Source: Azospirillaceae bacterium (GTDB lineage: Bacteria; Pseudomonadota; Alphaproteobacteria; Azospirillales; Azospirillaceae). Taken from it: a DNA stretch of 64,000 bases. The position numbers and the translations under genes were made by a program. Of this stretch, positions 1 through 64,000 are shown one piece after another. The notes beneath the pieces were generated by a model. That model did no database searches, was not told the origin of the DNA, and saw nothing but the letters and a program-made list of their open reading frames with translations. The first letter of the stretch is position 1. Each line of letters begins with the position of its first letter. The DNA lies in assembly GCA_035645145.1 (NCBI GenBank), contig DASQNC010000069.1:1-64000 (forward strand). Reading direction: 5' to 3'.

Positions 1-37
1 CCTCCTCTCTCATCTCATATGTCCTGGCTCCCAGGAG

Positions 38-178
38 CCACCGACCTTGGCTCCGCGTGTGTTCCGACGAATCTCACCAGCCCTGTTGGGACCTGTAAGC
101 GACATGCTCGACCAAACGGTACTTGGTTCCGGCGATGTTGAAGACGACGCGGTTGTCCGCCAAAAAATCCACCATCAT
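38..178 (-). pseudogene. HigB-type toxin fragment, frameshifted
   Basis: Reading the minus strand from about 178 gives DFLADNRVVFNIAGTKYRLV, the core of HigB-family mRNA interferases (RelE superfamily, normally about 95-110 aa). The frame hits a stop after the segment VAYRSQQGW, but a shift of one base restores VRFVGTHAEPR, the family's usual C-terminal strand (FVGTHAEYD). The N-terminal third is not recognisable upstream. This is therefore a dead, frameshifted remnant. A HigA antitoxin would normally lie immediately downstream, which is outside the window. Assignment rests on the motif pair NRVVFNI / FVGTHAE. Confidence 0.6.
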
Positions 179-711
179 CCCGAACAGTGCCTCGGGCCTA
201 CCTGTGGTGCCGGACTGCCCGCTGCGGTTACCAAGTACCTGATGAGATCTATGAAGTTACAGGCAAATGGGCTGTACATCCTCGACTGTGGAAAAGGCAA
301 TCCCGGCGGTGGGGAGGCTGACCCCCCCCACCTCCGCTGCAATGGTCACGTTGCCCGTCGCAACTCGTCCGCTGTAATAGCCACCTCCATGCCCAGGAGA
401 TTCGGCGGCAGCAAATGGTCAGGCACCTCCAGAAGGTAGCGGCTCGGCATACTCCGCAGTCCTTGCATATTTCTGTATTGGATCACCTCGGTGATCAGAA
501 TGTGTGTTCCCGCCGGAATCGGATGCGGGAACGAAGAGAGTTGGACGGACCTCTTGAATTGGACCGATTGGCGAGAGCGGGTAGGTTGAGCAGACATTGT
601 GGGAGACCATCCTGTTGGCACCAGGGATGAGTCCCTGGGTCAGGTATTTATCCCGCCAGGAAGCCCGGAAGCATGCACCAGGCACATAGCATACATGCCC
701 TACGTCAGATC
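179..711. other. Degraded region without a supportable gene
   Basis: GC is clearly lower than in the rest of the core. A 91-codon minus-strand frame (346-621) is open, but it resembles no family I know and its codon use is unlike the neighbours. It sits between two pseudogenes, so I read the stretch as decayed mobile or accessory DNA. Confidence 0.4.
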
Positions 712-1203
712 TGAGCGCGGCGGAGCCGTTTCTGGATCCTGAGCGCGTGGTGTTCGTCGACGAGACGGGAGTGAACCCCAACCTGATAGTCTGGTCGGGT
801 CCTGCGAGGCCAGCGCGTGCACGCCCGCGCGCCATTCGGGCGTTGGAAGACCGCCTCCTTTGCCGTCGGCTTGCGGCTGAACGGCTTGACCACCCCTATG
901 GTGCTCTATGGGCAATCAACGGGCCCAGGGCTTCTGGCCTATGTCCGTCAGATCCTTGCCCCGACTTGGCCCGCGGCGACATCGTCGTCGTGGACAACCT
1001 GTCAAGCCACAAGCTCCCGGATGTGTGCCGCGCCATCCAAACCGCCGACGCCTGGCTCTTTCTGCCGCCGCCCTACTCGCCGAACATGAACCCGATCGAG
1101 CCTGCTCCGGCAGCAGTCGGAACGTACCGTCGATGACCTGTAGACGCGGATCGGGGCGGTTCTCGACGCCTTCCTACCCGCCAGCTATGCACACTCAATG
1201 TGA
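712..1203 (+). pseudogene. IS630-family transposase remnant
   Basis: The DDE catalytic half of an IS630/Tc1-type transposase is visible in pieces. FLDPERVVFVDETG (first Asp) lies near 730-770. A +1 shift gives the strand GLRLNGLTTPMVLYG, and a second shift returns to GDIVVVDNLSSHKLPDV (second Asp) and PPYSPNMNPIE (last Glu) ending at 1100. The final helices, LLRQQSERTVDDL, are in a third frame with an in-frame TAG at 1141, and the segment after NPIE is shortened. The N-terminal helix-turn-helix half is missing. With at least three frame changes it cannot be functional. No terminal inverted repeats were recognised. Confidence 0.8.
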
Positions 1204-1237
1204 AAAATCCCTAGGTTGCATTAAGCACATTTGAGAC

Positions 1238-2026
1238 TCACGGCCGGGGCGGCGGCTGCGCGGCACCGGCCTGGAGGCGTTTGAGATTATCGGCCGCCGC
1301 CTCGGCCGAAGCCGTCCGGGGGGCGCGGCGCACGACCTCCTGCCAGTCCGCCTCGGCACCGGCGGCATCGCCCCGGCGCAGGCGCGCATTGCCGCGGATC
1401 AGCAGCGCTTCCGGATCGTTGGGTGCCAGCCGCAAGGCCGCCTGGGCGTCGGCCAAAGCCAAGTCGTACAACGCCAGCGCCACGTAAGCCCGTGCGCGGT
1501 AGAGCAGGGCGTCCACCCGGTCCGGCACCCGGCGCAGCACCTCGCCCAGGTCGGCGACGGCATCCCAATAGCGCTCGGCGCCGGTCCGGATCAGGGCGCG
1601 GTCGATCCAAAGCTCGGGATCGTCCGGGTCCAGGGACAGGGCGGCCCCGTAAAGCCGTTCCGCCTGCGAAACCTCGCCGGCCCGGAAGCGCGCCATGCCG
1701 GCCCGCGCCAGCAGACCCGCCCGCACCCGGCCGTCCTCCACGCCCAAGGTGCCGGCCAGCCGCTCGAACTCGGCCGCGGCGGCGGCAAAGGCGCCGCGGT
1801 TGAAGTCGGCCATGGCCCGGCACAGCCGCGCATGGTCGCCGCCGCCCCGCTTCTCCCACGCCTCGGCGCGGGCGACGGCTTCGGCCGGGGAGCGGGCGGC
1901 CAAATCCACGCAGGCCCTCCGCTCGGCCGCGACCTCGGCCGGCTTCTGCGGAGTGAGGAACTGGGCGGCGGCGGGCACCGGCCCCAGGCAGAGGGCCAGG
2001 ACCGCGGACAGGATCGGCGTGCGCAT
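1238..2026 (-). CDS. Secreted tetratricopeptide-repeat protein
   Basis: A 262-aa protein with a cleavable signal peptide (residues 1-22, MRTPILSAVLALCLG ending in AAAQ), so probably periplasmic. From about residue 70 to 240 it is a run of 34-residue helical repeats with the TPR signature (for example AERLYGAALSLDPDDPELW and LALADAQAALRLAPNDPEA). TPR solenoids are protein-protein scaffolds; the partner is not evident. The start was chosen at the ATG in front of the signal peptide; the frame stays open far upstream but there runs antisense to the next gene. It is divergent from the SDR gene with a 60-bp gap. Its signal peptide is strikingly like that of the EF-hand protein 1 kb away. Confidence 0.8.
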   Translation of the reverse strand: MRTPILSAVLALCLGPVPAAAQFLTPQKPAEVAAERRACVDLAARSPAEAVARAEAWEKRGGGDHARLCRAMADFNRGAFAAAAAEFERLAGTLGVEDGRVRAGLLARAGMARFRAGEVSQAERLYGAALSLDPDDPELWIDRALIRTGAERYWDAVADLGEVLRRVPDRVDALLYRARAYVALALYDLALADAQAALRLAPNDPEALLIRGNARLRRGDAAGAEADWQEVVRRAPRTASAEAAADNLKRLQAGAAQPPPRP

Positions 2027-2086
2027 GGCGCGCAGACTGGGCCGCGGCCTTGCCGGACGCAAGACGGTGCGCCAACTTTCCACGGC

Positions 2087-2965
2087 ATGACACACGGCAA
2101 CCCAGTGCCGGCCGGCCCCGGCCGCCTTTTCGCCTTCGGCCTCGGCTACAGCGCCCTGGCCCTTGCCCTCCGGCTCCTGGCAAGGGGTTGGCAGGTCTCC
2201 GGCACCAGCCGCGACCCGGAACGCCTGGACTTCCTTGCCGACCAGGGCATCCGGGCGGTGCCCTTCGACCGGGACCGGCCGGTGCCGGCCATCGATCTGG
2301 CGGGCACCACCCACCTCCTGGTTTCGATCCCCCCGGAGGAGGACGGCGATCCCGTCCTGGCCGCCCATGCCGACGCGCTGAAAACACTGCCGGACCTTGC
2401 GTGGGTGGGGCTTCTGTCCACCACCGGCGTCTACGGCGACCAGGACGGCGGCTGGGTGGACGAGCGCGCTTTGCCGGTGCCGGGCCAGCTCCGGTCCATC
2501 CGCCGCCTGCTGCAGGAGGACGCGTGGCGGGCCACCGGCCTGCCGGTCCATGTGTTCCGGCTGGCCGGGATCTACGGGCCGGGCCGGAGCGCCGTGGACG
2601 AGGTGCGGGCCGGACGCGCCCGGCGCGTGGACAAGCCCGGCCAGGTGTTCAGCCGTATCCATGTGGACGACCTCGCCGCCGTGCTCCTGGCGTCCATGGC
2701 CCGCCCGAACCCGGGCGCGGTCTACAATGTCGCCGATGACGAGCCGGCACCAAGTCATGAGGTGGTCGCCTATGCCTGCGGGCTTCTGGGCGTGGAGCCG
2801 CCGCCCCTGGTCCCCATCGGGCAGGCCGGGCTTTCGCCGATGGCGGCGAGCTTCTACGCCGAGAACCGCCGGGTGCGGAACACAAGGATCAAGGAGGAGC
2901 TGGGCGTCGCCCTGGCCCATCCCACCTACCGCGAGGGCCTGAAGGCGCAGGTCGGGTCGGAATGA
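2087..2965 (+). CDS. NAD-dependent epimerase/dehydratase (extended SDR, YeeZ-like)
   Basis: A 292-aa extended short-chain dehydrogenase. Near the N-terminus the dinucleotide-binding loop is atypical (FAFGLGYSALALALRLL, GxGxxG-like) and is followed by the strand WQVSGTSRDPERL. Further on come LLSTTGVYGDQDGGWVDE, FRLAGIYGPGRS and FSRIHVDDLAAVLLASM, the usual order in YeeZ-type NAD(P)-binding proteins. The canonical YxxxK is not obvious, which is common in this subgroup, so catalytic activity is unproven and the substrate unknown. Start ATG at 2087 is the first one clear of the divergent TPR gene. The gene ends 70 bp before the EF-hand gene on the same strand. Confidence 0.8.
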   Translation: MTHGNPVPAGPGRLFAFGLGYSALALALRLLARGWQVSGTSRDPERLDFLADQGIRAVPFDRDRPVPAIDLAGTTHLLVSIPPEEDGDPVLAAHADALKTLPDLAWVGLLSTTGVYGDQDGGWVDERALPVPGQLRSIRRLLQEDAWRATGLPVHVFRLAGIYGPGRSAVDEVRAGRARRVDKPGQVFSRIHVDDLAAVLLASMARPNPGAVYNVADDEPAPSHEVVAYACGLLGVEPPPLVPIGQAGLSPMAASFYAENRRVRNTRIKEELGVALAHPTYREGLKAQVGSE

Positions 2966-3035
2966 GCGGCCGGCACTTCCGGCCGGCTGGGTGGTTGTCC
3001 CGGATGGGCAAACCCGGAAACCGAAGGGATCCGCG

Positions 3036-3362
3036 ATGCGCACACCCATCCTGGCCGCACTGGCCGCATTCGTCCTCGCCGGCCCCGTGGCCGCGCAGAC
3101 CTACCAGTCCCGCGGCAACCTGGGTCCCGACGCCCCGCCCGAACAGGTGGCCGCGGCGGCGTGGGAACAGTGGGACGCCAACAAGGACAACCGGCTGGAC
3201 CCGCGCGAATTCCAGAACGACTGGGACCGTCTGGGGCCCGACGGCGAAGGCGTCTTCGGCAATTGGGACGCCAACCGCGACGGCTTCATCGACCGGCAGG
3301 AATTCGACGCGGCGTACATGAAGGAAGGCCGCCCGGTGGGCACCCGGCGCAGCGGCGGCTGA
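3036..3362 (+). CDS. Secreted EF-hand calcium-binding protein
   Basis: A 108-aa protein with signal peptide MRTPILAALAAFVLAGPVAAQ and two EF-hand loops: DANKDNRLDPREF (about residues 45-57) and DANRDGFIDRQEF (about 75-87). Both have acidic or Asn residues at loop positions 1, 3 and 5 and Glu at 12, so both should bind Ca2+. It is expected in the periplasm as a small calcium sensor or buffer. I chose the ATG at 3036 rather than 2991 because it places the signal peptide at the N-terminus. No partner gene is evident. Confidence 0.85.
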   Translation: MRTPILAALAAFVLAGPVAAQTYQSRGNLGPDAPPEQVAAAAWEQWDANKDNRLDPREFQNDWDRLGPDGEGVFGNWDANRDGFIDRQEFDAAYMKEGRPVGTRRSGG

Positions 3363-3437
3363 GGGGATTGCCCGCAGGGCTTCGGCACCGCCGGACCGCG
3401 TGGCATGCTGGGTGGCAAACGTCTTCGGTCCACCAAC

Positions 3438-3914
3438 ATGAAACCCGCCACCAATCCAACCGCACTGCGCGTCCAGGCGGTCCTCGGTCCGACCTTCACC
3501 GTCCTGGAGTTCGACGTCAGCACGCGCACGGCCGGCGAAGCGGCGGCCGCCATCGGCTGCACGGTCGGCCAGATCGCGAAATCGCTGGTGTTCCGCACCC
3601 TCGCCAGCGACCGCCCCGTCCTGGTCGTCGCCTCGGGCGTGAACCGGGTCCGCGAAGCCAAGGTTGAGCAGGCCCTGGGCGAGGCGATCGGGCGCGCGGA
3701 TGCCGCATTCGTCCGCGAGCGCACCGGCTTCGCCATCGGCGGCGTGCCGCCGGTCGGTCACGCCGTGACGGTGCCCACGATCATCGATGCGGATTTGCGT
3801 GCGTTCGGTGAAATCTGGGCCGCCGCCGGTACACCGAACGCCGTCTTCCGCCTGACGTTCGACGATCTGGTCCGCCTGACGGGCGGCACCGTGGCGGACG
3901 TGGCGGAGGTTTGA
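3438..3914 (+). CDS. YbaK/EbsC-family aminoacyl-tRNA deacylase-like protein
   Basis: A 158-aa single-domain protein of the YbaK/ProX/INS superfamily, which hydrolyses misacylated tRNAs (for example Cys- or Ala-tRNA-Pro) in trans. Family features are the strand TVLEFDV, GCTVGQIAKSLVFR with the conserved Lys, LVVASGVNRV, and near the C-terminus FAIGGVPPVGH, the conserved GGxxPxG/H loop of the active site. An upstream ATG at 3405 would add 11 residues; 3438 better matches the family N-terminus. It ends 13 bp before the convergent truA stop. Which tRNA it edits cannot be read from the sequence. Confidence 0.85.
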   Translation: MKPATNPTALRVQAVLGPTFTVLEFDVSTRTAGEAAAAIGCTVGQIAKSLVFRTLASDRPVLVVASGVNRVREAKVEQALGEAIGRADAAFVRERTGFAIGGVPPVGHAVTVPTIIDADLRAFGEIWAAAGTPNAVFRLTFDDLVRLTGGTVADVAEV

Positions 3915-3927
3915 CGCCGACCGCGCC

Positions 3928-4665
3928 TCAGTACCCCACGCCGGTCAGGTAGAGCCCGTCCGGCGGTGCGGTGGGGCCGGCGGCGGACCGGTCGCGGGCT
4001 TCCAGGGCGGTGCGCACGTCGGCGGCGGTCCAGCGGCCCAGGCCCACCTGGACCAGCGTGCCGGTCATGTTGCGCACCTGGTGGTGCAGGAACGACCGGG
4101 CGCGGGCGGTCAAATGGACCTCCTCGCCCACCCGCGACACGCGCAGCTCGTCCAACGACTTCACCGGCGACTTGGCTTGGCACAGCGTCGCGCGGAAGCT
4201 GGTGAAGTCGTGCCGGCCCACCAGGATCTGCGCCGCCGCGTGCATGGCGTCGGCGTCGACGGTGTGGCGCACATGCCAGACCCGGCCGCGGTCCACCGTC
4301 GGCGGCGCACGGCGCGCCAGGATCCGGTAGAGGTAGCGCCGCTCGACCGCGCTGAAGCGGGCGTGGAAATCGTCGGGCACCGCCTCGGCCAGCAGCACCG
4401 AGACCGGCACCTCGCGCAGGTAGTAGTTCAGCGCGTCGCGCACCTTGTCGCCGGTGGCCGGCTTTTCGATGTCCACATGGGCGACCTGGCCCAGGGCATG
4501 GACGCCGGCATCGGTGCGGCCGGCGGCCGCCACCTCGCGCGTCTCGCCGCAGAAGCCGCGGACGGCGTCCTCGAGCGCCGCCTGCACGGACGGGCCGTTG
4601 TCCTGGCGTTGCCAGCCGACGAAGGGGCCCCCGTCGTATTCAATGGTCAGCTTCCAGCGGGTCAT
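3928..4665 (-). CDS. truA: tRNA pseudouridine(38-40) synthase TruA
   Basis: A 245-aa protein isomerising U38-U40 in the anticodon arm of many tRNAs. It shows the family start [19 protein letters not shown], the catalytic-Asp motif [36 protein letters not shown], and the C-terminal [18 protein letters not shown]. Length matches the usual 240-270 aa. It is the last gene of a minus-strand run rmuC-def-fmt-truA, 23 bp after fmt, fitting a shared transcript of tRNA and nascent-protein maturation genes. The much longer open frame upstream is only fmt read in another frame. Confidence 0.95.
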
Positions 4666-4688
4666 GGACAGGGGGTCATGGGGCGGGA

Positions 4689-5630
4689 TTAGGACAGGTG
4701 CGCGCCGGCCGCAAGCCGCAGGCCCCGCTGGCACGCCGCCCCATCGGTTGGTCCACGGCCGGGGCGCTGCACCGTCACGAGGCGCAGCACGCCCTCGCCG
4801 CACGCCACGCCGAACGCCTCGTCCACCACCGTTCCGGGCCGGGGCGTTCCGGGCACCCCCGATCCCGGCAGTGCGACCGCCTCCAGCACCTTCAGCCGTT
4901 CGCCGTTCGGCGCGTCGAAGAAGCCGCCGGGCCAGGGGGTGAGCGCGCGCACCCGGCGCGCCAACTCGACCGCCGGTCGGGTCCAGTCCAGGCGCCCCTC
5001 GTCCTTGGTCAGTTTGGACGCATAGGTGACGCCCGCGTCCGGCTGCGGCTCGGGCGTGACGGTGCCGCGGGCGAGGCCGTCGAGCGTTTCCACGATCATC
5101 CGCGCGCCCAGGGCGGCCAGCGTGTCGTGCAATGCCTGCGCGGTGGCGTCCGCACCGATCGGCACCGCGGACTTGGCCAGCATCGGGCCGGTGTCGAGGC
5201 CGGCGTCCATCTGCATGATGGTGATGCCGGTCTCCGCGTCGCCCGCCAGCAGCGCCCGGTGGATGGGGGCGGCGCCGCGCCAGCGCGGCAGCAGCGAGGC
5301 GTGGATGTTCACGCAGCCCAGCCGCGGCGCGTCCAGCACCGGCTGCGGCAGGATCAGGCCATAGGCCGCGACCACCGCCGCGTCCAGGTTCAGGTCCCGG
5401 AACGCCGCCTGCGCCTCGGGATCGCGCAGGGTTTTCGGCGTGCGGACGGGGATGCTCCGCGCGTCGGCCCGGCGGTGGACGGGCGTCTTCTGCACCTCGT
5501 GCCCGCGGCCGGCGGGTTTGGGCGGCTGGCAATAGACGCAGGCGACCTCGTGCCCCGCCTCCACCAGCGCATCCAGCGCCGGCACGGCGAAGTCGGGCGT
5601 GCCCATGAAGGCGAGGCGGAGGCGGGTCAT
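4689..5630 (-). CDS. fmt: Methionyl-tRNA formyltransferase
   Basis: A 313-aa enzyme that formylates initiator Met-tRNA with 10-formyl-THF. N-terminal formyltransferase fold: [18 protein letters not shown], then [18 protein letters not shown] with the catalytic Asn/His, and [17 protein letters not shown] with the conserved Asp. The C-terminal OB-like domain has [22 protein letters not shown]. Full length. It lies between def, 46 bp upstream, and truA. The def-fmt pairing is the classic arrangement in which formylation and deformylation are co-expressed. Confidence 0.96.
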
Positions 5631-5676
5631 GGCATGCGCCCGGCTGTGGATGGCGTGGCGGGGAAGGCGGCCCGGG

Positions 5677-6192
5677 TCAGGATCCGGCGCGCTTCACCTT
5701 CTGCATCTTGCGCAGGAACATGTCGCGCTTGAGCTTGGACAGGTGGTCGATGAACAGGATCCCGTCCAGATGGTCGATCTCGTGCTGGATGCAGCGGGCG
5801 AGCAGCCCGTCGGCCTCGATCTCCCGCGTCTCGCCCTTCTCGTCCAGATAGCGCATACGGATCTGCTCCGGCCGTGCGACGTCGGCATAGAGGTCGGGGA
5901 TCGACAGGCAGCCTTCCTGCTCGAGGATCACGCGGTCCTCGGACGCCCACAGGATTTCCGGGTTCACCATCCGCATCGGCTGGGCGGGCTCGTCCTTGTC
6001 CGCCACGTCGAGCACGACAACCCGTTCCAGCACCCCCACCTGCGGCGCCGCCAGACCGATGCCGGGCGCGGCGTACATGGTCTCCAGCATGTCGTCCATC
6101 AGACGGCGGATGCGGGTGTCGATGGACGTCACGGGCCGCGCCTTGGTCTTCAGGCGGGCGTCGGGGACGATGACGATGGGCAGAACGGCCAT
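5677..6192 (-). CDS. def: Peptide deformylase
   Basis: A 171-aa Fe2+/Zn2+ metalloprotease removing the N-formyl group from nascent proteins. All three signature motifs are present: [10 protein letters not shown] (about residues 45-54), EGCLSIP with the metal-binding Cys, and [14 protein letters not shown] with the HExxH metal and catalytic residues. Start ATG at 6192 ([11 protein letters not shown]) matches the family; the open frame extends upstream without similarity. It is 46 bp from rmuC upstream and from fmt downstream, so the three genes are likely co-transcribed. Confidence 0.96.
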
Positions 6193-6238
6193 GGACTTTG
6201 GACAACCTGGCAAAAGGAGGGGGGCGTCCCCCTCGGAA

Positions 6239-7846
6239 TCAGGGGACGGTCCCCAACCGGATTTGGGCCTCCGGCGCATCGCCGTCAAGCAAAGATGGGC
6301 CGCCGGGCACCGCGGCATCGCCCGCGAACGCCGTGATGGGACGCGGCACGGCGTCGATGGTCGGGACGATGGCCAGTTCCGCGCCGTCGGCCGCGGCGTG
6401 CAGGTCGGACAGCCGGCGGGCCGAAACCAGCACCCGGCTTTCCAGCGTGCCGACGGCGCCGTTGTAGGCGGCCACCGCCTTGCCGAGCTGGTCGCCGACC
6501 CGGCCCATATGCCCGCCCAGGTCCGACAGGCGCTTGTACAGCTCGGCGCCCAGCGCGCCGATGCGGCGGGCGTTCTCGGCCAGCCGTTCCTGCCGCCAGC
6601 CGTAGGCCACCGCCCGCAGGAGCGCGATCAGCGTGGTCGGGGTGGCCAGCACCACGCCGTGCTGCATCCCCGCTTCGATCAGCGCGGGGTCGGCCTCCAG
6701 CGCCGCGGCGAAGAAGCTTTCGCCGGGCAGGAACAGCACCACGAACTCCGGCGCGTTCTCGAACTGCGACCAGTAGCTTTTCTCGCCCAGGGCCTTGGCA
6801 TGGGCGCGCACGTGGCGGGCGTGGCGGGCCAGCGCCGCCGCCCGCGCGGTCTCGTCCGCCGCCCCGACGGCGTCGAGATAGGCTTCCAGCGGCGTCTTGG
6901 CGTCGATCACCACGGTCTTGCCGCCGGGCAGGCGCACGATCATGTCCGGCCGCTGCCGGGGGCCGCCCTCGCCCGTTCCGTTGCCCCCCGCCCCATTGCC
7001 CCCAAGCGTCGGCTGTTCGGCGAAGTCGCAGTGCTCCAGCATGCCGGCCAATTCGGCGACGCGCTTCAACTGCACCTCGCCCCAGCGTCCGCGCACCTGC
7101 GGGGCGCGCAGCGCACGGACGAGCGATTGGGTTTCGCCGTGCAGCGCCCGCTGGGTTTCGGCCAGTGCCGCGACCTGTTCCTTCAAGCCCTCGTACGCGC
7201 CGGCGCGGGACTGCTCCAGCGCGCGCACCTGCTCGTCCAGCCGGCCGAGCTGCTCGCGCACGGGGCTGACCAGGGCGGCGATCGACGCCTCGCGCCGGTC
7301 CAGGTCGCCCTTGGCCGTCTCCTGGAATTTGCCCAGTGTGGCCTGCGCCAGTTCGACGAACTGGCGGCTGGACGCACCCAGCGCTTCGGCCGACAGGGCC
7401 TTGAAGGTGTCGGACAGGCGCCGCTCGGCCTCGGCCAGCAGTGCGATCTTCTCGGCCGCCGCGGCGCGTTCGGCCGCCAGCGCGGTTTCCAGTTCCGCCA
7501 CCCGCGCCCCGGCGGCGGCCAACCGGTCCCGGGTGTCCGCCAGCGACCGTTCCATCTCGGGCAGGCGTTCGACCCGTGCTTCGGCCGCCGCCGCGTCGGC
7601 CAGGGCCGACTCGACCCGCGCCTGCAAGGCCGCGCGGATCTCCGTCAGGTGCGCCACCTCGGCCCGCAGATCCTCGGCCTCGGCCACCGCCATGTCGTGC
7701 GCGGTCTGGAGATTGGAGGCCTGTTCCCCCGCCTCCAGGCGTAAGCGGCCCAAGGCCCGGGCGGCCAGCAGCCCCGCCACCAGGGCCGCCGCCACGCCGC
7801 CCATCACCGCACCCGCGGCCAGGGACAGGAAATCGATCGTCAGCAT
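6239..7846 (-). CDS. rmuC: DNA recombination protein RmuC
   Basis: A 535-aa RmuC-family protein. Residues 1-30 form one membrane helix (FLSLAAGAVMGGVAAALVAGLL), followed by a long Ala/Glu/Arg-rich coiled coil (about 35-220). The conserved nuclease-like domain includes VRGRWGEVQLKRVAELAGM, RPDMIVRLPGGKTVVIDAKTPL and EFVVLFLPGESFFAAAL. RmuC limits inversions at short inverted repeats; the DAK triad resembles a PD-(D/E)XK site. I chose ATG 7846 because it puts the membrane helix at the N-terminus. It heads the minus-strand run into def-fmt-truA. Confidence 0.93.
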   Translation of the reverse strand: MLTIDFLSLAAGAVMGGVAAALVAGLLAARALGRLRLEAGEQASNLQTAHDMAVAEAEDLRAEVAHLTEIRAALQARVESALADAAAAEARVERLPEMERSLADTRDRLAAAGARVAELETALAAERAAAAEKIALLAEAERRLSDTFKALSAEALGASSRQFVELAQATLGKFQETAKGDLDRREASIAALVSPVREQLGRLDEQVRALEQSRAGAYEGLKEQVAALAETQRALHGETQSLVRALRAPQVRGRWGEVQLKRVAELAGMLEHCDFAEQPTLGGNGAGGNGTGEGGPRQRPDMIVRLPGGKTVVIDAKTPLEAYLDAVGAADETARAAALARHARHVRAHAKALGEKSYWSQFENAPEFVVLFLPGESFFAAALEADPALIEAGMQHGVVLATPTTLIALLRAVAYGWRQERLAENARRIGALGAELYKRLSDLGGHMGRVGDQLGKAVAAYNGAVGTLESRVLVSARRLSDLHAAADGAELAIVPTIDAVPRPITAFAGDAAVPGGPSLLDGDAPEAQIRLGTVP

Positions 7847-7969
7847 CCGCGGTCCGCCTCCGCCTCGTCCGGGCGGGATGGTAGCGGAGGGCCGGTCCGG
7901 GACGAACGAAAAAGGAACGGATGCGCTCCGGACCGGCAACCGGCCCGGGGCCGGCCTGGGGCGGTGCGC

Positions 7970-9127
7970 CTACCAGCGGCTGGTGCAGACCACCTTGGAC
8001 CGGTCGCAGCGGTTGGCGTAGCGGCGGGCCACGTCGATGACCTCGGTCATCAGGCCCTGGGACAGGCGGGTGGGTTGCAGGCCCAGGTTCAACAGCCCGT
8101 CGTTGGCCACCATCAGCTCGTTCTCCGGCGCCTCCTTGCGCGGGTTGTCCATGTGCCAGACCTCCGCACCCGTCATCTCCGCCACCATGGCGGCGAGGTC
8201 GCGGACGCGGTAGGTCTCGGTCATCTGGTTGAGGATCCGCACGCGGTCGCCGCGCTCGGGTGCCGACAGGGCCGCCAGTTCGATGCAGCGCACCGTGTCG
8301 CGGATGTGGATGAAGGCGCGGGTCTGGCCGCCGGTCCCGTGCACGGTCAGCGGGTGCCCGATGGCGGCCTGCATCAGGAACCGGTTGAGCACGGTGCCGT
8401 AGTCGCCGTCGTAGTCGAAGCGGTTGACCAGCCGCTCGTCCATCAGCGTCTCGGGCGTCATGGTGCCCCACACCACGCCCTGGTGCAGGTCGGTGATCCG
8501 CAGCCCGTCGTTCTTGGCGTAGAAGTAGAACAGCAGCGCGTCCTGGGTCTTGGTCATGTGGTACACGCTGCCGGGATCCGGCGGGTAGATGATGTCGAGG
8601 GATGCCTGGCGGCCCTCGGACTCCAAGGTCGCCTTGATGTACCCCTCCGGGATCTTCAGCCCCTTCGCCTTGCCGTAACCGTACACCCCCATGGTGCCGA
8701 GATGGACGAGGTGCGCATCCGGTGCGGCTTCCACCATGGCGCAAAGAACATTGTGGGTGGCATTGATGTTGTTGTTCACCGTGTACCGCTTGTGGCGCGG
8801 CGACTTCATGGAATAGGGGGCGGCCCTTTGTTCGGCGAAGTGGACGATGGCGTCCGGCTTCAGTTCCTGGAAGGCGGCGACCAGGGTGTCGTAGTCCTGG
8901 GCGATGTCGATTTCGCGGAAGCCGACCGTGTTGCCGCTGACCTCGCGCCAAGCCCGCAGCCGCTCCTCCAGGGGACGGATGGGGGTCAGGCTTTCCGCAC
9001 CCAGTTCCACATCGGCCGCACGGCGGGCGAAGTTGTCGACGATGGTAACGTCGTGTCCGCGCGCGGACAGGTGGAGCGTCGTCGGCCAGCCGCAGAAACC
9101 GTCGCCACCCAGGATGATGAAGCGCAT
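7970..9127 (-). CDS. sqdB: UDP-sulfoquinovose synthase-like epimerase (SqdB/SQD1 family)
   Basis: A 385-aa extended SDR. The start MRFIILGGDGFCGWPTTLHL has the unusual GGDGFCGW loop typical of SqdB/SQD1, followed by VDNFARRAADVELG and SLTPI. The catalytic triad is visible: T145 in HLGTMGVYG, Y189 and K193 in SVYHMTK. The segment EQRAAPYSM, which in SQD1 lines the sulfite/UDP-glucose pocket, and ITDLHQGVVWG are also present. The enzyme makes UDP-sulfoquinovose for the sulfolipid SQDG. It is divergent from a GT4 glycosyltransferase across 126 bp, a plausible partner for sugar transfer. A related nucleotide-sugar epimerase role cannot be fully excluded. Confidence 0.8.
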   Translation of the reverse strand: MRFIILGGDGFCGWPTTLHLSARGHDVTIVDNFARRAADVELGAESLTPIRPLEERLRAWREVSGNTVGFREIDIAQDYDTLVAAFQELKPDAIVHFAEQRAAPYSMKSPRHKRYTVNNNINATHNVLCAMVEAAPDAHLVHLGTMGVYGYGKAKGLKIPEGYIKATLESEGRQASLDIIYPPDPGSVYHMTKTQDALLFYFYAKNDGLRITDLHQGVVWGTMTPETLMDERLVNRFDYDGDYGTVLNRFLMQAAIGHPLTVHGTGGQTRAFIHIRDTVRCIELAALSAPERGDRVRILNQMTETYRVRDLAAMVAEMTGAEVWHMDNPRKEAPENELMVANDGLLNLGLQPTRLSQGLMTEVIDVARRYANRCDRSKVVCTSRW

Positions 9128-9253
9128 GGAACTGACCTACCCTTGTTTGTCGTCGCCGGTCACCGGCTCCAACAATTGAACGCAGAGGACGGGCGAAGGT
9201 CGCCTCGACTGCGTGGCGAGCGATCCCTTCTTCGGACTTAGGCCGGACGAGCC

Positions 9254-10300
9254 ATGCGTATTCTTCTACCGACCGATGCCTGGTTTCCGCAGGTGAACGG
9301 CGTGGTCCGGACCCTGAGCACCATCGTCGGCGAACTCCGGGCGATGGGTCACGAGGTGAACGTCGTCTCTCCCGACCGGTTCCTGACCGTGCCGGCGCCG
9401 GGTTACCCGGAGGTGCGCCTGGCCGTGGCGCCCGGCCGCAAGCTCCGGCGGATCCTGGACGAATGGCAGCCCGATGCCGTCCACATCCCGGTGGAAGGGC
9501 CGTTGGGCTGGGCGGCGCGGGCGCACTGCCTGCGGCGCGGCTGGCCGTTCACCAGCTCCTACCATACGCGCATGGGCGACTACGCCCACGCCAAGTGGAA
9601 GCTGCCGCCCGGCCTGGGCTTCGCCATGCAGCGGCGGTTCCACGCGAAATCGACGGCGTTCCTGGTGCAGACGGCCTCGCTGGAGCGCGAGCTGGGCGCG
9701 CGTGGTTTCGTCAACATCCGGCGCTGGGGGCGGGGGGTGGACCTGCGGCTGTTCCGGCCGTACGAGGGCGTGGACCTCGGCCTGCCGGGGCCGGTGTTCG
9801 GCTATGTCGGCCGGGTGTCCACCGAGAAGCGGCTGGACGATTTCCTGTCGATGGACCTGCCGGGAACCAAGGTGGTGGTGGGCGACGGGCCGCAACGCGC
9901 GCTCTACGAGCGCCGCTACCCCGACGCGGTGTTCCTCGGCTACCGCACCGGCGAGGATCTGGCGCGGGCGTATGCGGGGCTCGACGTCCTCGTCCTGCCT
10001 TCGCGGTTCGAAACCTTCGGCCTGGTGATCCTGGAGGCGCTGGCCTGCGGCACGCCGGTGGCCGCCTATCCGGTGCACGGCCCCATCGACGTGATCGGCG
10101 GCACGGATGTGGGCGTGCTCGACGAGGATCTCCGGGCCGCGGCGTTGAGGGCGCTGGAAATTCCGCGCGACCGCTGCCGCGCCTTCGCCGAGACGTTCTC
10201 GTGGCGGCGCAGTGCCGAGGAGTTCCTCTCCCACCTCGCCCCCATCCGGTCCCCCTGTCCGGCCTTGACGCCCGGAACGGTGCCGTCCGTGCCCGGTTGA
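9254..10300 (+). CDS. GT4-family glycosyltransferase, probably acting on diacylglycerol
   Basis: A 348-aa GT-B fold glycosyltransferase. The N-terminal domain starts RILLPTDAWFPQVNGVVRTL, as in SQD2/SqdX and the alphaproteobacterial diacylglycerol glycosyltransferases. The C-terminal domain has GYVGRVSTEKRLDDFL and the EX7E donor motif (FETFGLVILEALACGTPVA). Family members move hexose, glucuronate or sulfoquinovose onto lipids at the membrane face. Adjacent, divergent sqdB suggests UDP-sulfoquinovose as donor; plain glycolipid synthesis is the main alternative. It is followed 28 bp later by a small gene of unknown function. Confidence 0.75.
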   Translation: MRILLPTDAWFPQVNGVVRTLSTIVGELRAMGHEVNVVSPDRFLTVPAPGYPEVRLAVAPGRKLRRILDEWQPDAVHIPVEGPLGWAARAHCLRRGWPFTSSYHTRMGDYAHAKWKLPPGLGFAMQRRFHAKSTAFLVQTASLERELGARGFVNIRRWGRGVDLRLFRPYEGVDLGLPGPVFGYVGRVSTEKRLDDFLSMDLPGTKVVVGDGPQRALYERRYPDAVFLGYRTGEDLARAYAGLDVLVLPSRFETFGLVILEALACGTPVAAYPVHGPIDVIGGTDVGVLDEDLRAAALRALEIPRDRCRAFAETFSWRRSAEEFLSHLAPIRSPCPALTPGTVPSVPG

Positions 10301-10328
10301 CCGGGAACCCGTTTCCCGGAGGCGCCCC

Positions 10329-10535
10329 ATGGACGAGCGCAAGCCCGCCAGCCCCTTCGCGGACGCCTTGCGCTCCGACCCGAAGCGCAACGCCCGCGAG
10401 GCCAAGCACCTCTACGACAGTCCCGACCGCCGCGAGGTGGAGGCCGCCCAGGCGGAAAAGCGCCGGCGCCGGCGGAAGGGCGGTGGCATCGGCGACGATC
10501 CCGTGGTGACGGAAAACGTGCGCAAGCCGTTCTGA
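10329..10535 (+). CDS. Small basic protein of unknown function
   Basis: A 68-aa hydrophilic protein, rich in Arg, Lys and Asp, with a KRRRRRKGGG stretch at about residues 44-53 and no membrane segment. I recognise no domain. Codon use (GC-rich third positions) matches real neighbouring genes, and the ATG is preceded at short distance by a GGAGGCG ribosome-binding sequence (10319-10325). It may share a transcript with the glycosyltransferase 28 bp upstream; its stop is 22 bp from the convergent LysR gene. Confidence 0.6.
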   Translation: MDERKPASPFADALRSDPKRNAREAKHLYDSPDRREVEAAQAEKRRRRRKGGGIGDDPVVTENVRKPF

Positions 10536-10557
10536 GCGCTTGCCGAACGGCCGGCCA

Positions 10558-11493
10558 TCAAACCCCGGCCCGGCCCAGACCCGCCGCGATCTCCGCCAGC
10601 CGCCGGCGCAGCCAGACGTGGGAAGGCGCCCGGTCGTCGCGGCGGTGCCAGACCATGGCGATGCGCGTGATGCCGGCATCCACCGGGGTCGGCCGGACCA
10701 CCAGCCCATGGGCTTCGGCCATCGGCCGTGCCAGCCGTTCCGAAGCGGTGCACAGAAGGTCGCTGCCCCGGAGCATCGGCGCCACCGCCAGCATGTGCGC
10801 ACCCACCACGGCCACCCGGCGCGACAGGCCCAGCGTCTCCAGCGCCCGGTCCACCGCACCCGTGCGGCTGCCGATCGGCGACACCAGCGCGTGGGGATGG
10901 GCCAGGAACCGTTGCAGTGTGAAGTCCCCCGCGGCGCACGGGTGGTCCGGCCGCATCAGCGTCACGAACCGGTCGCGCATCAGCATGACGCGGGTCATGT
11001 GGGCGGGCGGTTCGGGAAGGACGCCGACGGCCAGGCCGATCTCCCCGCGCTCCAGCCGCTCGAAGGCGTCGTCGCGGTCGGCATGGCGGATGGTCAGGCC
11101 AGTGCCCGGCGCCTCGGTCCGCAGGGCGGCCACCAGGGGCGGGCCCAGCACGCACTCCGCATATTCCGACATGCCGAGGGCGAAGGCCGTGGCGGCGGTC
11201 GCCGGATCGAAGGGCACCATCAGGGCCAGCGCCCCGCGGACGGCGTCCAGCGCCGCGCCGACCGGTCCCGCCAGATCGTGCGCCAGGGCGGTCGGCTCCA
11301 TCCCGCCGGGCGTGCGGACGAACAGGTCGTCCTGGAACAGCCGCCGCAGCCGGGCCAGCGCATTGCTGACCGCGGACTGGGTGACGCCCAGCCGCCGCGC
11401 CGCGCGCGTCACGTTGCGCTCCGCCATCATGGCGTCCAGCACGCGGAGCAGGTTCAGATCCAGGGCGGACGGGTCCACGGCACCATCACTCAT
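10558..11493 (-). CDS. LysR-family transcriptional regulator
   Basis: A 311-aa LysR-type regulator. The N-terminal winged helix-turn-helix reads LDLNLLRVLDAMMAERNVTRAARRLGVTQSAVSNALARLR (in pieces, about residues 9-50), followed by the co-inducer-binding domain to the C-terminus. The start could be 11493 or 11508; both precede the same helix. It is divergent from the DODA-type dioxygenase, with about 105 bp between, the usual LysR-target arrangement. That gap contains CATGTC-N17-GACATG (11545-11573), a candidate dyad operator. The inducer is unknown. Confidence 0.9.
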   Translation of the reverse strand: MSDGAVDPSALDLNLLRVLDAMMAERNVTRAARRLGVTQSAVSNALARLRRLFQDDLFVRTPGGMEPTALAHDLAGPVGAALDAVRGALALMVPFDPATAATAFALGMSEYAECVLGPPLVAALRTEAPGTGLTIRHADRDDAFERLERGEIGLAVGVLPEPPAHMTRVMLMRDRFVTLMRPDHPCAAGDFTLQRFLAHPHALVSPIGSRTGAVDRALETLGLSRRVAVVGAHMLAVAPMLRGSDLLCTASERLARPMAEAHGLVVRPTPVDAGITRIAMVWHRRDDRAPSHVWLRRRLAEIAAGLGRAGV

Positions 11494-11597
11494 GGTGATG
11501 CGGGGCATCAGGATCGGCGATTTGATGAATAGGCCGGCCGCGCCCATGTCTCAATACGCCATGCCCCGACATGGTTGCCCCCGGCAGGAGTCGCGCC

Positions 11598-12395
11598 ATG
11601 ACCGCCGCACCGTCCGTGTCCCGCTTGCCCAGCCTGTTCGTGTCCCACGGCTCACCCATGCTGGCGCTGGAGGATGGCGCCGCCCACCGGTTCCTGCGCG
11701 GCTACGCGGCCGACCTGCCGCGGCCCAAGGCCATCCTGGTGGCCTCGGCCCATTGGGAGACGCGGGTGCCGACCGTCTCCACGGCGGAGCGGCCGGAGAC
11801 CATCCATGATTTCGGTCCCTTCGACCGGCGGCTGTTCCAGATGCGGTATACCGCCCCCGGGGCGCCGGACCTCGCCGTCCGCACGGCGGCCCTGCTGCGC
11901 CAAGCGGGCTTTCCGGTCGAGGGAACCCCGCGCGGCCTGGACCACGGCGCGTGGGTGCCGCTGACGCTCTTGTACCCGCAGGCCGACATCCCGGTGATGC
12001 AGCTGTCGATCCAGCCCGCCGAAGGTCCCGCCCACCACCACCGCCTGGGCCAGGCGCTGCGCCCGTTGCGGGACGAGGGCGTGCTGGTGGTCGGGTCGGG
12101 CGCCCTGACCCACAACCTGTACGAATTCCGCGGGGGTTCCGTCGACCGCGACCCGCCCGAATGGGTCCGCGCCTTCGGCGACTGGATGGCGAATGCGGTG
12201 ACCGCCGGCCGGACCGACGACCTGCTGGACTACCGGGCCAAGGCGCCCTACGCCGTGGAAAACCATCCCACCGACGAGCACCTGCTGCCCCTGTTCGTGG
12301 CGCTGGGCGCGGGCGACCATGGGGCAGCCGGCGATCGTGTCCACGCCAGCCACACCTATGGCGTCCTGGCGATGGACGCCTACGCGTTCGCCTGA
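11598..12395 (+). CDS. DODA-type extradiol ring-opening dioxygenase (LigB/YgiD family)
   Basis: A 265-aa class III extradiol dioxygenase-like enzyme that would cleave catecholic rings using a non-haem metal. Likely metal ligands are the His of VSHGSP (about residue 16) and the His of ASAHWE; DHGAWVPL and ENHPTDEHLLPLFVALGAG form the rest of the pocket, as in YgiD and plant DOPA dioxygenases. The GGAG at 11587-11590 lies 7 nt before ATG 11598 and decides the start. It is divergent from a LysR regulator that probably controls it. The last 16 bp overlap tail-to-tail with the GNAT gene. Confidence 0.88.
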   Translation: MTAAPSVSRLPSLFVSHGSPMLALEDGAAHRFLRGYAADLPRPKAILVASAHWETRVPTVSTAERPETIHDFGPFDRRLFQMRYTAPGAPDLAVRTAALLRQAGFPVEGTPRGLDHGAWVPLTLLYPQADIPVMQLSIQPAEGPAHHHRLGQALRPLRDEGVLVVGSGALTHNLYEFRGGSVDRDPPEWVRAFGDWMANAVTAGRTDDLLDYRAKAPYAVENHPTDEHLLPLFVALGAGDHGAAGDRVHASHTYGVLAMDAYAFA

Positions 12396-12823
12396 GCGTC
12401 GGCGAGGGTCTTCATCAGGTAGAAGTGGGTGTCGCCCGGCGGAAAGTCGCCGAGTTCGGCGTACACCGTGTAGCCGTGCTTCTCGTAGAAGGCGCGATTG
12501 CGCAGGCCGAAGGTGTCGAGCCGCGCCTTGCCGCAGCCGCGCCGCACGGCCTCCTCCTCCGCCGCGCGCAGGAGCGCCGGCCCGATCCCGGTGCCGCGCA
12601 ACCGGTCCGACACGTACAGCAGCTCGACGTACAGCCATCCGTAGCTGGTGCGGCCCCACAGCCCGGCCAGCACTTCGCCCGTCGCCGGATCGGTGTGGGC
12701 CACCGACAACAGCCGCCAGGCCGACGGGCCGAAGGTGGCGTCGTTGAAGGACCGCAAGCCCTGTAAAAGGGAGTCCCGCAACGCCGGATCGGCTTCGTCG
12801 GAGACGCGGAAGTTGGGTTCCAT
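12380..12823 (-). CDS. GNAT-family N-acetyltransferase
   Basis: A 147-aa acetyl-CoA-dependent acyltransferase. The central strand VELLYVSDRLRGTGIGPALL contains the Q/RxxGxG/A acetyl-CoA-binding loop (RGTGIG, about residues 80-85). A later NRAFYEKHGYTVYAEL is the typical GNAT strand-helix end. The substrate is unknown. The start at 12823 gives a normal GNAT length. The gene lies 32 bp downstream of recR on the same strand and converges with the dioxygenase gene. Confidence 0.85.
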   Translation of the reverse strand: MEPNFRVSDEADPALRDSLLQGLRSFNDATFGPSAWRLLSVAHTDPATGEVLAGLWGRTSYGWLYVELLYVSDRLRGTGIGPALLRAAEEEAVRRGCGKARLDTFGLRNRAFYEKHGYTVYAELGDFPPGDTHFYLMKTLADAQANA

Positions 12824-12855
12824 CGGATCCCGCCGGGAAAAGGGAAGAAAAGGGC

Positions 12856-13449
12856 CTAGACCTGCCGGCGCGCCTTGAGTGCGGCGGTCAGCGTGCCGTC
12901 GTCCAGATAGTCCAGTTCGCCGCCCACCGGCACGCCATGGGCCAGGCGGGACACCTGGACGCCGGTTCCGACCAGCCGGTCGGCGACGTAATGGGCGGTG
13001 GTCTGCCCCTCCACGGTCGCATTCAGGGCCAGGATCACTTCCTTCACGCCGCCCTCGGCCGCGCGGCGGACGAGCGGGGCGATGGACAGGTCCTCGGGCC
13101 CGATGCCGTCGAGCGCGGACAGGGTGCCGCCCAGCACATGGTAGAGGCCGCGGAACGCATGGGTGCGCTCCAGCGCCCACAGATCGCCGACCTCCTCGAC
13201 CACGCAGATCTGGGTGCGGTCGCGCTTGGGGTCGGCGCAGATGGCGCAGGGGTCGCGGGTGTCCAGGTTGCCGCACACCGAACAGGTGCGCACCGCCGCG
13301 GCGGCGTCGGCCATGGCCTTGGCCAGCGGCTCGAACAGCGTCTCGCGCTTCTTCATCAGGTGCAGCGCCGCCCGCCGCGCGGACCGCGGCCCCAGCCCCG
13401 GCAGCTTGGCAAGATACTGGATCAGGCGTTCGATCTCGGAGCTGCTCAT
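12856..13449 (-). CDS. recR: Recombination mediator RecR
   Basis: A 197-aa protein of the RecFOR gap-repair pathway that helps load RecA. In order: helix-hairpin-helix [18 protein letters not shown] (about residues 10-27), a Cys4 zinc finger (CSVC ... CAIC, about 56-74), and the Toprim domain ([17 protein letters not shown] and following). Start ATG 13449 ([13 protein letters not shown]) is the family start. It follows dnaX and ybaB in the order dnaX-ybaB-recR conserved in many proteobacteria, but an inverted repeat separates it from ybaB. Confidence 0.96.
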
Positions 13450-13507
13450 GTCCGGGCCGGTTCGGTTTTGCTGGACGGTCAACGCGCGACCGCCCCGGCT
13501 TGTGTCC

Positions 13508-13543
13508 TGTCCGCCCTTTCCGGCAAGCGGAAGAGGGCGGACA
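13508..13543 (-). terminator. Hairpin between ybaB and recR
   Basis: An inverted repeat with arms of about 15 nt (TGTCCGCCCTTTCCG against CGGAAGAGGGCGGACA, one bulged base) lies in the 109-bp gap. It would form a strong hairpin in the dnaX-ybaB transcript. There is no T-run after it, so it may be an RNA-stability or attenuating element rather than a full stop. Confidence 0.5.
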
Positions 13544-13558
13544 AGGGCCTTCAGGGGA

Positions 13559-13882
13559 TCAGAACGGCAGCTTCACGCCCGGCGGCAGCTTCAGCCCACC
13601 CATCAGCTTGCTCGTCTCGTCGGAAATGTGCGTCTCGACCTTCGCCTTGGCGTCGTTGAAGGCGGCGACGATCAGGTCCTCGAGCACCTCGACGTCGTCG
13701 GGGTCCACGACGGCCTTCTGCAGCTTCACCTTCTTCAGCTCGCCCTTGCCGTTCAGGGTGATCTCGACCAGGCCCGCGCCCGCGGCGCCGGTCATTTCGA
13801 CCTCGGCCAGCCGGGACTGCATCTCCTGCATCTTGGCCTGCATCTGCTGGGCCTGCTTCATCATTTGGCCGAGGTTCTTCAT
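13559..13882 (-). CDS. YbaB/EbfC nucleoid-associated protein
   Basis: A 107-aa protein of the YbaB/EbfC family, which dimerises as tweezers and binds DNA. The N-terminal helix is [22 protein letters not shown] (in parts), then the strand [16 protein letters not shown] and the helix [18 protein letters not shown]. The C-terminal tail is Gly/Pro-rich ([13 protein letters not shown]). The gene starts 5 bp after the dnaX stop, so it is translated with dnaX. Confidence 0.95.
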
Positions 13883-13887
13883 GGTGC

Positions 13888-15840
13888 TCAGAGCTCTCCT
13901 TCCTCATCGGCCGCGTACTCGTCCACGGCCATCGTCTCTTCGTCGTTGTTAAGGTCGTCAGCGGGGGCGGGCTCCGCAAGCTCCACGACCTCCCGCACCT
14001 CCAGGATCCGGGCGCCGGGAAAGGTCTGGAGGATCGCCTTGACGGTGGGATGCTCGGCCGCGGCCGCCTTGGCTGCCGCCTCGGCGGCCTCCTCCTGTTC
14101 CTTCAGGGTCGGATCGCCGGGCGCGCTCGACACCGTGACCACCCAGCGCCGGCCGGTCCATTCCGTCAGAAGCTGCCCGACCCGGTTGGCCAGATCCTTG
14201 GGCGCCGTCGGATGGGGGCGGATCTCGATCAGGCCGGGTTCGAACCGGACCAGATGCACATGGGACTTGAGCTGGGCGGACATCAGCCCTTCGCGCTGGT
14301 CCGCGAACATCTTGACGACGGCGCGGAAATCCCTGGGCGAGGGCAGGTGTTCCTCGGTCGGTTGCGCCTGGGGCGCCGGCACCAGGACGACCCCGGCGAC
14401 CGGCCCGTTGTCCCCGACGGCCCGTGGCCGTGGCGGCTCAAGCGTCAGGTGCCGGGCGGCCGAGGCCGTGGGTCCGGGGGGCGGACCTGCCCCGTTGGCA
14501 CCGGCATGGCCGTTGGCGACGGCCTGGACCTGCGCCGGGGCGGCGAGGGCGGTGCCCGCCGGAAGGCCGCCACCCGGACCTCCGCCAAGAGGACTTCCAC
14601 CGGGGGGACCGCCATGGGGCGGGCCGTCGCCCTGCGCGTCCCGAAGCTGCCGGACGATGTCGCCGGGGGTGGGCAGGTCGGCCGCGTAGGCCAGCCGGAT
14701 GATGGCCATTTCGGCGGCATGCATGGGCACGGGCGCCTGCTGCACCTCGCCCAGCCCCTTCAGCAGCAATTGCCACGCCCGGGTCAGCACCGGAATGGAC
14801 AGGCGGTTCGCCAGCTCGGCACCGCGGGTGCGTTCGGCCTCGGGGGTGGTCGGGTCCTGCTGCAACGAGGGGATCACCCGCAGCCGGGTCAGCCCGTGCA
14901 CCAGATCCAGAAGATCCTGGAGGATGACGATCGGGTCGGCGCCGCGTTTGCCCAGCTCGGCCAGCACGGCGAGCGCGTCGGCCGGCCGGCCGGACATGGT
15001 GGCCTCGAACAGGTCCACCACGATCTGGCGGTCGGCCAACCCCAGCATGTCGCGGACCTGGAGCACGGTCACCGTCCCGTCGGACAGCGCCATGGCCTGG
15101 TCCAGCAGCGAAAGCCCGTCGCGGGCCGACCCGTCGGCGGCGCGCGCCAGCAGCTGCATGGCCTCGGGCTCCACCGGGATGCCTTCGGCCGCGGACACCT
15201 TTCCGAACAGGTCGATGAGGACCGAGGTGTCCAGGCGCTTCAGGTCGAAGCGCTGGCAGCGGGACAGGACGGTCACCGGGACCTTGCGGATCTCGGTGGT
15301 GGCGAAGATGAACTTCACATGGGCCGGCGGTTCCTCAAGCGTCTTCAGGAGCGCGTTGAACGCGCCCTTCGACAGCATGTGGACCTCGTCGATGATGAAC
15401 ACCTTGTAGCGCGCGCGCATGGGCGCGATCCGCGCGCTGTCGATGATCTCGCGGATGTTGTCGACGCCGGTGTTGGATGCGGCGTCCATTTCCAGCACGT
15501 CCACGTGCCGGTCGCCCAGGATCGCCTGGCAGTTGTCGCACACCCCGCACGGGTTCACCGTCGGACCGCCGGTGCCGTCCGGCCCGACGCAGTTCAGCGC
15601 GCGGGCGACGATGCGGGCCGTGGTGGTCTTGCCCACCCCGCGCACGCCGGTCAGCATGTACGCCTGGTGCAGACGGCCGGACGTGATGGCGTTGGTCAGC
15701 GTGCGGACCAGCGCGTCCTGACCCATCAGGTCGGCGAAGGTCTTCGGCCGGTACTTGCGCGCCAGCACGCGGTACGGGCCTTGCGGCTGCACGGGCGCCG
15801 GGGTCACGGCCGTGTTGTCGGTGGCGGGTTCCAGGTCCAT
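13888..15840 (-). CDS. dnaX: DNA polymerase III tau/gamma subunit
   Basis: A 650-aa clamp-loader ATPase. Walker A is GVRGVGKTTTARI (about residues 64-76), a zinc module includes NPCGVCDNCQAIL, Walker B is IIDEVHMLSKGAFN, and sensor 1 is LSRCQRFDL with the SRC motif. After about residue 380 comes a Pro/Gly-rich linker (GGPPGGSPLGGGPGG region) and the C-terminal tau domain. I see no AAAAAAG-type slippery site, so a separate gamma form is not indicated. The SRP RNA gene lies about 80 bp upstream on the same strand. Confidence 0.95.
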   Translation of the reverse strand: MDLEPATDNTAVTPAPVQPQGPYRVLARKYRPKTFADLMGQDALVRTLTNAITSGRLHQAYMLTGVRGVGKTTTARIVARALNCVGPDGTGGPTVNPCGVCDNCQAILGDRHVDVLEMDAASNTGVDNIREIIDSARIAPMRARYKVFIIDEVHMLSKGAFNALLKTLEEPPAHVKFIFATTEIRKVPVTVLSRCQRFDLKRLDTSVLIDLFGKVSAAEGIPVEPEAMQLLARAADGSARDGLSLLDQAMALSDGTVTVLQVRDMLGLADRQIVVDLFEATMSGRPADALAVLAELGKRGADPIVILQDLLDLVHGLTRLRVIPSLQQDPTTPEAERTRGAELANRLSIPVLTRAWQLLLKGLGEVQQAPVPMHAAEMAIIRLAYAADLPTPGDIVRQLRDAQGDGPPHGGPPGGSPLGGGPGGGLPAGTALAAPAQVQAVANGHAGANGAGPPPGPTASAARHLTLEPPRPRAVGDNGPVAGVVLVPAPQAQPTEEHLPSPRDFRAVVKMFADQREGLMSAQLKSHVHLVRFEPGLIEIRPHPTAPKDLANRVGQLLTEWTGRRWVVTVSSAPGDPTLKEQEEAAEAAAKAAAAEHPTVKAILQTFPGARILEVREVVELAEPAPADDLNNDEETMAVDEYAADEEGEL

Positions 15841-15919
15841 GCCCGGCAGTCTAGCGGGCTGCGGCCCGGATGTCGCGGAATCGGATGCCGCCGATTGGCG
15901 GTACGCGCTCCGCCCCGGG

Positions 15920-16030
15920 AAGGGCGGAGGCAGGAGGCTGGACAGCGACCCGAGCCGAACTCGTTACGGCTGCTTCCTTCCGGACCTGACCGGATTGGCG
16001 AGGGGTCCCGTCCGCCGCCAACCTCCCGCC
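15920..16030 (-). ncRNA. ffs: Small SRP RNA (4.5S-type)
   Basis: The minus strand contains the SRP RNA hallmark GTCAGGTCCGGAAGGAAGCA, the apical loop that binds Ffh. The flanks fold back: the 5' arm GGGCGGGAGGTTGG pairs with the 3' arm CCAGCCTCCTGCCTCCGCC, giving the single hairpin of about 100-110 nt expected of the bacterial short form. It guides membrane protein insertion as part of the signal recognition particle. The position directly upstream of dnaX is common in proteobacteria. The ends are estimated from the stem and the promoter spacing. Confidence 0.93.
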
Positions 16031-16033
16031 CCA

Positions 16034-16062
16034 TATATCGGGCACCGCGGCCCCCGGGGCAA
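16034..16062 (-). promoter_or_regulatory. Sigma70-type promoter of the SRP RNA gene
   Basis: On the minus strand TTGCCC (16057-16062) and GATATA (16034-16039) are separated by 17 bp, and the RNA 5' end predicted from the stem lies 4-7 nt downstream. Confidence 0.6.
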
Positions 16063-16110
16063 GGGCCGATGCGGTCGGCCCGGCCCGCGGCCACTGTTCC
16101 GTTCCGCTTG

Positions 16111-16365
16111 TCAGCTCCGCTTACGCCGGATGGCGCGGTTCCCATCCAACTGGTCCTGCGTGGTCAGAACGCCCACGGCCGCACCCGCCGCACCGCCCAG
16201 GATGGCACCGCCCACCAGGCTGCCGCCGGTCGCAGCCCCCAGAATGCCGCCGGCCGCCGCACCCAGGCCCGCACCCGTCAGGCCGCGTTCGCCGGTGGAC
16301 GACCCGCACGCGCCGAGCGGCAGCACCATTGCAACGGCCAGAACCGCAACAAGACGTTTGTTCAT
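16111..16365 (-). CDS. Small glycine-zipper lipoprotein
   Basis: An 84-aa protein with a lipoprotein signal: MNKRLVAVLAVAMVLPLGAC, with lipobox PLGAC and the acylated Cys at residue 20. After a short SSTGERG linker comes a run of small residues (GAGLGAAAGGILGAATGG, GAILGGAAGAAVGVL) with Gly every four positions, the glycine-zipper pattern of membrane-inserting or oligomerising segments. The C-terminus is basic (RRKRS). It is probably an envelope protein of the outer or inner membrane. ATG 16365 was chosen because it starts the signal. Confidence 0.8.
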   Translation of the reverse strand: MNKRLVAVLAVAMVLPLGACGSSTGERGLTGAGLGAAAGGILGAATGGSLVGGAILGGAAGAAVGVLTTQDQLDGNRAIRRKRS

Positions 16366-16419
16366 GTTCGCACCCGATGAGCAACATCCACCACAACACG
16401 CGCGGAGATCACATGGACT

Positions 16420-16437
16420 TTCTTCCAACCGGAAGAA
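16420..16437. promoter_or_regulatory. Perfect 7-bp dyad upstream of the lipoprotein gene
   Basis: TTCTTCC-AACC-GGAAGAA lies about 55-72 bp before the lipoprotein start and 250 bp before nudC, in the divergent gap. It could be an operator or a hairpin; no T-run follows. Confidence 0.35.
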
Positions 16438-16687
16438 CCCCTAGCGTGGTACTCCGCAGCCGATCACGGGTATTCGCGGCCGGCTTTCTCAACCATCATG
16501 ATCTTCGAACCGGCCGGCAAGCGGTGACGATTTTGGGCTCTGTTTTGTCACAGCGTCCGTGCGCGGGATTCAAGGGCGTTCCCTTTGGCGCAGGCTGTTC
16601 CGGTGCTTCGGTTACGGAAGGCCGGCAACGTGCCGGGCCATCTCCGCCTTCACAAGCCGCCATCCCGCGTGAGACAAACGAGGGACC

Positions 16688-17635
16688 ATGCGCGACCCGA
16701 ATTTCTATTCGTCCGGTCCCCTGGACCGCGCCGCGGACCATCGCAAGGATGAATCCTGGCTGGCCGATCGCCTTACGCGTGTGGACACGCGGGTTCTTCC
16801 GCTGTGGCAGATGAAGAATTTCGTCACCGGCCCGCGCGAAGCGCCGCGACTCGCCTTCCTGTCCGCGGTCGAGGATTGGTGGCGCGACGACCGGGTGGAG
16901 CCCCGTTTCCTGGGCTTGGTCGAAGGGATCGCGCACTTCGCCGTGGACCTCAGCCATATCGAGGAGCCGGCGACCCATCCCCGGCTGGTGGATCGCGGCG
17001 CCTTCGTCGATCTGCGCACCGTCGGCCCGCTGATGCCCGCGTCCGAAGGCGCCATGCTGGCCTATGCCCGCGCGCTCGCCTGGTGGCATGCCCGGCACCG
17101 GTTCTGCGGCGTGTGCGGCGCACCGGCGGCCGCCGGCCAGGGTGGGCATGTCCGCAAGTGCACCAATACCGACTGCGGCACCCAGCATTTCCCGCGCACG
17201 GACCCGGCCGTCATCATGCTGGTCCACGACGGGGGCGACCGCTGCATCCTGGGCCGGCAGAGCACGTTCCCGCCCGGCATGCATTCCACGCTGGCGGGCT
17301 TCGTGGAACCGGGCGAAAGCCTGGAGGACGCCGTCGCGCGCGAGGTGTTCGAAGAGGTCGGCGTGCGCGTGACCGACGTGCGCTACCACTCGTCCCAGCC
17401 TTGGCCGTTCCCCGCCTCGATCATGCTCGGTTTCCATGCCCGCGCGGTCGATCGGGACATCCGCGTGGACCGGAACGAGCTGGAGAGTGCGGCCTGGTTC
17501 GACCGCGCCTATCTGCGCACCCGCCAGTCGTTCAGCATGACCGAACCGGCCCCGGACGGGGGATTGCGCCTGCCCCGCCGCGATTCCATCGCCTACCGGT
17601 TGCTGACGGATTGGATGAACGGGGGCGGGCTGTAG
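16688..17635 (+). CDS. nudC: NAD+ diphosphatase NudC
   Basis: A 315-aa Nudix hydrolase that cleaves NADH/NAD+ and removes NAD caps from RNA 5' ends. A Cys4 zinc finger (FCGVCG ... CTNTDCG, about residues 138-160) precedes the Nudix box GFVEPGESLEDAVAREVFEEVGV (in parts, about 202-224). The NudC-specific SQPWPFPAS motif (about 239-247) follows. The N-terminal domain is also full length. It stands alone: a lipoprotein gene is divergent upstream and 450 bp without a gene follow. Confidence 0.95.
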   Translation: MRDPNFYSSGPLDRAADHRKDESWLADRLTRVDTRVLPLWQMKNFVTGPREAPRLAFLSAVEDWWRDDRVEPRFLGLVEGIAHFAVDLSHIEEPATHPRLVDRGAFVDLRTVGPLMPASEGAMLAYARALAWWHARHRFCGVCGAPAAAGQGGHVRKCTNTDCGTQHFPRTDPAVIMLVHDGGDRCILGRQSTFPPGMHSTLAGFVEPGESLEDAVAREVFEEVGVRVTDVRYHSSQPWPFPASIMLGFHARAVDRDIRVDRNELESAAWFDRAYLRTRQSFSMTEPAPDGGLRLPRRDSIAYRLLTDWMNGGGL

Positions 17636-18089
17636 GTGTGGGGGCGGGTGCCGTTTCCACCGGCCATATCCGCGGAATTGACCGAGTCGCCCTTGCCGGT
17701 ACCCTGGCGACGGCATGGCTTCGAGCCGCGGGCGCGCCCGTCCGCAACGCCGACCACCGGCCAAAATCCCTTGGGATCCGGGATGGGGCGGCGGATCCCC
17801 CGCCATGGTCCCTGGTCCGGTCGGTCGTGGATCGACGGGTTTCGGTCGGGCATCCCGTCGGTTTCAGAACGGTCATGAACAGGTGGTCGGAACGTCTTGA
17901 TGAACCGACCGATCCAACCGCCGGGTGCCCCGTTGGAGTGGCCGCCGCCGATGCCGATAGCCCGTCCGTCCGCTTGCCGACCCCATCACGGGGGCATAGC
18001 TTGGGCGCCCGATGCAACCGCCAAGGAGTCACGCTGTTGAACGGACTCCATTGCGGTTGGACACATCCCGTTGAGGGTGGAGGCGGACA
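17636..18089. other. Gene-free stretch between nudC and the protease unit
   Basis: No frame here has convincing codon use or homology. The last 20 bases contain a GGTGGAGGCGG ribosome-binding region for the next gene, and the downstream half probably carries its promoter. I see no RNA gene or repeat. Confidence 0.4.
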
Positions 18090-18335
18090 ATGACCGAGCT
18101 CGACCGCGACATTGCGGCCTTCGATCAGATGACGCCGGTTCTGCAGACCCGGTACTGCGGGCGGTGGGTGATCATCCGCGACCGCGGGCTTGCGGGGACC
18201 TTCGACACGTTCGACGAGGCGGCGGAGGATGCCGTGCGGCGGTTCGGGCGCGGCCCGTACCTGATCCGCCAGGTCGGCGCGCCCCGTGCCGTCATGCCGG
18301 TATCGCTCGTTCACGTCCACGTGCATGGCGTTTAA
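18090..18335 (+). CDS. Small protein of DUF5678-like type
   Basis: An 81-aa protein built as strand-strand-helix-strand: RYCGRWVIIRDRGLAGTFDTF, an acidic helix DEAAEDAVRRF, then PYLIRQVGAP. This resembles the short DUF5678 family (GKWVAI ... helix ... strand), though I cannot confirm membership. A GGAGG just upstream decides ATG 18090. Its end overlaps the next ORF by 11 bp (18325-18335), so the two are translationally coupled. A role tied to the following retropepsin-like protein is inferred from this coupling only. Confidence 0.7.
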   Translation: MTELDRDIAAFDQMTPVLQTRYCGRWVIIRDRGLAGTFDTFDEAAEDAVRRFGRGPYLIRQVGAPRAVMPVSLVHVHVHGV

Positions 18336-18801
18336 CGATCTCATTCTCGGCGGCGGGGGCGACGAACCCGATCCGACGGCGCTCGCCGCGCATGGCGCGT
18401 CGATGTTCGTGGATATCGAATTCGGGCCGGCCGAGGCGCTGAAGCGGCTGGCCGCCGACGTGGTGGCCCTGATCGACACCGGTGCCAGCGTTAATTGCAT
18501 CGACGACGACCTGGCCCGCGCCCTGCGCCTGCCCGTCATCGACCTGGCCCCGATGGGCGGGGTCGGTGGCCTGCACCAGTCGAACGTCTACCTGGCATCG
18601 CTGCACGTCAAAAGCCTGAACGCCCGCTTTTACGAACCGCTGCACGGCGTCCATCTGGCGGCGGCGGGACTGGAGCACCGGATCCTTCTGGGGCGGCCGT
18701 TCCTGCGCCACTTCGTACTGGTCTACGACGGCATGCGCGGCGTGGTCAGCATCGCCGACCACGCGTCCCGCGCCGCGGTCCTGAGCACACGGCTGGCGTA
18801 A
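18325..18801 (+). CDS. Retropepsin-like aspartic protease
   Basis: A 158-aa single-domain clan AA aspartic protease. The catalytic motif is ALIDTGASVNCIDDDLA with D51-T-G-A, and the second conserved strand is ILLGRPFLRHFVLVYDG (about residues 120-136). The length fits retropepsin monomers that dimerise for activity. There is no signal peptide or membrane helix, so it should be cytoplasmic, unlike PerP-type anchored proteases. The ATG at 18325 overlaps the upstream small gene. The substrate is unknown. Confidence 0.8.
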   Translation: MAFNDLILGGGGDEPDPTALAAHGASMFVDIEFGPAEALKRLAADVVALIDTGASVNCIDDDLARALRLPVIDLAPMGGVGGLHQSNVYLASLHVKSLNARFYEPLHGVHLAAAGLEHRILLGRPFLRHFVLVYDGMRGVVSIADHASRAAVLSTRLA

Positions 18802-18826
18802 CGCCAGCGTACGGACGAGGACCTGG

Positions 18827-18862
18827 AAAAGAAAAGGGGGAGCGTGCAGGGCACGCTCCCCC
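18827..18862. terminator. Bidirectional intrinsic terminator
   Basis: A perfect 12-bp stem GGGGGAGCGTGC / GCACGCTCCCCC (18836-18862, loop of 3) is preceded on the plus strand by AAAAGAAAAG. Read on the minus strand this gives the hairpin plus TTTTCTTTT expected for a Rho-independent stop of the pheST transcript. It also lies just after the retropepsin gene. Confidence 0.85.
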
Positions 18863-18881
18863 TCATCCTTTGCCGTGCCGG

Positions 18882-21287
18882 TCAGGCGCGCAGGGTGCCG
18901 CCGGTTGCCTTGACCACCGCTGCCACGACCTTCTGGCCGACGGCCTCGATCTCGGCGTCGGTCAGGGTCTTTTCCACCGGTTGCAGGGTCACCGCCAGGG
19001 CGACCGACTTCTTGCCCGGCTCGATGCCCTGGCCCTGGTACACGTCGAACACCGACACGTCGCGGATCAGGGTCTTGTCGGCGCCGCGCACCGCCCGGAC
19101 CAGCCTGTCGGCCTCGACGCCCGCGTCCACCAGGAAGGCGAAATCGCGCTCGACCGGCTGGAACGGCGAGAGCCGCAGCAGCGGCTTGGCGGTGCCGGCC
19201 TTCTTCTTCGGGGCGGGCACCCGGTCCAGGAACACCTCGAACTGCACGACCGGGCCCTTGGCGCCCAGCCGGTCCAGCACCTCGGGATGGGTTTCGCCGA
19301 ACCAGGCCAGGACGGTGGGGCCCAGGCGCAGCGTGCCGCTGCGGCCGGGATGGTACCAGTCCGGCGCGTCGGTGGTGACCTGCAGGTTCGGCACCGGGGC
19401 GCCGGCGGCCTCCAACGCCGCAAGCGCGTCGGCCTTGGCGTCGTAGGCATCCACCGGACGGGCGCCGCCCGCCCAGTGGCGCGGCTGCGCCATGCCGGCG
19501 CGCACGCCCGCGGCCACCTGCTTCTGGCCGTCGGGCTCCGGGCCGTCGTACTGCGGACCCAGCTCGAACAGCGTGGCGTCGGCATGGCCGCGGTCGGCGT
19601 TGCGGCCGGCGGCCTGGATCAGGTTCGGCAGGATCGACGGCCGCATCACGTCCAGATCCGACGCGATCGGGTTCAGCAGCCTGAGGCCGGGATCGACCTG
19701 GGCGAAGCGGCCGGCCAGGTCCGACGACATGAACGACCAGGTCACCGCCTCGTGCAGGCCGCGGTCGGCCAGCGCCCGGCGGACCGCGGCGGCCCGGCGC
19801 TGCGTGGCGTTCAGGGCCGGCTTGGTGACGGCCGCGGTGCGGGGCAGGGGGACGGCGGGCAGGTGGTCGAACCCCGCCACGCGCATGACCTCTTCCACCA
19901 GATCGGCCTCGCCGTGGATGTCGGCGCGCCAGGACGGCGGGACCACCCGGAGCGGATCGCCCTCGGTCACCTCGCAGCCGAGGTCGCGCAGGATGCGGAC
20001 CTGTTCGGCGAGCGGCACGTCCATGCCGCCGAGCGTGGCCACCCGGTCGTGGCGCAGCGTGTAGGTGCGCCGCCACTCCGGGGCTTGGCCCGCCACGAAC
20101 ACCTCGGACGCTTCGCCGCCGCACAGCTCCAGGATCAGGCGGGTGGCGTACTCCATGCCCGCGGCCACGAAGGCGGGGTCGAGCCCGCGCTCGAAGCGGT
20201 AGCGGGCGTCGCTCTCGATGCCGAGCCGCCGGCCGGTCTGGGCCGTGCGCAGCGGATCGAACAGGGCGGCCTCGATGTAGACGCTGGTGGTCGCCTCGGT
20301 GCAGCCGGTGGCCTCGCCGCCGACGATGCCGCCCAGGCTCTCCACGCCGCCCTCGTCGACGATGACCGTGACCGACGGGTCGAGCGTGTACGTCTTGCCG
20401 TTGAGCGCGGCCAGGGTCTCGCCGTCGCGCGCCAGTCGCACCGTCAGATGGCCGTTCAGCTTGGCCGCGTCGAAGACGTGGAGCGGGCGCGCCACGTCCA
20501 TGGTCAGGAAGTTGGTGATGTCCACCAGGGCCGAGATCGGGCGCAGGCCGATGGCCGCCAGCTTGTCCTGCAGCCAGCGCGGGCTGGGGCCGTTGCGCAC
20601 GCCGCGGATCAGGCGGCCGAGGAACAGCGGGCAGGCGTCGGCGGCCTCGGCCGGCAGGTCGATGTGGACGCGGACCGGGTTGGGGAAGCGGCCGGGCACC
20701 GGTTCGGCCTTGGCCAGCGGCTTCAGGGTGCCCAGGCCGGCGGCGGCGAGGTCGCGGGCGATGCCGCGCACGCCGGCGCAGTCGGCCCGGTCGGGCGTCA
20801 GCGACACGTCGATGACCGGGTCGGCCAGCCCCATCAGATCCACGAACCGCGTGCCGACGGGCGCATCCTCGGGCAGCTCGACGATGCCCTCATGGTCCTC
20901 CGACAGGCCCAGCTCCCAGGCCGAGCACAGCATGCCGTCGGAGACGACGCCGCGGACCTCGCGCTTTTCCAGCGTCAGGTTCTTGGCCGGGATGTGGGTG
21001 CCGGACGGGGCGTAGGCGCTCTTCAGACCGGTGCGGGCGTTCGGCGCGCCGCAGACGACCGTGATCGGGTCGCCCCCGCCGACGTCCACCAGGCAGACCT
21101 GGAGCTTGTCGGCGTTGGGGTGCCGCTCGGCCTTCAGCACATGGCCGACCACCAGCGGTTCCAGGCCCTTGGCGCGGTCGGACACGCCTTCGACCTCGAG
21201 CCCCAGCATGGTCAGCGTCTCGACGATCCGCTCCAGCGGGGCGTCGGTCTCCAGGTGCTCCTTGAGCCAGGAGAGGGTGAACTTCAT
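18882..21287 (-). CDS. pheT: Phenylalanyl-tRNA synthetase beta subunit
   Basis: An 801-aa subunit of the alpha2-beta2 enzyme. The start MKFTLSWLKEHLETDAPLE is typical. A tRNA-binding EMAP-like domain (VVGHVLKAERHPNADKLQVC region, about residues 45-150) is followed by the editing B3/B4 domain, the B5 domain, the synthetase-like core, and a C-terminal FDX-ACB anticodon-binding domain (SPFQPVERDFAFLVDAG onward). Full length. It begins 16 bp after pheS and is followed by a strong terminator. Confidence 0.97.
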   Translation of the reverse strand: MKFTLSWLKEHLETDAPLERIVETLTMLGLEVEGVSDRAKGLEPLVVGHVLKAERHPNADKLQVCLVDVGGGDPITVVCGAPNARTGLKSAYAPSGTHIPAKNLTLEKREVRGVVSDGMLCSAWELGLSEDHEGIVELPEDAPVGTRFVDLMGLADPVIDVSLTPDRADCAGVRGIARDLAAAGLGTLKPLAKAEPVPGRFPNPVRVHIDLPAEAADACPLFLGRLIRGVRNGPSPRWLQDKLAAIGLRPISALVDITNFLTMDVARPLHVFDAAKLNGHLTVRLARDGETLAALNGKTYTLDPSVTVIVDEGGVESLGGIVGGEATGCTEATTSVYIEAALFDPLRTAQTGRRLGIESDARYRFERGLDPAFVAAGMEYATRLILELCGGEASEVFVAGQAPEWRRTYTLRHDRVATLGGMDVPLAEQVRILRDLGCEVTEGDPLRVVPPSWRADIHGEADLVEEVMRVAGFDHLPAVPLPRTAAVTKPALNATQRRAAAVRRALADRGLHEAVTWSFMSSDLAGRFAQVDPGLRLLNPIASDLDVMRPSILPNLIQAAGRNADRGHADATLFELGPQYDGPEPDGQKQVAAGVRAGMAQPRHWAGGARPVDAYDAKADALAALEAAGAPVPNLQVTTDAPDWYHPGRSGTLRLGPTVLAWFGETHPEVLDRLGAKGPVVQFEVFLDRVPAPKKKAGTAKPLLRLSPFQPVERDFAFLVDAGVEADRLVRAVRGADKTLIRDVSVFDVYQGQGIEPGKKSVALAVTLQPVEKTLTDAEIEAVGQKVVAAVVKATGGTLRA

Positions 21288-21303
21288 GGGAGGATCTCCG
21301 GGC

Positions 21304-22371
21304 TCAGCGGGTCAGGCCTTGTGCCAGGGACGGCACGTCCAGCGGCACGAAGCCGTAGTGCTTCAGCCAGCGCAGGTCGGCTTCGAAGAAGGTGCGCAGG
21401 TCGGGAATGCCGTACTTCAGCATGGCGATGCGCTCGATCCCCATGCCGAAGGCGAAGCCCTGGTACTTCTGCGGGTCGATGCCGCACGCGCTCAGCACGT
21501 TGGGGTGCACCATGCCGCAGCCCAGGATCTCCAGCCAGTCGCCGTGGTTGCCCAGCTTGAGCTCGCCGCCCTTGCGCGAACAGCCGATGTCCACCTCGGC
21601 CGAGGGCTCGGTGAAGGGGAAGAAGCTCGGGCGGAAACGGATCGGCAGGTCGTCCACATCGAAGAACGCCCGGCAGAACTCCAGCAGGCAGCCCTTCAGG
21701 TGCGCCATGTTCGTGGCCTCGTCGATCACCAGGCCCTCGACCTGGTGGAACATGGGCGTGTGGGTCATGTCGTAGTCGGAGCGGAAGGTCCGCCCCGGGC
21801 AGATCACGCGGATCGGCGGCTTGTTCGCCAGCATGGTCCGCACCTGCACCGGCGAGGTGTGGGTGCGCAGCAGCATGCGGCTGCCGTCCTTGCGGTCCGG
21901 CAGGTAGAAGGTGTCGTGCATGTCCCGGGCCGGGTGGCCGGGCGGGAAGTTCAGGGCGGTGAAGTTGTGGAAGTCGTCCTCGACGTCCGGGCCTTCTGCC
22001 AGGGTGAATCCCATGTCGGCGAAGATCGCCACGATCTCGTCGATCGTCTGGCTGATGGGGTGGATGCGGCCCGTCTGCTCGGAGCGCACCGGCAGCGTCA
22101 CGTCGATGCGTTCGGCTTCCAGGCGCTTGGCGAGCGCCGCACGAGCCAGATCGGCCTTGCGCGTCTCGATGGCGGCCGCGACCGCGTCCTTCAGGGCATT
22201 GAGGGCCTGGCCCCGGGCCTTGCGCTCGTCGGGGGACAGCGCGCCCAGGTTCTTCATCTCGTCGGTGATGCGGCCCTTCTTGCCCAGTGCGGCCACCCGC
22301 ACGTCCTCGAGCGCGGCGAGATCCGCGGCGGCCTCGACCTGGGCCAGCAGTTCCGCCTTGAGCGCGTCCAT
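21304..22371 (-). CDS. pheS: Phenylalanyl-tRNA synthetase alpha subunit
   Basis: A 355-aa catalytic subunit. An N-terminal coiled coil (about residues 1-85) contacts tRNA. The class II motifs are motif 2 ([20 protein letters not shown]) and motif 3 ([19 protein letters not shown]), and [10 protein letters not shown] lines the phenylalanine pocket. Normal length (340-360 aa). It is 94 bp downstream of rplT, with a terminator-like hairpin in between, and 16 bp upstream of pheT. Confidence 0.97.
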
Positions 22372-22390
22372 CGGAAAACCCCTTCTCAGA

Positions 22391-22435
22391 CCATGAGAAA
22401 AGGGGGCGCGATCCCTGCCCGGGACCGGCCCCCTT
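22391..22435 (-). terminator. Hairpin plus T-run between rplT and pheS
   Basis: On the minus strand AAGGGGGC ... GCCCCCTT (22400-22435) form an 8-bp stem followed by CCCCCTTTTCTC. This has the shape of an intrinsic terminator and sits inside the operon, so it may partly uncouple ribosomal-protein from pheST expression. I find no Phe-rich leader peptide, so classic pheST attenuation is not supported. Confidence 0.6.
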
Positions 22436-22465
22436 CCTCGACGATGCCGCTTCGGGAGCGGCGGA

Positions 22466-22831
22466 TTACGCGGTGCGGGCGAGCGCGGCCTGGGCCTGGT
22501 CGACCAAGGCCTTAAACGCCTCCGGCTCGCGGGCGGCGATGTCGGCGAGGACCTTGCGGTCGACGTCGATGCCGGCCTTCTTGATGCCGTTCATGAACTT
22601 GGAATAGCTCAGGCCATGCTGGCGCACGCCGGCATTGATGCGCTGGATCCACAGGCCGCGGAAATCGCGCTTACGGTTGCGGCGGTCGCGGTACGCATAG
22701 CGCAGCGCCTTTTCGACCTTTTCGATCGCGACGCGGAACACCAGCCGGTTGCGGCCGCGGTAACCCTTCGCGAGCTTCAGGATCTTCTTGTGACGGGCGT
22801 GGGTCGTCACGCCCCGCTTAACACGGGCCAT
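22466..22831 (-). CDS. rplT: 50S ribosomal protein L20
   Basis: A 121-aa 23S-rRNA-binding assembly protein. Family features: [59 protein letters not shown] and the C-terminal [16 protein letters not shown]. Typical length (117-121). It begins 20 bp after rpmI. L20 often autoregulates its operon through mRNA structure, but I cannot delineate such a site here. Confidence 0.98.
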
Positions 22832-22851
22832 GGTCTATCTCCCTTCGACCG

Positions 22852-23052
22852 TCAGGCGTTGCGCAGGAAATTCTTGAGGATGATCCGTGCATCCATGTCC
22901 GTCAGCACCATGGTGCCGCGGGCCTGGCGGATGAACTTCGGCGACCGCTTGCGCAGGTTGTGGCGCTTGCCGGCGGCCGCAGCCTTCACATGGCCGTTCG
23001 CGGTCACCTTGAACCGCTTCTTGGAACCCGAATGGGTTTTCAACTTGGGCAT
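22852..23052 (-). CDS. rpmI: 50S ribosomal protein L35
   Basis: A 66-aa basic protein starting [20 protein letters not shown], with [19 protein letters not shown] in the middle, the full-length L35 pattern. It is the first gene of the rpmI-rplT-pheS-pheT run. The usual infC (IF-3) gene is not upstream; an OsmC gene occupies that place. A good promoter lies about 90-120 bp before the start. Confidence 0.97.
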
Positions 23053-23142
23053 TTTCGATCCTTGTCCAGGGTTGGTCCCAGGACGGTTGGGCATGCCCCG
23101 GGGGCGCGTGACCCCCCGCCTCGCCGTCCGAACGAGGCGCGG

Positions 23143-23171
23143 TATATAGCTCCCGCGCGCCGCACGCGCAA
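23143..23171 (-). promoter_or_regulatory. Sigma70-type promoter of the rpmI operon
   Basis: Minus strand TTGCGC (23166-23171) and TATATA (23143-23148) are separated by exactly 17 bp, leaving a leader of about 85 nt before rpmI. The leader is long enough for an autoregulatory L20 site. Confidence 0.65.
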
Positions 23172-23213
23172 GCACGGCACGCGGGAACCAAGCAAGGATC
23201 GGGGAGCCGAAGG

Positions 23214-23639
23214 TCAGCGGAGGCGGGCGTTCAGCGTGATTTCGGTTCCGGCCAGCGCCTTGGACACCGGACAATTCGTCTTCGCATCCTCGGCCAGGCT
23301 TTGGAACCGGGCGGCATCCAGGCCCGGCACCTCGCCCTCGGCCTCCAGTTCGATCCGGGTGATGGCGAATCCGCCCGGGACCTGCTCCAGATGGGCCCGG
23401 GCGGTGGTGTGGACGCGGGTGGGCGGGTGCCCGGCCTGGCTCAGCGCGTGGGACAGCGCCATGGAAAAGCAGCCGGCGTGCGCGGCGGCGATCAGCTCCT
23501 CGGGGTTGGTGCCCTGGCCGTTCTCGAAGCGCGAGGGGAAGGAGTAGCCGCCCTCGAACGCACCGCTGCCAAGCCGCATCGTCCCGGATCCACTGCGCAG
23601 ATCACCGCGCCATTCGGCGTTCGAGGTCCGCACGGTCAT
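23214..23639 (-). CDS. OsmC-family peroxiredoxin
   Basis: A 141-aa thiol peroxidase of the OsmC subgroup that reduces organic hydroperoxides. The two redox cysteines are in [15 protein letters not shown] (about residue 57) and [12 protein letters not shown] (about residue 122), with the EELIAAAH motif typical of OsmC. Length matches OsmC (about 140). Start ATG 23639. It is on the same strand as rpmI but 160 bp away and separated by the rpmI promoter, so it is not part of that operon. Confidence 0.92.
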
Positions 23640-23770
23640 TGCTCGTCCTCCATCATCGGGTCGTGCCAATGACATGGCCAGACGGTCGGGGGTGCTCCAG
23701 ACACCCGGAATGGGAGGGTCCTGCCCGATCGATCCGGACCGCAGTGGACGCCCGTGGCCGGGGCGGCCCT

Positions 23771-25555
23771 TCACGCCGCCGGCGCCGCCCGGTTCGGGGT
23801 TGCGGTCGGCAGGTCGATGTCGAAGCGGGCGCCGTTCCCGTCGGACTTGGGGCCGACCGACAGTCTCCCGCCGGCCTGCCGGGCGAGCGAGGCCGCAAGT
23901 TGCAGCCCGATGCCCCGGCCGCGTGGTTGGCCGTCCGCCGGCTCTCCGGTCCGGTCCCCGGTTTGGTCGTACCCGGCGGGCAGGCCGCGTCCGTCGTCCT
24001 CGACCGTCAGGTGGTGGCCGGTGGGCGTTGCCCGGAACAGGATGCGCACCGTGCCCCCGGTGCCCGGCGCGAACGCGTGCTTGACGGCATTGGTGGCCAG
24101 CTCGTTCACCAGCAGCCCCAGGGGGATCGCCTGGTCGATGGGGATGCGGGCCGGCTCCGCTTCCACCCTCAGCGACACCGGCGCATCGGCGTCGACGAGC
24201 GAGCCACGGACCAGGGTCCCGATCTCCTGCAGATACTGGGCGAAGTCGATGTCGCCGGTGTGCGGGCCCCGGTACAGCAGTTCGTGCAGGCTGCCGATCG
24301 ACAGGATGCGGCGGCGCGCCTTCTCCAGCTCGTGCCGAACTTCCGGCATGGCCTGCCGCCCCGCTTGCAGCGTCAACAGGCTGGCCACCACCGCGAAGTT
24401 GTTCTTCACCCGGTGGTTCAGCTCGCGCATCAGGGTGTCGCGCTCCTCCAGCGTGGCGCGCAACCGCTCCTCGCTCCGGCGCAGCGCCGCCTGCGCGGCG
24501 TCGCGGGCGAGGTCGCGGGCCACGATGGCATCCGCCATCTCGTCGAAGGCCTGGCCCAGGCGTGCGGCCTCGGCGTTGCCGCGCATGCCGGTGCGGGCCG
24601 ACACGTCGCCCCGGCGCCACCGCTCCATGATCTCCAGCAGGTGGTCCACCGGCCGCCTTATGAACATCGCGCCGCCGAATCCGGCCAGCAGCAAGGCGAC
24701 CGCCAGCCCCCCGGCCAGGATTTGGATGTTCGTGCGGGTCGCGGCATCCACGTCGGCAAGCGCAGCGCGCTTGGACAGCCCGACGGCGACCAGAAGCCCG
24801 CCGCCCTGGGCGGGGGGGACATAGCCGGCGATGCGCTCGATCCCGTCGGAGCCGGTCCCCTCCATGGTGCCGGCCTTCGAGGCGGTCAGCATCCATTCAT
24901 AGGCGGGGGGTATCCTCGACGGCGGAGTCTGCTCCCCATCCACGGGATGGCGCAGCAGGAGCGTGCCGCCCTTATCGATGATCGCGATCGATCCGTTGGG
25001 CGGCAGTTCCCGGGAGAGGAAGTCCCGTCCGAGCTGCTCGACGCTGAGACCCGCCACGGCAAGGACGACGCGCCCGTTCGGCCGGGTGACGCGTACGGCC
25101 ACCGGAATCACGACCTCACCCGTGGTGAACGAGCGCACATGCTCGCCCACGACGAAACCGCCGGTCCGCCGCGCCTCCACAAGGTGGGGCCGTTCGGCGA
25201 TGTCGACGGGGTTGGGCACCGGGCGTCCGGCGCATTCGACCCCGCCCTCGTCGTCCATCACCGTCAGCCAGGCGATGACGCCCCCCGTGTCCAGGATGTC
25301 GCGGACCAGGCCGGAGCACAGCCTCCGCTCCTCGGGCGTCTCGGTGGGCAGGCGCGCAACCGTGTCGAGAACGACCCGGGCGGAGTCGATCACGCGGGCC
25401 ACTTCCGCGGTGGCGAATTCGGTCAGCCGCAACGCCTCGGCGTGGACTTGCGCCTCGCTGGACCGGCGCAGCGTCACCTCTTGGTGCCATAGGATCGCGA
25501 GGGCTGGGGCCAGCGCGATCAGCACGAGGATGTATAGCCTGGCGAGGAGGCTCAT
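23771..25555 (-). CDS. Membrane sensor histidine kinase, HisKA_2/HWE-like
   Basis: A 594-aa two-membrane-helix sensor. Helix 1 is at about residues 4-20 (LYILVLIALAPALAILW). A periplasmic Cache-like domain follows to about 280, then helix 2 (IQILAGGLAVALLLAGFGGAMF), a HAMP region, the phosphoacceptor motif MRELNHRVKNNFAVVASLL (HisKA_2 type), and the ATPase with LVNELATNAVKHAF and DDGRGLP. Kinases of this type often feed the alphaproteobacterial general stress or light responses. No response regulator is adjacent. ATG 25555 was chosen to put helix 1 at the N-terminus. Confidence 0.9.
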   Translation of the reverse strand: MSLLARLYILVLIALAPALAILWHQEVTLRRSSEAQVHAEALRLTEFATAEVARVIDSARVVLDTVARLPTETPEERRLCSGLVRDILDTGGVIAWLTVMDDEGGVECAGRPVPNPVDIAERPHLVEARRTGGFVVGEHVRSFTTGEVVIPVAVRVTRPNGRVVLAVAGLSVEQLGRDFLSRELPPNGSIAIIDKGGTLLLRHPVDGEQTPPSRIPPAYEWMLTASKAGTMEGTGSDGIERIAGYVPPAQGGGLLVAVGLSKRAALADVDAATRTNIQILAGGLAVALLLAGFGGAMFIRRPVDHLLEIMERWRRGDVSARTGMRGNAEAARLGQAFDEMADAIVARDLARDAAQAALRRSEERLRATLEERDTLMRELNHRVKNNFAVVASLLTLQAGRQAMPEVRHELEKARRRILSIGSLHELLYRGPHTGDIDFAQYLQEIGTLVRGSLVDADAPVSLRVEAEPARIPIDQAIPLGLLVNELATNAVKHAFAPGTGGTVRILFRATPTGHHLTVEDDGRGLPAGYDQTGDRTGEPADGQPRGRGIGLQLAASLARQAGGRLSVGPKSDGNGARFDIDLPTATPNRAAPAA

Positions 25556-25798
25556 CGGTTCGTTGCCGCCGGCACCTTCGGGGTTCCATCCGGTGTGCCA
25601 CGGTCGGTCGCCCGCGCGGCACGCTCTTGGACTTAAGGCGGGTTCGGGGAACCTGTCCACCGGGTATTACCGGGTATGTCAATTGTCACGGTCGCGCACT
25701 GTCCCGGACATCGGCCGCAACGGCCGCACGGGGTGCCGTGTTGAGCGGTGCGCAGGCAACGCCCGCCGGACCCACAGCCAAAAAGGGAAGTGCAAGCC

Positions 25799-27022
25799 AT
25801 GACGGTGCGCCTCAAACCCCTCGACGAGCAGGTGATCGTCATCACCGGCGCCAGCAGCGGCATCGGATTGGCGACGGCCCGCATGGCCGCGCGGCAGGGT
25901 GCCAAGGTCGTTCTGGGTGCACGCGACCGCGATGCGCTGGCCAGGATCGCGGAGGAAATCCGTGCCCAGGGTGGTGAAGCCGTGCACAGCGTGGTCGATG
26001 TGGCCGACGAGGCCGAAATGCGCCAACTGGCCCGTGCCGCGCTCAACGCCTTCGGCCGGATCGACACCTGGGTGAACAACGCCGGCATCTCGATCTACGG
26101 CCGCATCTCGGAAGTGCCCCTTGAGGACCAGCGGCGCCTGTTCGAGACCAATTATTGGGGCATGGTCATCGGTTCCCGCATTGCGGTCGAGCACCTGCGC
26201 GCCGACGGCGGCGCGCTGATCAATGTCGGCAGCGTGGTGTCGGACCGCTCGATGATGCTCCAGGGGCCCTACTCGGCCAGCAAGTTCGCGGTCAAGGGCT
26301 TCACCGACGCCCTGCGCATGGAGGTCGAGGCCGACGGGCTCCCCCTCTCCATCACCCTGATCAAGCCCGGCGTCATCGCCACGCCGTTCGAGGAGCATGC
26401 CCGGAACTACATGGACGCCGAACCCGCGAACCCGCCTCCGGCCTATGCGCCGGAACTGGTCGCGAAGGCGATCCTGAACGCGGCCTGCCACCCGCACCGC
26501 GAGTTGACGGTGGGCGGCGGCGGCAAGGTGTTCTCGCTGTCCCAGCGGCTGGCGCCGCGCATGACCGACTGGATGATGGAGCGGTTCCTGCCCGGCATCC
26601 TGCGCAGCGGCGGACCGGTGCGCCACCACGACGACAGCCTGCACGGCCCCTCCGGCCGCCACGGGCACGAACGCGGCGGCCCGCACACGTACGTGCGCGA
26701 AACCAGCCTCTACACCGCGGCCGCCATGCACCCGCTGGCCACCGCGGCGGTGTTCGCCGGCATCGGCGCGGCGGGTGCGCTGGCCTGGCGGATGTCGCAG
26801 GGCCGGTCCAGCCGCCGCCTGCTCACCTACATGCCGTCGGGTGGCCGGTCCGAAACCTCGGAACCGCCGACGGACTGGGCCCGCCGCCACGCGTTCGACA
26901 CCCGGACGGCACACGCGGGGGTCTACAACGACACCGGGACCGGCACCACCGTCGAAACCACCACGGAAACCCGGGTGCCGCTGGACGAGCATTCCCTCGA
27001 GACGCAGAGGCAGCCGTCCTGA
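25799..27022 (+). CDS. Short-chain dehydrogenase with C-terminal membrane anchor
   Basis: A 407-aa protein. Residues 1-250 are a classical SDR: VIVITGASSGIGLATARMAA (TGxxxGIG), NNAG in WVNNAGISIYG, the catalytic Ser in GSVVSD, and YSASKFAVKGF (YxxxK). The remaining 150 residues are unusual for an SDR: a His/Gly-rich linker, a predicted membrane helix (MHPLATAAVFAGIGAAGALAW) and a Thr-rich hydrophilic tail (TGTGTTVETTTETRVP). AAGGGAAG at 25783-25790 lies upstream of ATG 25799. A cupin gene follows after 28 bp, so they probably form an operon. The substrate is unknown. Confidence 0.88.
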   Translation: MTVRLKPLDEQVIVITGASSGIGLATARMAARQGAKVVLGARDRDALARIAEEIRAQGGEAVHSVVDVADEAEMRQLARAALNAFGRIDTWVNNAGISIYGRISEVPLEDQRRLFETNYWGMVIGSRIAVEHLRADGGALINVGSVVSDRSMMLQGPYSASKFAVKGFTDALRMEVEADGLPLSITLIKPGVIATPFEEHARNYMDAEPANPPPAYAPELVAKAILNAACHPHRELTVGGGGKVFSLSQRLAPRMTDWMMERFLPGILRSGGPVRHHDDSLHGPSGRHGHERGGPHTYVRETSLYTAAAMHPLATAAVFAGIGAAGALAWRMSQGRSSRRLLTYMPSGGRSETSEPPTDWARRHAFDTRTAHAGVYNDTGTGTTVETTTETRVPLDEHSLETQRQPS

Positions 27023-27050
27023 GCGGGACGGCCCAAGGAGGATTCCACCC

Positions 27051-27410
27051 ATGCCCGACGTGAATTCGCCCCGCGACACGACCGTGACCAAGGTCGACTC
27101 CCGTGCGTCCCCGCGCGGGCCCGACGGCTTGGTCTATCTGGCCTCCGGCCGCCGCGTGTCGATGCGGATGTGGCAGGACGAACAGCCCGGGGAGGGCAAA
27201 CCCGCCCACCGTCACGAGTACGAGGTGGTCGGCTACGTTCTGAAAGGGGTTGCGGAGCTGGAGATCGAGGGTCAGACGGTGCGGCTGGAACCCGGGAACT
27301 CCTGGGTCGTGCCTCCCAACGCCGAGCACCGTTACCGCATCCTGGAAACGTTCACCGCGATCGAAGCGACCAACCCGCCCTACCAGGTCCACGGCCGCGA
27401 CCAGAACTGA
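27051..27410 (+). CDS. Small cupin-domain protein
   Basis: A 119-aa single-domain cupin. Motif 1, AHRHEYEVVGYVLKGVAELEIEG (in parts), supplies His, His and Glu metal ligands at about residues 49-53. Motif 2, PGNSWVVPPNAEHRYRI, supplies the last His. It is probably a metal-binding dioxygenase-like or small-molecule-sensing protein; the ligand is unknown. A strong AAGGAGG at 27035-27041 sits 9 nt before the ATG. It follows the SDR gene at 28 bp. Confidence 0.88.
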   Translation: MPDVNSPRDTTVTKVDSRASPRGPDGLVYLASGRRVSMRMWQDEQPGEGKPAHRHEYEVVGYVLKGVAELEIEGQTVRLEPGNSWVVPPNAEHRYRILETFTAIEATNPPYQVHGRDQN

Positions 27411-27924
27411 CGGCAGCCGCATCTCCGCGGCCGAACCGGAGCCCGGGCCACAGGCCCACCCGTCTCTCCCCCCGTCCGTCCGGGCGGGGGAAGGGCCGGC
27501 CTGATTCCCGGCCCGCCCGGGGCACCGCACCCCGCACATCCCCACCGGTCCGTTCTCGAACCGCCGGTCGTCCGTCCGTAACCCCCGCGGCCGTGGATCC
27601 GGCCCGCCCGGGCACGCATTGATGGTTGCCCCGGGATCCCGGCATCAACCATCGAAGTCGCGCCAGGTACATACATGGCGGGTGCCAGTTGGATGCAATC
27701 CGGCCCACAAGATCCATCAGACAAGGGTGAGGATATCGCGAAACGAACTTCGCGGGGATCAATTCAGGATCCCGCATGTTGGGCATGCATGTCCTTTTTC
27801 ACATGCGCGAACATCGCGAATTCAACAACATGCGGTGGCGCGGCGATTCATGCGGGATTGGGCCTGAGGCTGCCAGGTAATTCCCGGGAATTCGTTGCGA
27901 ATAAAGCCGCGGGAGGTCCCTGAC
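27411..27924. other. Gene-free, palindrome-rich regulatory stretch
   Basis: No supportable gene. From about 27660 GC drops and short palindromes accumulate, including TTCCCGGGAA near 27881 and a nested palindrome at 27621-27653 (listed separately). The last bases hold GGGAGG before dedA. The stretch probably carries the dedA promoter. Confidence 0.4.
27621..27653. repeat. Nested palindrome
   Basis: GATGGTTG (27621-27628) and CAACCATC (27646-27653) are perfect inverted repeats. The 17-base loop itself contains the 12-bp palindrome CCGGGATCCCGG. It could form a cruciform, bind a dimeric regulator, or act as a terminator for the cupin transcript. Confidence 0.6.
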
Positions 27925-28545
27925 ATGGACGCACCGCTGATCGATTATTTGTCGGGCTTCGGTCTCGCCGGACTGGCGGCACTGGCGTTACTGGAAAAGT
28001 TCGTGCCCCTGGTCCCGTCCTACATCATTTTCGCGCTGATCGGGGCCGCCTTGGTCCGCGAGACCGGCGATCTGCCCGCCGCGATCCTGGCGACCACGGC
28101 CGGATCGGTCGGCGCCGCCCTGATCTGGTACGCCATCGGCCGTGCGTTCGGCTCCTCCCGGACCGAACGGCTGGTCGCCCGCTTCGGCGGCTGGATCTGC
28201 TGCGACCTCCGCCGATACCGGAGGGCCATGGCCGCGTATCGTCGCAACCAGTTCCTGGTGACGCTGGCCAGCCAGGCGACGCCGGTCGCCCGCATTCTGA
28301 TGCCGGTGCCCGCGGGCGTGATCGGCCAGCCGGTGCGGTCGTTCCTGCCGGCCGCGACGGCAGGAACGCTGCTTTGGAACGGATCGCTGCTGGCGGCGGG
28401 CCATATGCTGGGCGGTGTCCCGTACCTGAAGGCCGAGTACCTGCTGGCTGCCGCCGCCCTGGCGGCCGCCCTGCCGCTGGCCGGGCGCATGATCAATGCC
28501 CTCAAGGCCCGGCGGCGTCGGGCGAGGCGTGAAGTCACCGGCTAG
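27925..28545 (+). CDS. DedA-family membrane protein
   Basis: A 206-aa integral membrane protein with about five hydrophobic segments. The first, GFGLAGLAALALLEKFVPLVPS, carries the conserved E and P residues of DedA (E-x-P-P/V-P), and ATPVARILMPVPAGVIGQP holds the second DedA motif with the conserved Arg and Gly. DedA proteins are lipid scramblase/flippase-like transporters acting on undecaprenyl-phosphate or phospholipids. GGGAGG lies 9 nt before ATG 27925. Confidence 0.85.
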   Translation: MDAPLIDYLSGFGLAGLAALALLEKFVPLVPSYIIFALIGAALVRETGDLPAAILATTAGSVGAALIWYAIGRAFGSSRTERLVARFGGWICCDLRRYRRAMAAYRRNQFLVTLASQATPVARILMPVPAGVIGQPVRSFLPAATAGTLLWNGSLLAAGHMLGGVPYLKAEYLLAAAALAAALPLAGRMINALKARRRRARREVTG

Positions 28546-28618
28546 AGCGCGGAATTAGAATTTATTAACCATACCGCACCCACCCTGCACGGCATCGCGG
28601 AACCGGAAGGGGGCAGGG

Positions 28619-30706
28619 ATGATGCGGGTGGGAACGGAACGGGCGACGGCCCATCCATTCGGTTCGTCCGGCGGCCGGCCGGACTGGCTGGTCGCCTCCG
28701 CCGCGGCGCTGTTTCTCACCGGCTTTGCGCCGGTCGCCTCGCCATCCCCGTCGGTCACCGCTCCGCCATGGTTGGAGATCGCAGGCCGGGGCGGCGATGC
28801 CTGGACGTTCGAACGGCTCATCGACGGCCGCATTCTGCCGGCGGCCGGGCAGGGGTCGTGCGAGGCGGTGGCGGTCGAAACGCCGGCCGGGACGTTTCCG
28901 GCCTGGCGGGACGGGTTGCGGTTTTCGGCGCGTGTGCGGCTGGACGAGGGTCCGAACGCCGTCCGCGCGCTGTGCCTGGACGGCGGGCGGGCGGCGGCCG
29001 TGTCCGATCCGCAGACCTGGACCGTCCGCGTGCCGGACGTGCCCAAGGCCGTGGCCCGCGCCCATGCGGGGCCGGACGAGGAGGCCGGGGAGCCGGCGCT
29101 TGTCCTGGATGCCGGGGCCAGCGCGCCCGGTCCCGGGCGTCCCGCTCCACTGGTCCGCTATTCCTGGCGCGCGGACGCGCGCAACCCCGCGCCGCTGAGG
29201 CTTGCCGACGGACGGGCCCTGGACGGGGCCGAAGGCCGCAGCGTTTCCCTTTCGGTGCCGGACGCGGACGGGGACTACCGCGTGGTGCTGGAGGTGGCGG
29301 ACGCCCTCGGCCGCACCGACACGGCCCGCGTCGCGCTGCGGGTCCACCAGGGCGGGATGGAGCCCGTCGACGCCCTGCGCGAGGCGCCGGCCTGGCTCGA
29401 CCACGCCATCGTCTACGGCGTCGTGCCCGTGTTGTTCGGCGAGCGGCCGCTGGCCGGCGTGGCGGCCAGATTGGACGGGATCCGGGCGACAGGGGCCGAC
29501 ACGCTGTGGCTGTCCCCGGTTTCCGACGCGCCGGCCGGGGATTTCGGCTATGCGGTGACCGACCATTTCGCCGTGCGCGAATCCTTCGGGACCGAGGCCG
29601 AACTGCGTGCCCTGGTGGATGCGGCGCACGCCCGCGGAATGCGCGTGATCCTGGATTTCGTGCCCAACCACGTGGCCGCGGACCATCCCTACCACCGCGA
29701 TGCGGCGGCGCACGGTCCGGCATCGGCCTATCACGGTCTCTTCGACCGCGGCCCGGATGGCGAGGCCACCAGCTACTTCGACTGGACGCACCTCAAGAAC
29801 CTGGATTTCACGAACCCGGAAGTGCAGGCCTACGCCATCGCCGCGTCCGTGCATTGGGTTCGGACGTACGGGATCGACGGGTTCCGGGTGGATGTCGCCT
29901 GGGGCGTGCGCGACCGGGCGCCGGACTTCTGGCCCCGTTGGCGGGCGGAGCTGAAGCGGATCGACCCGGACCTGCTGCTGCTGGCCGAGGCATCGGCCCG
30001 TGATCCCTACTATGCCGCCCACGGGTTCGACGCCGCTTACGACTGGACCGGCAATCTCGGCGAATGGGCGTGGCAGGCGGCGTTCGGGGACGGCCCCCGG
30101 CACGCCGGAACAGCCGCCCGCCTGCGCGAAGCCATCGCCGCGACGGCCGCAGCCAGCCCGCACACCCGCGTGTTCCGCTTCCTCAACAACAACGACACCG
30201 GTGCCCGCTTCGCCACCCGGCACGGGATCGAGCGTATGCGCGTGGCCGCCGCGATGCTGCTGACCCTGCCCGGGCTGCCCGGCCTCTACACCGGGGACGA
30301 GGTGGCCGCCGCGTACGAACCGTACGGCGAACCGGAGCCGCTCGCCTGGAACGATCCGCATGGGATGACGGCCCATCTGGGCCGCTTGTCGGCCTTGCGC
30401 CGGGCCTTTCCGGCGATCGGGGGGGCCGGGATCCGGTTTTTGGAGGTCGCGGACGGCCGTGGCGTGGACGGCGGGGGCACGGACGTCCTGGCCTACGTCC
30501 GTCCGGACACGGGGGACGGCAAGCCGGTGCTGGTCGCGCTCAATTTCAGCGATGCGCCGGCCACGGTCCACCTGCCGGCCGATCCGGCCCTTGCGCGCAG
30601 GACCTTGCGGGACGTGCTCGCCGACGAGGGCGGGCAGGTGGACCCTGCCGCGCCACTCCATTTGCCGGCCCACGGAGTCCGTGTGCTGGTGCCGGCGGAG
30701 CCCTGA
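28619..30706 (+). CDS. GH13 alpha-amylase-family glycoside hydrolase
   Basis: A 695-aa protein. Residues 23-42 form a hydrophobic export signal. Residues of about 50-250 make a beta-sandwich region (VLDAGASAPGPGRPAPL is PKD-like). The TIM barrel follows: conserved region I DFVPNHVAADHP (about 345), region II DGFRVDVAWG with the nucleophile Asp (about 421), region III LLLLAEAS with the acid/base Glu (about 455), and region IV FLNNNDTGAR (about 520), where Asn replaces the usual His before Asp. A small C-terminal beta domain ends the protein. It is probably periplasmic and acts on alpha-glucans. The start could be either of two adjacent ATGs. Confidence 0.88.
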   Translation: MMRVGTERATAHPFGSSGGRPDWLVASAAALFLTGFAPVASPSPSVTAPPWLEIAGRGGDAWTFERLIDGRILPAAGQGSCEAVAVETPAGTFPAWRDGLRFSARVRLDEGPNAVRALCLDGGRAAAVSDPQTWTVRVPDVPKAVARAHAGPDEEAGEPALVLDAGASAPGPGRPAPLVRYSWRADARNPAPLRLADGRALDGAEGRSVSLSVPDADGDYRVVLEVADALGRTDTARVALRVHQGGMEPVDALREAPAWLDHAIVYGVVPVLFGERPLAGVAARLDGIRATGADTLWLSPVSDAPAGDFGYAVTDHFAVRESFGTEAELRALVDAAHARGMRVILDFVPNHVAADHPYHRDAAAHGPASAYHGLFDRGPDGEATSYFDWTHLKNLDFTNPEVQAYAIAASVHWVRTYGIDGFRVDVAWGVRDRAPDFWPRWRAELKRIDPDLLLLAEASARDPYYAAHGFDAAYDWTGNLGEWAWQAAFGDGPRHAGTAARLREAIAATAAASPHTRVFRFLNNNDTGARFATRHGIERMRVAAAMLLTLPGLPGLYTGDEVAAAYEPYGEPEPLAWNDPHGMTAHLGRLSALRRAFPAIGGAGIRFLEVADGRGVDGGGTDVLAYVRPDTGDGKPVLVALNFSDAPATVHLPADPALARRTLRDVLADEGGQVDPAAPLHLPAHGVRVLVPAEP

Positions 30707-30740
30707 AACCCCGCCGGATCCGCGCCGACGCCTGCGGCGG

Positions 30741-31529
30741 TCACGCCACCCGATGCAGCGCGTCGCGCTGGTCGGGTTCCAGGTTCAGGCGTGCCGCCAG
30801 ATATTGCAGGTAGGTGCGCTCGGCCTGGCTGTCCGGCTCGATCGCCAGGATCGAGGCGAGATAGACCTGCTCGGCGGTTTCGGGGTCACGAACCTGGGCG
30901 GCGAGTTGGTCGACGCCCAAGGGGCGATCGAACTCGCGCTCCAGGATGCGGGTTTCCTCCGGCCCGGCACCGGCCTCGCCCACCTTGTCCAGAATGCGCC
31001 GGCGCTCGTCCGGGGAAATCTCGCCGTCGGCCGCGGCGGCGGCGATCATGGCGCGGATCAGCAGCAGCGCCCGCTCGTCGCCGATATCGGCTTCGGGATA
31101 GGGACTGCCGGAACCGCCTTGGCCCTGGCGTAGGCTGCCGGCCATCCGGTCGCCGAGCGACGGGCCGCCGCCCACGTCCTTGTCGGACTTCTGCCCGCCG
31201 AACAGTCCGCCGAAGCCGCCCCCGCCTCCGCTGCCGCGGGATTGGCCGCCCTGTTGGCTCTGCCGGTCCTGGAATGCCTTGTAGGCCAGATAACCCAAAG
31301 CGGCGAGACCGGCCGCGTTGCGGAAGCCGGGGCCGCTCCGGCCGGGGCCCGGTGTCCCGAAGCCGCTCCCCATGCCGGCACCGCCCATGCCGGCGCCCAG
31401 GCCTCCGGCAAGCCCGCCGAGCCCGCCCATCGGGCCGAAGGGCGACGACCCGAAGGCCGGCCCGCGGCGACTGCGTCCACCCATGCCGGTTGCCAGCATG
31501 GTACCGAGTAGACCTCCGAGATTGGCCAC
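30741..31529 (-). CDS. DUF533 (TerB-fold) membrane-associated protein
   Basis: A 262-aa protein. The N-terminal half is Gly-rich and low complexity (GPMGGLGGLAGGLGAGMGG), with a short hydrophobic segment AAGLAALGYLAYKAF (about residues 71-85). The C-terminal half (about 150-262) is an all-helical TerB-like DUF533 domain with AAAADGEISPDERRRIL, the acidic metal-binding-like loop. The function is unknown; DUF533 proteins are often inner-membrane associated. It is convergent with the amylase gene, 34 bp apart. Confidence 0.85.
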   Translation of the reverse strand: MANLGGLLGTMLATGMGGRSRRGPAFGSSPFGPMGGLGGLAGGLGAGMGGAGMGSGFGTPGPGRSGPGFRNAAGLAALGYLAYKAFQDRQSQQGGQSRGSGGGGGFGGLFGGQKSDKDVGGGPSLGDRMAGSLRQGQGGSGSPYPEADIGDERALLLIRAMIAAAAADGEISPDERRRILDKVGEAGAGPEETRILEREFDRPLGVDQLAAQVRDPETAEQVYLASILAIEPDSQAERTYLQYLAARLNLEPDQRDALHRVA

Positions 31530-31613
31530 GATGCGCCTCCGTGCCTTATGGGATCCGGGATCAACAGGCCCGGGGCCCGCACATCACGCCGATGCCGGGC
31601 GCCGGGTCCGGAA

Positions 31614-32228
31614 TCAGGCCGTCGAGCCCAGGCCGCGCCCTGCGATCCGCAACAAGAAGGGCCGATTGCGGGCGGACAGCCTGCGCCACAGGCCGTCCCG
31701 GTGAAGTGCGAAGGACAGCAGCGAAATGCCCAGGACGTCTCCGGCCAAGCCGGGAACCGACAGGTTCAGCAGGTTGTGGCCCATCCACGACAGGCTGCAC
31801 GCCAGGAACGCCAAGCGCATCCGCTGGGGCGAGGATTGCAGGCGGCCGAGTGTGGCCAGCAGCGAGCCCGATGCGGCGAACAGGGAGGCGGGCCCTTGCC
31901 AGGTCAGGAGGGTGGACCCCAGCACGACCGCGGTGGTGGCGCCGCAGAAGGGCAGCAGCCACTTCGGCCGTGCACCCCCGTCCGGGATCCGGCTTGCGGC
32001 GAGGCTTTGGGTCATCGACACGGCACACATGATGGCCCCCGTGTGTGCCCCGGTGCCGGCGAAATGCAGTGCAAAGCAGGTCGAACCCATCGCACCGCAC
32101 AACAGGATGTTCCGGCGACTGCGGAACAACCCGGACGAGCTGCCAAAGAGAACTCCAAGCACGCCAAAGATGTCGAGACCTGAAAAGACCGTCACCAACA
32201 GGTCTTCGATATGTAAAATCGCAGACAT
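31614..32228 (-). CDS. YgjV-like inner membrane protein
   Basis: A 204-aa, strongly hydrophobic protein with about five to six membrane segments (for example IFGVLGVLFGSSSGLF, ILLCGAMGSTCFALHFAGTG and WLLPFCGATTAVVLGSTLL). The pattern resembles the Imp-YgjV family of unknown function. It is 84 bp upstream of the DUF533 gene on the same strand. The assignment is by pattern only. Confidence 0.65.
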   Translation of the reverse strand: MSAILHIEDLLVTVFSGLDIFGVLGVLFGSSSGLFRSRRNILLCGAMGSTCFALHFAGTGAHTGAIMCAVSMTQSLAASRIPDGGARPKWLLPFCGATTAVVLGSTLLTWQGPASLFAASGSLLATLGRLQSSPQRMRLAFLACSLSWMGHNLLNLSVPGLAGDVLGISLLSFALHRDGLWRRLSARNRPFLLRIAGRGLGSTA

Positions 32229-32480
32229 GTCTGGTTGCCCTAAAACGAAAAGCGCCCTCCAGGAGTGGAGAGCGCGGTGTTTGGTACATCCAAGACGATT
32301 AACTGCTGATTAAATCGAATCTAGGCACCCTTTTTGTCTTACAGGCACAGGTGGTCATGCGCAGGCGGCCTGGTCCACATCGGACGCGCCCTGCGGCGCG
32401 CGGCGCATCGGCCGGATGTTGCGGCGCGTGGGGCGGTCTGGCAGGTTGGCCGCCCGTTGTTCGGGCCGCCGGAGAGGGCG

Positions 32481-32879
32481 ATGAAAAGAATTGGCTTCGT
32501 GCTGGGTAGCTTCCACCGCGTCCAGGTCGGGGAAATGCTGGAGGCTGCGCGGGCGCAGGCCGGCGCCCGCGATGCGCAGATCCTGGCCGAGGTCTTCGTG
32601 CCGGGGTCGATGGAGAAACCCCTGGCGGTCAAGCGCCTGCTCCTGCGCGACGACATCGACGGCGTGGCGGTCCTGGGCATCATCGAGAAGGGTGAGACCA
32701 AGCACGGGCTGGTCATGGCCCAATCGGTCGTCCGGGCCCTGATCGACCTGCAGCTCGAATTCATGAAGCCCGTCGGTGTCGGCATCCTGGGGCCCGAGAT
32801 CCACCCGAGCCAGATTCCGCCCCGGCTGAAGCCCTATGCCGCCGCCGCCGTGGACGCCGTCTGCGAAATGCTGGGGTAG
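32481..32879 (+). CDS. ribH: Archaeal-style 6,7-dimethyl-8-ribityllumazine synthase homologue
   Basis: A 132-aa lumazine synthase-fold protein. RIGFVLGSFHRVQVGEML is the first strand-helix, VPGSMEKPLAVKRLLLRDDIDG the substrate loop, and GIIEKGETKHGLVMAQSVVRAL contains the catalytic-His position (GETKH). LEFMKPVGVGILGP ends the core. The GETxH and KPVGVGILGP wording resembles archaeal RibH more than the bacterial GxTxH / PVxFGVLT form. GGAGAGG at 32471-32477 decides ATG 32481. No other riboflavin gene or FMN riboswitch is near, so it may be a paralogue with another job. Confidence 0.75.
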   Translation: MKRIGFVLGSFHRVQVGEMLEAARAQAGARDAQILAEVFVPGSMEKPLAVKRLLLRDDIDGVAVLGIIEKGETKHGLVMAQSVVRALIDLQLEFMKPVGVGILGPEIHPSQIPPRLKPYAAAAVDAVCEMLG

Positions 32880-32885
32880 CGGCGT

Positions 32886-33251
32886 TCACCAGGACACGGC
32901 CGATTGCGCAGCCTGGTTGACAGCGGCGATCTGGTGGAGATCGCCGCTCGCAAGCACGGCGAGGGGCGTCTTCCCGCGCAGATGGGGGTTGCGCTTGTTC
33001 AACCATTCCACCGCGTGGGCCCGTTCCGGCAGGTTGGACAGCGCATCCTCAATGGCCAGCAACGTGCCCAGGCGCAGCACCGTGTCCTCGCCCGTGCCGT
33101 CAAGGCATCCCGCCCGCCAGCCGGCCAGGGTTTCGGCCGACGGTGCGCCCAGGATGCGGCGGGTTTCCTCCTCGCCCGCGCCCCAGCGGTCGAGCACCGC
33201 CAGCACACCCCGCAACGCCCGCAAGAGGGTTTCGTCGTCGATGTTCGCCAC
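32886..33251 (-). CDS. DUF2384 (MbcA/ParS/Xre) antitoxin-like protein
   Basis: A 121-aa protein whose C-terminal half is the Xre-MbcA-ParS toxin-binding domain: AVEWLNKRNPHLRGKTPLAVLASGD (in parts, about residues 80-105). The N-terminal half has a helical region (LAGWRAGCLDG). Members normally neutralise RES-domain NAD-degrading toxins. I see no RES gene on either side, so it appears orphan. There is no suitable ATG; a GTG at 33251 preceded by AGGGA fits. It converges with ribH, 6 bp apart. Confidence 0.7.
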   Translation of the reverse strand: MANIDDETLLRALRGVLAVLDRWGAGEEETRRILGAPSAETLAGWRAGCLDGTGEDTVLRLGTLLAIEDALSNLPERAHAVEWLNKRNPHLRGKTPLAVLASGDLHQIAAVNQAAQSAVSW

Positions 33252-33809
33252 GGTCGTCCCTGGAAAGCGCGGTGTCCAGATCGGGGTCGCACCCGAAGGC
33301 TTGTCCGGGCCACATCGGCGGCGCGGCATCAGGGCGGTGGTCCCGGAATGCAAGGGTGCCGGTGCGAACGGTGCGAGTCCATAGGCTGCAATCCACCGCA
33401 GCCGTGATAGGGTCGCCCGTCGCATGAGCGGCACAAGGGTTTCCCGAACCATTGCAAGCCGGTGCCGGGAAACCGCCATCGGCTTCACCCCGACGTCGGG
33501 GCGCCTTCCAATGCCAGCATCCGCGCGCCTTTGAACCGTTCCGGGGCGCAGGTCGCGGCATGGCCCGTCGGACGGCGCGGTGATATTCGATTCGCAGCAT
33601 GGATTGACCAGCCGATAGGCTCGTGCGACCTGTCTAACATGGTAACCCTCATCTCCAAAGACGCCCCCCTTGCGCCTGGACTCCATACCCTGATGGGGCG
33701 GGTGGGCGGCTACGGGTCGGTACCGGGTTCGAGGGACTGTCCTGCGTCTGCTGTGGGCGGGGACGCCGGCAGGAGCCCGACAGGAAATCCTCCATGGTGA
33801 GCCAGCGCG
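33252..33809. other. Gene-free stretch before the hybrid kinase
   Basis: Several short frames are open but none has family resemblance or a ribosome-binding site. It probably holds promoters for the divergent antitoxin-like gene and the kinase. Confidence 0.35.
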
Positions 33810-36683
33810 ATGCACGGCAGGCCTAAACCATCCGTCAGCCCTGCCTTCCCGAAGGCCGGTGGCGAGATGAGCGCGCTCGTCCGTGCGCATGCCTGGTCGG
33901 GGACGCCGATCGGGCCCGTCGAGCGCTGGCCGCAAAGCCTGCGGACATCCGTCGAGATGGTTCTGGCCAGCGGCTATCCGGCAACCGTTTTATGGGGCCC
34001 GGACCTGGTTCAGATCTACAACGACGGTTACCGTGAAATCCTGGCCGGCAAGCACCCGGCCGGACTGGGCCAAGCCACGCGCGAGTGCTGGCCGGAGGCG
34101 TGGCACATCAACGAGCCCATCTACCAACGCGTGTGGAAGGGCGAGACGGTCACGCTGCGGGATTCGCTCCTTCCCGCCACACGCCGCGGCAACCGCGAGG
34201 ATGCGTGGTTCGACTGCTGCTACAGCCCGCTACGCGACGAGGAGGGCACGGTCGCCGGCATCCTGGTGACCTTGTTCGAAACCACGGCGCGCCATCTCGC
34301 CGAGCTTGAGCGGGACCGCGTACGGGCCGCCCACGATGCGGGCGAGACGCGGCTGCGGCATGCGCTGAACCTCGGGCGCATGATGGCTTGGGAATGGGAT
34401 CTGGCGACCGGCGTGGTGCACCGGTCGGATATGACCAGCGAGGCCTTCCGGTTCGGCCTTGAGAGCGGATCCCTCGACGACTCCCTGGCCCTGCTTCGCG
34501 AGGAGGACCGCAGGCGGGTCAAGCAGGCGCTCCATGCGGCGCTCCGCGGCGAAGCCGATTACGAGGTCGAGTTCCGCCTGACGGTGCCGAGCGGCCGTGA
34601 ACTCTGGGTGGTCGATCGCGGTCGCGTCGAGCGCGACCCGGACGGGCGGCCGGTCCGGATGACGGGCATCCTCACCGACATCACGGCGCACAAGGCGGTC
34701 GAGCGGGCGTTGGCCCTGGGCGAGGAGCGCTACCGCTCGCTGGTCGAAGCGACGGCGGCCATCGTCTGGAGCACGCCGGCCAGCGGCCGGTTCGAGGCCG
34801 AGCAGCCGGGTTGGAGCGCCTTCACCGGGCAGAGCTTCGAAGACCTGAAAGGCTGGGGCTGGCTCAACGCGGTCCATCCCGACGACCGCGCCAACACGAT
34901 TTCCGTCTGGTCGCACGCGGTCAATTCCCGGTCGATCTACCAGGTCGAGCACCGGCTTCGGCGGTGGGACGGTACCCACCGCCATATGATGGTGCGGGCC
35001 GTGCCCATCCTGGATGCGTCCGGCCAAGTTCGTGAGTGGGTCGGCGTCCATACCGACGTGCACGAGCAGCGCGAGATGGAGGCGCGGCTGCGCGAAAGCG
35101 AGGCGCGTTTCCGGGTCCTCGCCGACACCGTGCCCGCCTTCGTATGGTTCGCCACTCCCGACGTCGAACTGCAATATCTGAACGACCGCTGGTACGAATA
35201 CACCGGACAGACGCCGGAGGAAGCGCTGCCGAACGGCTGGATGGCGGTCCTGCATCCCGAAGACGTCGAACGCACGGCCGCCGCCTGGGCCGACGCGCGC
35301 GTCATGGGCGTCACCTACGAGATGGAGGCCCGTTTCCGCCGTCACGACGGCGAGTACCGCTGGTACGTCTCCCGCGCCGAGCCGCTGCGTGACGAGGCGG
35401 GTCTGATCACTGCTTGGTTCGGAACCTCGACCGACATACACGACCGCAAGCTCGCCGAAGCCGAACTGCAGCGGATGACCGAGACGCTGGAGCAGCGGGT
35501 CGCCGACGAGGTGGCCGAACGCGGTCGGGCCGAGGAGGCGCTGCGTCAGGCGCAGAAGATGGAGGCGATCGGCCAGCTCACGGGCGGCGTTGCCCACGAC
35601 TTCAACAATCTGCTCACCATCATCCGCTCCTCCGCGGACCTGCTGCGCCGGCCCAACCTGACCGAGGAACGGCGACGCCGCTATGTCGATGCCATCGCCG
35701 ACACGGTCGAGCGCGCGGCCAAGCTCACCGGGCAGCTTCTGGCCTTCGCGCGCCGGCAAGCGCTCAAGCCCGAGATCTTCGACGCGGGCGTCCGTGTCCG
35801 CACGACCGTCGACATGCTGCGCAGCCTCGTGGGTTCGCGCATCCGGATCATGACCGACATTCCCGGCAAGTCCTGCCTCGTCGAGGCGGACGCGAGCCAG
35901 TTCGAGACGGCATTGGTCAACATGGCCGTGAACGCCCGCGACGCCATGGACGGCGAGGGCACCCTGACGGTCAGGGTCGGGTGCATGTCGCGCAAGCCGG
36001 CAACCGGCGAGGATTCGGCCGGCCCCGGCACCTTCGTCGCGGTGTCGCTCTCCGATACGGGTTGCGGCATTGCGGCCGAGGATCTCGTCAAGATTTTCGA
36101 ACCCTTTTTCACCACCAAGGAGGTCGGCAAGGGGACGGGGCTGGGACTTTCCCAGGTCTACGGCTTTGCCAAGCAGTCGGGTGGGGACATTGTGGTGGAG
36201 AGCGAGGAGGGGCGCGGCACCACCTTCACCCTCTATCTGCCCAAGGTGGAACGCGAAGTCGTGACGGACGATGCCTCCGGAAGGCCGGCCGGCGTGGAAC
36301 CGGCCAGCGACGGCCGCGGCCGCCGGGTGCTGGTGGTGGAGGACAATCTCGATGTCGGCGCGTCCTCCACCCAGGTCCTTCAGGACCTCGGCTACGAAAC
36401 CACCTTGGCCGCCAATGCCGGCGAGGCGCTGGCGCGGTTGGCCGAGGGCGTGCGCATCGACGTGGTCTTCTCCGATGTCGTCATGCCGGGCATGAGCGGA
36501 GTGGAGCTCGGCCGCGAGATCCGCCGCCTCTATCCGGGCCTGCCGGTCGTCCTGACATCCGGCTACAGCCACGTGTTGGCCGAGGAGGGCCGGCACGGCT
36601 TCGAGCTGCTGCAAAAGCCCTATGCGGCCGAGGAACTGTCGCGGGTGCTGTACCGGGTGACGCAAGGCCCGGACACCCGGTAA
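33810..36683 (+). CDS. Cytoplasmic PAS-rich hybrid sensor histidine kinase
   Basis: A 957-aa protein without membrane helices. It has four PAS-type sensor regions (about residues 50-165, 180-295, 305-420 and 430-545), the third and fourth with PAC ends such as [18 protein letters not shown] coiled coil leads to HisKA with [17 protein letters not shown] (phospho-His about 595). The ATPase has [19 protein letters not shown] and [12 protein letters not shown], and a C-terminal receiver has VLVVEDN, the phospho-Asp in [13 protein letters not shown], and the conserved Lys in LLQKPY. An internal ATG at 33867 with a better upstream region is an alternative start. No partner regulator is adjacent. 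Confidence 0.92.
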
Positions 36684-36699
36684 CCGGACCTTGCGCAGC

Positions 36700-37210
36700 C
36701 GTGCCGCCGGGGCCGCGCCGACGACGGCTGGGATTCGGGCGGCTCGGTCGGCGACGTATTGGTCGCCCACGGTGTCGCGGTACTTGTCGGTATAGGCCTT
36801 GTTGATGGCCTGGATGCGCCCCGAGGTCTCCATCCTGGCGATGCATTCCCCTCGAAGCCGGGCTTCAGCGAAGCGTCCCGGAATCCCGCCCCGAAGCGGT
36901 TCGGCGGGAAGATGGCGGTGAAGGTGACCGGTTGGGCCGGGTCGAACGGGAGCGATGCCCCGCTCTTTGCGCGCTTGGCGAGCTGGCGGTTGTACTCGGC
37001 GAAGATCAGGCCGTCGCCCAGGCTCTTGCCCGACAAGCCGCCGGCGCATTCGAACGCTTCGCGCAGGATGTCGACCCCGCGGCCCTGCCCCTTCTCGTCC
37101 ATCATGGGCGGCAGATTGGCCGCGATGACGGTCAGGTTCTTGGCGGCGGCCGGCCCGGCAACGGGAAACGCGAACAGAAACGAGGCCGTGGTCCTGAAAA
37201 GTAAGCGCAT
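36700..37210 (-). pseudogene. Family 3 periplasmic solute-binding protein remnant
   Basis: A signal peptide (MRLLFRTTASFLFAFPVAGPAAA) and the first lobe (LTVIAANLPPMMDEKGQGRGVDILREAFECAG) of an amino-acid-type binding protein are intact to about 36850. The frame then shifts. In another frame the C-terminal helix ARMETSGRIQAINKAYTDKY and YRDTVGDQYVADRA appears, but the central 100 or so residues are missing. It is therefore a deleted, frameshifted gene. No permease or ATPase of such a system is adjacent. Confidence 0.75.
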
Positions 37211-37350
37211 GCTCCGCCTTCGGCAGGGATCCGCCCCGGAGAGCCGGCGGATACACGCCGAAGGATAGGGAACGAACGGGTGGGGTTCAGCACAAGGTTG
37301 CGGAGACACCCTGGTGGACCTGCGCCCGGGCGCAGGTCCAGGTCCTCGGT

Positions 37351-37578
37351 TCAGCGAACCGGCGTGCGGGTGATGGTCTTGATGGGGCCGCGGGGACGGC
37401 CGGACATCTCGGCCACTTGGCGGTCCTGCGCCTCGATGAAGGCGCGGGCGGGGGCGTCACCGTCCAGCCCGCTCAATTGGGCCGCCGGGACCTTCCGGTT
37501 GGAGGTCCGGGTGCCGTCCTGGTAGAGGACGTCGAACAGGACGAAGCCGGTTTCGACCTTCTGCTTCTTGTTGGCCAC
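37351..37578 (-). CDS. Conserved small protein of unknown function
   Basis: A 75-aa soluble protein (MANKKQKVETGFVLFDVLYQ start), with DGTRTSNRKVPAAQL in the middle and RGPIKTITRTPVR at the end. I recall this as a recurring alphaproteobacterial type but know no function. It lies 17 bp downstream of infA on the same strand, so it is probably co-transcribed. Confidence 0.75.
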   Translation of the reverse strand: MANKKQKVETGFVLFDVLYQDGTRTSNRKVPAAQLSGLDGDAPARAFIEAQDRQVAEMSGRPRGPIKTITRTPVR

Positions 37579-37595
37579 GACTGCCTCCGGGGTTG

Positions 37596-37871
37596 TCAGC
37601 GGCGGCGGATCGGAGGACGCCGGGGTGCGCCGGACGGCGGCGCCGCGGCCGGGTCCTTATGGCGGAAGTTGATGCGCGCCTTGGTGAGGTCGTAGGGGGT
37701 CATCTCCAACGTCACCCGGTCGCCCGCCAGCACGCGGATGCGGTTGCGCTTCATGCGCCCGGCCGCGTAGGCGATCAATTCGTGCCCGTTGTCCAGGCGT
37801 ACGCGGAACCGCGCGTCGGGCAGGACTTCCAACACCAGCCCTTCGGTTTCAATCAGGTCTTCTTTCGCCAT
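37596..37871 (-). CDS. infA: Translation initiation factor IF-1 (long form)
   Basis: A 91-aa S1/OB-fold protein: [20 protein letters not shown], then [51 protein letters not shown]. The core matches IF-1 residue for residue in layout. The final 20 residues ([18 protein letters not shown]) are an extra Pro/Arg-rich tail; standard IF-1 stops at about 72 aa. It binds the 30S A site during initiation. It may be a second infA copy. It sits between a cold-shock gene and a small unknown gene. Confidence 0.93.
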
Positions 37872-37929
37872 ATGCGTGCCTTCCAGTCCAGCTACGCCGT
37901 GGCGGGCCGGGCTCAGTCCTTGGAATTGA

Positions 37930-37961
37930 AAAAGGAATCGAGGCGGGGATTGTTCCCCGCC
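37930..37961 (-). terminator. Intrinsic terminator of the cold-shock gene
   Basis: GGCGGGGA-TTGT-TCCCCGCC (37942-37961) lies 16 bp after the cspA-type stop. On the minus strand it is followed by a T-rich run (TTCCTTTTTC, about 37927-37936). Confidence 0.8.
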
Positions 37962-37976
37962 CCGGTGTCCGCCGCC

Positions 37977-38186
37977 TTAGAGCGCGCGGAGGTTCGTCGC
38001 CGAACTCTTACCCTTGCGCGGGTCGACTTCGGTGTCGAACGAGACCTTCTGGCCCTCGTTCAGATTGCCGATGCCCGAACGTTCGACGGCGGAAATATGT
38101 ACGAAGACGTCGGGCCCGCCGCCATCCGGCTGGATGAAGCCATAGCCCTTCGTGCCGTTGAACCACTTAACCGTACCAGTCGCCAT
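37977..38186 (-). CDS. CspA-family cold-shock protein
   Basis: A 69-aa OB-fold RNA chaperone: [20 protein letters not shown] with RNP1 (KGYGFI), [13 protein letters not shown] with RNP2, and [20 protein letters not shown]. Full length. The upstream gap of about 260 bp leaves room for the long 5' leader typical of csp mRNAs. It has its own terminator before infA. Confidence 0.96.
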
Positions 38187-38372
38187 GGGATGCTCCCTCG
38201 TCTGGCGCCGCCGGGGACCGGATGGTCCCGGCATCAAATCGACTTCGGGTAGCGAACGAAACCAAGCCGCAGGGGAGGCCGATCAACCCAGAGCAATCCG
38301 ACGTCATAAAGATGGGCATAAAGGTGCGGCCGCGCAAAGAAGGAATCGCAGGGCCGCGATCAATCCGGCGCA

Positions 38373-38412
38373 CCCTTCCGCACCGCCTCGGGGGCGGGGC
38401 GGTGCGGAAGGG
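38373..38412. terminator. Strong hairpin after the LuxR-type gene
   Basis: Perfect 15-bp arms CCCTTCCGCACCGCC / GGCGGTGCGGAAGGG with a 10-base G-rich loop, 34 bp downstream of the regulator stop. No T-run on either side, but the stem is long enough to act as an end structure. Confidence 0.6.
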
Positions 38413-38445
38413 CCGTCGGGTCGGACGGTTGCCGGAACGCAGGTG

Positions 38446-39129
38446 TCAAACCGCCATTTCCGACGTGCGGCCCGTTGGCTTCTCGGCCGGCCGCTCCGTC
38501 GCGAAGCCGTTGTTCATGGCCCAGATGGCGGCCTGGGTGCGGTTGCTGCACCCGATCTTGCGCAACAGGCTTTTCAGGTGGACCTTCACCGTCGCTTCGG
38601 TGATGGACAGCTCGTTGGCGATCATCTTGTTGCTGTGCCCGCGCAACAGGCCGCCCAGGATCTGCGCCTCGCGGGCGGACAGGCCACGGGGGCTGCGCAG
38701 GTCGGCCGGGGCCGGGCCCGGACGGCGCACCAGCATCTCCGCCACGTCCTGCGGCAGCACCTTTTCGCCGATGGCGACCAGACGCAGGCTCTGCGCGACG
38801 GCTTCGGGCGAGCGGTCCTTGGAGACGATGCCGTCGGCCCCGGCTTCCAGCGCACCCATGATGCGCTCGGCGTCGAGGGTGGCGGCCAGGTGCACGACCC
38901 GGGCGTTCGGGGCAGCCTTGCGCAGCGCGGTCACCGCCTGGACGACGGTGGCGGTGTCGGGCGCGTCGATCAGGATCAGGTCGACCTCGACGCCTTCCTC
39001 GAACTTGGCGGCGGCTTCCTGCCAACGCGCGGCTTCCGCCGCGATTTCGAAATCGCCTTCGGGCAGCAGATGCCGGAAACCTTGGCGGAAGAGGGTGCTG
39101 CCCTCCACGAGCATAATCCGGATCGGCAT
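38446..39129 (-). CDS. LuxR/NarL-type regulator with a degenerate receiver domain
   Basis: A 227-aa protein. The N-terminal receiver keeps the phospho-acceptor position (D55 in DLILIDAPD) and the Lys (K104 in GIVSKDRSPEA). The acidic pair near the N-terminus is reduced to one Glu (IMLVEGS), and the Ser/Thr switch appears replaced by Ala (VVHLAAT). The C-terminal GerE helix-turn-helix is canonical: GLSAREAQILGGLLRGHSNKMIANEL (in parts) and ATVKVHLKSLLRKIGC. It could therefore be weakly or not phosphorylated. No kinase is directly adjacent; the hybrid kinase is 1.8 kb away. Confidence 0.9.
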   Translation of the reverse strand: MPIRIMLVEGSTLFRQGFRHLLPEGDFEIAAEAARWQEAAAKFEEGVEVDLILIDAPDTATVVQAVTALRKAAPNARVVHLAATLDAERIMGALEAGADGIVSKDRSPEAVAQSLRLVAIGEKVLPQDVAEMLVRRPGPAPADLRSPRGLSAREAQILGGLLRGHSNKMIANELSITEATVKVHLKSLLRKIGCSNRTQAAIWAMNNGFATERPAEKPTGRTSEMAV

Positions 39130-39585
39130 TGCGTAGCCTCTTCGAAAGGGAAAATTAATTTTAGTTTTCTCGCAGGATTTGCCGGTTGCGCCAACGCACG
39201 CATCCGGTCGAGCAGACGATATTCCGTTCTAGGCGTCCTATAGATATGCCTGCGGAAAGGGGTAGGCCCGCTTGTACTTTCAGGTGAGGCCCGACATCCC
39301 GCCCGACATCCTATCCGGGCCGGCGAGGTCCCGTCCACCCTCTGACCGGGCCCGTCGGAGTCGGCGGGCCCGGCCGCGGGGGGTTCCGGCGGCGTGTGCG
39401 GCGGGATAAGGTGCCGTCCCGCGGGGCCCGCCGTTGTTCCCTGCGCGTCCGCCCCGAGGGACCCGCCCTTCCCCGACCGGACGGCCGGAGCCGGTGTTCC
39501 CGGCCGGGTGGCCGGCCTGCGCCGGAGCGGCCGGTGTCCATGGTCCTGTCCGACGCCCCATGCCTGACACCTACGGGATGCCTTG
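39130..39585. other. Divergent intergenic region with an AT-rich patch
   Basis: An AT-rich patch (AAAATTAATTTTAGTTTTC, 39151-39169) lies just upstream of the LuxR-type gene, a likely promoter or bending-protein site. The rest, toward dcp, is GC-rich and featureless. Confidence 0.45.
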
Positions 39586-41616
39586 ATGAGCCAGAACCCC
39601 TTCTTCGAGACCTGGACGACGCCGTTCGGCCTGCCGCCCTTCGACCGTATCCGGCCCGAGCACTTCCCGCCCGCCTTCGACCGCGGCATGGCCGAACATC
39701 TGGCGGAGATCCAGGCGGTCGCCGGGTCCGTGACGGCCCCGACCTTCGCCAACACCATCGAGGCGATGGAGCGCGCCGGGCGGTTGCTGGACAAGGTCTC
39801 CCGGGTGTTCTTCAACCTGAATTCCAGCAACACCAACGACGCGCTGGAGGCGGTCGCGCGCGACTACGCGGCCAAGCTCGCCCAGCATCAGATGCGGGTG
39901 GCGCTCGATCCGGCGTTGTTCGCGCGGATCTCCGACCTTTACGACCGGCGCGCGGACCTGGGCCTGGCCCCGGACCAGTTGCGGCTTCTGGAACGCTACC
40001 GGCTGGACTTCGTGCGCAGCGGGGCGGCCCTGCCCGACGACCGCAAGGCCCGGATGGCGGAGATCTCGGGGCGCCTGGCGACCTTGCAGACACTGTTCGC
40101 CCAGAACGTGCTGGCGGACGAGAAGGCCTGGCATCTCCTGCTCGACGAAAAGGACCTGGACGGCCTGCCGGATTTCGCGCGGGCGGTCGCGGCCCAGGCG
40201 GCCAGGGAGCGCGGGCACGAGGGCCGGTATGCGGTCACCCTTGCGCGGTCGTCGGTCGAACCGTTCCTGACCTTCGCGAACCGGCGCGACCTGCGCCGGC
40301 AGGTGTACGAGGCGTGGGTTGCGCGCGGCGAGCACGACGGGCCGAACGACAACCGCCCGCTGGTCCGCGAAATCCTCGCCCTGCGTGCCGAACAGGCGCG
40401 GCTGCTGGGGTACCGCACCTATGCCGAGTTCAAGCTGGAGGACACCATGGCCAGGACGCCGGCCGCGGTGTCCCGCCTTTTGGAACAGGTGTGGGAACCG
40501 GCCAAGCGGAAGGCCGAGGCGGAACGCGCGGAGTTGCAGGCCCAGGCCCGCGCCGAGGGCATGAACGACGAGATCGAGCCCTGGGACTGGCGCCACTACG
40601 CCGAGAAGGTGCGCAAGGCCCGGTACGACCTGGACGAGGCCGAGGTGAAGCCGTACTTCGTCCTGGAAAACATCACCCGGGCCGCGTTCGACACCGCCAC
40701 CCGCCTGTTCGGGATCACCTTCCACGAGCGCCCGGACCTGCCCGTCTACCATCCGGACGTCCGCGCCTACGAGGTGAAGGACACGGACGGCCGGCACGTG
40801 GGCATCTTCCTGCACGACAACTTCGCCCGGATCGGCAAGCGGTCCGGCGCCTGGATGAGCAGCTACCGCGTGCAGGAAGCGTTTGACGGCGACGTGTCGC
40901 CGATCGTCGTCAACAACAACAACTTCGCCCGCGGCGAGCCGACGCTGCTCAGCTTCGTCGACGCCTCGACCCTGTTCCACGAGTTCGGGCACGGCCTGCA
41001 CGGCCTGCTCAGCCGGGTGCGCTACCCGTCGCAGTCGGGCACGGCGGTGCGCCGGGATTTCGTGGAGTTCCCGTCGCAGGTCTACGAGCACTGGCTGTCG
41101 GAGCCGGAAACGCTGCGCCGGTACGCCGTCCACTACAAGACCGGCGAGCCGATGCCCGAGGACCTGCTGACGCGGCTGCTGGCCGCCCGGAAGTTCAACC
41201 AGGGTTTCGCAACCGTGGAATACACGTCGTCGGCGTTGATCGACCTCGACTTCCACATGCACCCCGCGCCCGGGACCCTCGACGTGGCGGCGTTCGAGCG
41301 CGACATGCTGGCCCGGATCGGCATGCCGGCCGCGATCCGGCTGCGTCACCGCCCGACGCACTTCCAGCACCTGTTCGGCGGCGACGGCTACGCGGCGGGC
41401 TATTACTCCTACCTGTGGTCGGAGGTGCTGGACTCCGATGGGTTCGAGGCGTTCGTCGAGGCCGGCAGCCCGTTCGACCCCGATCTGGCGGCGCGGCTGA
41501 AGACCGTGCTGTCGTCCGGCGACACCCGGGATCCGATGGAGCTCTACGTCGCCTTCCGTGGCCGCGAGCCGGACACGGCACCCCTGCTCAAGCAACGGGG
41601 ATTGGCCGAGGCCTGA
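39586..41616 (+). CDS. dcp: M3-family oligopeptidase / peptidyl-dipeptidase Dcp
   Basis: A 676-aa zinc metallopeptidase. The HExxH site is in TLFHEFGHGLHGLLS (about residue 465), and the third ligand region follows (RRDFVEFPSQVYEHWL). The C-terminal YTSSALIDLDFH and FGGDGYAAGYYSYLWSEVLD are typical of Dcp/thimet peptidases. It cleaves short peptides in the cytoplasm; there is no signal peptide. A TTG lies directly before the ATG at 39586; I use the ATG. Confidence 0.95.
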   Translation: MSQNPFFETWTTPFGLPPFDRIRPEHFPPAFDRGMAEHLAEIQAVAGSVTAPTFANTIEAMERAGRLLDKVSRVFFNLNSSNTNDALEAVARDYAAKLAQHQMRVALDPALFARISDLYDRRADLGLAPDQLRLLERYRLDFVRSGAALPDDRKARMAEISGRLATLQTLFAQNVLADEKAWHLLLDEKDLDGLPDFARAVAAQAARERGHEGRYAVTLARSSVEPFLTFANRRDLRRQVYEAWVARGEHDGPNDNRPLVREILALRAEQARLLGYRTYAEFKLEDTMARTPAAVSRLLEQVWEPAKRKAEAERAELQAQARAEGMNDEIEPWDWRHYAEKVRKARYDLDEAEVKPYFVLENITRAAFDTATRLFGITFHERPDLPVYHPDVRAYEVKDTDGRHVGIFLHDNFARIGKRSGAWMSSYRVQEAFDGDVSPIVVNNNNFARGEPTLLSFVDASTLFHEFGHGLHGLLSRVRYPSQSGTAVRRDFVEFPSQVYEHWLSEPETLRRYAVHYKTGEPMPEDLLTRLLAARKFNQGFATVEYTSSALIDLDFHMHPAPGTLDVAAFERDMLARIGMPAAIRLRHRPTHFQHLFGGDGYAAGYYSYLWSEVLDSDGFEAFVEAGSPFDPDLAARLKTVLSSGDTRDPMELYVAFRGREPDTAPLLKQRGLAEA

Positions 41617-41726
41617 GGATCGCCCCCCGGCCCCCGGACCATCGGGGGCCGGGCTGCGACACCGGTCCTGTTGCCAGGTGGCGCGCCTGCGCGTTAGGAC
41701 GGAAAGGCCCCACTGCCGGAGGAGAA

Positions 41727-42158
41727 ATGCCGGGCCGCCAGTGCGCCGCGCTTCCCGTCCGCGGAAGCGGCGAAGCCATCGAGGTTCTGCTTGTCACATC
41801 CCGCGACACGGGCCGTTGGGTGTTGCCCAAGGGCTGGGTCGAAAAGGGCTGGGCGCCGCCCGACATGGCCGCGCGCGAGGCGTTCGAGGAGGCCGGCGTG
41901 GAAGGCCGGATCCGGTCCGCGCCGATCGGGTCCTACACCTATGACAAGCGGCTCCCGAAGAACCGCATCCGCGTCTGCAAGGTCCATGTCTTCGTGCTGG
42001 AGGTCGAGCGCGAGCTGGATGCCTGGCCGGAGATGGACCAGCGCCAGCGGCGCTGGATGACCCCCGGCCAAGCGGCGTATCTGGTGGCCGAGGGCGGGCT
42101 TGTGGATCTGCTTCTGCGCATCGCCGCCGACCCCGGGCACGTCCTCGACGCCGCGTGA
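41727..42158 (+). CDS. Nudix hydrolase, DIPP-like
   Basis: A 143-aa Nudix protein. The box GWVEKGWAPPDMAAREAFEEAGVEG (in parts, about residues 37-61) keeps the REAFEEAG catalytic core. WVLPKGWVEKG before it resembles diphosphoinositol polyphosphate phosphohydrolases. The substrate in this bacterium is unknown (possibly nucleoside or inositol polyphosphates). GGAGGAG lies only 2 nt before ATG 41727, an unusually short gap. It starts 110 bp after dcp and converges with the MFS gene. Confidence 0.88.
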   Translation: MPGRQCAALPVRGSGEAIEVLLVTSRDTGRWVLPKGWVEKGWAPPDMAAREAFEEAGVEGRIRSAPIGSYTYDKRLPKNRIRVCKVHVFVLEVERELDAWPEMDQRQRRWMTPGQAAYLVAEGGLVDLLLRIAADPGHVLDAA

Positions 42159-42175
42159 CGGCCCCGGGGAGGGCT

Positions 42176-43468
42176 TCAGCCCCGCCCCGGCCGTCCCAAA
42201 AGCCGCCCCACCGGAAACCGCCCGTCCGCCACCAGCACGGTCAGCCATGCCAGCACCCCCAGGACGGTGAAGCCGGCGACGAGCGGGCGCACGGTGCCGT
42301 CGAACGCCTGCCCGACCAGCCAGCCGAAGGTGGCGCCGGCGGCGGTGGTGTAGAAGCCGATGAACGAGGAGGCCATGCCGGCGACGCGGCCCAGCGGCTC
42401 CATCGCCATGGCGTTGAAGTTCGGCGTGATCAGGCCGAAGCAGAAGAAGGCCGCGGCCAGGAACAGGGCGAGCCCCCACAGGGGCGGATGCGCGGGCCAG
42501 CCCAGGGCGACCATCACCGCGCAGGCGGCGACGTACCCGATCAGCGCGGAATGGGAGACCCGGCGCATGCCCAGGCGCATCACCAGCTGCGCATTGGTGA
42601 GCGAGGCCACGGCCATTACCGCGGCAATGGCGCCGAACACGACCGGGAACATCGCGCCCAGCCCGTAGACGTCCACGAAGACCTGCTGGGCGCTGCCGAT
42701 GTAGCTGAGCAGCCCGCCGAACAGGAAGCCCATGGCCACGGTGTAGCCCAGCGTGGTGCGGTTGGTGACGACCATCCGGAACGTCGCGGCCAAGGCGCCC
42801 GGGGACAGCGGCTGCCGGGCCGCGGCGGGGCGCGTTTCGGGCAGGCGCAGGACCATCCAGCCCAACACCAGGGCCGCCGTCAGGAACAGGAATCCGAAGA
42901 TCCAGGGCCACGGGCCCAGGTGCAGGATGCCTTCGCCCATGGCCGGGGCCAGGATCGGCACGATGATGAAGACCATCATGATGAAGGACATGACCCGGGA
43001 CATGGCCGGTCCCGCGAAACGGTCGCGCACGATGGCGATCGAGACGACCCGGGGTGCCGCCGCCCCGAACCCCTGCACCGCGCGGGCGGCCAGCAGCCAT
43101 CCGAACCCGGGCGCCAGCACCGCCCCGATGGCGCCGACGGCGAAAATCAGCAGGCCGGCGACCAGCACCGGCTTGCGCCCGAACCGGTCGGACAGGGGGC
43201 CGTGGAACGGCTGGCCCAGGGCGAACCCCACCATGTAGATGGTGACGACGAGCTGCCGGTCGTTCGGCTCCGCCACCGCAAAGGTGCGCGCGATGTCCGG
43301 CAGGGCGACCAGCATGATGTCGATGCCCAGGGCGGTCAGCGCCATCAGCAGGGCGATGAGCGCCACGAACTCGCCGAAGCGGATGTCGCGGGGCGGCGTG
43401 CTCACGGGCGGAGCCGCCCCGGTGCCGGTGGGGGTGCCGGTGGAGGTGTTGTTGAGGGCGTCGGGCAT
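42176..43468 (-). CDS. Bcr/CflA-type MFS drug efflux transporter
   Basis: A 430-aa major facilitator with 12 hydrophobic segments. The first loop motif A is present (GPLSDRFGRKPVLVAGLL, about residues 95-112), and motif C-like AARAVQGFGAAAPRVVSIAIVRD matches the Bcr/CflA drug:H+ antiporter family. The first 30 residues are a hydrophilic Thr/Gly/Pro-rich tail. The substrate cannot be deduced. It is convergent with the Nudix gene, 17 bp apart. Confidence 0.9.
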   Translation of the reverse strand: MPDALNNTSTGTPTGTGAAPPVSTPPRDIRFGEFVALIALLMALTALGIDIMLVALPDIARTFAVAEPNDRQLVVTIYMVGFALGQPFHGPLSDRFGRKPVLVAGLLIFAVGAIGAVLAPGFGWLLAARAVQGFGAAAPRVVSIAIVRDRFAGPAMSRVMSFIMMVFIIVPILAPAMGEGILHLGPWPWIFGFLFLTAALVLGWMVLRLPETRPAAARQPLSPGALAATFRMVVTNRTTLGYTVAMGFLFGGLLSYIGSAQQVFVDVYGLGAMFPVVFGAIAAVMAVASLTNAQLVMRLGMRRVSHSALIGYVAACAVMVALGWPAHPPLWGLALFLAAAFFCFGLITPNFNAMAMEPLGRVAGMASSFIGFYTTAAGATFGWLVGQAFDGTVRPLVAGFTVLGVLAWLTVLVADGRFPVGRLLGRPGRG

Positions 43469-43585
43469 GCCGGCAGCTTCCTATGCCCCGGCGTCCGGGG
43501 CAAGGCGGTCATGGCCGGGGCGCCCCCGGCGCCGGCGTCGGCGCTCCGCTTGGCTTGCGCGGCCCTGTTTGGAGATTGGGCGGTC

Positions 43586-44332
43586 TTAGCCGGGCCACGC
43601 CTCCGCCGCCTCGCGGGCGGCCGTCCGCAGGGCCGCGCACCCGGATGACAGGGCGGGTCGGATGCGGGCGCGCGCGTCCGCCAGCTTGCCGTGCCGTGCC
43701 GCCAGCAGCGCCAGCCGGTAGGCGTCCAGGCCCGCGATGTCGCCGGCGCAGGCGTCGATCAGGCGCGCGCGCCGGCCGCCGCCGTCCTCGAAGTTGAAGC
43801 CGCTGTCCGGGAAGCGGGCGGACAGTTCGGCATAGGCCTGCCGGGCCGTCCAGAAACCGCCGCCGAAGAAGGCCGCGTTGCCCAGGCGCAGCAGCACGCC
43901 GTCCATGCCGGGCAGGTCGGGGCAGCGCCCGCGCACCTCGGCCAGCGACGCGGCGACCCAGGGCAGGATGCGCAACTCGGCTTCGGGGGTGTCGACGGCC
44001 CGCAGATGGGTTTCCGTCTCCGCCACCCGGGCGGCGCACTGCGCGGGGTCCAGGGGCTGCGGAACCGGGGGCTGGGCCGCCGGCCCGCCCAACTGGGCGC
44101 AGGCGGACAGGCCGAGCGCCGCGAGCGCGGCCAGGGCATGCCGGAGGGGGGGGCGTCGGGGTTTGATGCCGCGGAGCGAAAGTTTCGACTTTCGTTCCGC
44201 GGAGGGCGCGACGGCGCCCCGCGCCCACTGGCGCGTGAGCCAAGCCGGAGGCGCCGGCGACTGAGGAAACGAGCCAAACGCATGTCCCCATGCGCTCGGC
44301 GGTATGAGGCGTCGGGGTTCGGGGTGTCGCAT
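43586..44332 (-). CDS. Putative lipoprotein with an abnormal N-terminus
   Basis: The mature part reads as a lipoprotein: a hydrophobic stretch HALAALAALGLSAC with lipobox LSAC, then about 175 residues of helical, TPR-like sequence (FWTARQAYAELSARFPDSGF). But no ATG, GTG or TTG lies close before the signal; the first ATG, at 44332, would put 75 residues in front of the Cys. Just upstream of the signal the DNA contains a 15-bp-arm palindrome encoding AERKSKLSLRGI. The true start is uncertain, and the palindrome may have inserted between start codon and signal. Confidence 0.55.
   Translation of the reverse strand: MRHPEPRRLIPPSAWGHAFGSFPQSPAPPAWLTRQWARGAVAPSAERKSKLSLRGIKPRRPPLRHALAALAALGLSACAQLGGPAAQPPVPQPLDPAQCAARVAETETHLRAVDTPEAELRILPWVAASLAEVRGRCPDLPGMDGVLLRLGNAAFFGGGFWTARQAYAELSARFPDSGFNFEDGGGRRARLIDACAGDIAGLDAYRLALLAARHGKLADARARIRPALSSGCAALRTAAREAAEAWPG
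44169..44202. repeat. Palindromic element inside a lipoprotein 5' region
   Basis: CCGCGGAGCGAAAGT-TTCG-ACTTTCGTTCCGCGG: 15-nt arms with a single G/T wobble and a stable tetraloop. It falls in frame within the N-terminal part of the lipoprotein gene. This is the form of palindromic dispersed elements known to insert in coding regions. Confidence 0.75.
44279..44294. repeat. Short perfect hairpin
   Basis: CGCATG-TCCC-CATGCG, 77 bp from the larger palindrome, in the same N-terminal region of the lipoprotein gene. The two hairpins may belong to one element. Confidence 0.5.
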
Positions 44333-44395
44333 GGACGCCCCTTTGCCCCAACTCGCCCACCGAAGTCCAGAACCGCCGGCTCTCCGGTCCTGGTT

Positions 44396-46336
<1,941 letters not shown>

Positions 46337-46465
46337 GGCGCTACGCCTCCCTGGCATCGCTTTTTGAATTTGGGCGCATTATTGCCACCCCGCCCGCCTT
46401 CCACAAGGCGGCGGACGGTGGATGGGGCGTCGACCGGCCGACGGGGGCGCCGCGACGGCGGCCGG

Positions 46466-46861
46466 TCAGTTCAACCGGGTCGGCGCGTTGGCGGGGCTGT
46501 CCAGCGAGAAGGCCGGGATCTGCGCCTCGAAGGCGCCGCCGCCCGCGCGTTCCATGCGGTAGCTGCCGGCCATGAACCCGGACGGGGTCGAAAGCGGGCA
46601 GCCGCTCGTGTACTCGAACGCCTCGCCGGGTTCCAGGACCGGCTGTTCGCCCACGACGCCGACGCCGACCACCTCCTGCACGCGCCCGGTGGCGTCGGTG
46701 ATGCGCCAGTGGCGGTGGGTCAGGCGGACGGTCTCCGCGCCCTGGTTCTCGATGCGGACGTGATAGGCCCAGAACCAGTGCCGCTCCTGGGGCGAGGACT
46801 GGGCCGCCAAGTATTCGGGCCGGACCGTGATCCGGATGTGGTTCGTGGTCTGGGTGTACAT
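46466..46861 (-). CDS. apaG: ApaG domain protein
   Basis: A 131-aa FNIII-like beta-sandwich protein. Family features: TNHIRITVRPEYLAAQSSP, HWFWAYHVRIENQGAETVRL, WRITDATGRVQEVVGVGVVGEQPVL (in parts) and YTSGCPLSTPSGFMAGSY. ApaG is linked to Ap4A metabolism and Co2+/Mg2+ handling; the biochemical role is unclear. It starts at ATG 46861; much longer open frame upstream is unrelated. Separated from ompA by a terminator. Confidence 0.95.
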   Translation of the reverse strand: MYTQTTNHIRITVRPEYLAAQSSPQERHWFWAYHVRIENQGAETVRLTHRHWRITDATGRVQEVVGVGVVGEQPVLEPGEAFEYTSGCPLSTPSGFMAGSYRMERAGGGAFEAQIPAFSLDSPANAPTRLN

Positions 46862-46943
46862 CGCCGTGGACCCTGGTCGGCGGACCACGCTAGCGCATGG
46901 CGGACGGGGCTCCAAGGGGCGGAGGTGGGGGACGGCGGTGGCG

Positions 46944-46978
46944 CAAAAGAAACGGGCCCTCCCCGTGGGAAGGGCCCG
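46944..46978 (-). terminator. Intrinsic terminator of the OmpA-family gene
   Basis: CGGGCCCT ... AGGGCCCG (46953-46978) forms the stem. On the minus strand it is followed by TTTCTTTTGC. It lies 26 bp after the OmpA-family stop. Confidence 0.85.
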
Positions 46979-47003
46979 CGAGCACCATTGCGCAGGGTCG
47001 GCC

Positions 47004-47888
47004 TTACTGGAAGCGGACCTCGGCGCGGCGGTTGGACGGCTCGCGCACGCCGTCGGGGGTCTGCACCAGCGGCTGTTCCTCGCCGGCGGCGTTGGTGTTG
47101 ATCTGGTTCGTCTGGACGCCGGCCTGCTGCAACGCCTGGCGGACCGCCTCGGCCCGGCGCTGCGAAAGCTGGCGGTTGTACTGGTCCGAACCCGACGTGT
47201 CGGCATGGCCGACGACGGTGATGTTCTGGATCCGGCCGGTGCGCAGGTTCTCGGCGACCTCCTGGATGGTCTGGCGGGCCTGCGGGGTGATCTCCGCCCG
47301 GTCGAAGTCGAAGAACACCAGGTACTGCGGATCGCTGACCGGACGGGCGGCGACCGGCCGCTGCTCCAGCTGCGTCAGCGCCTGTTCGAACTGGGAGCGG
47401 CAGGCGCGGATGTCGTTGGTCTGCCAGCCTTCGTCCAGCTGCTCGACCCAGCAATCGTACCGGGCCTGCGCCACGGCCGCGTAGTACGGGTTGCGCTCGC
47501 GCCCGCCCGCGTCGAGCGCGGCCACCAGCCGCTGGCGGCCGGCGGCCGCCGCCTGGGCCTCGGCCTGGTTGTCGATGTCCCAGTCGGCGGGGTTTTCCGG
47601 CGCGACCATCTGGCCGGCCGCCGTCTGCTGCGCCTTGCGCTGGAACACCCCCGCCGATTGGGTGTCCATCATCTGGCGGTTCTCGAACCGGGTGTACTGC
47701 TGGTATTCGGCGGCCAGCTGGCGGGTGAACGGGCTGGCGGCGGTCGCCGAGGCGGGCGTGGCCGCCTGGGTGTTGCCGGTGCCACCGCCACCGAACAGGT
47801 TGCCGACCACGGGGATGTTCTCGACGCTGCTGCAACCGGCCAACAGGCCCATGCCCAGTGCCAGGGTCACGAAACGGGTTTGCTTCAT
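47004..47888 (-). CDS. OmpA-family outer-membrane lipoprotein
   Basis: A 294-aa protein. The lipoprotein signal is TLALGMGLLAGCSS with Cys at about residue 18. A helical, Gln/Ala-rich middle region (about 50-190) follows. The C-terminal OmpA peptidoglycan-binding domain has YLVFFDFDRAEITPQARQ, then ITVVGHADTSGSDQYNRQLSQRRAEAV (in parts). It would anchor the outer membrane to the cell wall. ATG 47888 was chosen to start the signal. It has its own terminator. Confidence 0.92.
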   Translation of the reverse strand: MKQTRFVTLALGMGLLAGCSSVENIPVVGNLFGGGGTGNTQAATPASATAASPFTRQLAAEYQQYTRFENRQMMDTQSAGVFQRKAQQTAAGQMVAPENPADWDIDNQAEAQAAAAGRQRLVAALDAGGRERNPYYAAVAQARYDCWVEQLDEGWQTNDIRACRSQFEQALTQLEQRPVAARPVSDPQYLVFFDFDRAEITPQARQTIQEVAENLRTGRIQNITVVGHADTSGSDQYNRQLSQRRAEAVRQALQQAGVQTNQINTNAAGEEQPLVQTPDGVREPSNRRAEVRFQ

Positions 47889-48281
47889 CCTGCTCCTCCT
47901 CCTCCATCCGCCGGTGCAAGGCGGTGTGCACGCCGGCCCCGCGCCGGCCCCCGCGCCGGCAGATGCGGCGCACGCGCATCCCTCAACACACGAAACGGGG
48001 GAATGGACCACGCGCGGGCGACGACCAGACGGCGAAGACGGTGCGTCGGCGGCAATCCTCCCGCATGCGGCAATGGCACCTCCGCGACCGGCCCTGGTCG
48101 TGCGTCAAACCCGCCGGAACCGGGTCGGTTCCACGCCGCGGGGCCTTGCCGGACGCGGGCAAACCGGATGGGGGCGGGGTGGTTGCGGATAAGCGACCCG
48201 TGACTTGCCTGTTTTCCGCGCCATGTTTCGACTAGGTCATGTGTCGACCAGGCATGCATGCCGCAATCGGAAGGTCCGGGA
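47889..48281. other. Divergent region between the OmpA lipoprotein and the ABC operon
   Basis: No gene is supportable. The bases next to 47889 hold AGGAGGAGGAG on the minus strand, a very strong ribosome-binding site for the lipoprotein. Promoters for both directions are expected here. Confidence 0.5.
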
Positions 48282-49550
48282 ATGAGACGCCGCGCCGTGT
48301 TGGGGACGATCCTGCTTGCCGCCGGGCTTCCGGCCGCGGCCCTGCCCCTGTCCGTTGCCGGGGTGTCCGTCGGCGGGGTGTCCGTCGCCCGGGCGCAGAC
48401 CTCCGGGCCGGGCGGTGGCGAACCGTCGTGGGAGGCGGTCACCGCCAAGGCGCGCGGCCAGACCGTCTATTGGAACGCCTGGGGCGGGAAGGAGGAGATC
48501 AACGCCTACATGGCCTGGGCCGGCAGCGAGGTGGGCCGCCGGTACGGCGTGAAGGTCGTCCACACCAAGCTGCGCGGCACGGCCGAGGCGGTGTCCCGCA
48601 TCCTGGCCGAAAAGCAGGCCGGCCGGACCGACGGCGGCTCGGTGGACCTGTTGTGGGCGAACGGCGAGAACTTCGCGGCGATGGTCCGCAACGGGCTGCT
48701 GTTCGGCCCGTGGACCCATCGGGTGCCCAACCACCGGCTGGTGGACCAGGGCATCCCGTCGAACCGGGTGGATTTCGGCACGCCGGTCGAGGGCATGGAA
48801 GCGCCCTACGGGCTGTTCCAGATCAACTTCCCCTACGACAGCCGCCGCCTGCCCGACCCGCCGCGGTCGGCCGCGGCGCTGCGGGACTGGGCCAAGGGCA
48901 ACCCCGGCCGCTTCACCTATCCGAACCCGGCGAACTTCATCGGCAACACCTTCCTGAAGCAGGTTCTGTACGCGGTGGCCGCCGACCCGGCGGTTTTGCA
49001 GCAGCCGGCGGACACGGTGGACTTCGCGGCGGTGACGGCGCCCCTGTGGGCCTATCTGGACGCCCTGCACCCGCACCTGTGGCGCGGCGGGCGGATGTTC
49101 CCGGCCGACGAGACGGTGCAGCGGCAGATGCTGGCCGACGGCGAGATCGACATCTCGATTTCCTTCGGGCCCGGCGAGACCGCGGCCGCCATCGACCAGG
49201 GCTTGCTGCCGCCCACCGTGCGCACCTTCGTGTTCGAGGGCGGGACCATCGGCAACACCAGCTTCCTGTCGATCCCCTTCAACAGCGGCGCCAAGGAGGG
49301 GGCGATGGTCCTGGCCGACTTCCTGATGTCGCCCGAGGCGCAGGCGCGCAAGCAGGACCCGGCCGTCTGGGGGGTGGAAACCGTCTTGGACCTGGAAAGG
49401 CTGCCCGCCGACCAGCGCGCGTTCTTCGAGCGCCTGCCGCGGGGGGCGGCGACCCTGACCCGCGCGCAGTTGGGCCGGCCGCTGCTGGAGCCGCACTTCT
49501 CGTGGGGGCCGAGGCTGGAGCAGACGTGGCTTGAACGCTACCAGCGCTGA
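48282..49550 (+). CDS. ABC transporter substrate-binding protein, YnjB-like
   Basis: A 422-aa exported binding protein. A twin-Arg-like MRRRAVLGTILLAAGLPAAA begins the signal, which ends near ARAQ (about residue 39). The mature start is VYWNAWGGKEEINAYMAWAG, as in the E. coli YnjB type, followed by ANGENFAAMVRNGLLFGPW and GNTSFLSIPFNSGAKEGAMVLADFL. The transported compound of YnjBCD systems is not established. It is the first gene of a three-gene operon with the permease and ATPase. Confidence 0.88.
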   Translation: MRRRAVLGTILLAAGLPAAALPLSVAGVSVGGVSVARAQTSGPGGGEPSWEAVTAKARGQTVYWNAWGGKEEINAYMAWAGSEVGRRYGVKVVHTKLRGTAEAVSRILAEKQAGRTDGGSVDLLWANGENFAAMVRNGLLFGPWTHRVPNHRLVDQGIPSNRVDFGTPVEGMEAPYGLFQINFPYDSRRLPDPPRSAAALRDWAKGNPGRFTYPNPANFIGNTFLKQVLYAVAADPAVLQQPADTVDFAAVTAPLWAYLDALHPHLWRGGRMFPADETVQRQMLADGEIDISISFGPGETAAAIDQGLLPPTVRTFVFEGGTIGNTSFLSIPFNSGAKEGAMVLADFLMSPEAQARKQDPAVWGVETVLDLERLPADQRAFFERLPRGAATLTRAQLGRPLLEPHFSWGPRLEQTWLERYQR

Positions 49551-49551
49551 T

Positions 49552-51336
49552 GTGACCGGCGCCGGCCGGGCCGATCCCCAGGCCAAATCCCGCCCCGATT
49601 CCTGGGGGGCGGGCACCGGGGCCGCGGTCGAAGGGAGGGCCGGGCGGGGGGCCGGTGCGCTCGCCTGGGTGCCGTGGCTGACGCTGGCCCTGTTCCTGGG
49701 CCCGGTCGCGGCGGGTCTGGCGGGCACGCTGCTGCCGGCCTTCGGCTATCTGCCGGCGCTGGGCGGCACCACCCTATCGGTCGAGCCGTTCCGGCGTTTG
49801 TTCGAAGCCCCCGGTCTTGCCACCGCCGTCCGCCTGTCGCTGGTCAGCGGCCTCGGGGCGACGGTGCTGTCCCTGGCGCTGGCCATCGGGTTGGCGGCGG
49901 CGTGGCACGGGACGCGGGCGTCGCGGGCGGGGGCACGGGTGCTGCCGGTGCTGCTGGCGCTGCCGCACCTGTCGGTGGCGTTCGGTCTGGCGTTCCTGCT
50001 GGCGCCGGGCGGGTGGATCGTCCGGCTGGCCGCGCCCTGGCTGGGCGGCGGGGTCCGTCCGCCCGATCTGGTGCTGGTGCAGGACCCCTGGGGCCTGTCC
50101 CTGATGCTGGGCCTGGTGCCGAAGGAGACGGCGTTCCTGCTGCTGGCGACCCTCGTGGCGCTGGGGCAGGTGCGCGCCGACGCGGCGCTGCGCACGGCGG
50201 CGGCGCTGGGTTACGGGCCGGTCGCGGCCTGGGTGAAAATGGTGCTGCCGCGGGTCTATCCGCAGATCCGGCTGCCGCTCTACGCGGTCCTCGCCTATGG
50301 CCTGTCCAACGTGGACATGGCGATGGTGCTGGGGCCGGGGACGCCGCCGACGCTGGGGGTCCTGGTCCTGGGCTGGTTCGTGCATCCCGACCTGTCCTGG
50401 CAGTACCCGGCGGCGGCCGGGGCGGTGCTTCAGCTCGTCCTGGTGCTGGGGTGCATCGCCCTGTGGCGGGGGGCCGAGTGGGGCGCGGCCCGCGCGGGGG
50501 CGGGCTGGTTGGTGCGGGGCGGGCGGGGCGGCGCCGGGCGGGGCGTGCGGGCGGTGACGGGGACCGTGTGGGCGCTGGCGGTGGGCGCGGTGGCGCTGGG
50601 CTTGGCCGGCATGGTGGTGTGGTCGTTCGCCCGCGGCTGGTTTTTCCCCGATGTCCTGCCGTCGGCCTGGACCACCGCCAACTGGGCGCGCGCGTCGGAC
50701 CGGCTGGGCCTGCCGCTGGGCAACACGCTGCTTGTGGCCGTGGCGTCGGTGGCGGTCGCGGTGGTGCTGGCGGTGGGGTGCCTGGAGCACGAGCGGCACG
50801 GGCTGCCGGGACGTCGCCCGCGTGCGCTGTGGCTGGTGTATGTGCCGCTGCTGCTGCCGCAGATCGGGTTCCTGTTCGGGGTTCAGGTCCTGCTGGTGCG
50901 GGCGGATCTGGACGGCACTTGGATCGCGGTGGCGTGGATGCACCTGGTGTTCGTGCTGCCCTATGTGTTCCTGGCCCTGGCCGACCCCTGGCGGTCGCTG
51001 GACCCGCGCTATGCCCGCGCGGCGGCGGCGCTGGGCCGGGGGCCGCTGGCCGTCTTCGTCCGCGTCACCTGTCCGTTGATGCTGCGCCCGTTGCTGGTGG
51101 CGGCGGCCATCGGCGTGGCGGTCAGCGTCGGCCAGTATCTTCCGACGCTGTTCGCGGGAGGCGGCCGGTTCCCGACCCTGACCACCGAGGCGCTGAGCCT
51201 GTCGTCGGGCGGCGACCGGCGGGTGGTCGGGGTGTTCGCCGTGGCCCAGGCGGTGGTGCCGCTGGCCGCCTTTGCCCTGGCGCTGGGCGTGCCGGCCTGG
51301 CTGTTCCGCCACCGGCGGGGAATGGGGGCGGGATGA
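49552..51336 (+). CDS. ABC transporter permease, YnjC-like (two fused halves)
   Basis: A roughly 594-aa permease with about 12 membrane segments forming two homologous halves. Each has an EAA-like coupling loop: RTAAALGYGPVAAWVKMVLPRV (first half) and RAAAALGRGPLAVFVRVTCPLM (second). The start is a GTG at 49552 directly after the upstream stop, or a TTG at 49531 overlapping it; there is no ATG. The stop overlaps the ATPase start (ATGA), showing translational coupling. Very strong GC bias. Confidence 0.88.
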   Translation: MTGAGRADPQAKSRPDSWGAGTGAAVEGRAGRGAGALAWVPWLTLALFLGPVAAGLAGTLLPAFGYLPALGGTTLSVEPFRRLFEAPGLATAVRLSLVSGLGATVLSLALAIGLAAAWHGTRASRAGARVLPVLLALPHLSVAFGLAFLLAPGGWIVRLAAPWLGGGVRPPDLVLVQDPWGLSLMLGLVPKETAFLLLATLVALGQVRADAALRTAAALGYGPVAAWVKMVLPRVYPQIRLPLYAVLAYGLSNVDMAMVLGPGTPPTLGVLVLGWFVHPDLSWQYPAAAGAVLQLVLVLGCIALWRGAEWGAARAGAGWLVRGGRGGAGRGVRAVTGTVWALAVGAVALGLAGMVVWSFARGWFFPDVLPSAWTTANWARASDRLGLPLGNTLLVAVASVAVAVVLAVGCLEHERHGLPGRRPRALWLVYVPLLLPQIGFLFGVQVLLVRADLDGTWIAVAWMHLVFVLPYVFLALADPWRSLDPRYARAAAALGRGPLAVFVRVTCPLMLRPLLVAAAIGVAVSVGQYLPTLFAGGGRFPTLTTEALSLSSGGDRRVVGVFAVAQAVVPLAAFALALGVPAWLFRHRRGMGAG

Positions 51337-52034
51337 CGAACGGGCAGGGGGCCGGACTGGAGCTGCGCGGCGTGACCCTTGCGTTGCGCGGGCATGTGCT
51401 GATCGACGGGTTGGACCTGCGCGTCCGGCCGGGGGAGGTCGCGACGGTGATGGGGCCCAGCGGGTCGGGCAAATCCACGCTGCTGGCCTATGTCGGCGGG
51501 GGACTGGCGCCGACGTTCCGGGGCTCGGGCGCCGTGCGGGTGGACGGTGTGCGGGTGGAGCACCTGGCCCCGCACCGCCGGCGGGTGGGGTTGCTGTTCC
51601 AGGACGATCTGCTGTTCCCACACATGTCGGTGGGCGGCAACATCGCCTTTGGCCTGCCGGCGTCGGTGCGGGGGGCGGCCCGGCGGGCGGCGGTGGAGGC
51701 GGCCCTGGCCGAGGCGGGGCTCGCCGGTTTCGCCGACCGCGACCCCGCCACCCTGTCGGGCGGACAGCGGGCGCGGGTGGCGCTGCTGCGCACGCTGGCC
51801 TCGGCCCCGCGCGCGCTGCTGCTGGACGAGCCGTTCGGCAAGCTGGACGCGGACCTGCGCGCCCGGTTCCGCGCCTTTGTGTTCGAGCACGCGCGGGCGC
51901 GGGGCCTGCCGGTCCTGCTGGTGACGCACGACGCGGCCGACGCCGCGGCGGCGGGGGGGCCGGTGGTGCGGCTGGGCCGGCATGTCCGCCCGGATGAAAA
52001 ATCGTTTGATCCGGAACCGGCTTCGCCTGTTTAA
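51333..52034 (+). CDS. ABC transporter ATP-binding protein, YnjD-like
   Basis: A 233-aa nucleotide-binding domain. Walker A is GPSGSGKST (about residue 40), the Q-loop QDDLLFPHMSVGGN, the signature LSGGQRARVALLRTL, Walker B ALLLDEPFGKLD, and the H-loop LVTHDAAD. It overlaps the permease stop by 4 bp and completes a YnjB-C-D type importer. The last residues (KSFDPEPASPV) are beyond the conserved domain. Confidence 0.93.
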   Translation: MTNGQGAGLELRGVTLALRGHVLIDGLDLRVRPGEVATVMGPSGSGKSTLLAYVGGGLAPTFRGSGAVRVDGVRVEHLAPHRRRVGLLFQDDLLFPHMSVGGNIAFGLPASVRGAARRAAVEAALAEAGLAGFADRDPATLSGGQRARVALLRTLASAPRALLLDEPFGKLDADLRARFRAFVFEHARARGLPVLLVTHDAADAAAAGGPVVRLGRHVRPDEKSFDPEPASPV

Positions 52035-52240
52035 TCCGCTCGTCTGCAACCAAGTGATTCGGACCGCATGTTCACCCCGACCGCACAGCGACGACGACAG
52101 ATCGTCCGCACCGCCCCCACGGGCGGCGCCGTCGTGCGGCCGGCAGGGATCCGGGCTTAAACAGCCTCTGCGGATCCCGGAAGGCCCTCGGGACCGGCGC
52201 CGCCACCAGGCCACCGCCGACCGACTGGATCCGCCTTCCG

Positions 52241-52795
52241 ATGATCATCACCGACGAACTGCCCACCGACGCCGCGGCCATCGAAGCCCTGCTGGACGCC
52301 GCCTTCGGCCCCGGCCGCTTCACCAAGACCGTGTACAAGCTGCGCGAGGGCGTGGACCCGTTGCCCGAACTGTCGCTGGTGGCGCGGGACGCGGACGGCC
52401 GTCTGATCGGCTCGATCCGGTATTGGCCGGTGATGCTGGGCGACACGCCGTCGATCATGCTGGGGCCGGTGGCGATCGCGGCGGAGTGGCAGGGCAAGGG
52501 CGTTGGCGGCGAACTGATCCGCCGGTCCATGGCCCGCGCGGCCGACCTGGGCCACCCGCACATCATTCTGGTGGGCGACGCGCCGTACTACGGCCGCTTC
52601 GGCTTCCGCCGGGATCTGGCGGAAAGCCTGATGCTGCCCGGCCCGGTGGACCCGAACCGGTTCCTGGCGGCGGAACTGGTGCCGGGCGCGATGGCCGGCG
52701 TGTCGGGCCTAGTGGGCAAGGCGCCAGTGCCGCTGGCGGCGATGGTCAAGCCGATGCCTGTGCGCCTGCGCCGCCGGTTGGGCCGCACGGCGTAG
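52241..52795 (+). CDS. GNAT-family N-acetyltransferase, YhbS-like
   Basis: A 184-aa acetyltransferase. IMLGPVAIAAEWQGKGVGGELIRRSM contains the acetyl-CoA loop QGKGVG (about residues 87-92), followed by ILVGDAPYYGRFGFRRD, the YhbS-type strand. The C-terminus (about 150-184) is basic. The substrate is unknown. It stands alone 206 bp after the ABC operon and just before the tRNA-Gly promoter. Confidence 0.88.
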   Translation: MIITDELPTDAAAIEALLDAAFGPGRFTKTVYKLREGVDPLPELSLVARDADGRLIGSIRYWPVMLGDTPSIMLGPVAIAAEWQGKGVGGELIRRSMARAADLGHPHIILVGDAPYYGRFGFRRDLAESLMLPGPVDPNRFLAAELVPGAMAGVSGLVGKAPVPLAAMVKPMPVRLRRRLGRTA

Positions 52796-52832
52796 CCCGC
52801 GATGAAAGGTGCGGGCGCCCCCTCCGAGCGCC

Positions 52833-52861
52833 TTGCACCGGACGCGCGCGGTTCCTATTAT
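52833..52861 (+). promoter_or_regulatory. Sigma70-type promoter of tRNA-Gly
   Basis: TTGCAC (52833-52838) and TATTAT (52856-52861) are 17 bp apart, and the mature tRNA begins 13 nt downstream. Confidence 0.75.
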
Positions 52862-52873
52862 GGGACCCGGAGC

Positions 52874-52947
52874 GCGGGTGTAGCTCAATGGTAGAGCAGA
52901 AGCTTCCCAAGCTTACGACGAGGGTTCGATTCCCTTCACCCGCTCCA
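52874..52947 (+). tRNA. tRNA-Gly (anticodon CCC)
   Basis: The 74-nt cloverleaf has acceptor GCGGGTG / CACCCGC, D-loop TAGCTCAATGGTAGAGCA, anticodon loop TTCCCAA (anticodon CCC), TPsiC arm GGGTTCGATTCCC, and an encoded 3' CCA. The first anticodon-stem pair is a G/A mismatch. The accessory block starts immediately after it, so the gene is a plausible integration site, though no second copy of its 3' end was found in the window. Confidence 0.95.
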
Positions 52948-53102
52948 AGGTTTTCACGGGCTTAGCGCCCTGTAAATTCCCCTTAAAAATTTAGCGCGAG
53001 CTCAGACTGCTCGGATGGCATTCCGCAGGCGGTCGCCGTTGAGCCGTTGGTTCCGGTGCTTGCATCTGCAAGAAGGTGGGAGAGCGGATTTCCGCTCATC
53101 CC

Positions 53103-54899
53103 TCACAGCAGGGCGTAATAGTGCCGGATCTTTTCCGCCATCAGCTTCCGGCGGGCATCCAGGAACGCCTCGTAGTCCGCTCCCAGAGAGCCGAAGACGG
53201 CCTCGGGAATGCAGTGTTGGCGCAGGTTCTCTATCAGCTCGTCATGCTCGGTGATGCCGCCGTAGCGCGGCACCTTGGTCTCGCACTGGGCCAGCAGGTC
53301 GGCGAAGTAGGTGGACGGCGCGCGGTCGCTGATGCGGATGTTGATCTCGCTCTGGGCGACGGCGAAGTTGGCAATCTGGTTGTAACGGCCGCGGCTCAAC
53401 CCCTGCTTCTTCAGCAGGCTGCGGGGGAAGATGTGGTGAACGTCGCTCTTGTTCAGGATCAGATCCTGGACCGTGATGTCGCGCGACAGGAACCCCCTGT
53501 CCCCCATCTTCACCTGGGCCGCCAGGAACACCAGGAACTGGGGGCTTGAGGCGGAGGAGGTTTCCATCTGCTGGGGCAGCAGCGTGCTCCAGAAGCCCTC
53601 CGACAGCTCGCCGGCGACCACACTGTCCACATAAGCGCCCGGGCCGCGTCCCTCGATCTGGCGGATGTCGAAGTCGAAGGCGGTCTCCGGATTACCGGCG
53701 TAGCGTCCGGTGAGCACCGACATGACGTACCAGCGCCGCACCATGCGCTCGATCGCGGCCGGGTCCATGCCGGTGGCCTTGCCGCGCAGGTAGAGGATGT
53801 AGGCGAAGTTCACCGCGTTCTTGCCGCCGATCAGGTCGCTGCTGACGAAGCCGGCCGAGCGCAGGATCATCACCAGCTGCTTGAAGCTGGTTTCGTTGAT
53901 GAACCGCACAACGCCCTGGCGCAGTCGCGCGAAGCTCTCCTCGGCGATGGCGTCCTCGTACTGCTTGGTCTCGAAGTTGCGGCCGGACAGCAGGGCGACC
54001 AGATCCTGCAGCTTGCCGCGACCGAATTCGCTGGTGAAGGCGACCCGCAGCATGTCGGTGTAGCTGGGATCGTAGATGTCGTCCTGCACGTTGCGCAGCC
54101 ATGCCATCTTCTGGAAGTAGTCGGTTGCCGCGAATGCTGCGTCCCGCCTCGTGATGGTGCCATGGAAGTCCGGCTGCACCGCCATGTGGCAGAAATACTC
54201 GATGGCCTTGCGCAGGGCGTTGCCGCCGTAGCTTTCGTTGGCGGCGATCTTCGACATGGCGAAGTCCGCTTGGCTGAGCGCCGCGCCGGCCGAGTTCACG
54301 CGGATGAAGATCTCGGTCACCGTCTCGATGTCGAGATCCTCGGCCAGCTCGATGATGCCGATGTGGTTGTTGACAATGCCGCGCAGCCGCTCGATGCGGC
54401 GGAACAGCTCGTCCTGCCCGATGCCGGGATTGGCCGCAGCGTACCCGTTCACCAGGCCGAAGACGCTGGCGCCCGGCCGGAAGACCTCCGCGATGTCGGG
54501 GATCCAGGCGGCGTCTTTCTGGATGGCGGGGTTGGAGACCTCGAACTTCTCTTCGACCGGGTGGAACGCGATGCGGATGCGGACCGACTCGTAGTCCTTG
54601 GTCAGCACCTCCTGCCCCAGCAGCCCCGCCATCAGCGCCGTCACCCGCTGCTGCCCATCGATCAGGATGCGCTTGCCGGCCGATAAGGTGCCGTCCTTCA
54701 GCTTCACGTTCGGATTCCGCCAGGCGATCAGGTAGCCCACGGGAAAGCCCTTGTAGAGGCTGTCCAGCAGGTTGCGGACCCGCGTCGCGTCCCAGACGAA
54801 AGGCCGCTGGATCTCGGGGATGGCGATCTCCCCGGATTTGACCCAGGCCAACAGGGTGTCAATGGGGTGCGGGGCGACGGAGTAGCGCTGGGTGGACAT
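53103..54899 (-). CDS. DUF262 + HNH nuclease protein (GmrSD/SspE-like)
   Basis: A 598-aa protein. The N-terminal DUF262 ParB-like domain has [22 protein letters not shown] and the hallmark [12 protein letters not shown] (D81-G-Q-Q-R). The C-terminal part contains [14 protein letters not shown] (about residue 486) and NQIANFAV, the HNH core seen in DUF1524-like nuclease halves. Such fusions (GmrSD, BrxU, SspE) are NTP-stimulated enzymes that cut modified or invading DNA. It is 50 bp downstream of the dGTPase gene on the same strand, likely one operon. The exact target is unknown. Confidence 0.85.
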
Positions 54900-54949
54900 G
54901 GGCTGGCGACATCGGTGGGTGGTGATAGGGAACGATTGACTGGCGCAAC

Positions 54950-56236
54950 CTACAGCTCGTCGTGGCTCGAACCGGTTCCCGGAATAAACAGGCGCTTGTA
55001 GATGCGTTCGGCAAACGGGTCGGTCATACCGGCGATGTAATCGCAAACCCGCCGTTCCCGCGAGTCGCCAGGGTTAAGGAACGTCCAGGTCTGCATTGGA
55101 ATCAACCGCTCGGGATCCTCCAAAAGTGCATCGAAGAGGCGTTCCACGATCCTCTGGCCCCGATGCTCAAGCTGCTGCACCTCCGCCCGTTGAACAACGA
55201 GGTCATAGGTGAGCTGCTTGAGCTGCTTCAACAAAGCCGCTATTGGCGCATCGAAGCAGGCACGATAACGGAGGAGCGGATGGTCGAAGGCGGTCTCCTG
55301 CTTCACTGTCACCGAGGTGATGAAAAGGTGGACCAGCTTACCAATCAGCTTCTTCCGGTTAGCGCTTTCGTTGCTGAAAAGGTTTGTTGCGAAATCTTCA
55401 AAGCTAACTGCCTTTTCGCCAATACCAATGATCCGTCCATTATTGTTAAACAGATTTTTCAGTGCCTCAAGAGACTCATCTTTTTGGATGAGATGACGTG
55501 CAACAACATCTTCCAAATCATGGACGCCATAGGCTATGTCGTCCGCACACTCCATAATCGAGCAATCTAGTGTACGATGGCAAGGTTTCCCATCTCCGTC
55601 GCGGCTTTCCCGAAATATCTTAATCTCACCAGGACGGAATGGAAGACGAAGCATCCAGTTAACTATATCATCTTCGGTATCAAAATAACACTTTGGCGGC
55701 TTACTAGTGTATTTATCCATTTGGAAAGCGGACATCGGTGCCGGGTATTTAAGGACGGCTAGCAAAAGCCGGCGAGTTGGATTCATACCCTGTCGAGGTC
55801 TGTACTTTTCAAGCCGTGTTAAAATTCTTAGGGTCTGCCCATTCCCTTCAAACCCACCGAAATCCAACATCCTGCGATGGAGGGCTCTCTCCCCGCCGTG
55901 GCCGAAAGGGGGATGCCCGAGATCATGGGCATAACATGCCGCTGCAATCAGTTCATTTGACGGAAACCATGTCTGAATTTCCGAATCGGCAGGGTTCCGC
56001 TTTTTCAGCGAACCAACAATGCCCTCGCCGATCTGCGCTGCTTCAATTGAATGGGTCAGCCGCGTGCGGTGGAAATCCCCCTCACCCACGCCCATGACTT
56101 GGGTTTTTGCCTGGAGCCGCCGGAATGCAGCGGAATGGATGACCCTGGCCTTGTCACGTTGGTACTGGTCTCGCTCGTCGTCCTCCCTGAGCGGTTCCGC
56201 TCCCCAAAATCGGTCTTCGAATGCGACCGTATCCAT
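54950..56236 (-). CDS. dGTP triphosphohydrolase (HD domain)
   Basis: A 428-aa dGTPase-type HD hydrolase that splits dGTP into deoxyguanosine and triphosphate. Metal ligands: H62 ([14 protein letters not shown]), H104-D105 ([16 protein letters not shown]), and the Asp of [21 protein letters not shown] lies 5 nt before ATG 56236, which decides the start over an in-frame GTG. Mid-gene GC (about 55300-55800) is much lower than in the core, a sign of transfer. Next to a nuclease in an island, an antiphage dNTP-depletion role is likely; housekeeping dGTP control is the alternative. Confidence 0.88.
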
Positions 56237-56442
56237 GACCACTCCTGATAGAATTCAGATGGATAAACTTACCAGGGTTTAGGACCATAGTGCCTATCTT
56301 TGCAATGCTTGGTTGCTCCAACTAACCCGGTTTTTAAAAGTCCCTGGGCGACGCTCCAACCGATGCCGCCCACCACCTGCATTGCCACATCCCTCACGAG
56401 TGGCATTGCCCAAGCGGCTTCCAGACCGGAATGAGACTGGCC
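56237..56442. other. Upstream region of the dGTPase with a broken small ORF
   Basis: A minus-strand frame ending at 56269 encodes about 45 residues (MPLVRDVAMQVVGGIGWSVA and following). It is cut on its upstream side by the IS5-family fragment. I do not recognise it. The dGTPase ribosome-binding site and probably its promoter are here. Confidence 0.35.
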
Positions 56443-56620
56443 CAGGTAGCGTCTGACGAAAGTGCCGGCCGCCCGTTGGATCGGGCTCACATTTCAATAG
56501 CGGCGGCGATGCGCGGACATAAATTGAGCAATGCGCAGTGGGCGCTGATCTCCTACCTGGTGCCGGTGCCGGTGCCGGGTGGCGCGGGCGGCCGCTGGCG
56601 TAACCAAGGCTGGAGGGTTG
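56443..56620 (+). mobile_element. 5' fragment of an IS5-family element
   Basis: From AGGTAGCGTCTGACGAAAG (terminal repeat) onward the sequence follows the left end of the IS at 60304. It includes the transposase start (RGHKLSNAQWALISYLVPVP), with many substitutions and a small duplication. Similarity fades after GGAGGRWRN. Same orientation as the 60.3-kb copy. It is a non-functional left-end relic. Confidence 0.8.
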
Positions 56621-56800
56621 GTAACTCGGCCGCGCGTACTTGCTCAGGCGCAACGGCACGATGCGTTGCGCAACCCCGCTACCGCCAGCCGCGCGACGCT
56701 CCAGATTGGATTGTCCATGATACCCCAGAGCTGGGCATCAGTTGCTTAGGTTTCGAGACTTTCGACAGAGCAAGGCGCTCCTAGTCGGGTCGAAGGTCAT
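56621..56800. other. Unassigned stretch after the IS fragment
   Basis: No gene or repeat is recognised between the IS fragment and the stop of the nuclease gene. Confidence 0.3.
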
Positions 56801-57820
56801 CTACCTCACCCGGTACTCGCGGATACGCGTATGCTCGATCAGCAGGTGCATCGTGGTGAGCGTGAACACCTTACCGTCTGTTGCCTGGAGCAGACGACGC
56901 ATGTCCTCGCGCCGCACCTTGAACCCGCGCCCGGCGATGCAGGCGATCACGTCGTAATCCTTGCCCAGCTCGTCCCGCAGCGTGCGCAGCCGCTGCACGC
57001 GGGCAACCTTGTCGCGCGCCGTGCCGTCGTCCTCGGTGAGTTTCGCCTCGATCAGCGCCACTGGCGTGAATTCATCCGGGATGATGAAGTCCGGAGCTTG
57101 GTCGAATCCCGGAATACGCTCGGCCCTCTTCGTCTCGCGGAAGCTGACTTTGGCTTCCGAGAGGACGTTTTTGACCGCGACCTCGACAACCTCGCCGACT
57201 AGCTCGCTCACCGAATCACGGTGGGTCGCGTAGGGCCTTCCCAAAAAGCGCTCGTAGAGCAGCACAGGATAAGGCGCACCAAGATCGGCGATGGACTGAA
57301 GGCTCTTAAGTCCGTGCGCCGTGTCGGCCTTGTCCAGTCGGTGAACGATGCCGGGCGGAACCACGCCCGCGCCCTGCGCGATGGTGCTCACCCCGGCCTC
57401 AATCATCGCCCGGATGCGTATGGCGGTGACGCCGTTGGACTCCACCAAGGGCGTCAGGGGCTTCATGCGCATTCTGCGGTCGATGGTGCGCGCCGCGCCT
57501 TGATCGACGGAAACGCCGGTCATCTCACTCGTCACATACGCCCACTCGGGCGGCGAGAAACCGAGCATGCAGCGGAACACGATAAAAGCGATCGGCACCT
57601 CGCGCACGGCAGCGAGCACTGTCTCTGGCGTGAGCGCAGCGAAAGCATCGGTGCTGCGCTTGAGCGCCTGATAGCCTTTCTCGAAGGTCGGGTAATCGAT
57701 GAAGCCTTCGCCCTTGGGCATTTCAATGAAGCTGGATTTCAGCTCCCCAAACACCTCATCGACAAGTGGCTCCCACGCAATCGCGGGGTCCTGGTAATCG
57801 ATCTCAAAACGCAACGGCAT
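56801..57820 (-). CDS. PD-(D/E)XK-type nuclease, putative restriction endonuclease
   Basis: A 339-aa protein I do not recognise as a named family. The C-terminal 130 residues show a PD-(D/E)XK core: an acidic helix SELVGEVVEVAVKNVL (about 205-220), PDFIIPDEFTPVALIEAK with P243-D244 and E258-A-K260, then a helix DKVARVQRLRTLRDEL and strand DVIACIAGRGF. The N-terminal 200 residues are mixed helical without a known motif and could recognise DNA. AAGGA lies 6 nt before ATG 57820, which overlaps the methyltransferase end by 17 bp. The coupling and the methylase neighbour suggest the cutting subunit of a restriction-modification system. Confidence 0.75.
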   Translation of the reverse strand: MPLRFEIDYQDPAIAWEPLVDEVFGELKSSFIEMPKGEGFIDYPTFEKGYQALKRSTDAFAALTPETVLAAVREVPIAFIVFRCMLGFSPPEWAYVTSEMTGVSVDQGAARTIDRRMRMKPLTPLVESNGVTAIRIRAMIEAGVSTIAQGAGVVPPGIVHRLDKADTAHGLKSLQSIADLGAPYPVLLYERFLGRPYATHRDSVSELVGEVVEVAVKNVLSEAKVSFRETKRAERIPGFDQAPDFIIPDEFTPVALIEAKLTEDDGTARDKVARVQRLRTLRDELGKDYDVIACIAGRGFKVRREDMRRLLQATDGKVFTLTTMHLLIEHTRIREYRVR

Positions 57821-59999
57821 CACGCATCCTTTCTTCTGAGTCTGCCGCTGCGAAGAGCGGACCCGCCGGAGCGGGCGACCGCTTGCCGGAAATCAGAAAT
57901 TCGACGAGTTGCTCAGGATCGGCGAGGCGCGATACGGCCTTCCCGAACAGCTCCAGCTTTTCAAAAGTCGGCAGGCTGCGATCCCAGCCCACCCTGAGAT
58001 TCCACACGGCCATGCGGGTCAGATGGCCGAACACGATGCAGCGTGTATCGCCCTTGGTCGGCTTGCGCCCGGCTTCGACAAGCTGCGCGAGCTCGCGCGC
58101 AACGATGTGGGCGAGCTCTTCTGCCGAGGTGAAGAGCCATTGCCGGGGCATCTCGCCTTTGTTGCGGCAGACGAACACGGTATCAACGATGGAAGAGGCG
58201 GTGCCGTGAATGTGGATCGAGCCGCCCATTTCGGCGGGGCACGGCAACGATGCCGAGCAGGTCAGCCCCGCGTCGAGGATGGCGATGCCGACTGCGTAGT
58301 AGGCTTCCAGCTTGTTGTGATGATAGGTGAACACGAGCGGTGCGCTCGGTTTCAGCGCCTCCGCCATGCGCGTGTAGACGCGCGCGAGGCCTTCGGTGAA
58401 GTGGTCGAGCCCGCGCGATTTTGTAACGTTGCCAGTCAGTTCTTCGGCAGCGCGCGTTGAGAGCCGGTCAAATCCTTCCGCCTCGGTGCCGACGAGTTTT
58501 CGCAGCCAGACGTAGCAAAAGTCCATCAGCTCGCCGTACTGCACGTTCCCAAAGTACGGCGGGTCTGTGAAGACGGCGTCGAGACTGCCTGGCGCAAGCT
58601 CCACTTCTGTCGCATTGGTGCAATGGATGGCGACGTTGCGCCGCCGCGCCCCATTCAGCCGCTCGCCGATCCATTCGCCTTCGATGGGCACCTGCACCTT
58701 ACGCGAGCCGGTCTGAAGCACCTCGAAGGGCGCATCGCAGTAGCGTTTCGCCTTTGCGTATTTCTCGATGATATTCGTCCAGCCGCCCGAACCGACATTC
58801 GTGGCATTGCGGTTTATGATGCCAAGCAAATTGGACTCGCACTGCACGAGGCCCACGGGGAAGCCGTGCACCGAGAAGATATCAAGGGACTTGAGCGCCC
58901 AGGTGTCATAGCGGCAGAGCATATTCTGATAGCGCAGAAGGTCCGAGAGATTGGTTGCGAGCGCATGGCGCACGCGCTCGTCCGGAACTTCATGGATAAT
59001 GCGGCAGCTTAACTCCAACCCGAGGAGCTGACGATCACTGAACATCTGCCGGTAGTGGCTGTAGCCCCAGCGACGCAGCCGGTCGGTCTCATCGCCCGGC
59101 AGGATTTCCTGGTCGGGAACGAACCGCGCTTCCGTGCGGTCCCAGCGCTCCTGCGCAGCTACGACGCGCGCCAAATCCTTTGCATCTGGCTTCTTGAAGA
59201 AACGCCCCTTGTGCCCCGCCTTCCGGCGCGGATTGTAATACTCAATGGCGAAGAGGCGGTGGCGCAGCGGCCCTTCCATAGCGCGCGGGTAGCGGTTCTC
59301 GTAGCCGCAATGAGAACAGGCGCAACGGCCTCGTCCTGCCGGTCCTTCGGTGCGGAGCGCGGCCTTACAGCTATGGCATGCGCCAGGGTTCTTGCGGTCC
59401 GCCACTTCATTGAGGTCGCCGCAGTCCGGGCAGACGAGGACATTCTTGGGATGCCGGGAGTCCTCGGAAATCAGGTAGCCGGGGAACAGGTCAATGGGTT
59501 CTCCGCACGACTTGCAGTCGAGCACCTTGACCCACAGGAAGTATTTCACGGGAACGTCGGTATCGCCGTAGAGTGGGCAGTCCGTCACATAGAGCGCGCC
59601 GATCTCGGCGCGCAGCCTGCCGAGCAGCTTCTCGGCCTGCGCTTGGTAGGCGGCCAGATCGAGATGCTCGATCTCCTCGCGCACGATCCATGCGGCCATC
59701 GGGTTAATATCGAAGCCCGTCACATCGCAGCCGATGCGGTTCGCCTCGATCAGGGGGGTGCCGCCCCCCATGAACGGGTCGGCAACCTTGCGTCCCGGAA
59801 AGTCATTTGCCCTAAAGTAAATGTCGGCCAGCGGCGCATCGCCGAACTCGGACAGGGCCAAGGCACGGAACAGTGTACCTGGACGCCGCGCAAACCACTT
59901 GTGGACGGCGATGATAGGCCGGTAGTTCTGCTGTATCTGCTTCTCGCGCAGGGCGAGCCCCGCGACAAACGGAATATTGAACCGGGTCTCAATGCTCAT
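57804..59999 (-). CDS. Adenine-type DNA methyltransferase with zinc ribbons (COG1743/DUF1156-like)
   Basis: A 731-aa amino-methyltransferase. N-terminal YRPIIAVHKWFARRPG (about 26-41) matches DUF1156-type enzymes. The AdoMet motif I is DPFMGGGTPLIEANRIG (74-90), with FDINPMAAW after it. The catalytic motif IV is DAVFTDPPYFGNVQYGEL (DPPY 479-482). Between I and IV are four CxxC pairs (C162/165, C190/193, C208/211, C228/231), two zinc ribbons; order I-TRD-IV is alpha-class. It starts inside the RHH gene (11-bp overlap) and overlaps the nuclease gene. It probably protects host DNA from that nuclease. Confidence 0.85.
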   Translation of the reverse strand: MSIETRFNIPFVAGLALREKQIQQNYRPIIAVHKWFARRPGTLFRALALSEFGDAPLADIYFRANDFPGRKVADPFMGGGTPLIEANRIGCDVTGFDINPMAAWIVREEIEHLDLAAYQAQAEKLLGRLRAEIGALYVTDCPLYGDTDVPVKYFLWVKVLDCKSCGEPIDLFPGYLISEDSRHPKNVLVCPDCGDLNEVADRKNPGACHSCKAALRTEGPAGRGRCACSHCGYENRYPRAMEGPLRHRLFAIEYYNPRRKAGHKGRFFKKPDAKDLARVVAAQERWDRTEARFVPDQEILPGDETDRLRRWGYSHYRQMFSDRQLLGLELSCRIIHEVPDERVRHALATNLSDLLRYQNMLCRYDTWALKSLDIFSVHGFPVGLVQCESNLLGIINRNATNVGSGGWTNIIEKYAKAKRYCDAPFEVLQTGSRKVQVPIEGEWIGERLNGARRRNVAIHCTNATEVELAPGSLDAVFTDPPYFGNVQYGELMDFCYVWLRKLVGTEAEGFDRLSTRAAEELTGNVTKSRGLDHFTEGLARVYTRMAEALKPSAPLVFTYHHNKLEAYYAVGIAILDAGLTCSASLPCPAEMGGSIHIHGTASSIVDTVFVCRNKGEMPRQWLFTSAEELAHIVARELAQLVEAGRKPTKGDTRCIVFGHLTRMAVWNLRVGWDRSLPTFEKLELFGKAVSRLADPEQLVEFLISGKRSPAPAGPLFAAADSEERMRDAVAF

Positions 60000-60192
60000 T
60001 GGTTAGGCCCCGCTTGTCTCGTTCTTTATCTGTAGCTGGGCCGTCCGGCGCTCCTTGATGGCGATCAACGTAGGCGCGCATGAACTCGCGGATGACCTGC
60101 GCCGCCGGTCTGTCCTGAGCCCGGCAGGCCTCGAGAAACCGGTCGCGCAGATCGCGCTGAACCCTTATGCGTAGCCCCGCGTCCTTCATCAT
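59989..60192 (-). CDS. Ribbon-helix-helix regulator of the methylase-nuclease operon
   Basis: A 67-aa protein with an RHH pattern: strand GLRIRVQRDLRDRF, helix LEACRAQDRPAA, helix QVIREFMRAYVDRH, then a charged tail. Such proteins dimerise and repress their own promoters. It is the first gene of the operon; its last 11 bases overlap the methyltransferase start, so it is stoichiometrically coupled. The 110 bp between its start and the IS left end must hold the promoter. Two adjacent ATGs (60192, 60189) are possible starts. It could instead be an antitoxin-like inhibitor. Confidence 0.75.
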   Translation of the reverse strand: MMKDAGLRIRVQRDLRDRFLEACRAQDRPAAQVIREFMRAYVDRHQGAPDGPATDKERDKRGLTNEH

Positions 60193-60303
60193 GGGGATGG
60201 TGTAGCCATTGGATACACAAATGCCTAGGGAAAATTCGTGGCCATCCCCGGCAGGCAAAGCACCCGGCTCTACCAAGTTCGGTTGAAGAAGCATCGAAAG
60301 GCT

Positions 60304-61178
60304 TAGGTGGCGTCTGACGAAAGCGCTGGCCGCTTGTTGAAGAGGGCTCACCTTTCAACGGAGGCGGCGATGCGCCGGCACGAATTGAGCGATGCGCAGT
60401 GGGCGCTGATCTCCGAGCTGATGCCGGTGCCGGGTGGTGCGGGCGGCCGCTGGCGCAACCACCGCCAAGTCGCCAACGGCCTGTTCTGGAAGCTGGGCAC
60501 CGGCGCGCTACGGGCCGTGGCAGACCGTCTACGACCGCTTCGTGCGCTGGCGCCGCGCCGGCCTGTTCGACCGCATGCTGGAGCGCCTGCACCTGCGGCT
60601 GAACGCCGAGGGCCAGATCGACTGGCAGGTCTGGTGCGTCGATGCCACCAACATCCGCGCCAGCCAAGCCGCGGTGGGCGGTGGAAAAAGGGGGCTCCGG
60701 ACGAACCGGAAGACCACGCCCTCGGCCGCTCGCGCGGAGGCTTCGGCACCAAGCTCCACCGGGTGACCGACGGGCACGGCTTGGCGCTGGCCGCCGTGGT
60801 CACCGGTGGGCAGGCCGCGGAGCTGCCCCAGCTTGTGGCGTTGCTGGCCGCGGTCGGGCGGAATCGCTCCCCCACCCACCTGTTGGGCGACAAGGCCTAC
60901 AGCAGCCGCGCCGCACGTAGCTGGTTGCTGGAGCGGCAGATCCTGCCGGTGATCCCGTTCCGCAGCGACCAGCAGCGCTCCTGGCACTGCCGCACCCTAC
61001 GGTTCAGTCGACGCCTCTACCGCCGGCGCAACGTCATCGAGCGCTGTGTGGGATGGCTCAAGCATTGCCGGGCGCTCGCGATCCGGATCGACAAGCTGGC
61101 CGTCAACGTCCTCGCCTGGGTCAAACTGGCCATGGTCCGGCAAGCGCTGCGGAAACTCTGTCCGCCAGACGCTACCTA
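60304..61178 (+). mobile_element. IS5-family (IS427-like) insertion sequence, damaged
   Basis: The left end TAGGTGGCGTCTGACGAAAG and the right end (inverse complement TAGGTAGCGTCTGGCGGACA) are imperfect terminal repeats of about 18-20 bp. The element of about 875 bp encodes an IS5/IS427-type DDE transposase in pieces. The target duplication is at most 2-3 bp and cannot be read with certainty. Its right end supplies the last codons of the next minus-strand gene. Same orientation as the fragment at 56443. Confidence 0.88.
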
Positions 61179-61179
61179 G
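60370..61179 (+). pseudogene. IS5-family transposase, split in two frames
   Basis: Frame 1 starts RRHELSDAQWALISELMPVP and runs to FWKLGTGA; the usual PWRDLPE is missing there. A frame change gives RYGPWQTVYDRFVRWRRAGL to WCVDATNIRASQAA with the first catalytic Asp. A second change near GGAAAAAGGG (about 60683) restores KGAPDEPEDHALGRSRGGFGTKLH, LLGDKAYSSRAAR (second Asp) and NVIERCVGWLKHCRALAIR (Glu). The second site is an A-run, as used for programmed frameshifting in this group; the first looks like a real deletion. So it is probably inactive. Confidence 0.8.
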
Positions 61180-61660
61180 TCCACTCCCAATTGCCGCTTG
61201 AGACGGTTTGATTATGACGAGATCCAATCCACATACCTTCAGCTATTGTTCGTGACTCATGCACTCGCATTTTGAAGGTTCCAAAATATCCAAGGCTTTG
61301 GCAATCCTGCCATGCCCCAGTGATGTGATTTCTATTCATACGTCCGTAAAGTCTGTACTTGTAATGCTCTCCAGTTTTTGAAATTACATCGTATTCGCCA
61401 GCAATATATCCTCCAAACTGCTTTATAGTTAATGTGCTTCCGTTCTGAACTGGAAAGTTTGAACTTTGCTGAGCCACCCAGCATTGGTTCCACTCGCCCG
61501 ATAGCACTCCTTGGCGCCGCGTCTTTTCGAATATCCAGAAGAATGCTCTTATCACGTGGTACCCTGTCCATTCCTCGAATAGAGGCTGGAGCCAAGCTCC
61601 AGCCACAGCCGAAACCAGTCCGCCAAGCACCAGCCCAGTTAAAAAGTTAATTATTTCCAT
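61172..61660 (-). CDS. Membrane-anchored beta-rich small protein, possible defence effector
   Basis: A 162-aa protein, not recognised as a known family. Residues 3-27 form one membrane helix (INFLTGLVLGGLVSAVAGAWL). From about residue 50 on it is strand-rich with Gly/Trp turns (GEWNQCWVAQQSS, LTIKQFGGYIAGEYDVI, YRLYGRMNRNHITGAWQD, AEGMWIGSRHNQ), like a small beta-barrel. The last two residues and stop come from the IS right end, so the original C-terminus is lost or altered. Low GC, unlike the core. The helix-plus-barrel design recalls Cap15-type effectors, but no cyclase gene is near. Confidence 0.6.
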   Translation of the reverse strand: MEIINFLTGLVLGGLVSAVAGAWLQPLFEEWTGYHVIRAFFWIFEKTRRQGVLSGEWNQCWVAQQSSNFPVQNGSTLTIKQFGGYIAGEYDVISKTGEHYKYRLYGRMNRNHITGAWQDCQSLGYFGTFKMRVHESRTIAEGMWIGSRHNQTVSSGNWEWTR

Positions 61661-61970
61661 ATTTACCTACCAATTTCCGGAAGATAGCCTTCGTCGTTGG
61701 CATGTCGCAGCATTTTACAACATAACATTTTAGAGAGGTCATCAGAGTCCGTCTAGGTTCTGCGTCGTCGCCTCGCATTCCCTCACAGATGAGCGCCAGC
61801 TTGTCCCTGCCTGAAAGCGTTCGCTCGCTGCACTCGAGCGGGCACAATTGGAACCATCCGCGCAGCTTGGTGATGCGGAATCTCTCCGTAGGAGGATGGA
61901 TTGTGAATGTGAGACGCAGAAGCGCACAGATAACCAAAAATAGTATCCGACTAAGCTGCTATCACTTTCC
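61661..61970. other. Low-GC stretch upstream of the membrane protein gene
   Basis: A 96-codon minus-strand frame (61647-61937) ends by overlapping the next ATG by 14 bp, which would be typical of coupling, but its sequence has no recognisable domain and poor codon use. I treat it as unproven. The rest is probably promoter DNA. Confidence 0.3.
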
Positions 61971-62255
61971 CTATCCGCCCGCCCCATCCACATCATCCAC
62001 CCGACAAACCGCCCGCACCACCACATGCGGTCGGGTGCGCAGGCGGTAGTTGCGGATCTCCACGCGGCCGTTCGCCTCCAGCCACGCCAACGCACGTTGG
62101 ACGTCCGCGTCGGTGATGCCCAGCTGGTCGCGGATGTGGTTGAACGGCACGGCCACCGCGTTCGGGTCCAACAGGCGGTTCCGGCACACCTTGGCGACGC
62201 GGTTGGCCAGATCGGTGATGTCCTCGCCCCGGCCCAGCGTGACGACGGTCCCCAT
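61971..62255 (-). CDS. Small winged-helix DNA-binding protein
   Basis: A 94-aa protein. Residues of about 30-85 form a winged helix: AVPFNHIRDQLGITDADVQRALAWLEANGRVEIRNYRL (in parts). The strand-wing end RTRPHVVVRAVCRV follows. The N-terminus (VVTLGRGEDITDLANRVAKVC) is helical. GC returns to the core level here, so the island probably ends just before. The target is unknown. Start ATG 62255. Confidence 0.7.
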   Translation of the reverse strand: MGTVVTLGRGEDITDLANRVAKVCRNRLLDPNAVAVPFNHIRDQLGITDADVQRALAWLEANGRVEIRNYRLRTRPHVVVRAVCRVDDVDGAGG

Positions 62256-62424
62256 GGAGAGCACCCTCCCTGTCCGCTCCCCGGCGGGTCTGTGGATCAA
62301 GGTCCTTCCCGCTTTTCCGCCTTTTCCTCCCAGGGCGCGGGTTCGCCTCTCCTGCCCGCTTCGCCCTCCATAACCCGCGGAGCCCGGCGTTCGGCTCGGC
62401 GCCGCCGGGCGGAATTTGGAGGGA

Positions 62425-63156
62425 TCAGGCCGCCGGCGCCTTGGCCTTCTGGCCCGCGACCACCGCAGCATAGTCCACCAGCGCCTGCCGGCCGGCGGGG
62501 GTCAGGGCATACAGGCCACGCCCGGTCCGCTCGAACCAGCCATAGACGTTGCGGCGCAGGATGGTTGCGGCCTTGTCCACGCCCGTCGTCTTGCGGATCT
62601 CGGCCGGGCGTGCCGGTTGTTCGCCGCGGGCGGCCAGCGCGTCGGCACAGCGCAGCGCGTCCTCACGGTACGCGGTGACGATCGTCCGCTTGGACGAGCC
62701 GCCCACATTGTGGTCGCCGCTGCGGCGGGTGAATTCGCCCAACAGCCGGGCGCGCTTCTTCGGCTGCTTGCGCGGGCGATAGGGCGCCGGGTCGGCATGG
62801 ACGAGCACCCGCCCGTCCCGCACCGACAGCAACCCCAGCCCCAGCATCCGGCACAGCCGCACCGCGTCGGGCAACTGCGCGTCCCAGTTCCGCCGGGCCG
62901 TGCGGCCGTCCGGCGCCGGCACGGCCACATAGGCAAGGTCCACCGCTGACAGGCGCCCAAGGGCCTGGTAGAGGACGGGCAGGCCGAAGGTCCGCTTCAG
63001 CTCGACCGCCAAAACCGTGTCGTCCCGCACCGCGACGACGTCGCAGTCGGCGACCTCGCCCCGCACCTCGTACCCGGCGTTGGCCAGGAACGCCCGCACC
63101 GGGGCGTAGAGGTCGCTTTCCCGCGAAAGGGACGGCATGGATCCGGTCGGTCCCAT
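62425..63156 (-). CDS. DUF2161 putative PD-(D/E)XK phosphodiesterase
   Basis: A 243-aa protein. The N-terminal half is a PD-(D/E)XK-like fold: LYAPVRAFLANAGYEVRGEV, D39 in ADCDVVAV, and E52-L-K54 in VLAVELKRTFG. A basic linker (RPRKQPKKRARLLGEF) joins a C-terminal winged helix (TTGVDKAATILRRNVYGWFERTGRGLY in parts). This matches the widespread alphaproteobacterial DUF2161 family of unknown role. An internal ATG at 63138 is an alternative start. It lies 20 bp downstream of the M32 peptidase gene. Confidence 0.85.
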   Translation of the reverse strand: MGPTGSMPSLSRESDLYAPVRAFLANAGYEVRGEVADCDVVAVRDDTVLAVELKRTFGLPVLYQALGRLSAVDLAYVAVPAPDGRTARRNWDAQLPDAVRLCRMLGLGLLSVRDGRVLVHADPAPYRPRKQPKKRARLLGEFTRRSGDHNVGGSSKRTIVTAYREDALRCADALAARGEQPARPAEIRKTTGVDKAATILRRNVYGWFERTGRGLYALTPAGRQALVDYAAVVAGQKAKAPAA

Positions 63157-63176
63157 CCGGCCTCACCCCACCGCTC

Positions 63177-64000
63177 TCACCCCATGTACTTGCCGCGCAG
63201 GTACGCCACGTACGGCTCGGCATCCAACGCGCGGCCGGTGGCGCGGACCAGCAGCTCGTCGCGGGTGAAGCGCTTGCCGTGGCGCCAGATGTTGGCGCGC
63301 AGCCAATCGCCCAGCGGCCGGTACTCGCCGGCGGCCAGCGCGTCGTCGAGGCCCGGCACCTGCTCGCGCACCGCCGCCATCAGCTGCGCGGCCATGACGT
63401 TGCCCACCGTGTAGGACGGGAACGAGCCGACATAGCCCCACGACCAGTGCACGTCCTGCAACAGGCCCAGCGTGTCGTTGGGCACGTCCAGGCCCAGGTC
63501 GCGCTTCACCGCCGCGTTCCAGGCGTCCGGCAGGTCGGCCACGTCCAGCGAGCCGTCGATCAGCGCCAGCTCCAGGTCCACCCGCAGCATGATGTGCAGG
63601 TCGTACGTCAGCTCGTCCGCCTCCACCCGGATCAGGCCGGGCTCGACCCGGGTGACCGCGGCGTAGAACGCGTCGGCGTCCACATCGTCCAGCTTGCCGG
63701 GGAAGGTCTGCCGCAGCTCGGGCATGTGCCGGCGCCAGAAGTCCCGCGACCGCGCCACATGGTTCTCCCACAGGCGCGACTGGCTCTCGTGCACCCCCGA
63801 TCCCGCGCCCCCGCCGGCCGACAGCGACACCAGATCGGTCGCCAGCGCCGTGCGCGTGTGGGCCGGGTCGATGTTCTGCTCGTACAGCCCGTGCCCGGTC
63901 TCGTGGAACGTGGCGAAGAACGAGGCGGTCGGCGTCTCGGTCTTGTAGCGGGTGGTGATCCGCACGTCGTTGCGGGTCATGGACAGGGCAAAGGGGTGGA
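63177..64000 (-). CDS. M32 carboxypeptidase, partial (N-terminus outside window)
   Basis: The C-terminal 274 residues or so of a thermostable-carboxypeptidase-type zinc enzyme. The active-site HExxH is FHETGHGLYEQ, followed by SGVHESQSRLWENHVARSR with the third ligand Glu. The end has DVHWSWGYVGSFPSYTVGNVMAAQL and AEPYVAYLRGKYMG. The reading frame is open to the window edge, so the first 220 residues lie beyond 64000. It removes C-terminal residues from peptides in the cytoplasm. Same strand as the DUF2161 gene, 20 bp apart. Confidence 0.93.
   Translation of the reverse strand, partial: HPFALSMTRNDVRITTRYKTETPTASFFATFHETGHGLYEQNIDPAHTRTALATDLVSLSAGGGAGSGVHESQSRLWENHVARSRDFWRRHMPELRQTFPGKLDDVDADAFYAAVTRVEPGLIRVEADELTYDLHIMLRVDLELALIDGSLDVADLPDAWNAAVKRDLGLDVPNDTLGLLQDVHWSWGYVGSFPSYTVGNVMAAQLMAAVREQVPGLDDALAAGEYRPLGDWLRANIWRHGKRFTRDELLVRATGRALDAEPYVAYLRGKYMG

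Follow-up and report, generated by a model that had tools for sequence, protein, structure and literature searches.

Few bacterial retropepsins have a known role. What should be made, then, of a locus at which the gene for a retropepsin-like protease opens inside the end of a much smaller gene? Is the small protein made to control the protease, to neutralize it, to bring it substrates, or to be cut by it? We take up these questions for a stretch of 64,000 nucleotides (here called the window) from an Azospirillaceae bacterium with a genome of 3.9 Mb.

The gene pair and its products

The pair sits on the plus strand of the window between a NUDIX gene and pheT, and the features of the locus are as follows.

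16688-17635: NADH pyrophosphatase-type NUDIX gene, before the pair (Pfam)
18079..18083, plus strand: Shine-Dalgarno site GGAGG of the small gene, read directly, 6 nt 5' of the ATG
18090..18335, plus strand: small gene, encoding the 81-aa DUF5678-type protein (ORF with ATG start)
18273..18332, plus strand: residues 62-81 of the small protein, forming its C-terminal tail, with low pLDDT towards the end
18325..18335, plus strand: 11-bp overlap of the small and protease ORFs, containing the protease start codon
18325..18801, plus strand: protease gene, encoding the 158-aa retropepsin-like aspartic protease (ORF with ATG start)
18475..18486, plus strand: catalytic motif Asp51-Thr-Gly-Ala, read directly, with the D51 codon at 18475-18477
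18685..18696, plus strand: second retropepsin motif Leu-Leu-Gly-Arg, residues 121-124, from a 9-row alignment
18827..18871, no strand assigned: inverted repeat in the protease-pheT intergenic interval, resembling a terminator when read on the minus strand
18882-21287, minus strand: pheT, convergent, after the pair (Pfam)

The first-pass annotation had described an 81-aa gene that overlaps, by 11 bp, a gene for a 158-aa protease with a DTGA motif, and both frames are confirmed. A longer protease frame of 171 aa would begin at a GTG (18286); we take the ATG at 18325 as the start because that codon aligns with the starts of its relatives. The best anti-Shine-Dalgarno duplex at the small-gene start reaches -9.3 kcal/mol, compared with a mean of -3.2 and a 5th percentile of -6.6 kcal/mol for 300 random ATGs of the window, and the protease start, with a duplex energy of 0, has no Shine-Dalgarno site. 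Based on this combination, translation of the protease is probably coupled to that of the small gene. Six relatives have assigned starts: five overlap by 26, 26, 20, 14, and 8 bp, one has a 10-bp gap, and their protease starts score 0 in three cases, -2.8 in one, and -5.9 and -6.4 in two. A missing Shine-Dalgarno site at the protease start is common among relatives, not universal.

No gene is assigned to the 454 bp ahead of the pair (17636-18089), and no sigma-70-type promoter match was found in that interval. The inverted repeat beyond the pair is weak on its own, given that one terminator-like site was found and 0.6 would be expected in shuffles. Third-position G+C is 0.87 and 0.86 in the pair, 0.86 in the NUDIX gene, and 0.96 in pheT, and the overall G+C of the pair (0.68) is close to that of the window (0.69). 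With a composition that equals that of the NUDIX gene and nearly that of the window, the pair bears no sign of recent import.

What kind of protein does the small gene encode? It had been called "DUF5678-like," and the kinship stands, although family membership by the curated cutoff does not: DUF5678 (PF18929) is its sole Pfam match, at E 0.002 and 18.4 bits against a cutoff of 23.2, so that by sequence the protein is a remote DUF5678 relative. The link to the family itself is made by a sequence bridge and a structural match. The bridge is a Chloroflexota protein (L203) that is 43% identical to the small protein over 74 residues (E 2e-22 in a single comparison) and whose 43-aa core stretch, at 26.6 bits, exceeds the DUF5678 cutoff, which connects the small protein by homology to members that pass it. 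The structural match comes from viral models, among which the best hit of the small-protein model is an unnamed 80-aa protein (E 1.7e-4) and the best named hits, at E 1.7e-3 and 2.2e-3 (probability 1.00), are DUF5678 proteins from two pandoraviruses. Among solved structures, nothing matched with an E below 1 and the best Z score was 3.6; this poor match of a model does not show a new fold.

The small-protein model (pLDDT 84.2) has a predicted helix-strand-strand-helix-strand core at residues 3-61 and a tail, residues 62-81, that is mostly disordered in the model, is often hydrophobic, and varies in sequence between subtypes. Of the readable paired copies, 23 of 29 have a loose tail motif (Leu/Met then Pro/Gly within the first 12 tail residues), as do 5 of 10 unpaired copies; the tail of L156_791 stands outside this count, being unreadable in a frame cut at 200 residues. 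On these figures the motif is no clear marker of paired copies, and its conservation is not enough to link the tail with the protease.

The protease is easier to place. It passes the Pfam family Asp_protease_2 (26.4 bits; cutoff, 24.3) and falls just under the cutoff of gag-asp_proteas (26.9 versus 28.2 bits). Its catalytic stretch LIDTGA lies at residues 49-54; in the 9-row alignment, DTGA is invariant, as is the Gly-Arg of the second motif. Over a wider set of 32 paired ORFs, D[TS]G is present in 30, the exceptions being L157 (DTRA) and the C-terminal piece of a broken gene in L153, and the hydrophobic-hydrophobic-Gly-Arg pattern is present in 23. The single-chain model (pLDDT 72.6) matches Ddi1 (Z 11.0), the EIAV protease (Z 10.9), and the Rickettsia protease APRc (Z 10.8), with Z scores of 9.4 to 11.0 among the matches listed, and a Foldseek search with the same model returned retroviral proteases (foamy virus and FIV), Ddi1, and APRc, the best at E 1.5e-4. 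The predicted structure is a single-domain retropepsin fold.

The first-pass annotation had also held that the protease lacks any signal, and a hydropathy measure agrees: the highest Kyte-Doolittle mean over any 19 residues is 1.21, as fits a soluble protein. The enzyme is thus probably soluble and cytoplasmic, without apparent signal or membrane segment. By the same crude measure, a hydrophobic 19-mer (mean of at least 1.6) precedes the active site in 0 of 32 paired ORFs versus 37 of 63 ORFs that stand unpaired in the TIGR03698 set described below.

Recurrence of the pair and its exceptions

Does the small gene accompany such proteases elsewhere, or is the window an accident? A first look used TIGR03698 (clan_AA_DTGF), which, like the window protease, comprises short bacterial DTG proteases, and returned 67 matches in 398 genomes of the phylum. 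The window protease is no member (15.2 bits; cutoff, 57.35). Upstream ORFs of these 67 loci included two window-type pairs (L073 and L045), and a small-gene profile run over all 67 matched in these two only. A third, remoter pair brings the count to 3 of 67: in L033 (also L005), a TIGR03698-type relative (33.9 bits, below the cutoff) follows without a gap a 64-aa DUF5678-like gene (22.1 bits, also below the cutoff).

The alignment of the window, L073, and L045 proteases then served as the query for a species-level scan with one genome per species (84,980). The small gene lies directly upstream in all six protease relatives found, of which two were already query rows (L073 and L045, re-found as L080 and L083) and four were new, from two Phenylobacterium metagenome-assembled genomes (MAGs), one alphaproteobacterial MAG, and one Chloroflexi MAG. 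One Phenylobacterium locus (L081) has a frameshift in the 5' part of its protease gene. A scan of genome contigs with the single protein gave no close relatives.

Among 385 alphaproteobacterial genomes, there were 28 protease matches in 21 genomes and 30 small-protein matches in 22 genomes. Sixteen of the 28 proteases adjoin a same-strand small match, and an iterated profile raises this to 18 with two more from a tandem array in G550. The first-pass annotation had held that its reading would fail if protease homologues usually lacked the small gene, and both the scan (6 of 6) and the class sample (18 of 28) came out on the side of pairing. Who are the 10 unpaired ones? Three are of an MGLIHAD type (L091, L107, and L100) and five are longer or two-domain frames (L092, L098, L099, L108, and L104); judged by sequence, these eight are retropepsins of other kinds. 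The last two are an N-terminally truncated relative (L102) and a relative at L103:1258-1887 (G513) that has LGRDFL and in which NTA replaces DTG, possibly a non-catalytic homologue. These two, the only close relatives without the small gene in the class sample, do not look like working proteases. One bias should be kept in mind: paired members supplied the rows of the profile queries, which favors the finding of further pairs.

The view from the small gene is more varied. Sixteen of its 30 matches are paired directly, and one more is paired by iterated profile (L166); one (L147) has the remains of a protease gene next to it; two form the front part of a fusion with a ParA/MipZ-like ATPase, at L162:5218-6306 on the minus strand (by Pfam) and in L163 (by reading); and two represent one locus at a contig end (L164). 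The other eight lack an intact protease beside them, and among these G718:C49 (L160) has a short remnant by eye and a 349-aa frame in G715 is doubtful, as the iterated profile did not recover it. Two loci that share a genus code may be read side by side: L157 (G631) has a paired protease with DTRA for DTGA, and L160 (G718) keeps the small gene beside a remnant that, by eye, has no active-site stretch. Their sequences suggest protease decay with retention of the small gene.

Closer to home, a search of 81 further genomes of the family, a congeneric one included, found neither gene, which implies that the module is dispensable. The stretch fetched from the congeneric genome contains pheT; nothing in it matches NUDIX better than E 0.06, and at the DNA level nothing resembles the pair more than chance would allow.

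Chloroflexota were approached from the side of the domain. PF18929 matches 55 places in 45 of 340 Chloroflexota genomes; we inspected 50 of these, leaving out five, all long frames (G1071, G901, G981, G1158, and G867). A retropepsin-like ORF lies directly downstream in 21 of the 50, 15 recognized by motif and six more by reading plus profile; the protease profile matches 19 of the 21, and L182 and L214 are recognized by motif only. Frames or motifs are disturbed in L195, L217, and L227, and two further matches adjoin protease remnants (L181 and L224). How often would such an ORF be met by chance? In the same downstream slot, a DTG-type ORF follows 4 of 300 window frames (the real protease may be among the four) and 0 of 177 flank frames; both controls are alphaproteobacterial sequence, and the like-for-like Chloroflexota figure is 15 of 50, by motif. 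With homologous pairs in other genera and in another phylum, we do not attribute the pairing to chance.

Thirteen of the 50 matches lie at the N terminus of similar-looking long frames and 14 in other contexts. One of the 13, L201:1474-3126, is shown by Pfam to carry a DUF5678-type domain at the N terminus of a CCA-adding enzyme, and it is the only one so shown. L204 has a free small DUF5678 gene directly ahead of a gene that, by eye, resembles one for a CCA-adding-type enzyme. No one-frame fusion of the small domain to a protease was seen among the profile matches of the Chloroflexota loci. Since the domain also occurs without a protease or fused elsewhere, it is not always the partner of a retropepsin.

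Viruses, arrays, and ancestry

The small-protein alignment, searched against viral contigs, found nine loci, five of which clearly carry a protease beside the small gene (L173, L175, L176, L178, and L180, with identical proteases in L178 and L180); in L177, the protease is broken. A phage exonuclease and a RecT-like protein neighbor the pair in L173, an integrase in L176, and an exonuclease in L180, and these neighbors mark at least L173, L176, and L180 as phage genomes, L176 being temperate by its integrase. The viral contig L172 has a GIY-YIG-like ORF (by eye; L172:4795-6248) after the small gene, in the protease slot, which may reflect invasion by a homing endonuclease or intron. The protease alignment had no matches in viral contigs; given the five clear pairs found with the small protein, we regard this as a limit of the pattern search. 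Phage records searched with the L173 proteins gave none. A tblastn search of plasmid records matched the window protease weakly in five (best E, 0.04), of which two bear the annotation retropepsin-like aspartic protease, and gave nothing for the window small protein or its relatives.

Two loci carry the pair in tandem. L219 has two pairs, and L156:70-5340 (G550:C98) has five, whose small proteins are 45-91% identical and whose proteases are 32-65% identical. In all five pairs of the G550 array, the protease frame opens directly after the small-gene stop, in the same reading frame.

Do these pairs share an ancestry, or were they assembled repeatedly? In a tree of 97 retropepsins (141 columns), the 29 paired rows fall together with the remnant L102, and the paired label requires 2 changes, compared with 25.3 in shuffles; a 103-row tree with six more unpaired class matches (L091, L092, L099, L100, L107, and L108) gives 3 versus 25.5. 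Both trees place the window in a starred set of 15 paired rows, which in the 97-row tree includes Chloroflexota, Magnetococcales, Caulobacteraceae, and viral-contig members. The 97-row tree was built by a quick method from few columns and has 40 open forks and several long branches. It leaves out L073 and L045 (the same loci as L169 and L170), L180 (protease identical to that of L178), and L147, L153, and L157 (without D[TS]G or too short); a motif filter removed L092, L099, L100, L103, and L108, and L012 and L171 stand in for L091 and L107. L103, which lacks the motif by which the rows were trimmed, was not placed in the larger tree either.

Distances between small proteins and distances between proteases are correlated (r = 0.72 over 25 pairs), and none of 2,000 permutations reached this value, a correlation that could also come from mere co-inheritance. 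In an all-against-all comparison of the ORFs around 26 pair loci, the protease cluster spans 25 loci and the small-protein cluster 24. The next cluster, in five loci, is an antisense frame over the two genes, and the one after it, in four loci, is confined to viral contigs; no third recurring gene accompanies the 26 loci.

A candidate control subunit and its rivals

That the pair recurs in distantly related bacteria and in some of their viruses suggests a built-in partnership of the small protein with the enzyme. We posit that the two genes form an operon-encoded, cytosolic retropepsin module with a dedicated DUF5678-type control subunit, a reading that we prefer tentatively and rate as nearly, not quite, probable. 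In this model, the small protein would be made first, with translation of the protease probably coupled to it, and would most likely bind the protease and control it, its folded core being the docking domain. According to the available text of one source, retropepsins work as dimers and have an extended cleft (PMC11957791), and we presume that the window protease dimerizes and cuts likewise. The part of this model of which we are least certain is the tail: we speculate that the disordered, often hydrophobic segment may occupy the extended active-site cleft as a substrate-like latch, which would keep the enzyme silent or narrow its cutting until a signal or substrate displaces it. There is a precedent for partner proteins, as the characterized bacterial A2 peptidases are said, in the same available text, to involve other, activating protein factors (PMC11957791). 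The first-pass annotation had taken the tight coupling to be functional; sequence comparison bears this out in part, in that close relatives are paired apart from the truncated L102 and the DTG-less L103.

Could the small protein instead be an antitoxin? In this main rival, which we consider unlikely, the small protein, made first, would neutralize a protease otherwise able to cut essential host proteins, and release of the protease on infection would stop growth, as in toxin-antitoxin or abortive infection systems. The small gene lies upstream and overlaps, which is the antitoxin-first layout; small genes exist without an intact protease, as beside the remnants in L147 and L160, and the protease relatives without a small gene are truncated (L102) or DTG-less (L103). 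This pattern is what would be expected of a restrained toxin, and an adaptor used elsewhere could also give it. The patchy distribution, the tandem arrays (G550 and L219), and the carriage on phage contigs point the same way, as do weak PADLOC matches of the proteases to candidate-defense families: the best relative matches PDC-M08B at E 1.5e-6 and the window protease matches PDC-M52B at E 0.011, several paired proteases matching these families weakly around the DTG motif. The two families seem to include retropepsin-like proteins, so part of the group may already be listed as candidate defense genes; we found no literature on either by name. Against this rival, no small protein matched a partner component of these families, and the small proteins scanned, that of the window included, matched no PADLOC family except for L183 to PD_DExK (E 0.011). 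For 66 neighbors of 18 pair loci, 11 PADLOC models match at E 1e-10 or better, none in more than two proteins (among them PDC-M72A in two; SspH, mad8, PDC-M33C, Csa3, Ankyrin, and RTasPolA in one each), and their Pfam families are mostly housekeeping (25 of 103 families shown). Company typical of a defense island is not supported by these figures, which come without a background rate.

Two further roles deserve consideration. As an adaptor, the small protein would deliver substrates to an always-active protease, and fusion of the same domain to a CCA-adding enzyme (L201) and a ParA/MipZ-like ATPase (L162) is what one would expect of a general binding domain; the present evidence identifies no target, and we rank this role behind the antitoxin, as unlikely too. 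As a substrate, the small protein would be cut by the protease, perhaps in its tail, to yield an active product. Clan AA proteases bind extended segments, and the tail is disordered and often hydrophobic, yet the tail varies in sequence from one subtype to another and shows no clear link with pairing, and we find this role quite improbable. Finally, control and conflict may be combined: DUF5678-type proteins would be general control subunits of cytoplasmic retropepsins in bacteria and some phages, and the pair would be a proteolytic conflict system, serving abortive infection or superinfection control, with the active site blocked by the DUF5678-type protein until a phage or stress signal displaces it. 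We regard this combination as doubtful.

How does the module with a control subunit compare with what is known? APRc of Rickettsia shares with the window protease a DTG active site and, by model, the fold (Z 10.8, root mean square deviation of 3.5 over 120 residues); it is predicted to be embedded in the membrane by three helices, whereas the window protease looks soluble, and the available part of its description mentions no small partner (PMC4140852). The first-pass annotation had described bacterial retropepsins with known targets as mostly membrane-anchored, which is right in part: APRc and SpoIIGA are both described as membrane-embedded in the accessible part of that paper (PMC4140852), and RloA proteases carry signal peptides, a feature that distinguishes them from RimB, in the portion of a second source at hand (PMC12239564). 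RimB (Pseudomonas fluorescens) and RloA (Pseudomonas aeruginosa) are retropepsin-like, as is the window protease, and RimB works with operon partner proteins, as far as the excerpts of two papers go (PMC11957791 and PMC12239564). The partners in question, RimK and RimA, are no DUF5678-type proteins, and the four Pfam matches of the window protease include no family that could be tied to RimB. In the openly licensed PubMed Central literature, we found no account of the pairing as a module, and DUF5678 appeared, in the text available there, in a single paper, as a name in a protein list. Each of the two kinds of protein is known already.

What does the recurring pairing mean, in the end, for the two families? 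For DUF5678 it supplies a concrete hypothesis that can be put to the test, and for a clade of soluble retropepsins a candidate regulator. Should the small protein inhibit its partner, nature would have provided a genetically encoded inhibitor of an HIV-protease-like enzyme. Should the two form a conflict system, a further class of protease would enter the contest between phages and bacteria, and the tandem arrays would be banks of diversified protease-inhibitor pairs.

Follow-up and report, generated by a model that had tools for sequence, protein, structure and literature searches.

C-protein Type II restriction-modification (R-M) systems, such as PvuII, Esp1396I and Kpn2I, encode a small DNA-binding regulator together with a methylase and a nuclease, and the regulator is a helix-turn-helix protein whose own start lies near a palindromic site. 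The restriction enzymes BstEII and BsoBI cut unmethylated sites. For methylases of the DUF1156/COG1743 group, the literature (PMC7641849, PMC12839542) describes a DUF499 ATPase and a SWI2/SNF2 helicase as neighbours, and PD-(D/E)XK nucleases have been reported nearby in the DUF499-centred BREX-related (Hma) systems (PMC12839542). Finally, ribbon-helix-helix (RHH) repressors lead three-gene toxin-antitoxin operons, and repression has been shown for two of them, Omega and PaaR (PMC3874152).

The window, i.e. the whole stretch of 64,000 nucleotides analysed, contains three minus-strand genes that lie where the original prediction had placed them and overlap by the 11 and 17 nt given there. The first (59989..60192, (-)) encodes a 67-aa RHH protein, a probable autoregulator, assigned by its match to PF19839 (RHH_9) and by homologues preceding the same pair of genes in loci L013 and L056. 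The second (57804..59999, (-)) encodes a 731-aa DUF1156-related putative N6/N4 amino-DNA methyltransferase, and the third (56801..57820, (-)) a 339-aa protein predicted to be a PD-(D/E)XK restriction endonuclease. The RHH gene overlaps the methylase gene at 59989-59999, and the end of the methylase gene overlaps the start of the nuclease gene at 57804..57820 (-). Ribosome-binding sites had also been claimed; AAAGGA does lie 6 nt 5' of the nuclease ATG, but no Shine-Dalgarno sequence directly precedes the RHH start, where a palindrome is found instead. With considerable confidence, the locus can be regarded as a mobile Type II R-M system whose RHH protein probably represses its own operon. The pair agrees with a Type II system in each test that could be applied: methyltransferase and endonuclease are encoded by separate, linked genes; the nuclease is predicted to possess the appropriate fold and catalytic residues; and no ATPase or helicase subunit belongs to the conserved unit, which consists of two genes, or was recognised among the scanned neighbours.

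The nuclease, used as query against 84,980 species genomes, identified 38 loci spread over many phyla, for instance Methanomicrobiales, Cyanobacteria, Acidobacteria, Verrucomicrobia, Planctomycetota and Proteobacteria, with methanogenic archaea among the carriers of the methylase-nuclease pair. Nearly all intact loci have a homologous methylase gene directly upstream of the nuclease gene and in the same orientation, and the two are adjacent in most of the 38. A gene overlap of exactly 17 nt is shared by 27 of the 28 readable pairs, a count made up of 19 of 20 pairs from the first set, the window, four pairs from whole-genome searches and three from viral contigs; most pairs also show a Shine-Dalgarno-like stretch 6-7 nt 5' of the nuclease ATG. 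When 398 genomes sampled from the phylum were searched, the nuclease and methylase profiles matched the identical five genomes and no others. On plasmids, the nuclease search recovered only one distant relative. Such adjacency with an exact 17-nt overlap, recurring across phyla, is more than chance. Together with the predicted restriction-enzyme fold of the nuclease and the other methylase partners of its relatives, recurrence and co-occurrence give good support to the earlier proposal that methylase and nuclease are an R-M pair. The trees of nuclease and methylase both cut across phyla, as expected for horizontally moving genes. Identity ranks hinted at reassortment of methylases and nucleases between clades, which tree tests did not establish (the methylase A+B clade was not rejected, p 0.063).

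The claim that all three genes form one system holds for the methylase and nuclease, which are the fixed core, and fails for the RHH gene, which precedes the pair in a minority of loci (about 6 of 36 testable) and belongs there to two unrelated families. The RHH gene is therefore an optional addition, not essential to the system because it is missing from most relatives. In the window it matches RHH_9 at 24.0 bits, narrowly above the cut-off of 23.4. Homologues precede the pair in L013, where the overlap with the methylase start is again 11 nt, and in L056, where it is 4 nt; an unrelated CopG-type RHH gene precedes the pair in L005, L010 and L032. In about 30 other testable loci, no RHH gene before the pair was detectable by the two RHH profiles. 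This absence, and the boundary of an IS5 element about 108 nt upstream of the gene in the window, would fit a passenger, or a stranded antitoxin or partition gene, with no role in the R-M pair. That explanation is unlikely, though it deserves to be kept in mind: homologous RHH genes occupy the same place and overlap the methylase start in L013 and L056, a second RHH family occupies that place in three further loci, and a conserved palindrome precedes the RHH start.

This near-perfect 19-nt palindrome, GTGTATCCAATGGCTACAC (60200..60218, (-); 8 of 9 pairs), is a candidate RHH operator and is separated from the RHH start by 7 nt. The palindrome GTGTAnCCAnTGGnTACAC is common to the window and L056, with the same 7-nt spacing to the RHH start, and its score was reached by few shuffles (6 and 3 of 300). 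It is the sole copy in its own 3.9-Mb genome at two or fewer mismatches. L013 retains the right arm and has a degenerate left arm. The palindrome was also found in 14 viral contigs, one of which is the L056 contig; the 13 others were given no weight, as about that many may be expected by chance with 16 fixed bases. Since the palindrome before the RHH start is conserved and unique in the genome, self-regulation is the likeliest role for the RHH protein, and autoregulation through this candidate operator is likely. The original prediction had gone a step further and assigned the RHH protein a timing role in place of a C protein; the conserved palindrome lends this some support, but timing control beyond autoregulation is something that we infer. 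The nearest known parallel is provided by Omega and PaaR, where an RHH repressor gene likewise comes first, followed by antidote and toxin; those operons encode toxin-antitoxin pairs, whereas a methylase and a nuclease follow here and repression by the RHH protein is probable. With C-protein systems the locus shares a small DNA-binding regulator encoded with methylase and nuclease and a palindrome, here a candidate operator, near the regulator's own start; in contrast to the helix-turn-helix C proteins, the regulator is of the RHH_9 type (PF19839), comes first in the operon and is optional across the family. A TTCACC..GGTGA block is common to the regions upstream of the CopG-type genes (L005 3480-3630, L010 530-680 and L032 1465-1620). 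It is at best a possible operator of the second RHH family, its palindrome score being not clearly above that of shuffles. Scans with promoter and terminator consensus sequences gave no more than chance.

The methylase contains motif I (DPFMGGG, 74-80), four CxxC pairs (162-231) and motif IV (DPPY, 479-482), and the order motif I, insert, motif IV is that of one class of amino-methyltransferases. Its match to NF042963 (NCBIfam) reaches 104.7 bits against a cut-off of 1000, and that to PF06634 20.8 bits against a cut-off of 24; HmaB scores 85 bits and MethyltransfD12 24.2 bits. Judged by these motifs and scores, the protein is a short, divergent relative of the DUF1156/COG1743 methylases, with about 730 aa compared with 944-967 positions in the NF042963 and HmaB profiles. 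It resembles the methylases of DUF499-centred Hma systems in motif order, in the insert between motifs I and IV and in weak profile similarity; it differs from them in having about 730 aa instead of about 950, and in being partnered by one small nuclease rather than by an ATPase and a helicase. It had been remarked that COG1743-type methylases are better known beside large helicases, which agrees with the literature (PMC7641849, PMC12839542), yet compact relatives exist on plasmids. Methylase relatives of about 30% identity occur there, haloarchaeal members included, one haloarchaeal plasmid having a DUF499 gene nearby.

It is very unlikely that the methylase serves as modification subunit in a DUF499-centred, BREX-related (Hma-type) system that has lost its ATPase and helicase, with the nuclease as an auxiliary effector. 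Its weak relationship to NF042963 and HmaB and the PD-(D/E)XK nucleases near such systems (PMC12839542) speak for this origin; against it, neither a DUF499 ATPase nor a SWI2/SNF2 helicase was recognised among the window genes scanned (53103 to 63156) or in the scanned portion of the neighbours, the pair is intact and fixed across many phyla with an invariant overlap, and the methylase, at about 730 aa, falls short of the 944-967 positions of the profiles. Three of the compact plasmid relatives (Tabrizicola, Acidiphilium and Rhodococcus) are preceded by a different small protein family with a PDF...E(I/V)KG motif. This small family, with the motif GRNTYPDF...YE(I/V)KG, lies directly upstream of compact DUF1156-like methylases (L060 1543-2370, L061 4129-4947 and L063 5199-5948) and has no significant Pfam match; from the motif, it is possibly a second nuclease partner.

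In the nuclease, the residues PD243-244 and EAK258-260 named in the original prediction are present, and E213, P243, D244, E258, A259 and K260 are invariant in an alignment of 26 sequences. Searches of Pfam, NCBIfam and PADLOC gave no family above its cut-off; a sub-threshold Pfam match to TPD (E 0.003) covers residues 198-249. Sequence searches of solved structures with the single nuclease or its profile yielded nothing useful. The predicted model (mean pLDDT 82, pTM 0.55) shows the order helix-strands-helix-strand expected for a PD-(D/E)XK core. In Foldseek searches against the PDB, BstEII was the best match (E 3.3e-3, probability 1.0) and EcoT38I and BsoBI ranked next; VIA-align gave Z scores of 9.7 over 249 residues for BstEII, 9.3 over 242 for BsoBI and 7.9 over 125 for PspGI; the model also matches the Ecl18kI fold. 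The BstEII match is moderate (TM 0.35-0.39, with unrelated Rossmann-like folds at Z 6-7), covers the whole protein and stands in a match list headed by restriction enzymes. Structure prediction agrees with the PD-(D/E)XK nuclease proposed earlier for the third protein. The model resembles the Type IIP enzymes BstEII and BsoBI (PDB 9ibq and 1dc1) in its helical N-terminal part, its PD-(D/E)XK core and its similar length, whereas a profile search of PDB sequences detected no similarity of sequence to them. A nuclease relative of 31% identity that keeps PDF...ECK follows a PF01555 methylase on a Microbacterium plasmid, and in L022 a close relative that keeps PD...ExK follows another PF01555 methylase. 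As the methylase neighbour is kept while the methylase family changes, the nuclease looks as a restriction enzyme would. A modification-dependent nuclease (Type IV or IIM-like) that cuts marked DNA and is restrained by the methylase rather than opposed to it is highly improbable, for although GmrSD-type genes lie near some loci, the window included, the nuclease is constantly paired with amino-methylases, unrelated PF01555 methylases among them, and its overall predicted fold resembles BstEII and BsoBI.

Computation shows the genes of the Type II system and how they recur and co-occur, as well as the fixed overlap, catalytic motifs, predicted fold and conserved palindrome; the mechanism adds enzymatic activities, a target site, translational coupling and RHH repression, which we infer. 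The methyltransferase would modify host DNA at a specific site by methylation of an amino group, either N6-adenine or N4-cytosine, and the endonuclease, with its BstEII/BsoBI-like fold, would cut the same site where it is unmethylated, as on incoming phage or plasmid DNA. Methylase and nuclease, in this order, would form one transcriptional unit, and the 17-nt overlap probably couples translation of the nuclease to that of the methylase, so that the nuclease would not be made without the methylase. The RHH protein, encoded first, probably represses its own operon by binding the palindrome that immediately precedes its start.

Systems of this kind are familiar, and the combination of enzymes and regulator is undescribed in the libraries and papers searched. 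Papers on DUF1156, COG1743, RHH proteins with R-M systems and BstEII contain no description of it, subscription journals and REBASE lying outside the search. By the sources compared, the locus is best read as belonging to a Type II R-M family that is uncatalogued, stands here on a defence island and in some cases includes an RHH regulator. A broader proposal is put forward tentatively, with chances a little short of even: a widespread uncatalogued Type II family in which a fixed 17-nt overlap joins a DUF1156-like (BREX-type) methylase to a BstEII-fold nuclease, and into which RHH repressors from two unrelated families have been repeatedly recruited for expression control in place of C proteins. 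If true, BREX-type methylases would be linked to simple Type II restriction, and both RHH control and translational coupling could be studied in R-M systems on a tractable example. Possibly the nuclease also has a new cutting specificity.

The three genes have a GC content of 62%, compared with 69% for the window, and belong to a lower-GC stretch adjoining a tRNA-Gly gene (52874-52947). They sit between an IS5-family element upstream (60300..61182, (+); transposase 60307-61179) and, downstream of the nuclease gene, a remnant of the left end of a related IS5 element (56439..56606, (+)) that is 84-91% identical to 60300-60461 and in the same orientation; a past composite mobile unit is possible. 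Further IS5 fragments occur on contig C25 of the genome. Farther downstream on the same strand as the three genes follow an anti-phage dGTPase gene (54950-56242; NF041026, 497 bits, cut-off 400) and then a GmrSD_N/HEC-05-like gene (53103-54959). The nuclease was not found in 58 genomes of the same genus or family. In the sister genome G001, a GNAT gene and the tRNA are retained, and the 3 kb that follow contain nothing matching the island. The setting resembles that of a defence island acquired by transfer. A 162-aa ORF at 61172-61660, which has no match in Pfam, NCBIfam or PADLOC, shows a GC content of 46%, far below that of the window. In some relatives, GmrSD or ABC-3C genes directly adjoin the pair, either behind or in front of it, and some overlap by 4 nt (L010 4052-5767, L005 7038-10569, L008 1375-4408, L011 1981-3780 and L006 3343-3765), and the pair could work within larger modules in those loci.
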